Under the pieces are notes generated by a model that had not been told where the DNA came from, made no database searches, and saw nothing but the letters and a program-made list of their open reading frames with translations. A stretch of 21,912 nucleotides of DNA from a virus, in the IMG/VR virus record IMGVR_UViG_3300025102_000334, positions 1-21,912 of that record; one strand, written 5' to 3'. Of the stretch, positions 1-21,912 are shown piece by piece. The position numbers were made by a program, and so were the translations under genes. Within the stretch, counting starts at the first letter, position 1. Every line of letters starts with the position of its first letter.

Positions 1-2
1 GG

Positions 3-701
3 GAACTGGTCTGGAAGTACCACGAGATGAACTTCGGGGAAACGGCCTACAAGCCCCGATTCGAGTTCTCGCTCGAGAAGAACGATCCGCATGAGTTTAT
101 GGAAGCTGTACGCGGATTCGTTGAGATGGGCGGCGAGGTATCACAGCGACAAGCACGCGAGATCCTTGGACTGACTGAACCCGAAGAGGGGGAGCCGGTT
201 CTCTCGAGTCAGCAGCAGCAAGAGCAAATGGCTGCACCAGGCCAAGAGGAAAAAAACCCATTGGAAGCGTTGCTTGGCGGCGGACAGCCCCGAAGTGAGG
301 CATTCAAGAAATACACCTACGCTCTTAAGACAGAGATGCAGAAGGAAGATGATTACAAGCCAACGGACGAGATGGCTTCACTTGCCGAACGGGGTCTTGA
401 GCTTCGAGAGGAGCATGGCCGAGGCGGCACATCTATAGGCGTAGCAAGAGCTAGAAACATCAAGAATAAAGATAACCTGTCTGCTGACACGGTAAAGCGT
501 ATGCATTCATTCTTCTCGAGACATCGGGTAGACCTTGACGCACCAGCAGCAAAGCGGGGACATGAAGATTATCCTTCGGCGGGTGTAATCGCCTGGATGC
601 TTTGGGGTGGAGATCCTTCAGACCCGGATGGCGCTGGAGCCGCCTGGGCAGAACGACACGCAGAAAAACTAGACAAAACCAAGAAGGACAACACCAAATG
701 A
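3..701 (+). CDS. Portal protein, C-terminal part (Mu gp29/DUF935-like) with an added C-terminal domain
   Basis: The reading frame is open to the left edge of the window, so this is the last 232 residues of a longer protein. The portal forms the ring at the capsid vertex through which DNA enters and leaves. The first 70 or so residues resemble the end of DUF935 portals: an aromatic/acidic strand (RFEFSLEKNDP), a helix about moving to a better 'premise', and the closing pattern GLTEPEEGEPVLS. After a Gln-rich linker comes a second domain with the motifs GRGGT, GVARARNI, RMHSFFSRH and SAGVIAWMLWGGD (about nt 360-640). I recognise this pattern from other phage virion and protease proteins, where its role is unknown. 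The stop overlaps the next start (ATGA). Portal assignment is inference from a C-terminal fragment and from synteny with MuF, protease and capsid genes. Confidence 0.72.
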   Translation, partial: ELVWKYHEMNFGETAYKPRFEFSLEKNDPHEFMEAVRGFVEMGGEVSQRQAREILGLTEPEEGEPVLSSQQQQEQMAAPGQEEKNPLEALLGGGQPRSEAFKKYTYALKTEMQKEDDYKPTDEMASLAERGLELREEHGRGGTSIGVARARNIKNKDNLSADTVKRMHSFFSRHRVDLDAPAAKRGHEDYPSAGVIAWMLWGGDPSDPDGAGAAWAERHAEKLDKTKKDNTK

Positions 702-2557
702 GTACCTTTAGCAGACGAGCCAAGGCGGAAGCCGCTAAGTATCAGCACCAGATTCACCACAAGCACCGGCACAAGTACACGTTTGGGTCGGGTTGTGGTG
801 CAGGCGAGCAAGGTAGCAAGGGCTTTCAGCCTGGTAACACCTGTGGCGGCGACGGCGACGGTAAGAACGACGCTGGCGACCAGGGTGGTGGTGATAAGGT
901 TGGAAAACCTGCATCACAAGTATTGTCTGACGGTACGCACGTTATAGACCATCAAGCATACATGGATTATGTGTCTGGTCTGTCAGATGAAGAATTGTCG
1001 TACATACGGAAAGATGCGATGGAAGCAATGCGTGCTAATCCTGATGGTGATAAAGCAGGATATTATGCGGATGAAGTCAACTACGTTGAAATGGAAATGG
1101 CTAATCGAAACAAGTCTTCCGACGCACCCGCAGCAGGTTCGACTGTGTACGACCAAGTGAAAGATTTCATGGACACAAACCCAACCGAGGCTGAAATCGA
1201 GTCTTTCTACATCAACGAAATTCTTCCTCAAGATAAACGGTCGATGAATGAAATCCTGCAAGAAGAAGATCCTCGCGATTACGAAACTAGACGACAAGAA
1301 ATAGACAGTAAGGAAGATTCTGGTGAGATTTCCGCTCAAGATGCTGCTGGACTTCGTGATGATCTAGACGCTGCAATGGGCATGGGTGGATACGCACCCC
1401 CAGCGGATAGCCCATTTGGGCCTGGCGATGTTTTGCCAAGAGCAAGCGAAGAAGAGGGACTAAGACTGGATCAAGAAGAAATTGACAGCCTTTCAAGCCA
1501 GGAACTTAAAAACCTTGGCATTGAGGTTGATGAGGCCGACGCACCCGCAGCCGCCGACGCACCCGCAGCCGACACTTCTAATCTTGACGCAAGGTATCAA
1601 CCAGGCAAACCAGACGAATACCTTGCTGAAGAGCGTGCAGACCTAAATCAACATCTTGAGGGTGCTGAGACTGGTTCGGATTTCCTAAACTCAGCAATGC
1701 AGTCTGAAGACCAAATTCTTGCAGATTCCGCTAAACGACTGCAAGAGGCTTATGACGAAGAGGGTTTTGACTTAAACCTCCCAATGTCCGAAGATGACGC
1801 AGAAACGGCTGCGTTTACTCTTGCTCAAGATGTTTACGAAAATAGAACCGACGCACCCGCAGCGGGCAACGCTGGTGATCTATCTGCTGGGGGTTCCGGT
1901 CCAGTAGCAGGTACTAGCCTGGAAGAAACGGTAGATGTTGTTGGGATGAGTCCACAAGAAGCAAACGAGTTCGTCGAAAGTTTGACTGACAACAATTTGC
2001 ATACGGATTCTGTGGCAGCAATGGCTGTATGGTTGCAGGCTGAGAATCAATTTAAGGGAAGTGGTAATTCCGAGGAATTGGATCGAGTTATTAAATCCCT
2101 GGTTGAGTTGGATAAAGCTCACGAAGAACTAGGCGAACTTCCAGCAGATGGGTACGAGATTCGCAAAGCCGCTATGGACACAATCCGGCCAATGTGGAAC
2201 AAAGCAACTAATGCAGGTCAAGAAGCCCAGGCCGACGCACCCGCAGCGGGCGACCAAAGTGGCTCTGCATCAGATTCGGTTTATTCTTTGACCTCAAGCC
2301 TGGGTAATCTTCAAACTGAACCTAGCAATGAAGAATACAAATCAGCAGCAGTTGCCGCCTTGATGGCTTATGCCAGTGATAAAGGTTGGTCTGAAGCAAA
2401 CACTAACCGCGCTTTGAATGTCGGTCCAGTGGCCGGAATTACAGATGATCCCGTATTTGCAGCCGCTAGATCGTTCTTGAAGGCCAACGAAAAGGGTGAA
2501 AGCACAAGTCAGGCTTGGGAAGACGTAGTTGCCGCAGAAGAATACTTTGAGGACTAA
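698..2557 (+). CDS. Multi-module acidic phage protein with Cys/His-rich head and DAPAAG linkers
   Basis: 619 residues from the ATG at 698, chosen because AAGGA lies 9 bases upstream and the start overlaps the portal stop; the frame is open further back but runs inside the portal gene. Residues 1-32 are basic and His-rich (HQIHHKHRH), followed by CGAGE-x4-GFQPGNTC (Cys33 and Cys49). The rest is strongly acidic, mostly helical-looking segments of about 80-140 residues separated by DAPAA(G) linkers. The first segment contains LSDEELSYIRKDAMEA and GYYADEVNY, a pattern I recognise from other phage proteins without known function. The segments are not obviously related to each other. It lies between portal and MuF genes, so a virion or head-assembly role is likely but not shown. 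Composition is more AT-rich than the flanking head genes. No enzymatic motif is recognised. Confidence 0.85.
   Translation: MSTFSRRAKAEAAKYQHQIHHKHRHKYTFGSGCGAGEQGSKGFQPGNTCGGDGDGKNDAGDQGGGDKVGKPASQVLSDGTHVIDHQAYMDYVSGLSDEELSYIRKDAMEAMRANPDGDKAGYYADEVNYVEMEMANRNKSSDAPAAGSTVYDQVKDFMDTNPTEAEIESFYINEILPQDKRSMNEILQEEDPRDYETRRQEIDSKEDSGEISAQDAAGLRDDLDAAMGMGGYAPPADSPFGPGDVLPRASEEEGLRLDQEEIDSLSSQELKNLGIEVDEADAPAAADAPAADTSNLDARYQPGKPDEYLAEERADLNQHLEGAETGSDFLNSAMQSEDQILADSAKRLQEAYDEEGFDLNLPMSEDDAETAAFTLAQDVYENRTDAPAAGNAGDLSAGGSGPVAGTSLEETVDVVGMSPQEANEFVESLTDNNLHTDSVAAMAVWLQAENQFKGSGNSEELDRVIKSLVELDKAHEELGELPADGYEIRKAAMDTIRPMWNKATNAGQEAQADAPAAGDQSGSASDSVYSLTSSLGNLQTEPSNEEYKSAAVAALMAYASDKGWSEANTNRALNVGPVAGITDDPVFAAARSFLKANEKGESTSQAWEDVVAAEEYFED
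1119..2247 (+). repeat. Five copies of a 16-bp linker repeat (ccgacgcacccgcagc)
   Basis: Exact copies lie at 1119-1134, 1536-1551, 1554-1569, 1848-1863 and 2232-2247, all in the same reading register, each encoding Asp-Ala-Pro-Ala-Ala. They sit between the modules of the host protein. The bases on either side differ between copies, while all 16 bases within are identical. Confidence 0.93.
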
Positions 2558-2841
2558 TGCAAGGTTCTGATGTCATCAAGGTTATCGAGACTCTTGGCTT
2601 CCCCGTATTCATAGCGATTGCCCTGATGGGCGGTATCTACCTGTTGGGACGATGGATGATGAATACGCTGATGCACAAGATGGATGCCCAGTGGAATATG
2701 ATCACAAAGCTGATCGACCGCACCAGGGCATTGGATAACTCGATTATCCGACTCGAGACGATGATACGACTGCTGAACGACATGAACCCGGACTGGGAAC
2801 GCCTGGGCAAGCTGGACGATCAAGACAAACGCAAGGATTAG
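2557..2841 (+). CDS. Small one-helix membrane protein, holin-like candidate
   Basis: 94 residues. One clear hydrophobic segment lies near the N-terminus (about residues 13-33, FPVFIAIALMGGIYLLG), followed by a charged helical tail rich in Arg, Asp and Leu (RTRALDNSIIRLETMIRLL) that could form a coiled coil. This layout, a short N-terminal anchor and a charged cytoplasmic tail, is seen in small holin-like proteins of the BhlA/UviB type and in many uncharacterised phage proteins, so holin is only a candidate role. The start overlaps the upstream stop as TAATG, with GAGGA just 3 bases before the ATG, suggesting translational coupling. Its place between portal-side and MuF genes is unusual for a lysis gene, so a structural or injection-related membrane role is an alternative. 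Confidence 0.8.
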   Translation: MQGSDVIKVIETLGFPVFIAIALMGGIYLLGRWMMNTLMHKMDAQWNMITKLIDRTRALDNSIIRLETMIRLLNDMNPDWERLGKLDDQDKRKD

Positions 2842-2844
2842 CGA

Positions 2845-4680
2845 TTGGCAAAGGTTCATACAGACAAAGAGTTTGATGACCTTATGGCAGCTGCTTTCGA
2901 GGAAAGCGTTGTTCCATACATTGAGGCGGTCGCATCGACTATTGAAGGAAGGGCAGATGGCCGAGCCTGGCACGACTTCGAGCTTGTCACGGCTCGCGCT
3001 ATTCTGCTTTCCTACCTGTTGGGCTTGTCTCAGGTCATCGAGGACGCTGAAATAGCTGGTGCTGATTTCTTCTCCGACAAGGCGACCTACGCTAAATCTG
3101 GATGCGGTGCAGGTGAGGACGATGCCCCAGGCTTCCAGCCAGGGAACACCTGCGCGGGTGAAGGTGGTAATCAATCAGGAGACACTGACAAGCCCAAGAA
3201 ACGGGTTCGATACGAAGCCGGAAGCAAGCTGACAAAGAAACAAAAAGAAGAGGTGCTGCAAAGTATTAACGACGTTTATTTGATGAACGGAATTAAGAAA
3301 GATGAGATTAAAGGGACGAACCACGACGGCGATCCCATATACGGTTATCCGCATCTTCCTGAGTTGTTCTATACGTCTGATATCACTGGAGCCAAGATTC
3401 GTCGTTTCATTACTTTGCCAGACGGTTCAATTGCACACCCTTCTGAGGTATACGGAGATCAAGTCAAGCAAAGTGAAATTCTTGCAGCTTTGGAGATGAA
3501 AGAACACACAAAGCGCATGGCGAAACTTGATGACGAACAAAGACTGACACGAGTAGTTGGAGTTGAAAATACCGAGGTCGCGAGAGGAATGAATCTCTTG
3601 GGCAAGGTTAACTTGCTGTATAACAAGACTGGAAATATGTTGCCTTATTCTTACCTTGCGGAATCTCCAGACGGAGAAGTTGTCAGGGTCAACGGGGCCA
3701 GCATGAAAGATATGGAGTTTTTCAACGACGCTGGGTTTGTTGCTCTAACCCCTCCGATTGATAAACCAGACAGTCTCACGTCAAACCAAATCAACTACCT
3801 TCGGAGTGTTGATAAAAAAGGCGATCTTCCTGATCAGGTGAAACAGGATTGGCCGGAAATCTTTGGCGAGGCTAAATCAAAGAACGCCAAGGCGACCTAC
3901 GCCAAGGAAGATTGGCCGATGGAGGTCGGATTCGAGGAGTTCGCTCCTGAGCCGTTCCAGGAGGCGATTGACCTGTTTGAAGATCGCGTTCCGATGCTGG
4001 CTCACAACGTCCCGCACATCGCTGAGATCGCCAGGCAGCAAGCCGCCGAGATTGCCATGGCTGAACGCATGGGCGTGGTCGCCAAGCTCGATGCCCAGTC
4101 AAATGCGATATCCAAGGCACTAGGACAGGCGTTCTGGGTTTCTGACGTTGACATGCCTACAACGATTGCCCTGAAAGACCTGATCGGCCAGGCGTTGCGG
4201 GGCGTGATGCCAGACGAACGCATGACCTTGCCTGAGTTTATTGACCGAGCATGGCTTGAGGGCGCGCAAAATCTTACGGCTGCACGACTTGAAACCGTTT
4301 ACAGGACAAATATGCAAACAGCCTTCAACGAAGGTCATATGTCCTCTATGCGGTCGCCGGAGGTCAAAAGCGTTGCACCCCTTGCAATGATCGTAGAAAT
4401 ACAAGATCCTCGTTCTCGAGATCACCACGCGGCAATGGATGGATACATCAATACGGTTGAGTATTTCGACCGCTTGCAGCTGGCTCCCCCTAACGGCTTC
4501 AATTGCAGGGGGACCGTTCGTGTCGTATCTTGGACCGAGGCGGAAAACCTTGGCCTGGTGGGCGATGACGGGGAAATCAATTGGAAAGCTCTCGAGCGGT
4601 ACAACGGCAATCGTCAGGGCTACATAGATCGCGGGGAATACCCCGATCCAGGATTCACAAAATCCGTCCAGGCAGCGTAG
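2845..4680 (+). CDS. MuF-like minor head protein (gp30/SPP1 gp7-like) with a large internal insert
   Basis: 611 residues. TTG is taken as start because AAGGA lies 7 bases upstream; the next in-frame ATG (2884) has no such site. The C-terminal part (about residues 480-590) carries the MuF signature: VYRTNMQTAFNEG, DPRSRDHHAAMDG and PPNGFNCRGT. MuF proteins associate with the portal and are needed for head assembly, and some are ejected with DNA. Residues 1-84 and 349 onward are helical and GC-rich, and read as one normal MuF N-terminal region. Between them lies a 270-residue block that begins with CGAGE-x4-GFQPGNTC (Cys87, Cys103), is AT-richer and is bounded by the repeated peptide KATYAK. 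I do not recognise a fold or active site in the insert. The gene sits one step before the protease/scaffold gene, as in Mu-type head modules. Confidence 0.88.
   Translation: MAKVHTDKEFDDLMAAAFEESVVPYIEAVASTIEGRADGRAWHDFELVTARAILLSYLLGLSQVIEDAEIAGADFFSDKATYAKSGCGAGEDDAPGFQPGNTCAGEGGNQSGDTDKPKKRVRYEAGSKLTKKQKEEVLQSINDVYLMNGIKKDEIKGTNHDGDPIYGYPHLPELFYTSDITGAKIRRFITLPDGSIAHPSEVYGDQVKQSEILAALEMKEHTKRMAKLDDEQRLTRVVGVENTEVARGMNLLGKVNLLYNKTGNMLPYSYLAESPDGEVVRVNGASMKDMEFFNDAGFVALTPPIDKPDSLTSNQINYLRSVDKKGDLPDQVKQDWPEIFGEAKSKNAKATYAKEDWPMEVGFEEFAPEPFQEAIDLFEDRVPMLAHNVPHIAEIARQQAAEIAMAERMGVVAKLDAQSNAISKALGQAFWVSDVDMPTTIALKDLIGQALRGVMPDERMTLPEFIDRAWLEGAQNLTAARLETVYRTNMQTAFNEGHMSSMRSPEVKSVAPLAMIVEIQDPRSRDHHAAMDGYINTVEYFDRLQLAPPNGFNCRGTVRVVSWTEAENLGLVGDDGEINWKALERYNGNRQGYIDRGEYPDPGFTKSVQAA
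3078..3092 (+). repeat. Left copy of a 15-bp direct repeat bounding the MuF insert
   Basis: The sequence caaggcgacctacgc occurs here and again at 3888-3902, in the same reading register, encoding the core of KATYAK at residues 79-84. Including the next three bases the match is 17 of 18. Confidence 0.92.
3888..3902 (+). repeat. Right copy of a 15-bp direct repeat bounding the MuF insert
   Basis: This copy is identical to 3078-3092. It encodes the second KATYAK (residues 349-354). The repeat-to-repeat distance is 810 bp, exactly 270 codons, so loss by recombination between copies would leave an intact MuF frame. Confidence 0.92.
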
Positions 4681-4682
4681 TC

Positions 4683-4886
4683 ATGGAAGACAAGCAACTA
4701 ACACTTCAAGAAGTCGCGTCCCGCATGAGAGTGTCGGACGATACGATTTATCGCCTCTTAAAGAAGGGCGTGCTTGCTGGTTACAAGGTTGGGCTTCAAT
4801 GGCGCATCAAACAGAGCGAGCTAGATCGGTTTATGTTCGCCATGAGCAACAACCGACAGCAATCGGCAACGACCGCAAACTGGTAA
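4683..4886 (+). CDS. Small excisionase-type (HTH_17/MerR-like) DNA-binding protein
   Basis: 67 residues from the first ATG after the MuF stop; the frame is open further upstream but overlaps MuF, and no strong ribosome site is visible. The pattern LTLQEVASRMRVSDDTIYRLLKKGVLAGYKVGLQWRIKQSELDRFM is a textbook winged helix-turn-helix of the excisionase/MerR-like family: a helix beginning with the 'T-x-Q-E-V-A' turn, recognition helix 'S-x-x-T-I-Y-R-L', the glycine turn 'G-x-L-x-G-Y-K-V-G' and the closing 'W-R-I'. A short polar tail (SNNRQQSATT) follows. Such proteins bind DNA as excisionases or regulators. Its place inside the head module between MuF and the protease gene suggests regulation of late genes or a DNA-packaging role rather than classical excision, but this is inference. 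Confidence 0.85.
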   Translation: MEDKQLTLQEVASRMRVSDDTIYRLLKKGVLAGYKVGLQWRIKQSELDRFMFAMSNNRQQSATTANW

Positions 4887-4928
4887 GAACCTTCCACAAA
4901 AACGGTGACAAAGGACGAAATATCTAGT

Positions 4929-6260
4929 ATGAACGCTGAAATGCAGGCCGCAGAAGCAACTATTTCTAATCCGTCTCATCAAGTATCCGAAAACGGGGAT
5001 AAGGTCACGATCCACGACCTCGAACTATTTGTAGGCCACATCCCTGGCTTCGATGCGGATGATTCGGGTATGGATGATTTGGACGATGAGGCTATTGAGA
5101 AGATCATTTCTCGCACCAAAGCTCACATGAGCGCCGGAAGCAACCCTAAGCTGGTTATGCTTCATCAGGAAGAAGGCAAAGATTGCCCCCCTGAAGCTCT
5201 TGGCGATATCGTCAACATTGGTCGCAAGGATATCTACATCAATACCGGCGACGGGGAGAATTACAGCGGGCCTGGTATCGTTGGTGATGTTGTAATGTCG
5301 AAGTCTGACTTCGAGGAGTACATTTCCTCCAACCGTTTCCCACGTCGCTCTGCCGAGATTTGGAAAGACGGCCACATGAGCGAGGTCGCCTTGCTTGGCC
5401 GGGAAACGCCAGCCCGTCCCCTACGAGACACACGGTTCGCCAAGACTGGCGAAAAATCAACGTATACCCGTCCTGTTACCTTTTCTGAGGTTGCTCCAGG
5501 CGGGTCTAACACTTTTGTCCCCGGTATGGCGGACTGTGAAAAGAAGGAACATGACATGCCTGAAGAAAATGACGGTCGCATGACGATCGAGCATGACGGT
5601 GATGACAAGGATCTCATCGCCAAGCTTCGTGCTGAGAATGACACCCTTCGTGAAGACCTGGAGCAGCTCAAAATGCAGCTCAATGGCGATGACGAAGAGG
5701 ACGAAGAAATGATGATGGGAATGGACGAGGACGACGAAATGATGTCCGGCAAATCCCATTATGACGAGGAAGCCAAAGAAACTCATTATGACGAGGAAGA
5801 CGAAGAAGACGAGGACAAAGAAATGTTCTCACGCATTCGTCGCACCAAGAACGGCAAGGAAGTCGTTGCTCGTTTCAAGAAGCTCAAGAGCCAGCGAAAC
5901 GCATACCGCAAGGTAGCGCGTGGCCTGGGTATGAAGCTCCGCAAGGCCAAGTTCTCTAAGGAACTGGACGCACTGCAAGCTGCTGGCTACCGAGTCCGAG
6001 AGCATCGCAATCACATGATGGATGAACTGCTCGCCACCAAGGACGTTGAGGCTAAGCTGAAGTTCTGGCGTGCAACCCTCAAGAAGAACCCGATTGGCAA
6101 GCGTTTGAATATGACAAATGCTCGAGTCAACGGCAAATCTGAGTATTCATCAGCAGATCGTAAAGCGGCATCCGACCGCGCTGTAGTCCGTATGACAAAA
6201 GAGAACCTGGACTCGGATAAGTTCCAGCAGGTCTTTGAACAAGAATTGAAGTCCGGCTGA
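4929..6260 (+). CDS. Head maturation protease/scaffold precursor (Mu gpI-like arrangement)
   Basis: 443 residues from ATG 4929, preceded by AAAGGA at a long 13-base spacing; a GTG at 4905 adds 8 residues but lacks a site. The N-terminal region (about residues 20-175) contains PKLVMLHQEEG, PEALGDIVNIG, a segment ending RFPRRSAEIW and EVALLGRETPARPL, the pattern of phage head protease/core domains found just upstream of capsid genes. I cannot assign the catalytic residues. Residues 187-198 repeat the capsid N-terminal peptide EVAPGG-x-NTFVP. After that comes a scaffold-like part: a coiled coil (IAKLRAENDTLREDLEQLK), a very acidic stretch with a small duplication of HYDEE (16-bp repeat at 5757-5772 and 5784-5799), and a basic helical C-terminus. 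Protease followed by scaffold in one frame is as in Mu I/Z and lambda C/Nu3. Confidence 0.75.
   Translation: MNAEMQAAEATISNPSHQVSENGDKVTIHDLELFVGHIPGFDADDSGMDDLDDEAIEKIISRTKAHMSAGSNPKLVMLHQEEGKDCPPEALGDIVNIGRKDIYINTGDGENYSGPGIVGDVVMSKSDFEEYISSNRFPRRSAEIWKDGHMSEVALLGRETPARPLRDTRFAKTGEKSTYTRPVTFSEVAPGGSNTFVPGMADCEKKEHDMPEENDGRMTIEHDGDDKDLIAKLRAENDTLREDLEQLKMQLNGDDEEDEEMMMGMDEDDEMMSGKSHYDEEAKETHYDEEDEEDEDKEMFSRIRRTKNGKEVVARFKKLKSQRNAYRKVARGLGMKLRKAKFSKELDALQAAGYRVREHRNHMMDELLATKDVEAKLKFWRATLKKNPIGKRLNMTNARVNGKSEYSSADRKAASDRAVVRMTKENLDSDKFQQVFEQELKSG
5556..6260 (+). CDS. Probable nested scaffold protein from an internal start (Mu gpZ-like)
   Basis: An in-frame ATG at 5556 follows AAGGA (5544-5548) at a 7-base spacing, a better ribosome site than that of the full-length gene. 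It would give a 234-residue protein starting MPEENDG and holding exactly the coiled coil, the acidic region and the basic C-terminus, without the protease-like domain. In Mu (Z inside I) and lambda (Nu3 inside C) the scaffold is made this way from the 3' part of the protease gene. What is seen is the site and the domain boundary; that it is used is inference. Confidence 0.6.
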   Translation: MPEENDGRMTIEHDGDDKDLIAKLRAENDTLREDLEQLKMQLNGDDEEDEEMMMGMDEDDEMMSGKSHYDEEAKETHYDEEDEEDEDKEMFSRIRRTKNGKEVVARFKKLKSQRNAYRKVARGLGMKLRKAKFSKELDALQAAGYRVREHRNHMMDELLATKDVEAKLKFWRATLKKNPIGKRLNMTNARVNGKSEYSSADRKAASDRAVVRMTKENLDSDKFQQVFEQELKSG

Positions 6261-6285
6261 TAGCCCGACACAGGAGACATTAAAT

Positions 6286-6690
6286 ATGCCTTTCGCATCA
6301 ACCCCAAATATCGTTGCCGGAGAGACTATTGCTCCCTACCGGTTCGTGGAATGCAGCACTGCTGCTGATAACACTGGTCTTTTGGCTGGAGATAACTCAC
6401 GGGCTATCGGCGTTTCAGCAGGTGACACTAAGCAGTTCGATTCAGCAAACCACGCCGAAAGCGGCGATCAAGTCACTCTTCAGCCTGGTGCTGTTGTACT
6501 TGTCGAAGCTGGTGGCACTATTGCCCGTGGCAAGCAATGCACATCAGACGCAAACGGCAAGGCGACGGCTGCTACCGAAACTGGAACTACGGTTCAAGAA
6601 ATCGCTGGCATTTGTCTTGAGTCCGCAGCATCAGGAACTATTTTCCGAATGCTCTGGCAGCCTAGCCAAACTCGTCCGGCACTTTCCTAA
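6286..6690 (+). CDS. Capsid decoration/cement protein (DUF2190-like)
   Basis: 134 residues, start supported by AGGAG 9 bases upstream. The pattern PYRFVECSTAADNTG, AIGVSAGDT, SGDQVTLQPGAVVLVEAGGTIARGKQ, SDANGKA and IAGICLESAASGTIFRMLWQPSQ is the all-beta arrangement of DUF2190-type decoration proteins, which bind the outside of the mature head and stabilise it. The length is typical. It sits between scaffold and major capsid gene, the usual place for a decoration protein. There is no signal peptide or membrane segment. Confidence 0.82.
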   Translation: MPFASTPNIVAGETIAPYRFVECSTAADNTGLLAGDNSRAIGVSAGDTKQFDSANHAESGDQVTLQPGAVVLVEAGGTIARGKQCTSDANGKATAATETGTTVQEIAGICLESAASGTIFRMLWQPSQTRPALS

Positions 6691-6723
6691 TCTGACCCTT
6701 TTAATTTATAGAGGAATAAAACA

Positions 6724-7740
6724 ATGGCAGAAGTCGCACCCGGTGGCGGAAACACATTCGTCCCCACATTCTCAGAAGCGACGGGGCAGATTCAAGTTGA
6801 ATTCACCCGTTCCCCCAATTCGTTCCCGGTCACTCAGTATTGCAAGCTGACTCCGGTTTCAAAGTCAACTGGCTACTACCTCAAGATTGACGAGGAAGAA
6901 GCAAGCCGTATTGTCAGCACAAACGATTACGTTTGGCGTGATGGCAACGATGCTCCTGAAGGCAACCAAGTCGATCATGAGTTTACGACGTACTCGACGG
7001 AGCGTTTTAGCCCGACGTTTACGCTTGGACATCGTGCTGTCGGTAATGCTGATTGGGACATTGTTGCAGCTCATGCTCGTATCGCAGCATCGAAGGCTAT
7101 GCGTCTTCGTAGCTTCCGTGCAGCCACCCTTCTTACCACAGGTGGCAATTGGCCTACCGGAACCACTAACGATTGCAACACTCTGGTTGGCGGCAAGATG
7201 GACGCTGGTTCAGGAAACAACATCCAAAAGGGCTTCAACAAAGTCGTTGAAACCATTATGGAGAACACTGGCGAAGCTGTGCAGCCGCAAGACATCATTG
7301 CAATCATGGGAACCGACACGGCATTCCAGCTTACCCAGGCTGCTGAATATCGTGAGTATTTCCAAGGTTCGCCGTTTGCAGCCAACTTTGTTCGGGGCGA
7401 TGGCGAGTTCAACGAGTTTGCAATGCTTAACCAGTTCTTTGGAGTTGGCGGCATCGTGGTTGACACTACTACTCGAGTCACCAATCGCAAGGGTGCTACG
7501 AAGGCTCGTTCAGCCATCTATGGCGACGATATTGTCTTTGTTAGCCGTCCTGGCGGACTTCTTGGAACTGAAGGCGTCCCCGATTTCTCCACCGTTACTT
7601 GCTTCGCATACGAAGACATGACGGTTGAGACGATGGATGACACCTGGAACCGACGAACCCGTGGCCGTGTTGTCGATGATTCGGCACTCGCCCTGACGGC
7701 TCCTCTTTCCGGCTTCCTCCTGACGGACGTTGTTGACTGA
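6724..7740 (+). CDS. Major capsid protein
   Basis: 338 residues with GAGGA 8 bases before the ATG. The length, the position directly after scaffold and decoration genes, and features such as HRAVGNADWDIVAAHARIAASKAM (a long spine-type helix, split here for reading), the stretch QPQDIIAIMGTDTAFQL and the closing GVPDFSTVTCFAYEDM and ETMDDTWNRRTRGRVVDD fit an HK97-fold capsid protein. The N-terminus, MAEVAPGGGNTFVP, matches an internal peptide of the scaffold/protease gene in 11 of 12 positions. No long N-terminal delta domain is present, consistent with a separate scaffold. Hundreds of copies would form the head shell. A strong hairpin follows the gene. Assignment rests mainly on synteny and overall pattern. 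Confidence 0.82.
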   Translation: MAEVAPGGGNTFVPTFSEATGQIQVEFTRSPNSFPVTQYCKLTPVSKSTGYYLKIDEEEASRIVSTNDYVWRDGNDAPEGNQVDHEFTTYSTERFSPTFTLGHRAVGNADWDIVAAHARIAASKAMRLRSFRAATLLTTGGNWPTGTTNDCNTLVGGKMDAGSGNNIQKGFNKVVETIMENTGEAVQPQDIIAIMGTDTAFQLTQAAEYREYFQGSPFAANFVRGDGEFNEFAMLNQFFGVGGIVVDTTTRVTNRKGATKARSAIYGDDIVFVSRPGGLLGTEGVPDFSTVTCFAYEDMTVETMDDTWNRRTRGRVVDDSALALTAPLSGFLLTDVVD

Positions 7741-7772
7741 TTGGACTGACCTCCACAATCGGGCATTAGCCC

Positions 7773-7815
7773 ACCCCTTCACGGCGGGTAGGGGTCAGCA
7801 ATGGCCTCTACCCGC
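7773..7815 (+). promoter_or_regulatory. Two overlapping, mutually exclusive hairpins after the capsid gene
   Basis: Hairpin A pairs acccct (7773-7778) with aggggt (7790-7795). Hairpin B pairs gcgggtagggg (7784-7794) with cctctacccgc (7805-7815), 11 base pairs including one G-U, with a 10-base loop. A and B share 7790-7794, so only one can form. Only three T residues follow B, so this is not a classical intrinsic terminator. It may reduce read-through or protect the 3' end of capsid mRNA. Confidence 0.6.
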
Positions 7816-7836
7816 TTTGGGTTGGAGAAGTAATAA

Positions 7837-8334
7837 ATGGCACAAACCAAGTACCTGACAATCGCAGAACTGAAAGAATCGTTTGATACTCGCATGCTCA
7901 AGCAGTTGTGTTCCTACTCAGGTTCTCCATCTGCGCTTGACGACGAATCGAACGCGGTGGCTTTGAACGCTATCGAAAAGGCTTCTGGAGAAATCCAGTC
8001 TTATGCACTTCGAGGCGAGCGGTATACGTCTGATAACCTAGACACGATTTACGCAGCAGATGATTGGTCCCTGAAGGGACTGTGTGCCACTCTGACGGTA
8101 AAGCATTTGTTTCGGGGTAAAGCTACTTCAGCTCCCCCGGATGTCCAGGCGATGATTGACGAGGCTACAGCGACCTGTGAGGCGTTGGGCAAAGGCGAGC
8201 GTATATTCAACCTTGGAACCATAGCTTCGGCTGGCAAGGCTGCTATTTCGTTGATAAGCAACGCCAACCGTGGCCGTATCAACATGGTGTCGGATTCTGA
8301 GTATTTCCCGCCTCGCCAGGACAGGGCGTACTAA
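7837..8334 (+). CDS. Head-tail connector, Mu gp36/DUF1320-like
   Basis: 165 residues; GGAG lies 9 bases before the ATG. The arrangement KYLTIAELKESF, a loop, NAIEKASGEIQSYALRGERY and then WSLKGLCATLTVKHLF is the helical pattern of the Mu gp36 (DUF1320) family, which sits beneath the portal and links head to tail. The C-terminal extension ends SEYFPPRQDRAY, similar to the ends of other family members. It is the first gene after the capsid gene, as expected. The stop overlaps the next start (TAATG). Confidence 0.78.
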   Translation: MAQTKYLTIAELKESFDTRMLKQLCSYSGSPSALDDESNAVALNAIEKASGEIQSYALRGERYTSDNLDTIYAADDWSLKGLCATLTVKHLFRGKATSAPPDVQAMIDEATATCEALGKGERIFNLGTIASAGKAAISLISNANRGRINMVSDSEYFPPRQDRAY

Positions 8335-8891
8335 TGGCGACCATTCGCATCAGAGCCGACGAGCTTCCCAGGCTAAAGAGCATTCTCAAGAAGAAGGCTA
8401 TTGGTGCGTTGAACAATCACGAAGGCTTGAAAGGCATTCTTCGGGGCCAGGCCGTTCGCCGGATCAAGAACAAAGGCGATTCGACGCATCAATATCCTGA
8501 CTTGTGGGCAAACAAGGTTTCAGGTCACTACAGGTCTGGAGGCAACCCCCTGCAAGACAACGGTCAACTTATGGCTGGTTTGCATGGGAAGACTGTTACT
8601 AGCTCAGACACGTTCTCTATGTCGCTCAAGGACGGTGCTGGATACGGTGTTTACCACCAGTACGGTTACAAGACCGAAGGACCGAACTTTATACCCTTGA
8701 CACTGAAAGCCAGGAGAAATCATCAGAAGGGCAATGACCCGGCTGAAGAAGGTCTGGTGGAAGGCAAGGATTACTTCATGGCGTGGAATGGCGTGACCGT
8801 TCCGCAACGCAAGATTTTTAACCTTCCACCAGAAGACGTTCAAGAGTTGAAACGTGCGATTGGTGATGCAATAGCAAACAAGATAAGGTAG
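8334..8891 (+). CDS. Virion morphogenesis/tail completion protein (Mu gpG, HK97 gp10-like)
   Basis: 185 residues, translationally coupled to the connector gene. Typical family marks are NPLQDNGQLMAGLHG near the middle, then an alternating beta stretch leading to GYGVYHQYGYKTEG, and a C-terminal PQRKIFNLPPEDVQELKRAI. These occur in phage virion morphogenesis proteins (gpG/gpS type) that help complete the tail or its junction with the head. An insert between HQYG and PQRK (about 50 residues, including GLVEGKDYFMAWNG) is longer than in the compact family members. Confidence 0.75.
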   Translation: MATIRIRADELPRLKSILKKKAIGALNNHEGLKGILRGQAVRRIKNKGDSTHQYPDLWANKVSGHYRSGGNPLQDNGQLMAGLHGKTVTSSDTFSMSLKDGAGYGVYHQYGYKTEGPNFIPLTLKARRNHQKGNDPAEEGLVEGKDYFMAWNGVTVPQRKIFNLPPEDVQELKRAIGDAIANKIR

Positions 8892-8898
8892 GAACACA

Positions 8899-9456
8899 AT
8901 GGCAACAGCATTTAACATTCAGGGTCCGACGAGTTTGAGCGTTTTGACTGGATCGTCTGCCGACCCAACAGATGACCCCACATTTTCTTCTTCTCATATT
9001 CTTGGTCACACATCAAATGACGATTTGATTTCAGTTGAGTTTGACAACATTCTTGTTGATCATACTTCTACTGAAAGTGGATCAATGCCCGCAGCACTTA
9101 TTTATCACGGAACAATTGCCACCATTTCGGCAACTCTTGTTAAATACGACACAGCTATAGCGGACACTATGCTTGAATCAATGTGGGCTGATCGGGCTGG
9201 ACTCCCTGGGACTATTGGACAAGACCAATTTAACACTGCATTTACAAACGTAGCAGCAATGCAAGTACACATTGCACCAGTTGCAAGCGGAACAGGTGCA
9301 GGCTACCCAGACAATGTAGATAGATATTCATACACGTTTAGGCAATGCTGGATTGATTCAATTGCAGAAACAGAATGGGGAAACTCGCCTAAGAAACTTG
9401 TATTGACTATTAAGGCACGAACAAGCGATTCCGGTCGTTTGTTTGAAAGAAACTAA
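8899..9456 (+). CDS. Major tail tube protein candidate
   Basis: 185 residues; AGGA lies 5 bases before the ATG. Predominantly beta, with alternating strands such as LISVEFDNILVDHTS, ATISATLVKYD, AAMQVHIAPVAS and KLVLTIKARTSD. The size, the fold pattern and the position directly before the frameshifting chaperone pair are those of a siphovirus tail tube subunit, which stacks in rings around the tape measure. There is no adjacent sheath gene. From here on the sequence becomes more AT-rich than the head module. Identification is by context and secondary-structure pattern, not by a diagnostic motif. Confidence 0.65.
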   Translation: MATAFNIQGPTSLSVLTGSSADPTDDPTFSSSHILGHTSNDDLISVEFDNILVDHTSTESGSMPAALIYHGTIATISATLVKYDTAIADTMLESMWADRAGLPGTIGQDQFNTAFTNVAAMQVHIAPVASGTGAGYPDNVDRYSYTFRQCWIDSIAETEWGNSPKKLVLTIKARTSDSGRLFERN

Positions 9457-9463
9457 ACCTTTG

Positions 9464-9473
9464 AAGGAGGTGG
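9464..9473 (+). promoter_or_regulatory. Near-perfect Shine-Dalgarno sequence before the tail chaperone gene
   Basis: The bases aaggaggtgg match the 3' end of 16S rRNA closely, with AGGAGG ending 6 bases before the ATG at 9477. It is the strongest ribosome site I see in the window, consistent with high chaperone output from which only a small fraction is frameshifted. Confidence 0.85.
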
Positions 9474-9476
9474 CTG

Positions 9477-9752
9477 ATGCCAATTATTAACACGGAAAAC
9501 GATGACCATACGTTTATTGTCCAAGTTAAGGACAAGTGCAGCATTTGCGTCGATGCGTTTGAGTTGTCGGGAAAGCTAATGGAATCCTCTTTGATATCAG
9601 ACGGCAAAGAGCCAACGATTGACGAGATTTCTGACATCATGAAAGAAATATGCTGGACACAAGGACACGAAAGCATGGACGAAGTAACTAAGTACGAACT
9701 GTTTGCAGTGGCTTCTAAGGCCATTGACAGGATGAACGAACTGGGAAAGTAA
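9477..9752 (+). CDS. Tail assembly chaperone, upstream (lambda gpG-like) part
   Basis: 91 residues. It lies between the tail tube candidate and the tail structural genes, carries the strongest ribosome site of the window and ends with the heptamer GGGAAAG directly before its stop codon. This is the arrangement of lambda gpG, which coats the tape measure during tail assembly. The protein is acidic, with a beta start (HTFIVQVKDKCSICVDAFEL) and helices after (IDEISDIMKEICW, EVTKYELFAVASKAIDRMN). Two to three cysteines lie in the middle. No sequence motif defines the family, so the call rests on position, size and the frameshift signal. Confidence 0.72.
   Translation: MPIINTENDDHTFIVQVKDKCSICVDAFELSGKLMESSLISDGKEPTIDEISDIMKEICWTQGHESMDEVTKYELFAVASKAIDRMNELGK
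9743..9749 (+). promoter_or_regulatory. Programmed -1 ribosomal frameshift site G GGA AAG
   Basis: The heptamer is in the correct register (zero-frame codons GGA and AAG, then TAA). A -1 slip continues as GTA ATG ATG CCT into the next frame, giving a fusion of 91 + 1 + 87 = 179 residues. GGGAAAG is the slippery sequence of the lambda G-T frameshift. Confidence 0.82.
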
Positions 9753-10015
9753 TGATGCCTTACGCTCAGTTTGCCCGGACCTACGGCTACAGGCCAATAG
9801 TAAAAGGGATTACTGAAGGTGAGGCGGATATAGGATTGTTAGCCTGTATGACAAAGATTGGCGCACTCGAGATACTTGCAACAGCTCAAGGAATCGGGGT
9901 AGCAATGGACGGAGATACATATTTGCACGTTCTCCAGGCAGCAGGCGCGTCAGACCAACAACTGCAAAACGCAGAATTGCAGGTAATCAAGAGCAAGCAC
10001 GCGAGTTCGCGTTAG
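9752..10015 (+). CDS. Tail assembly chaperone, downstream (lambda T-like) part made by frameshift
   Basis: 87 residues if started at the ATG that overlaps the upstream stop (TAATG), or the second half of a 179-residue fusion if reached by -1 frameshift. The frame is exactly -1 relative to the upstream gene. It is mainly helical and alanine-rich (GEADIGLLACMTKIGALEILATAQ) with a polar basic tail. In lambda the T domain recruits the tail tube protein to the G-coated tape measure. Independent initiation through stop/start coupling cannot be ruled out, since the same junction type is used elsewhere in this genome. Confidence 0.68.
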   Translation: MMPYAQFARTYGYRPIVKGITEGEADIGLLACMTKIGALEILATAQGIGVAMDGDTYLHVLQAAGASDQQLQNAELQVIKSKHASSR

Positions 10016-10025
10016 GAGTAGATAG

Positions 10026-11393
10026 ATGGCAGTTACCCTTACAGGCACAAATGGCCTTTTTACAAGACTTGGCAAGCTCTTTCAGATTGCTGTACAAGTT
10101 AAATCTTTTCAATCGACCTTGGCAACTGAAATCCAAGACGCGCTTGACGAGTTTGATGGCGGAGACAATGACCACGCCCTGGCTTTGACCGGGGTTAAAC
10201 TTTCGTCTCAGAAATCATGCGCAGCTATTTACAACGCTATCAGAACTGTTGCCCATAAAACCTTGGTAGAAATGGTTAATGACGATGATCCGTTGACATC
10301 AAAAACAGTTTCTCACGCTTTGACTCGACTTATTAAACAAATGGAAGATGCGAGTGCGTCAATTAACGCTTCTCAATATGCTGCACCAGACTCCGCACAC
10401 TCTGGAAACACTGGAAACGGAACAATCATATCTTCAACGTCTGCTTTGACTAAATCAACTGCTAATACTCGAGCAGAATCATTGGTAGTCAAATGTACCA
10501 AAGACTCCCAGGTGACTGGAACATCGGGCAGAGAAGTGTTTACGGTTACTGGCGAAGCACCCATTTCAGACATTATGGACCCTGATTGGCCAGGCGGTTC
10601 AGGATCAAACACAACTATTACTGTTACAGATCCTTCTGTAGATGCGTCTTCCCAGTTTGGAAAAAACCTTCTTACTAACTCTGCATTCAATTCGTTTAGC
10701 ACAAACACACCCTCAAATTGGACGATTGCAACAGGAACAGCAGGAACACAGATTTCTAAGAACACAACCTCGTCTAAAATCTTTCAGGGTGACGCTTCTT
10801 TGCAGATCACGGGAGACGGTTCAAACCTTACAAAGATAACCCAACAGTTGAACACAGCGGGCGGAACTGCGGGCAAGCTTCTTCCAAATACTGTTTATTT
10901 CCTTCATTACAAGTATTACCTGGACGCCAGCATTGCAGCTGGTGTTTTGAAAGTTAGCCTGGAAGACGCTGGAGGCACTGAAGTAACAAATAATGGTTTG
11001 ACGGCATCATCAACTATCAACCTTAGTTCGGCTGCTTCTGGGCAATGGAATTCATCTACGACTTTCTTCAAAACACCTGAAGCTTTGTCTACTAATACTC
11101 CGTATCAACTTACCCTAGAGTTGACCACGGCTTTGACTAACACAAAAAATGCGTACATTGATCAGTTGGCAGTTGCTAAAGCAGTGCAAATTGGAGGTGG
11201 TCCGTATATGGCAATACTTAGGGGTGTGACTGATTTTGTCAAAGACGATCAGTTTGTAATTGCGGTGGCTAAAAGTAGCACTGGAACCATGCAGGAAAAC
11301 TTTGATAAGTTCTTCGGCATGTACAACCGTGGGTTGCAGCTTCCCGAACACACCAGCGGTAGCGAAACAATCGCAGATGGCCTGATCGCCTAA
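10026..11393 (+). CDS. Virion structural protein with a carbohydrate-binding-like jelly-roll domain
   Basis: 455 residues, AGGAG 7 bases before the ATG. Residues 1-115 are helical (MAVTLTGTNGLFTRLGKLFQ, then regular helices to about ISAS). Around residues 213-390 is a beta-sandwich pattern typical of phage carbohydrate-binding-like modules: NLLTNSAFNSF, then PSNWTIATGTAG, FQGDASLQITGDG, and strands YFLHYKYYLD and PYQLTLELTT. The last 60 residues (GPYMAILRGVTDF to LPEHTSGSETIADGLIA) form another small domain. The protein is very rich in Thr, Ser and Asn. Its place between the chaperones and the tape measure suggests a tail surface protein or a decorated tube component; binding to host glycans is inference. 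Confidence 0.72.
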   Translation: MAVTLTGTNGLFTRLGKLFQIAVQVKSFQSTLATEIQDALDEFDGGDNDHALALTGVKLSSQKSCAAIYNAIRTVAHKTLVEMVNDDDPLTSKTVSHALTRLIKQMEDASASINASQYAAPDSAHSGNTGNGTIISSTSALTKSTANTRAESLVVKCTKDSQVTGTSGREVFTVTGEAPISDIMDPDWPGGSGSNTTITVTDPSVDASSQFGKNLLTNSAFNSFSTNTPSNWTIATGTAGTQISKNTTSSKIFQGDASLQITGDGSNLTKITQQLNTAGGTAGKLLPNTVYFLHYKYYLDASIAAGVLKVSLEDAGGTEVTNNGLTASSTINLSSAASGQWNSSTTFFKTPEALSTNTPYQLTLELTTALTNTKNAYIDQLAVAKAVQIGGGPYMAILRGVTDFVKDDQFVIAVAKSSTGTMQENFDKFFGMYNRGLQLPEHTSGSETIADGLIA

Positions 11394-11866
11394 TGAGTAC
11401 AACGCCTGACAAGATGTATCAAGCTCTCTTGGCAAAGGTCAAGACGGTTGTTGATTTAGTACATGATGACTTTATCTACATCTCGCATGAGCCTGTGTTT
11501 ACTCAAGAGGACGATCAATACATTCAGATTGTTCCAGGCGTTCCGACTGCTGTAACTCCTCAGGCGGGCTACTACTTGATCCAAGAGGAGTTTGAGGTGG
11601 CGGTGTGGAGCCGCTTGTACTTAGATCAAGGAAACAGGTCTACCGAAAAGTTTGCTCACCTAACGTATGGCGTCTTGAAGGTAATGACTCAAATTCGTTC
11701 TGGCTTGTTTAATCACATTTTGTCTTACGATGGAAATGCAGACATTGCGGATAATGCTTCGTTGCCAATTACGTTTGAGCGTGGCAGCAGGTTGTTTGAG
11801 TCTCCTGAACAGCCAGGTTGGTGCTACATGTCCGATACCTACAAGTTTGGATACGAGATTACCTAA
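11393..11866 (+). CDS. Tail terminator/neck protein candidate
   Basis: 157 residues, TAATG-coupled to the gene before and to the tape-measure candidate after. The layout is an N-terminal helix (MYQALLAKVKTVVDLV), strands carrying DDQYIQIVPGVP and EEFEVAVWSRLYLD, then a helix (AHLTYGVLKVMTQIRSGLF) and a C-terminal strand (YMSDTYKFGYEI). This resembles gpU-type tail terminators, which cap the tube once it reaches its length. No diagnostic motif is present, so a different minor tail role is possible. The size and neighbours fit either. Confidence 0.5.
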   Translation: MSTTPDKMYQALLAKVKTVVDLVHDDFIYISHEPVFTQEDDQYIQIVPGVPTAVTPQAGYYLIQEEFEVAVWSRLYLDQGNRSTEKFAHLTYGVLKVMTQIRSGLFNHILSYDGNADIADNASLPITFERGSRLFESPEQPGWCYMSDTYKFGYEIT

Positions 11867-12789
11867 TGGCTGAAAACCTTGGACAAATCGACGTTGTAAT
11901 TCAATCTGATAATCAGACTCTTGTAGGGCCAGGAACAAGTCCAATAGGGCCAGGAGTCAGGCCAAGCGTGGGAGCAGCGACAGGAGCAGCAGCGGGAGCA
12001 GGAGCGGCTGGGTTTGCTAAAAGCCATCCAGTTCTATTAGGTCTTGCTGCCGCAGCTGCGGTTGCAACAGCAGGATTTTACGCAGCAGCAAAAGTTATTA
12101 AATCATGGAACAACGAAGCAAATGCACTTCGAGATCGTTTTGCTCGATTGAATAGCGGCGCGGCGTTGGCTGGAGCAATAAGGCAAGTCGGCCAGTTCAA
12201 ACGCGATATGGAAATGAGCAAGACGCTTGGCCCGTTGCTATTGAACCTAGAAAAAATGAGAGAACGAGTAGCAGACGGGTCTAATAAGCTACGGACGTTT
12301 ATTGCTGCCATTAAAGTAAGAGTTCTAACTTACTTGTTTGCTTTGTTTGCAAAGCTGCAAGAAAAAGTTCTTCCTAAGCTACTAGAAGCATTAGAAACTG
12401 CTGCAATAACCATTGCTAAAACAATGGAAACATTTGTTACGTTTGTTTCTGACATGCTTATTTCTTTTGGAAACATTATGACCGTTATGCTTCCATCAAT
12501 GCTAGGTGGCGCAGCGGGTGAAAGCATAACTTCGGTTGGCCTGGGCATTAGAGATATGCTTGAGTTCTTAAAGAAGATTGGCCGAGACGTAAACGATATT
12601 AAAAACCAGGGTGAAATAGATCCGACATCTACGGCAAACGCCTTAGTCATGCAACATTTGCAAACAATGACTGGCGGACTTTGGAAATACAGCACGCAAC
12701 AGCCTGGTGCATTGGCATCAGGAAGAGAACTAAACCCACAAGAGTTTAACCGCTTGTCTGATCAAGATAAAAAAAACTGGGGTAAATAA
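11866..12789 (+). CDS. Short tape-measure protein candidate
   Basis: 307 residues from the ATG overlapping the upstream stop; a longer frame exists but only as a shadow inside the previous gene. The protein has a Gly/Pro/Ala-rich start, a hydrophobic Ala-rich stretch (about residues 53-78, LLGLAAAAAVATAGFYAAA), long helices (LEKMRERVADGSNKLRTFI) and a second hydrophobic region around IAKTMETFVTFVSDML and MTVMLPSMLGG. These are marks of tape-measure proteins, which set tail length and enter the host membrane during injection. At about 0.15 nm per residue the predicted tail is only about 46 nm. Usual tape measures exceed 600 residues, so this is short for the class; no other gene in the window is a better candidate. 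Confidence 0.6.
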   Translation: MAENLGQIDVVIQSDNQTLVGPGTSPIGPGVRPSVGAATGAAAGAGAAGFAKSHPVLLGLAAAAAVATAGFYAAAKVIKSWNNEANALRDRFARLNSGAALAGAIRQVGQFKRDMEMSKTLGPLLLNLEKMRERVADGSNKLRTFIAAIKVRVLTYLFALFAKLQEKVLPKLLEALETAAITIAKTMETFVTFVSDMLISFGNIMTVMLPSMLGGAAGESITSVGLGIRDMLEFLKKIGRDVNDIKNQGEIDPTSTANALVMQHLQTMTGGLWKYSTQQPGALASGRELNPQEFNRLSDQDKKNWGK

Positions 12790-12791
12790 GA

Positions 12792-14786
12792 ATGGCAAAA
12801 TGGGCTGTTACTTACAATAATTTTGGTTCTGAAGGTGCTGCACAACACACTTGGTCGCATGTAAACATTAAATCGCAAACTGCCGATCCTGTATTTTCTG
12901 ACGATGGCATTTCAATAGAAACGGTTAAGCACACAATAACTGGAACAGCTCTTATCTCAGAAACTTCAGAAGCAAATTTCCGAACTGCTTTGTTGAACGC
13001 TCGAGAACACTTGACCAGTCAACCCATAAAAGGTGCTGCTACATCTATTCGCGTTTGGTTAGACTTTGCTGGTTCTGGCACAAATGAAATGTCATCAGGG
13101 CTAAACAGCGCAACTGGTGAAGACGGTCTTGATACAAAAATAAACACTTCTACGGCTCAAGGACGCTCTGTAGTTTATTTTGGGTCGATGGAAGATGATT
13201 ACGGAGCGCCTTCCTGCTCGTACTCAATTAACGAAGTGTATGGGACTCTTACAGCACTTGTGTCGTTTACTATTACCTGGCACAAAATTGAACCACCAGC
13301 TAATGACGTTACTTATCACGTTCTTAGTCACACCTGGACGCAAGAATACACAATAGACAATGCAGGATCGACTACCCTTGTTATTGACGGACAGCTCAGG
13401 GTAAGAAACTTTATTGATGGCCAAATGAACCTTGGTGCTTTTTCAACCACAGGATCTAGAGGCGCAAACCCAGACCGATACAGAACGCTTGTAATGCCCA
13501 CAGTTCCACCTAACTATCGTGTGGAATCAATGCGTTGGGCTACTGACACAACTGGTTGCAAGCTTCTGTATCGAATAACTCTCAAAGAGTACGCCAGGCC
13601 GTTGCCATATCCGGCAAAAGTTGGAACGGGACGATTTACTTACCAACGTGGCTTAGGCAATATGCTTGGTACAAAGAGATTTGAAGGCGAATTAGAAGGC
13701 GATGTAAATTCAGATCCTCGAGAGCTGTTAAACTCTTTGATTCGTATTGCTTCATCAAGAATTAGTTTTGGTGGTGCAGTAGGAAACACAGACCAAACGG
13801 TAGATCGAATTGATTCTATTACTGTTTCTGAAAATGACATATTTTCTAAACGGTCTATTTCCTTGAGCATTATTGCTACAGGGATGCAAACTACTTCACA
13901 GTTTGGCCTGGATGATTCAGAAGGATCTACGGGAGAGGGATTTGGTTTGCTTAAACCGTTCTTCTCTCAAGACAATCTTTCAGTAGCACCGAGACCAAAC
14001 GAATACGGGGCGCAACTGATTTCGTCAGTAAAACGTCAGTTGTTTTTGCCTTGGAACCCAGATGATTCAGAAGGTTGGGATGCAACTGAATTTCCTGTTG
14101 CCACTTGGCGCACTGCAACCGAATGGAGTGGGGAAGACGTAGCTCTCGAGTTTGACGAAACTAAGTTTGAAGAAGCCGCATCTCCTCCAGTAGAACAAGA
14201 CGGCGAACACACAAGTGACAACATAACTTCAACTGGTCATGTAAAATTCCCTTACGGACATGTTTCTGGTTCTGAATCCGTAACTACGAAAAATAACATT
14301 GTTGTAGTTTCTTCTATGCACGCAAACGCCAGCGACCGTGTGTATCAAAGCGGGTCGCCTGAAGTTTACATTGAGTCTGAATATCAAATCTCACGGGCTG
14401 GAAAACCCCCAAGACGCATTACGTTGTCTAAACCAAACAACGGAATTACCCTCGAAGAATCGTTTATTGTTAGTCGAGGAGACGTAGACGCAAATAATAA
14501 CCGAACCTACATTGGGGTCTATCGAAGAGTTGTAAGGCTTCTTGACAATGCAGATTCGTCTGGTTTCTACATAACAAACGTAAACATCCCTGGCTGGGGC
14601 GAACAAACATTCACTGCCTGGTGGCCTCCAAACCGATCTATTAGCTCTCCTGGTGATCCTCGATTTGAAGGAAATGACAATTTGCCTGGGTCTGTGACGA
14701 GAAACCTGTTTGAAATTAACGAAAGCGCACCGGGAGTAGGACAGACGTTTAAACTTGGTCAACCAGATCAAATTTACGGGGACTAA
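12792..14786 (+). CDS. Large virion protein, distal tail/baseplate candidate
   Basis: 664 residues starting 3 bases after the tape-measure stop. It is almost entirely beta-type with abundant Thr, Ser, Asn and aromatic residues, typical of tail proteins. Segments such as TVKHTITGTALISETSEANFRTALLNAREHL (read as strand, then helix) in the first 80 residues recall the start of distal tail proteins that form a ring on the tube; the rest has repeated strand-turn patterns (ITLKEYARPLPYPAK, SISLSIIATGMQTTS, RVVRLLDNADSSGFYI). No enzymatic motif is seen. I do not recognise the exact family. Its position just after the tape measure argues for a Dit- or baseplate-like role. Confidence 0.62.
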   Translation: MAKWAVTYNNFGSEGAAQHTWSHVNIKSQTADPVFSDDGISIETVKHTITGTALISETSEANFRTALLNAREHLTSQPIKGAATSIRVWLDFAGSGTNEMSSGLNSATGEDGLDTKINTSTAQGRSVVYFGSMEDDYGAPSCSYSINEVYGTLTALVSFTITWHKIEPPANDVTYHVLSHTWTQEYTIDNAGSTTLVIDGQLRVRNFIDGQMNLGAFSTTGSRGANPDRYRTLVMPTVPPNYRVESMRWATDTTGCKLLYRITLKEYARPLPYPAKVGTGRFTYQRGLGNMLGTKRFEGELEGDVNSDPRELLNSLIRIASSRISFGGAVGNTDQTVDRIDSITVSENDIFSKRSISLSIIATGMQTTSQFGLDDSEGSTGEGFGLLKPFFSQDNLSVAPRPNEYGAQLISSVKRQLFLPWNPDDSEGWDATEFPVATWRTATEWSGEDVALEFDETKFEEAASPPVEQDGEHTSDNITSTGHVKFPYGHVSGSESVTTKNNIVVVSSMHANASDRVYQSGSPEVYIESEYQISRAGKPPRRITLSKPNNGITLEESFIVSRGDVDANNNRTYIGVYRRVVRLLDNADSSGFYITNVNIPGWGEQTFTAWWPPNRSISSPGDPRFEGNDNLPGSVTRNLFEINESAPGVGQTFKLGQPDQIYGD

Positions 14787-14791
14787 ACGAT

Positions 14792-16987
14792 ATGGGAATA
14801 CAGCCAGAAGAAGGTTACAACCCGCTAGGAAGAGTTGAAATATCTTTTGGCGCAGAAGGTTTAGATGTCGTTAGTCCAGTCTCAATATCAAAACCTGTTG
14901 CAAACCTTCTTAAATCCGCAGGGTGGAACCCAGAAGAGTTTAATAAAGTTACTTGGCCTATTGGTGCTGCTAATCATGGCCTGGCTCGATTTCTTATTGA
15001 CGGCAAAACAGCTAACGCAATAGCAGAAACGCTACAAGAAAACTTTATTACGGATGAAGATACTGGTTGGTATCGAAACGACGGAATAACAATAACATTT
15101 GATGGGTTGTTGTTTGACGGGATGCACATGCTTGCGCCTGTCCCGGTGTTGTCTCCGTCTACATATGCAGAAGACGTACAGTTTTACGTTTGCGACTTTG
15201 TGGATTACCGATATTGGTGGCAAAAACACACTATAGGATCACCGTATTTTGTTCCTACTGGAGACGGTGGCACTGAACGCAAAGAAAGTCAATTTCAATA
15301 CGGAATTAACATGCTTGAAGAAAGCATGGGACCAGGTGTTTTTCATCCAGAAACTATCTTTCAATCAAACGACACAAGTGACATACTTTGGAACCTCCCT
15401 AGGCTGCTTAACTTTATGCTTGGGTTGTACGATACAGACGAATTAGGATTTGATGGTCGTACTGAATTTTATTACTTACCAGTCGTAGACGCCTGGCGTT
15501 ACGATCAAAATTCAGATTCAAGTGCTTTTTCAACAGACGATCTTATTGACATAAGTGTTTCTGGAAGGCCATTTGGTGAGTTTTTAGATTCTATTCTTAC
15601 GTTGACAGGTCATGTGCTAATTGCATATCCAAGCGAATTTTGGGCTGGTGAGTTGTCAAGAAGGTATTGGATTTCGCCAATAGAAAACCAACAACCTTTG
15701 TTTGACGATGAAGAGTTTACAGAACAGTTTGAACACAGCATTGTTTCTGGCGGAATGTTGCCAACAGTTGTTCGTGGAGGGACTGAAGTAATTACAGACC
15801 CGACCCTGGATATGGCTCCAGCTTCTATTGCTGCATCTGTACCTGAATTTATTAACGTATTTTTCCGAAACGCATTTTATGGCGGTGCGCCAAGCGAATA
15901 CATTGAAGAAAACCCCGAACACAATCCGGCTTTGTCAGATTACCAAGTAGTCCAATCACTAGACGAAAGTTTGAACCTTCGTCCAGACATTTTTTGGAAG
16001 GGTAGACTTCATTCTGTTTACGCTACTTTACCAGCCGTTAAACAATACTCAAATGAAGAAACAAGTTGGACTAACGAAAACGCATGCGTTAATCAAGCAA
16101 ACCGAATTGGCCGAAGATTTTACGATAGATTTAGATGCGATCCAGTAAATGTAATTCTTACGGGCACGTTTGGAAATCTTAATGACTTAGTGCTTTGGCC
16201 TGGGGCGCAAGAAATTACTTGGTCAATCACGGGGCGGGGTCCAGTTACTAAGATTATAGGATCTTACAATCATCCTTTGTTTGGGATGATGCCAGACAAC
16301 AATCTAAGCTCTGGAAGTGTTACTTCTACTGCAACTACAAAAGTCGTTCATAGACCAGACGGAAGACTCAACATATCTTCTGCCCCTGTCGATGTTCGGC
16401 AAACTGTGTACCACGCAGTAATAACTGAAGTTAACCAATCAAGTGCTGCTCAAAGACCTTACTACAGTGCAGAAGCAGTTACAGACGCTCGAGTAGCAGT
16501 TGTAAACATTGCACCGAGAAGCGTCCACGATTCTGACAAGGTAGATATTAAGCCGTTGCAAGTTGGGGACTTCTGTATGATTGGGGTTTTGCCAAATACA
16601 GATGACGAGGGGATTGCTTCAAGAAACGTAGTGGTTAATCCAATTGCGCCAGGCATTAGAACTTTGAACGGAAACGGAAGTACGACCGTCATAAGTCAAA
16701 GATCAATGGTTCAGCCGCAGCAAAAATATCAAAATATAGATCCTGTATTCAATCCAAACGTGCCACAAGAAATAATTAGTTCGGCGGAAAAAGGCATAGA
16801 TATAACGAATGGTATGTTTGGTCAATTTACACCAGGTCAAATCTACAAAGTAGGAACTGGTGAAGATGAGTTATCATTGGTTTTGTATGTATGGGAATAC
16901 CCTTTGTATTCTGCATGCACAAGTGAACCGGGATTTCGCAGCGCCGGATTCTTTGGCGACTATATTGCAACAATGGGTAGGTATTAA
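14792..16987 (+). CDS. Large virion protein, tail hub/tip candidate
   Basis: 731 residues, second large gene after the tape measure, where hub (Tal/gp27-type) proteins are encoded. The first part is strand-rich and aromatic (YVCDFVDYRYWWQK). A middle part contains LIDISVSGRPFGEFLDSILTLTG, a pattern like the small domain of hub proteins that begins 'D-I-S-x-x-G-x-x-x-x-E-x-L-x-x-I'. Further on are ANRIGRRFYDRFRCDPVNVILTG and LVLWPGAQEITWSI, which again recall hub beta-barrel domains. The C-terminal 180 residues look like a separate region (KVVHRPDGRLNISSAP onward). No lysozyme or peptidase motif is seen. A hub function is inference from position and pattern. Confidence 0.62.
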   Translation: MGIQPEEGYNPLGRVEISFGAEGLDVVSPVSISKPVANLLKSAGWNPEEFNKVTWPIGAANHGLARFLIDGKTANAIAETLQENFITDEDTGWYRNDGITITFDGLLFDGMHMLAPVPVLSPSTYAEDVQFYVCDFVDYRYWWQKHTIGSPYFVPTGDGGTERKESQFQYGINMLEESMGPGVFHPETIFQSNDTSDILWNLPRLLNFMLGLYDTDELGFDGRTEFYYLPVVDAWRYDQNSDSSAFSTDDLIDISVSGRPFGEFLDSILTLTGHVLIAYPSEFWAGELSRRYWISPIENQQPLFDDEEFTEQFEHSIVSGGMLPTVVRGGTEVITDPTLDMAPASIAASVPEFINVFFRNAFYGGAPSEYIEENPEHNPALSDYQVVQSLDESLNLRPDIFWKGRLHSVYATLPAVKQYSNEETSWTNENACVNQANRIGRRFYDRFRCDPVNVILTGTFGNLNDLVLWPGAQEITWSITGRGPVTKIIGSYNHPLFGMMPDNNLSSGSVTSTATTKVVHRPDGRLNISSAPVDVRQTVYHAVITEVNQSSAAQRPYYSAEAVTDARVAVVNIAPRSVHDSDKVDIKPLQVGDFCMIGVLPNTDDEGIASRNVVVNPIAPGIRTLNGNGSTTVISQRSMVQPQQKYQNIDPVFNPNVPQEIISSAEKGIDITNGMFGQFTPGQIYKVGTGEDELSLVLYVWEYPLYSACTSEPGFRSAGFFGDYIATMGRY

Positions 16988-17338
16988 ATGGCACTAGCTA
17001 CAGCAAACGCAAAAGGTTTGTACGAAGGTACGGATGAAATAACTCTAGTCCCATCGGAACCCAACGGGCTAAGTGTCGTTACGATGCTTCGAGTTGTAAA
17101 CACTGACACTACAACCATTATTCCTATACTAAGAATTTTGGACGAAAACAAACTTGGACTTGATGAAGAGTATTTGAAATTGATACCCGACATTACTTTG
17201 CAAACATCGGAGTATTTGGAGTATCAAGGCGTTGTTTGCGTTCTTAGTCCAGGCCAAAGCTTGGTAACAAAACTTACATCTTCTGTTTCTGCTAACGAAC
17301 CAGAGTGGACAGTAGTGTGGGCAAAGGAAACTTTCTAA
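16988..17338 (+). CDS. Small tail-tip-associated protein, unknown function
   Basis: 116 residues whose ATG follows the hub candidate's stop directly. It is beta-rich: strands SVVTMLRVVNTDTT, IIPILRILD, YLEYQGVVCVLSPGQSLVTKLTS and EWTVVWAKETF suggest a small beta-sandwich. Similar compact proteins of about 110 residues are common after the hub genes of siphoviruses and are thought to sit on the tail tip. No specific family is recognised. Confidence 0.62.
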   Translation: MALATANAKGLYEGTDEITLVPSEPNGLSVVTMLRVVNTDTTTIIPILRILDENKLGLDEEYLKLIPDITLQTSEYLEYQGVVCVLSPGQSLVTKLTSSVSANEPEWTVVWAKETF

Positions 17339-17967
17339 TGGGCGTTCAAGTATACGACAGTAGCGGAAGGCTAAAGACTAACTCTGTCACAACTATTGAC
17401 AGCAACCAGTTGGGCCACCCAGGCTTTAGGACCGATCAAACAACTGATGGTTTTTACCTTGGTTACACAACCACGGGTAACGACGCTGGGATTGCTCACA
17501 ATGCTGCAACTATGTATCAGCTCTGGTACATCCCGTACACGATTGCTATTGCCCAGTATGGGATCAATGGCGACGATGCTGGAAACACTGGCAGCTTGAA
17601 AATCGCCATGTACACAAACGTAAATGGTTTGCCGTCATCCAAAATAGCGGCAACTGAAGGGGCGATTACAGGAAACGGAACAGGCGATTCGTCTGTGGCG
17701 TTCGTGACAGCTCCTACCCTAACAGCAGGTTGGTATTGGATGGGGTCTCACATTGCATCTGGAGCAATCGACATTGAGCATTCGTACTCAGGCGCGGTAA
17801 ACAACAGCAAATCTTTCTATTCACAACCGCTTTCCACATTTAACGCCGACTTTGGTTGTTACCTGGAAACCAACTCAACTTCTGATCTTCCAACAAACGC
17901 AAATGCTAATAGCAAAATGTCCGCAGGTTACGTTCCTCGAATCGGAATAAGGTTTACTTCAGCATGA
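17338..17967 (+). CDS. Tail fibre/receptor-binding protein candidate
   Basis: 209 residues from the ATG overlapping the upstream stop (TAATG); a GTG at 17305 in the same frame lies inside the previous gene. It is rich in Gly, Thr, Ser and Asn, with strands such as TMYQLWYIPYTIAIAQYGI, SLKIAMYTNVNGLPSSKIA and LTAGWYWMGSHIASG. The 'sensor' pattern of a jelly-roll with 'G-x-L-K-I-A-M-Y' and 'L-x-A-G-x-Y-W' is frequent in phage tail surface and receptor-binding proteins. The stop overlaps the next start (ATGA). Receptor binding is inferred from the fold pattern and position. Confidence 0.6.
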   Translation: MGVQVYDSSGRLKTNSVTTIDSNQLGHPGFRTDQTTDGFYLGYTTTGNDAGIAHNAATMYQLWYIPYTIAIAQYGINGDDAGNTGSLKIAMYTNVNGLPSSKIAATEGAITGNGTGDSSVAFVTAPTLTAGWYWMGSHIASGAIDIEHSYSGAVNNSKSFYSQPLSTFNADFGCYLETNSTSDLPTNANANSKMSAGYVPRIGIRFTSA

Positions 17968-18311
17968 GCAATTACAAATCAACAATGAGGTGTAGCCAGG
18001 ATGGATCGGTCATCGAGATTATTGATGAGCGCGAGGTTGAAGCTGTCCGCACTTATCGTTTGTCTAGTATTCGTAAGCGAGCGGCCAGGCACATCGAAGA
18101 ATTTGTGCCAGAGTTCAAGCAACGGAACATTGCAATGGGCATTATCAAGGGGGAAGAAAAAACATCTCTCCTGGCAAAGATCAATTCAGTTCGAGATTAT
18201 TGCAATGGACTCGAGGAACAAATCAATGCGGTTGCCTGGGACGGAAAAGCGTCTTCCCGTGCGTCGGCATGTGACGAGATCGAATCCGTAGGTTGGAATT
18301 ATGAGGGTTAA
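17964..18311 (+). CDS. Small helical protein of unknown function in the tail-tip region
   Basis: 115 residues overlapping the fibre candidate by four bases. It has a short strand-like start (DGSVIEIIDEREVEAVRTYR), then long charged helices (SSIRKRAARHIEEFVP, LLAKINSVRDYCNGLEEQINAVAWDG) that may form a coiled coil. Sequence PEFKQRNIAMG resembles the 'P-x-x-K-Q-R-N' stretch seen in small proteins encoded beside tail fibres, some of them fibre chaperones; this is suggestive only. It is more GC-rich than its neighbours. Confidence 0.6.
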   Translation: MSNYKSTMRCSQDGSVIEIIDEREVEAVRTYRLSSIRKRAARHIEEFVPEFKQRNIAMGIIKGEEKTSLLAKINSVRDYCNGLEEQINAVAWDGKASSRASACDEIESVGWNYEG

Positions 18312-18314
18312 ACA

Positions 18315-19721
18315 ATGAAGGTGTGGCCGTATGATTACGACGAAGACTTTCAATTTAATGAACTTCGTGGAATAGAAGGCGATCCAGACACGAAGAAAAT
18401 CCTTACTCGTCTTAGAGTCGCAGACGGTACTTTTAGATATGTCATCAGAACAGACGATGAAGGAAACAGAACACTAACAACGGTATCTGAGTCTAATGAC
18501 TACGAATGCCCTGAGTGTTGCCCAGAAGACGATGGTGGAGGCGGCGGCGGCGGGGGTGCAGGATCGTGTAGCCCATGTTGGACGCCAAACAATTCAAACG
18601 GTTACACAGGGTTTAGCGGTTCATTTACAACACAATGTCAAAGAAACCCAGACGCTCACCTTCTAAATACATGCGCAAACTGTTGTAGTTATACATCTAC
18701 GTTTGACGATCCGTGTTGGGGTGGAGATTACGGATATTGCATTGGTTGTAGCGCGTGTTACTCTGACATAAATGGTTACGCTGACGCTTCAATATGTGGT
18801 CAAACATACGGGTTTAACAGCCCAAATTTGTTTTATCAAACAAAGCTTATTGTTGTAGGAAGTGAACCAGTATTTGAAGAAGGCGCTGGGTATTGCGCTA
18901 ATATGCAAGCGATTCTTGACGCAAATGCTTACGGGTCTTGTCAGTGGTATTCTGTTCCAACTGTTTCTATACATATGTCTGTATCTTGGAACGACAACAA
19001 CAATGATGATTACGAGCATTATGTAGGTTGCCCACCATTTGTAACATGCGAAGATTGTACTAAACAAAGTCCTAATCAAACTTGTCCCCCTTCTGGACTA
19101 TGCGTAGAGCTTACTGGAGAACAAAATTGTGGTGGGTGTAATGCTTGTTTTGGAACTGCATACCCAGGCGATGGGCAATGGGAAGCTACAACCAATGAAA
19201 ACGGAGTTGGTGGAGGTTGCTGGATTCTAAGTATGTGGGCTAGGGAAGATTGCACGGCAAGCAAATGTACAGAATGGTGGGCAAACAAAAGGCTTTGTTC
19301 TGAACAAACTAATTGTCAGGGAGGAATGCCAGACGATATTGAAGAAATGAGGCCAGGCGTAGATTGTGAATGCAACTGTTCAGCAGATTCACTTGGATAC
19401 GAACTGGGATATGGCTCTTGCTCACATTGTTCATCAGGATGCACGGCAAGAAGTGAAATGTATGGAGCAGCTTTGATTGTAAATACTGACCTTGAGGGTG
19501 CGTGTTCGCCGAAACCATACAACTTAAAAACCAAATGGGGTTGGGAAGGTGGTTGTGGTGACAATTGTGGCGGCGATGAAATGCCGTGTGGATATGGAAC
19601 TGAAGAAGGTTGTGTAGACGAAAACGGAGATCCACTGCCCTGGGCTAGTTGCGGGACGCCTTGTTTCTTTGGCTATTCTTACGAAGCTTATTGCAAGGCT
19701 ACATCGTTTAGTTTCATTTAG
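18315..19721 (+). CDS. Extremely cysteine-rich tail-region protein
   Basis: 468 residues with 43 cysteines (about 9%). The first 65 residues are ordinary (a small alpha/beta start with RLRVADGTFRYVIRTDDEG). Then follows CPECC, an eight-glycine tract, and a body with many CxxC pairs: CSPC, CANCC, CIGCSAC, CEDC, CGGCNAC, CECNC, CSHCSSGC, CGDNC, CGTPC. It is also rich in Tyr, Trp, Gly and Asn and has no signal peptide. The cysteines could be disulfides formed after release from the cell, giving a rigid extracellular spike or fibre, or could bind metals. Position after the tail tip genes suggests a virion surface protein. I do not recognise a family. Confidence 0.78.
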   Translation: MKVWPYDYDEDFQFNELRGIEGDPDTKKILTRLRVADGTFRYVIRTDDEGNRTLTTVSESNDYECPECCPEDDGGGGGGGGAGSCSPCWTPNNSNGYTGFSGSFTTQCQRNPDAHLLNTCANCCSYTSTFDDPCWGGDYGYCIGCSACYSDINGYADASICGQTYGFNSPNLFYQTKLIVVGSEPVFEEGAGYCANMQAILDANAYGSCQWYSVPTVSIHMSVSWNDNNNDDYEHYVGCPPFVTCEDCTKQSPNQTCPPSGLCVELTGEQNCGGCNACFGTAYPGDGQWEATTNENGVGGGCWILSMWAREDCTASKCTEWWANKRLCSEQTNCQGGMPDDIEEMRPGVDCECNCSADSLGYELGYGSCSHCSSGCTARSEMYGAALIVNTDLEGACSPKPYNLKTKWGWEGGCGDNCGGDEMPCGYGTEEGCVDENGDPLPWASCGTPCFFGYSYEAYCKATSFSFI

Positions 19722-19750
19722 TCTGAATTGTTAGGGAAGAACAACAAACT

Positions 19751-20401
19751 ATGTCCGTACCATTTAAATCTAATTTTACTGTTTGCGATGAAGTGGGCGG
19801 CGTAAATCAATGCGTCGAGCTGTTCTTTAATAGCAATTTGCAACTGCTTAATGTGTCTGAGCCATACGAAGCTAAAGAAGGAACAATTCCGGTTGTTCAT
19901 CCAGATGGTTATTTGGTTGAAGTAGTAAAAATGTCAGATATGACTGACGAGCAAATAGCTGCTTTGACTCATAATGGAAAACCAAATGATGAAGCAATGG
20001 AATTTCGACCCGAAAGCGATGCTTGGCATTTGCGAGATGCCTCAACAAACGAAAGCGGTTTAAATAAACTGTCTCAAGGACAAGACGAGCCAGGTTGCAC
20101 CGCATGCGAGCAACGCAAAAAAGAGTTGGAACTTCTAAACAATGACGTACAACACCAAAAAGCAACAAAGAAGAACCTTCTTAGTAGACTAGCTAAAGGC
20201 GTGCCAGGGCTGCTTAAATCTGAACTGGGCATTAACCAGGCGAGCTTAGAGGTGGTTGACAAACGGAAATCTATCTGTTTGAATTGCCCTGAAGGTATTT
20301 ACAACTTCGGAGTGTGTGACGAGGAGCGGGGTGGGTGTGGTTGTTTCTTGGCGTCCAAGGTAACAATAGAAGGTGAGTCTTGCCCGAAAGGTCATTGGTG
20401 A
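19751..20401 (+). CDS. Protein with C-terminal zinc-ribbon-like cysteine motif
   Basis: 216 residues; a GGGAAG site lies about a dozen bases before the ATG. The N-terminal 100 residues are strand-rich (FTVCDEVGG, CVELFFNSNLQLLNV, EGTIPVVHPDGYLVEVVKM). A CTAC pair at residues 116-119 precedes a charged helix. The C-terminus (176-216) has CLNC, then Cys189, CGC (196-198), FLASKVTIEG and CPKGHW, a pattern known from many phage and cyanophage proteins that end in CGCF...K...CP.G.W and are thought to bind zinc. Function is unknown. It lies directly after the cysteine-rich protein, so the two may act together. The stop overlaps an ATG in another frame that opens only 24 codons. Confidence 0.72.
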   Translation: MSVPFKSNFTVCDEVGGVNQCVELFFNSNLQLLNVSEPYEAKEGTIPVVHPDGYLVEVVKMSDMTDEQIAALTHNGKPNDEAMEFRPESDAWHLRDASTNESGLNKLSQGQDEPGCTACEQRKKELELLNNDVQHQKATKKNLLSRLAKGVPGLLKSELGINQASLEVVDKRKSICLNCPEGIYNFGVCDEERGGCGCFLASKVTIEGESCPKGHW

Positions 20402-20416
20402 TGCAGGGATACGCAG

Positions 20417-21235
20417 ATGCCAGATACAGCAAGATTCGCGGCCATATCGTGCGTTCACGTTGGCCCAGCTTCTAAAGAACGTCTCAGGTCGCTGGATTTC
20501 ATACTTAGCACCCTGACGGATGATCAGAAGCACAACGGACCATTACAATCATTTGTGATGTTGGGCGACCTGTTGGATGCCCAGGCGGCGTCGGTTCACC
20601 CAAGAGATGACAACATCGAGCATACCCTCGAGGACGAGTTTCGTGATGGAGCTGACTATCTTGAGGCGATTAGGCGAGAGCTTCCAAAAAACTGTGACCT
20701 TATCTGGTGCTTGGGTAATCACGATTCCAACATCCTGGTAGCGGACGCTAGGCGAATTCAATCTGATCTAAGGTCATTGTGTGACTGGAACGCCCATGCC
20801 GAGCATGGCAAGGTGTATCGCAAGTGGCGACAGGTTCCGTACCAGAAGCCATCTATCCATGATCGCAAGGGGTGCTATGAGCTTGGCCAGGCGGTGTTCT
20901 TTCACGGGTTTGATGCCGGTAGCAACTCTGACGAACTCGAGGGGCTTCAGGTTGCTTACGCCTTGGGTGGCAATGCCCACAGGTTGATGGTCAGGGGTCA
21001 CACCCACAGGCCGAAACACGTTACCCAGTGCAAGCGGAGTGCAAACGTGCTTCTTCCGTACTGGTACGCCAATGCAGGGACGGCGGGACCGATGGGCATG
21101 GAAGTCCCCTACATGCAGCGGAAAGATCAGAACCAATGGAACTGTGGCGTGGTTATTGGAGAAGCCAAGCTTGGACGAGTGGGGCGGATGAACGGGAAAT
21201 GCTGGAGTGCCAGGACGGTGATTCGTGACCAATGA
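20417..21235 (+). CDS. Calcineurin-like metallophosphoesterase with altered first metal motif
   Basis: 272 residues with AGGG 8 bases before the ATG. Four of five family motifs are clear: GDLLD (residues 50-54), GNHD (100-103), a lone His in FFHG (163) and GHTH (194-197). The first motif, normally D-x-H, reads C12-V13-H14 within ISCVHVG. Family members use two metal ions to cleave phosphoester bonds of nucleotides, nucleic acids or proteins; the substrate here is unknown. The gene starts a GC-rich stretch that contrasts with the AT-rich tail genes. It overlaps the next gene by 11 bases. A role in DNA metabolism or in countering host signalling are both possible. Confidence 0.85.
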   Translation: MPDTARFAAISCVHVGPASKERLRSLDFILSTLTDDQKHNGPLQSFVMLGDLLDAQAASVHPRDDNIEHTLEDEFRDGADYLEAIRRELPKNCDLIWCLGNHDSNILVADARRIQSDLRSLCDWNAHAEHGKVYRKWRQVPYQKPSIHDRKGCYELGQAVFFHGFDAGSNSDELEGLQVAYALGGNAHRLMVRGHTHRPKHVTQCKRSANVLLPYWYANAGTAGPMGMEVPYMQRKDQNQWNCGVVIGEAKLGRVGRMNGKCWSARTVIRDQ

Positions 21236-21506
21236 CAGGTTCAAAAGTAACGACTCATGCGACGATCCCAAATTGTTCAAGTGGCTTGACATCACCAGTC
21301 AATCAGAACCGTGGATGTCGCTGGATGATGCCTTGGAAATGAAGCCTGCTGTAATGATGTCGGTTGGCTGGATTGTCAAAGAAACCCCTGAATACATCAC
21401 GATTGCCAGCACCTACGACACGGACGAAGAGCTTGTTGGAGATGTGAACTGCATACCCCGCAAGACCATTATGGAAATCATCCCGGTGCGTCCGGTCAAC
21501 ATCTAG
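21225..21506 (+). CDS. Small conserved phage protein of unknown function
   Basis: 93 residues from a GTG with AGGA 9 bases upstream, overlapping the end of the phosphoesterase gene. The core pattern WLDITSQSEPWMSLDDALEM, then SVGWIVKETPEYITIAST, then GDVNCIPRKTIMEI, is one I recognise from small proteins in many unrelated phages (a 'x-V-G-W-x-x-x-E-T' strand, then 'x-x-N-x-I-P-x-x-x-I'), a compact beta-barrel-like layout. No function is known for them. It is probably expressed with its neighbours. Confidence 0.72.
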   Translation: MTNDRFKSNDSCDDPKLFKWLDITSQSEPWMSLDDALEMKPAVMMSVGWIVKETPEYITIASTYDTDEELVGDVNCIPRKTIMEIIPVRPVNI

Positions 21507-21525
21507 CCTTGCTCCAGGTGTAGCC

Positions 21526-21885
21526 ATGAAGAATGTCACGATTCGGGGCGGCAAGTCACACGAACGCGAATACGTCGAGAAGTCTGTGGCCTGGTGCATT
21601 AGACGCCTAGGGCTGAACACCCTGCACACCCTGAAGGTGGCTGTGGTCATCAAGCCGTTGGACGATTGTTGCGGCTGGTGCAGGCCGGTGGCCGACTCCA
21701 ACCGTGCCTTCCAGATCGTCGTAGCCAACAACCAGAGCCTCCGAAACTTCGTGATGACCGTGGTGCATGAGATGATCCATGTGAAACAGTACGCAAGGAA
21801 CGAGTGGCTGATTGACGGTGAGCCGGAGGCGTGGGGTAGCCAAGAGATCCTGACGGACGAACTGTGGCTTGCCGACGTGCTTTGA
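21526..21885 (+). CDS. Small zincin-like metallopeptidase
   Basis: 119 residues. The HExxH motif is HEMIH (His81, Glu82, His85) within a helix preceded by FVMTVV, and a glutamate in GEPEAWG (Glu99 or Glu101) can be the third zinc ligand, as in SprT-like and related phage zincins. The N-terminal half is an alpha/beta lead-in (HTLKVAVVIKPL), followed by CCGWC (48-52), a cysteine cluster that may bind a second metal or form a disulfide. Such single-domain proteins are found in phage accessory regions; targets are unknown. The ATG at 21526 has no strong ribosome site (GGTG some bases before). The remaining 27 bases to the window end hold no gene. Confidence 0.78.
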   Translation: MKNVTIRGGKSHEREYVEKSVAWCIRRLGLNTLHTLKVAVVIKPLDDCCGWCRPVADSNRAFQIVVANNQSLRNFVMTVVHEMIHVKQYARNEWLIDGEPEAWGSQEILTDELWLADVL

Positions 21886-21912
21886 TGGGCGCATAGATAA
21901 AGCCCCGTCTTA

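Follow-up and report, generated by a model that had tools for sequence, protein, structure and literature searches.

The predicted protease-scaffold protein and the major capsid protein of a family of phages share a short peptide with the core G-x(1-3)-[NS]-x-[FY]-[VI]-P, located in the linker of the first protein and at the N-terminus of the second. In both proteins the peptide is conserved at the protein level, it is exclusive to these two gene products, and identical residue changes occur in the two copies on the same branches more often than expected. By a small measure, it is probable that a protease encoded by the phage itself recognizes both peptides as substrates and that its action would free the protease from the scaffold and trim the capsid N-terminus.

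The head-gene module and the two peptide copies

The window, meaning the whole stretch of DNA analyzed, is a virus record of 21,912 bases. Using the ORF list, Pfam and PHROG, a head module with a Mu-style look was identified in its first part, with the order portal fragment, MuF-like minor head protein, protease-scaffold, cement protein, major capsid protein and connector proteins. The protease-scaffold fusion gene (4905..6260, + strand) starts at GTG 4905 or ATG 4929, giving 451 or 443 amino acids, respectively. The gene for the head decoration/cement protein (6286..6690, + strand; PHROG 673, E 2.6e-22; weak Pfam cement matches, all under cut-off) sits between the protease-scaffold and capsid genes, and the motif is absent from its product. 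The major capsid protein gene is at 6724..7740 (+ strand; PHROG 1005 major head protein, E 1.6e-7). A small ORF at 4683-4886, judged by eye to have an excisionase-type helix-turn-helix look, separates the MuF-like gene from the protease-scaffold gene, an odd location for a DNA-binding protein. A second common peptide, GCGAGE....GFQPGNTC.G, was seen in neighboring proteins at 791-862 (ORF 602-2557) and 3100-3171 (MuF-like ORF 2845-4680), with nucleotide identity of 48/72 between the copies; variants were present in 36 loci, at times several per locus. ORF 602-2557 also contains five DAPAA repeats (window 1121, 1538, 1556, 1850 and 2234), and one further DAPAA is found in the portal-like ORF 3-701.

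Copy 1 of the shared peptide, EVAPGGSNTFVP, is encoded at 5487..5522 (+ strand) in the linker of the protease-scaffold protein, and copy 2, EVAPGGGNTFVP, at 6730..6765 (+ strand), corresponding to capsid residues 3-14. The first-pass annotation had placed both peptides at these coordinates and in these frames (ORF 4905/4929-6260 and ORF 6724-7740) and had counted 11 of 12 residues as identical, 8 of the 11 with different codons; all of this was confirmed, the sole mismatch being S/G and every codon difference a third-base change, with nucleotide identity of 25/36 between the copies. When the scaffold protein was compared with the first 60 capsid residues, the best 10-residue match was 9/10 and the maximum in 100 shuffles was 6/10, so the peptide match is far above chance. 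The position first described for copy 1, between the protease domain and the scaffold part, also held: it occupies residues 187-198 (from ATG 4929), inside a stretch modeled with pLDDT <50.

In the AlphaFold model of the scaffold protein, a beta domain at approximately residues 18-154 is followed by the pLDDT <50 stretch (residues 164-222) and by long helices from residue 225. The predicted protease domain (4980..5390, + strand; residues 18-154 from ATG 4929) is this beta domain, mostly well modeled; it contains a putative catalytic histidine, His79 (5163..5165, + strand), which is near-invariant (at least 90% of 66 sequences), and a putative nucleophile, Ser141, in the sequence RRSAEIW (5349..5351, + strand), which is invariant in the 66 sequences. 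The helical scaffold part (5601..6257, + strand; residues 225-443) has long predicted helices and an acidic stretch. Pfam and PHROG scans gave no useful match to the protease-scaffold protein, a PDB fold search with its model gave zero matches, and a PDB sequence search with the scaffold and capsid profiles gave zero matches for both. In a BFVD fold search, the model matched the capsid maturation protease of Gordonia phage Jumbo (E 3.8e-8); a weak match was to the Serratia phage KSP20 scaffolding protein (E 3.2e-3). Profile comparison using hhalign matched residues 13-146 to seven Gordonia/Rhodococcus homologues (E 3.4e-5); in the profile alignment His79 lies close to the His that is invariant in the Gordonia group, and Ser141 aligns on that group's invariant Ser (NRSSEIG). 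Direct hhalign comparison of the scaffold-protein family to P2 gpO and Mu I detected no similarity. Because of the Jumbo and KSP20 fold matches and the Gordonia/Rhodococcus profile match with its His and Ser, the protein is, as far as profiles and predicted folds indicate, distantly related to annotated capsid maturation proteases, with a predicted activity of that kind. Three features of phage capsid maturation protease-scaffold fusions (P2 gpO, Mu I and Jumbo type) were found: protease homology, conserved His/Ser, and a C-terminal helical part, upstream of the capsid gene.

For the capsid protein, Foldseek matched the model to HK97-fold capsid proteins in the PDB, with the best E at 3.4e-13 (3bjq) and with HK97 itself (2ft1) also matched, and the protein is on this modeled evidence of the HK97 fold. 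Its AlphaFold model has pLDDT <50 at residues 1-14 and 16-23. A single peptide kept in two predicted-disordered segments has the look of short linear recognition motifs.

Conservation and co-variation across the family

Relatives were collected from IMG/VR, where one scan returned 11 close capsid relatives and a second another 47 that were more distant; this second scan used patterns that included the capsid motif and is therefore biased toward it. Three scans using scaffold patterns outside the motif gave most of loci L065-L214, among them clades E and F, not recovered by the first scan, and most of the 204 loci examined came from queries without a motif anchor. As some loci were one contig fetched twice, tests were performed on the 73 genomes remaining after dereplication, which form six clades with capsid identity as low as 33%, and alignments and the tree were made from 66. 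A tblastn search of cultivated phage records using five probes from three clades gave no match. Related head modules with the motif were also seen in two MAG contigs (L215 and L216) assigned to an uncultured actinobacterium and a Nitrospiraceae bacterium; the bins may represent host bacteria or binning artefacts.

All 204 capsid N-termini and 205 of the 214 scaffold proteins contain the core. Inspection of the nine scaffold exceptions showed two truncated genes, six contigs lacking the Pro, and the outgroup L214, whose scaffold protein has a looser form of the motif (GGANSFAP, with GSENGFVP in the capsid protein). In 4,052 other distinct ORFs the core occurred 6 times (5.2 expected); all six are one GSGASSYIP-type sequence in large ORFs that are probably tail fibers. 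Additional motif copies in the remaining head and tail ORFs were considered and rejected, as the frequency there equals chance. No protein carried more than one copy. The motif Asn/Ser is at capsid residue 11, 10 or 8 in 53, 15 and 5 of the 73 genomes, respectively, and most genomes place it 52-58 residues past the putative nucleophile of the scaffold protein.

In clade A, which includes the window, the capsid and scaffold motifs are PGGGNTFVP and PGGSNTFVP, respectively. The corresponding pairs are [VI]GGGLNTFVP and VGGGLNTF[VI]P in clade B, IGGGL[NS]TFVP and PGVGNVFVP in clade C, PGGNNTFVP and PGG[SN]N[TA]FVP in clade D, PGxANTYVP and PGGSNTY[VI]P in clade E, and VGGGLSTY[VI]P and VGGGLST[FY][VI]P in clade F. 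The loci of clade C (L025, L031, L036, L093 and similar), with a typical capsid motif and a diverged scaffold copy, are a natural case for how strict the match has to be.

Codon use was compared at 526 identical motif residues in the 73 genomes, with expected codon sharing calculated as independent draws from each genome's own usage. The same codon was used at 36% of residues, versus 43% expected. As codon sharing between the copies is not above chance, conservation is at the level of protein, in agreement with what had been proposed from the window. Recent duplication or gene conversion was rejected on codon use, and there was no excess nucleotide identity.

When capsid and scaffold motifs were simply paired, an approach in which relatedness inflates association, the N/S, F/Y, P/other and length positions were strongly associated and V/I and T were not. 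On a tree from which the motif had been left out, the two proteins changed on the same branch 10 times when every kind of change was counted, versus 8.6 expected, which is not significant. Identical-residue changes in both proteins fell on the same branch 8 times versus 2.1 expected (p 0.00025, exploratory parsimony test); the counts were 7 versus 2.2 (p 0.0035) without L214 and 7 versus 1.3 (p 0.00025) without L214 and clade D. Examples are F to Y in clade E, N to S in clade F, and P to A in L080/L089. An independent-pairs test, which had too few pairs, gave no significance. Co-variation of the peptides in relatives, which the first-pass annotation had named as a check, is borne out for the most part: identical co-changes exceed expectation, though the scaffold copy of clade C has diverged and independent variation is seen at V/I and T.

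Candidate roles of the shared peptide

In the proposed mechanism, the protease domain heading the scaffold protein would act on both peptides. Inside the procapsid, it would cut its own linker at the motif, parting the protease from the scaffold, and the same protease would cut the capsid N-terminal motif, such that approximately the first dozen residues would be lost during shell maturation. We infer the protease activity, cutting at the motif, the exact scissile bond and the timing. Consistent with cleavage, the scaffold copy is at the protease/scaffold junction in predicted disorder, the capsid copy has a near-fixed, likewise disordered N-terminal place, the motif is exclusive to the two proteins with identical co-changes and independent codons, and His79 and Ser141 are conserved. 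Against it stand the clade C scaffold copy (GVGNVFVP) beside a typical capsid copy, the six contigs without the scaffold Pro, and the any-kind co-location of changes (10 versus 8.6).

Two characterized systems bear on this reading. The protease of P2 occupies residues 1-141 of gpO; besides cleaving itself, it takes 31 residues off the N-terminus of the capsid protein (PMC7552001). In 80-alpha, the host protease Prp cuts the same N-terminal motif in the capsid and scaffolding proteins, removing 13 and 14 residues (PMC5744158). A shared substrate site is favored because P2 gpO acts at such places and because the 80-alpha protease cuts a motif common to capsid and scaffold. P2 gpO/gpN resemble the present pair in that a protease-scaffold fusion adjoins the capsid gene, but P2 has no decoration gene between the two, and comparison of gpO with gpN gave no common peptide above shuffles. 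The 80-alpha proteins, like those here, have a motif common to scaffold and capsid protein; its sequence differs from the present one, and the scaffold motif is at the N-terminus and is cut by a host enzyme, whereas here it is internal (187-198), beside a phage-encoded protease domain. A single prohead protease, gp245 in SPN3US and gp21 in T4, cuts itself, the capsid protein and other head proteins after a common motif, AXE in SPN3US (PMC7411985). That three-residue motif is found in many head proteins, unlike the core of approximately nine residues in two proteins only. The Gordonia/Rhodococcus Jumbo group has a remotely homologous protease domain and the same gene order, protease - decoration - capsid; its capsid proteins gave no profile similarity to the present capsid family, and in the seven Gordonia/Rhodococcus phages and Mu no peptide was common to the protease-scaffold protein and the capsid N-terminus. 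These seven (L220-L226) have a conserved FSFS[IL]GG of their own in the protease linker, absent from the capsid N-terminus. Since the controls P2, Mu and seven Gordonia/Rhodococcus phages lack one, the shared peptide is a special feature of the present phage family, and, as the Gordonia-group homologues, P2 and Mu do without it, a capsid protease needs no shared peptide.

The main alternative, which we regard as rather doubtful, is docking mimicry: a single surface, on a neighboring capsid subunit, the portal or the cement protein, would be bound both by the N-terminal arm of the capsid protein and by the linker of the scaffold protein. During assembly the scaffold copy would be a placeholder, and the capsid arm would displace it at maturation. 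A Gly-rich, predicted-disordered motif of fixed composition that co-changes in both proteins would suit such a contact, and capsid-protein conservation runs well past the motif, a point for docking and against cleavage. In the P2 procapsid, the first 14 residues of the capsid protein, still uncleaved, attach to the trimeric interfaces that join capsomers (PMC7552001). The motif, however, is at the protease/scaffold border and not in the scaffold C-terminal helix, which is the capsid-binding part in 80-alpha (PMC5744158). It is unlikely, though conceivable, that the scaffold linker mimics the capsid arm at a procapsid docking site, so that release of the scaffold and locking of the capsid happen as a single competitive exchange, with a protease cut in the same peptide perhaps driving the switch. 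Docking and cutting may also be combined in one peptide. The first-pass annotation had offered a shared protease site or a competing contact as the role: protein-level selection, the junction, the capsid N-terminus, co-variation, exclusivity and the putative His/Ser uphold that pair of readings, but they single out neither role.

Recognition of a common tag in both proteins by a host protease or chaperone, as with Prp in 80-alpha, with the phage protease acting elsewhere, is improbable. The 80-alpha shared motif is cut by a host protease, and its authors suggest a common chaperone among its possible roles (PMC5744158), but here the phages encode a conserved protease-like domain directly beside the motif, and clade-specific motif changes are made in both phage proteins. 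Ancient duplication, gene conversion or chance likeness without common function is very improbable: the copies are ~1.2 kb apart, which could favor recombination, but synonymous codons are as different as independent draws (36% same versus 43% expected in the 73 genomes), the peptide persists across clades with scaffold-protein identity of only 16-50%, and chance is excluded by the shuffle test (9/10 versus at most 6/10) and by the chance-level motif frequency elsewhere.

Significance for head assembly

Herpesvirus assemblin, a protease fused to scaffold, is cut at two sites of similar consensus, one of them at the junction; the other is in the scaffold, whereas the putative second site here is in the major capsid protein. 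Among open-licence papers, a peptide shared by scaffold and capsid protein was found for 80-alpha only, and no description of a shared, co-evolving peptide for docking and cutting was found. The parts are of known kinds; in those papers we found no account of a long, exclusive, co-changing motif that occurs both in an internal linker of the scaffold and at the N-terminus of the capsid protein, which is not proof of novelty.

From sequence, it is usually difficult to tell what a capsid maturation protease will cut. The long exclusive motif allows sequence-level prediction of where the two proteins would be cut, or of where they would dock, across a large phage family for which no cultivated member was found. 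If the proposal is true, the motif would be a natural record of a protease or binding surface staying matched with two partners over evolution, and the scaffold-to-capsid exchange would be directly testable by a few mutations.

Follow-up and report, generated by a model that had tools for sequence, protein, structure and literature searches.

A cysteine-rich protein encoded in an exchangeable tail-gene cassette of a marine tailed phage: a candidate disulfide-locked adhesin with a zinc-ribbon-like partner

Introduction

Receptor-binding proteins of phages are assembled in the reducing cytoplasm and, to our knowledge, are seldom thought of as cysteine-rich. The question raised by the locus described here is what 43 cysteines might do in a single protein encoded among phage tail genes. 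The window, that is, the whole stretch of DNA analyzed, comes from an uncultured phage; it comprises 21,912 bases and is listed as a virus record in IMG/VR. The explanation that we consider best, with a probability of roughly one half, is that the product of the gene at 18315-19721 is a swappable tail-tip adhesin that is locked by disulfides after release and served by a zinc-ribbon-like assembly partner absent from the virion.

The cysteine-rich gene and its surroundings

The window carries a head protein of the Mu F/SPP1 gp7 type; a terminase and a portal of the Mu type (E 4.9e-58) are encoded on contig 3300030098_001864 (here L027), which belongs to the same group. By terminase and portal, the nearest cultured relatives are only 25-26% identical and uninformative on the host. 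The genes relevant to the locus are the following, where L023 denotes contig 3300025168_000354, a sister phage of the window.

14792..16987, + strand: putative tail hub, judged from its position; 731 aa
17338..17967, + strand: left-flank gene of the cassette, for a tail-fibre-like protein with the N-terminus YDSSGRLKTNSV; 96% identity to the L023 product
17964..18311, + strand: conserved 115-aa protein directly before the cassette, no putative role assigned; 96% identical in L023
18315..19721, + strand: cysteine-rich protein, ATG start, 468 aa, 43 Cys (9.2%)
19751..20401, + strand: partner protein, 216 aa, 10 Cys
20417..21235, + strand: metallophosphoesterase (Pfam Metallophos, above cut-off), right flank; 99% identical in L023

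The putative hub matches no family in Pfam or PHROG. Further downstream, a 119-aa protein (21526-21885) with an HExxH motif, weak matches to SprT/DUF6782 metallopeptidases and assignment to phrog_10499 is 97% identical in L023 and has no match in the related contigs L007, L022 or L024. Two head-region proteins (602-2557 and 2845-4680), otherwise different, share a tag-like stretch, SGCGAG-x5-GFQPGNTCxG, that holds a pair of cysteines.

The coordinates and cysteine count given for the gene by the initial annotation were reproduced exactly. Across the other 24 open reading frames of the window, cysteine averages 0.9% (60 of 6655 residues), and the second-highest content, 4.6%, belongs to the next gene. 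About 15 cysteine codons would be expected from base composition and about 21 from codon-position composition, versus the 43 present. Among 141 distinct mechanical reading frames of at least 300 aa, taken from both strands of all loci compared, nine reach 6% cysteine and eight reach 9%, and all eight are the 18315-19721 protein and its counterparts.

The product is acidic (65 Asp+Glu versus 22 Lys+Arg, predicted pI 4.1) and contains only four histidines; after the N-terminal segment, its roughly 400 residues are acidic and rich in Gly, Asn, Asp and Tyr. Two features of its first part stand out:

18315..18506, + strand: residues 1-64, an N-terminal segment free of cysteine, to which a model of very low confidence gives three strands
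18534..18557, + strand: run of eight glycines, residues 74-81, between C65PEC and C85SPC

The odd total of 43 cysteines leaves at least one unpaired or paired between chains. Neither a signal peptide nor a membrane-type stretch was found (maximum 19-residue Kyte-Doolittle mean 0.57), and the protein matched no Pfam family (E 10), no PHROG (E 1), nothing in 50,697 phage records and no PDB sequence credibly. AlphaFold2 on a two-sequence alignment gave a mean pLDDT of 27, which is unusable.

Exchange of the cassette between related phages

Comparison of the window with L023 at the DNA level delimits a cassette, the right edge of which divides the partner gene into two parts:

18316..20156, + strand: extent of the exchanged cassette, which lies between flanks of 92.4% and 97.4% identity to L023 and itself gives no blastn alignment
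19751..20158, + strand: variable N-terminal part, the first 136 codons of the partner gene, sharing 27 of 114 aligned residues (24%) with L023
20159..20401, + strand: constant C-terminal part of the partner, last 80 codons; 72 of 78 aligned residues (92%) identical to L023

The flanks comprise 17338-18315 (92.4%) and 20157-21912, the window end (97.4%), and between them blastn returned nothing at E 1e-5. On the left, the alignment reaches just one base into the start codon of the cysteine-rich gene; on the right, it resumes inside the partner gene after about 136 codons. The flanking products are 96, 96, 99, 99 and 97% identical, and the cysteine-rich proteins are without a match: at this place L023 encodes an unrelated 650-aa protein with 68 cysteines. 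The same borders recur in a second relative, L022, at lower identities of 78.8% and 94.6%. The tail genes upstream are only 25-56% identical between the window and L023, and the picture is therefore one of a mosaic tail with a hypervariable cassette.

Such replacement of a whole gene together with half of its neighbor would be the hallmark of a recognition protein and a partner matched to it, and the pattern is, as far as the sequences indicate, the behavior of a host-range cassette comprising an adhesin and its matching partner. It conforms to the class of swappable tail adhesins with a cognate chaperone in that the putative adhesin is exchanged among near relatives and the partner co-varies with it. 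The earlier suggestion that the two genes form a functional unit is thus borne out by the joint exchange of the cysteine-rich gene and the first half of its partner.

Cassettes of a tail fibre and a fibre-assembly chaperone are familiar from phage Mu (S/U) and phage T4 (gp37/gp38). Likewise in these systems, an adhesin and a downstream partner are swapped together while a constant region is retained. The present cassette differs in that no tail-fibre or chaperone family is matched, the putative adhesin is cysteine-rich, and the constant part is the C-terminus of the partner.

Alleles at the locus and selection on the cysteines

Contigs 3300025086_000176 and 3300006737_000008 belong with the window to one near-identical population, so that the independent alleles number one with 43, one with 44, two with 68 and one with 21 cysteines. 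The 44-Cys homologue, found by searching viral contigs (L007:13537-14985), is 60% identical and retains a run of seven glycines matching the run of eight in the window protein. At the same gene place, L022 encodes a 639-aa protein which, like the 650-aa protein of L023, contains 68 cysteines. A third allele (L024:5188-7122; 644 aa) contains only 21 (3.3%) and is present in two contigs, one of them incomplete; its start lies on contig 3300008050_003965.

Between the 43- and 44-Cys proteins, 42 of the 43 cysteines are kept, against 56% identity at all remaining positions (binomial tail 7e-10), the difference consisting of one single cysteine and one cysteine shifted by a residue. Of these 42 conserved codons, 24 are TGT in one gene and TGC in the other; of 110 four-fold degenerate sites, 38 are the same, which is near random. 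Since the cysteines persist although synonymous sites are saturated, these codons indicate that the cysteines are under selection. The two 68-Cys alleles behave alike, keeping 66 of 68 (binomial tail 1e-9) with TGT/TGC switches in 28 of the 66 conserved codons. Each possesses two cysteines absent from the other (C159 and C191 in one, C571 and C634 in the other), so that parity is maintained; paired differences of this kind would look like gain or loss of disulfides, and two such events prove little.

The initial annotation had regarded homologues lacking the cysteines as damaging to its view. The 21-Cys allele of L024 does exist and demonstrates that the position does not require cysteines, but it has no detectable homology to the window protein, whereas the sole full-length homologue is the 44-Cys protein with its near-complete conservation. 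A sequence link between the 43- and 68-Cys alleles was considered and rejected (composition-corrected blastp E 0.26, hhalign probability 0.2%), and an uncorrected match of the window protein to the L022 allele (E 3.7e-5) was attributed to composition.

The extreme composition, and alleles that differ wholly between sister phages as recognition modules do, could also be explained by mimicry of a cysteine-rich host surface protein, for example one that pairs with host envelope proteins by disulfide exchange. None of our results favored this idea, which had been part of the initial annotation: searches of genome contigs with the 43/44-Cys alignment and the capsid protein as queries recovered no relative and no host homologue, Pfam and PDB sequences contained no homologue, and no plasmid homologue of the 68-Cys allele was found. 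Mimicry is therefore regarded as very improbable.

Counterparts in cultured cyanophages

Support for a place of the protein in the virion comes from P-SS2, a cultured siphophage of Prochlorococcus. Its ORF084 (PSS2_gp084), a protein of 2612 aa with 282 cysteines (10.8%), is encoded directly upstream of ORF085, which belongs to the same family as the zinc-ribbon-like partner (phrog_13558, E 3.5e-13). In three replicate proteomes of purified virions, ORF084, listed as "Unknown structural protein", was represented by an average of 43 peptides; among the rows listed, more were recorded only for ORF030 (96.5), ORF077 (102) and ORF086 (45), and an equal number for ORF079 (PMC2784084). This count covers the whole protein, including its cysteine-poor last 700 or so residues. 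ORF085 yielded 0 peptides (PMC2784084). The P-SS2 table attaches no adhesin label to ORF084, and the word cysteine is absent from the text consulted (PMC2784084).

ORF084 resembles the window protein in its 9-11% cysteine, its acidity, its location in a tail cluster after the hub and the phrog_13558 gene directly next to it. It differs in length and number of cysteines, in lacking any composition-corrected similarity and in spacing, with 92 CxxxxxC versus 36.8 expected and 28 CxxC versus 36.8 expected. A weak match of ORF084 to DUF7107 was noted (24.9 bits, cut-off 24.6).

Smaller counterparts, all annotated as hypothetical proteins, occupy the same place in three further cultured cyanosiphophages: S-CRES3 gp92 (539 aa, 11.3% Cys), S-CRES1 gp85 (514 aa, 10.3%) and S-CBS2 gp029 (500 aa, 11.8%), the last having been found with the cysteine-rich query and not with the zinc-ribbon query. 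The gene order in these phages is tape measure, hub, small reading frames, cysteine-rich gene and zinc-ribbon gene, with one to four genes between the last two. A second, smaller cysteine-rich protein, gp98 (L061:19295-20335; 23 Cys in 346 aa), is encoded directly after the zinc-ribbon gene of S-CRES3; its positional counterpart in S-CBS2, gp035, has only 2.9% cysteine.

When the tail proteins of the window group were compared with P-SS2 and S-CRES3 by composition-corrected blastp, only the zinc-ribbon partner matched (E ~1e-8). Five alleles gave no such match to the cyanophage cysteine-rich proteins at E 0.01, and matches down to 5e-10 appeared only with the correction switched off; of the three smaller counterparts, gp92 alone was compared with the window protein, and composition-corrected similarity was absent. 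The loci therefore have in common the family of the partner, the gene place and the composition, but no detectable homology of the cysteine-rich proteins: the locus is like that of ORF084 in combining at least 9% cysteine in a tail cluster with a downstream phrog_13558 gene, and unlike it in sequence. By this analogy of place and partner, the window protein is plausibly a virion protein of the tail-tip region, as initially proposed, given that its positional counterpart in P-SS2 was identified in virions by mass spectrometry.

Alternatively, the gene might encode a non-virion product, such as an intracellular or lysis-released factor, that happens to lie among tail genes. There is a precedent in the neighboring ORF085 of P-SS2, which is missing from the virions despite its location inside the structural cluster. 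In contrast, the positional counterpart of the cysteine-rich protein itself is among those P-SS2 virion proteins that were detected comparatively well, an exposed adhesin would fit the swapping of the cassette, and no secretion signal is present, which makes a non-virion product improbable.

The zinc-ribbon-like partner

The initial annotation had noticed a zinc-ribbon-like cysteine motif at the end of the next gene, and this observation was confirmed by a family assignment: residues 163-216 match positions 19-68 of the 69-position profile of phrog_13558 (E 6.2e-9). The constant end comprises a helix and a zinc-ribbon-like domain with six conserved cysteines and a terminal tryptophan. The Pfam family DUF6171 (PF19668) scores 13.5 bits against a curated cut-off of 27, so that the partner falls outside this family, and the counterparts from P-SS2 and S-CRES3 score 22.6 and 22.9. 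AlphaFold2 on five partner sequences gave a mean confidence of 47.6 with the zinc-ribbon end below 50, which is unusable, and Foldseek against the PDB produced 0 matches at E 0.001.

Among annotated phages, the partner query retrieved 11 records, taken as eight phages and including P-SS2 and the Synechococcus phages S-CRES1-3. A cysteine-rich neighbor accompanies the family in three of the seven phages examined (S-CRES2 was left out) and is missing from four, namely a Helicobacter prophage, ACP17, Sf-FS3 and V45v66. The task of the partner is thus not confined to cysteine-rich proteins. Because its counterpart is absent from P-SS2 virions and half of it is swapped with the cysteine-rich gene, the role that best suits the zinc-ribbon protein is that of a partner in assembly or folding.

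Disulfides or metal

A virion protein with 43 to 282 cysteines must either bind metal in the cytoplasm or oxidize later. The first possibility is a metal-loaded tail protein that folds in the cytoplasm, its cysteines coordinating zinc or iron-sulfur clusters and its zinc-ribbon partner loading the metal. The window protein contains nine CxxC pairs, several of them arranged as CxxC-x16..23-CxxC in the manner of zinc knuckles and kept in L007; knuckle-like sets occur at residues 65/68..85/88, 120/123..142/145 and 245/248..272/275. CxxCxxC is present twice (residues 142-148 and 272-278), and a zinc-ribbon-like protein adjoins. There is also a precedent for metal at a tail tip in gpL of phage lambda, in which four cysteines hold one iron-sulfur cluster (PMC10721106). 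The window protein shares with gpL the presence of cysteines in a tail-tip protein; it differs in having 43 of them and in matching neither gpL nor any zinc-finger or Fe-S family in Pfam and PHROG.

The initial annotation had also drawn attention to the repeated CxxC and CxxCxxC motifs. These are indeed present, yet as a distinctive feature they are weak: nine CxxC versus 4.5 expected from shuffling the cysteine-rich stretch is a mild enrichment (p ~0.02, uncorrected), only 16 of the 43 cysteines lie within CxxC, and the 68-Cys alleles show no excess (nine versus 7.7 and eight versus 7.5 expected). The repeated CxxC are therefore mostly a by-product of cysteine content. As neither the 68-Cys alleles nor P-SS2 ORF084 show an enrichment of CxxC, and thus the knuckles are not common to all alleles, a metal-loaded spike is disfavored and appears rather unlikely; the scarcity of histidine points the same way. 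Folding by disulfides after release, likewise raised at the outset, is favored instead, although the window allele could also hold a few metal sites.

According to this disulfide reading, the protein would be a surface-exposed, exchangeable adhesin of a marine tailed phage. Its short cysteine-free N-terminal segment, the proposed virion anchor, would dock it on the tail tip, and the roughly 400 residues that follow would form a compact domain held mainly by disulfides, and these bonds would close when the particle has left the reducing cytoplasm. The adhesin would be assisted in assembly or folding by the downstream protein, a dedicated partner that stays out of the virion: the variable N-terminal half of this partner would match the particular adhesin and be exchanged with it, and its constant zinc-ribbon-like end would have a more general function, perhaps keeping hold of the thiol-rich chain before it folds or binding to a constant component of the tail.

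A broader and tentative extension, possible but on balance doubtful, is that unrelated siphophages of the ocean share a module for thiol management. The zinc-ribbon partner would keep an adhesin of 9-12% cysteine reduced, perhaps capped with zinc, the adhesin would become a disulfide-locked spike upon lysis into oxygenated seawater, and the adhesin and half of the partner would be traded as a cassette. Phage-encoded oxidation machinery was sought as Thioredoxin-family matches, of which there were none in six of six uncultured contigs and three of four cultured records; P-SS2 has one. A cysH-like gene as a general supply of cysteine was discarded: a PAPS-reductase-like frame (L027:10946-11812, - strand) occurs in one of the eight contigs searched and scores 18.1 bits, below the family cut-off of 22.5.

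Apart from a remark on a cysteine-rich tail spike in two archaeal virus genomes, made in the context of viruses of methanogens and methanotrophs (PMC9723712), no description of a class of cysteine-rich adhesins was found in the open-licence literature searched. The section that contains the remark differs from the present case in giving no cassette, partner protein or virion proteomics. A recurring class with 9-12% cysteine and a genetic partner would constitute a further means of stabilizing adhesins, besides beta-helices and metal-tipped spikes, and the combination of a cysteine-rich gene with phrog_13558 could serve as a marker for host-range genes in uncultured marine phages. It also raises the question, open to direct testing, of how a phage folds proteins so rich in thiols, for which the cultured P-SS2 is suited.

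Further observations on related contigs

The two ends of contig 3300006737_000008 (35,144 bases; L005 and L006) overlap inside the gene for the 731-aa hub (residues 1-437 and 397-731), which suggests that the genome, of about 35 kb, is complete and circularly permuted. A protein of 117 aa that has a single hydrophobic segment at its center and is PEP-CTERM-like at its end is encoded at L027:11820-12173 (- strand) and L030:6797-7150 (+ strand) and is a possible host clue; the guess of a planctomycete host from this tail was dropped, the family scores being far below the cut-off. On contig 3300030098_001864, three reading frames on the - strand (L027:13354-14280, 12554-13357 and 17276-18166) concern cytosine modification: a TET/JBP-type oxygenase (PF12851, E 9.7e-22) lies beside a TET-associated glycosyltransferase (PF20691, E 1.2e-6), and further on from the oxygenase there is a frame that by eye resembles a cytosine methyltransferase. 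Judged from these genes, the phage probably hypermodifies its cytosines.
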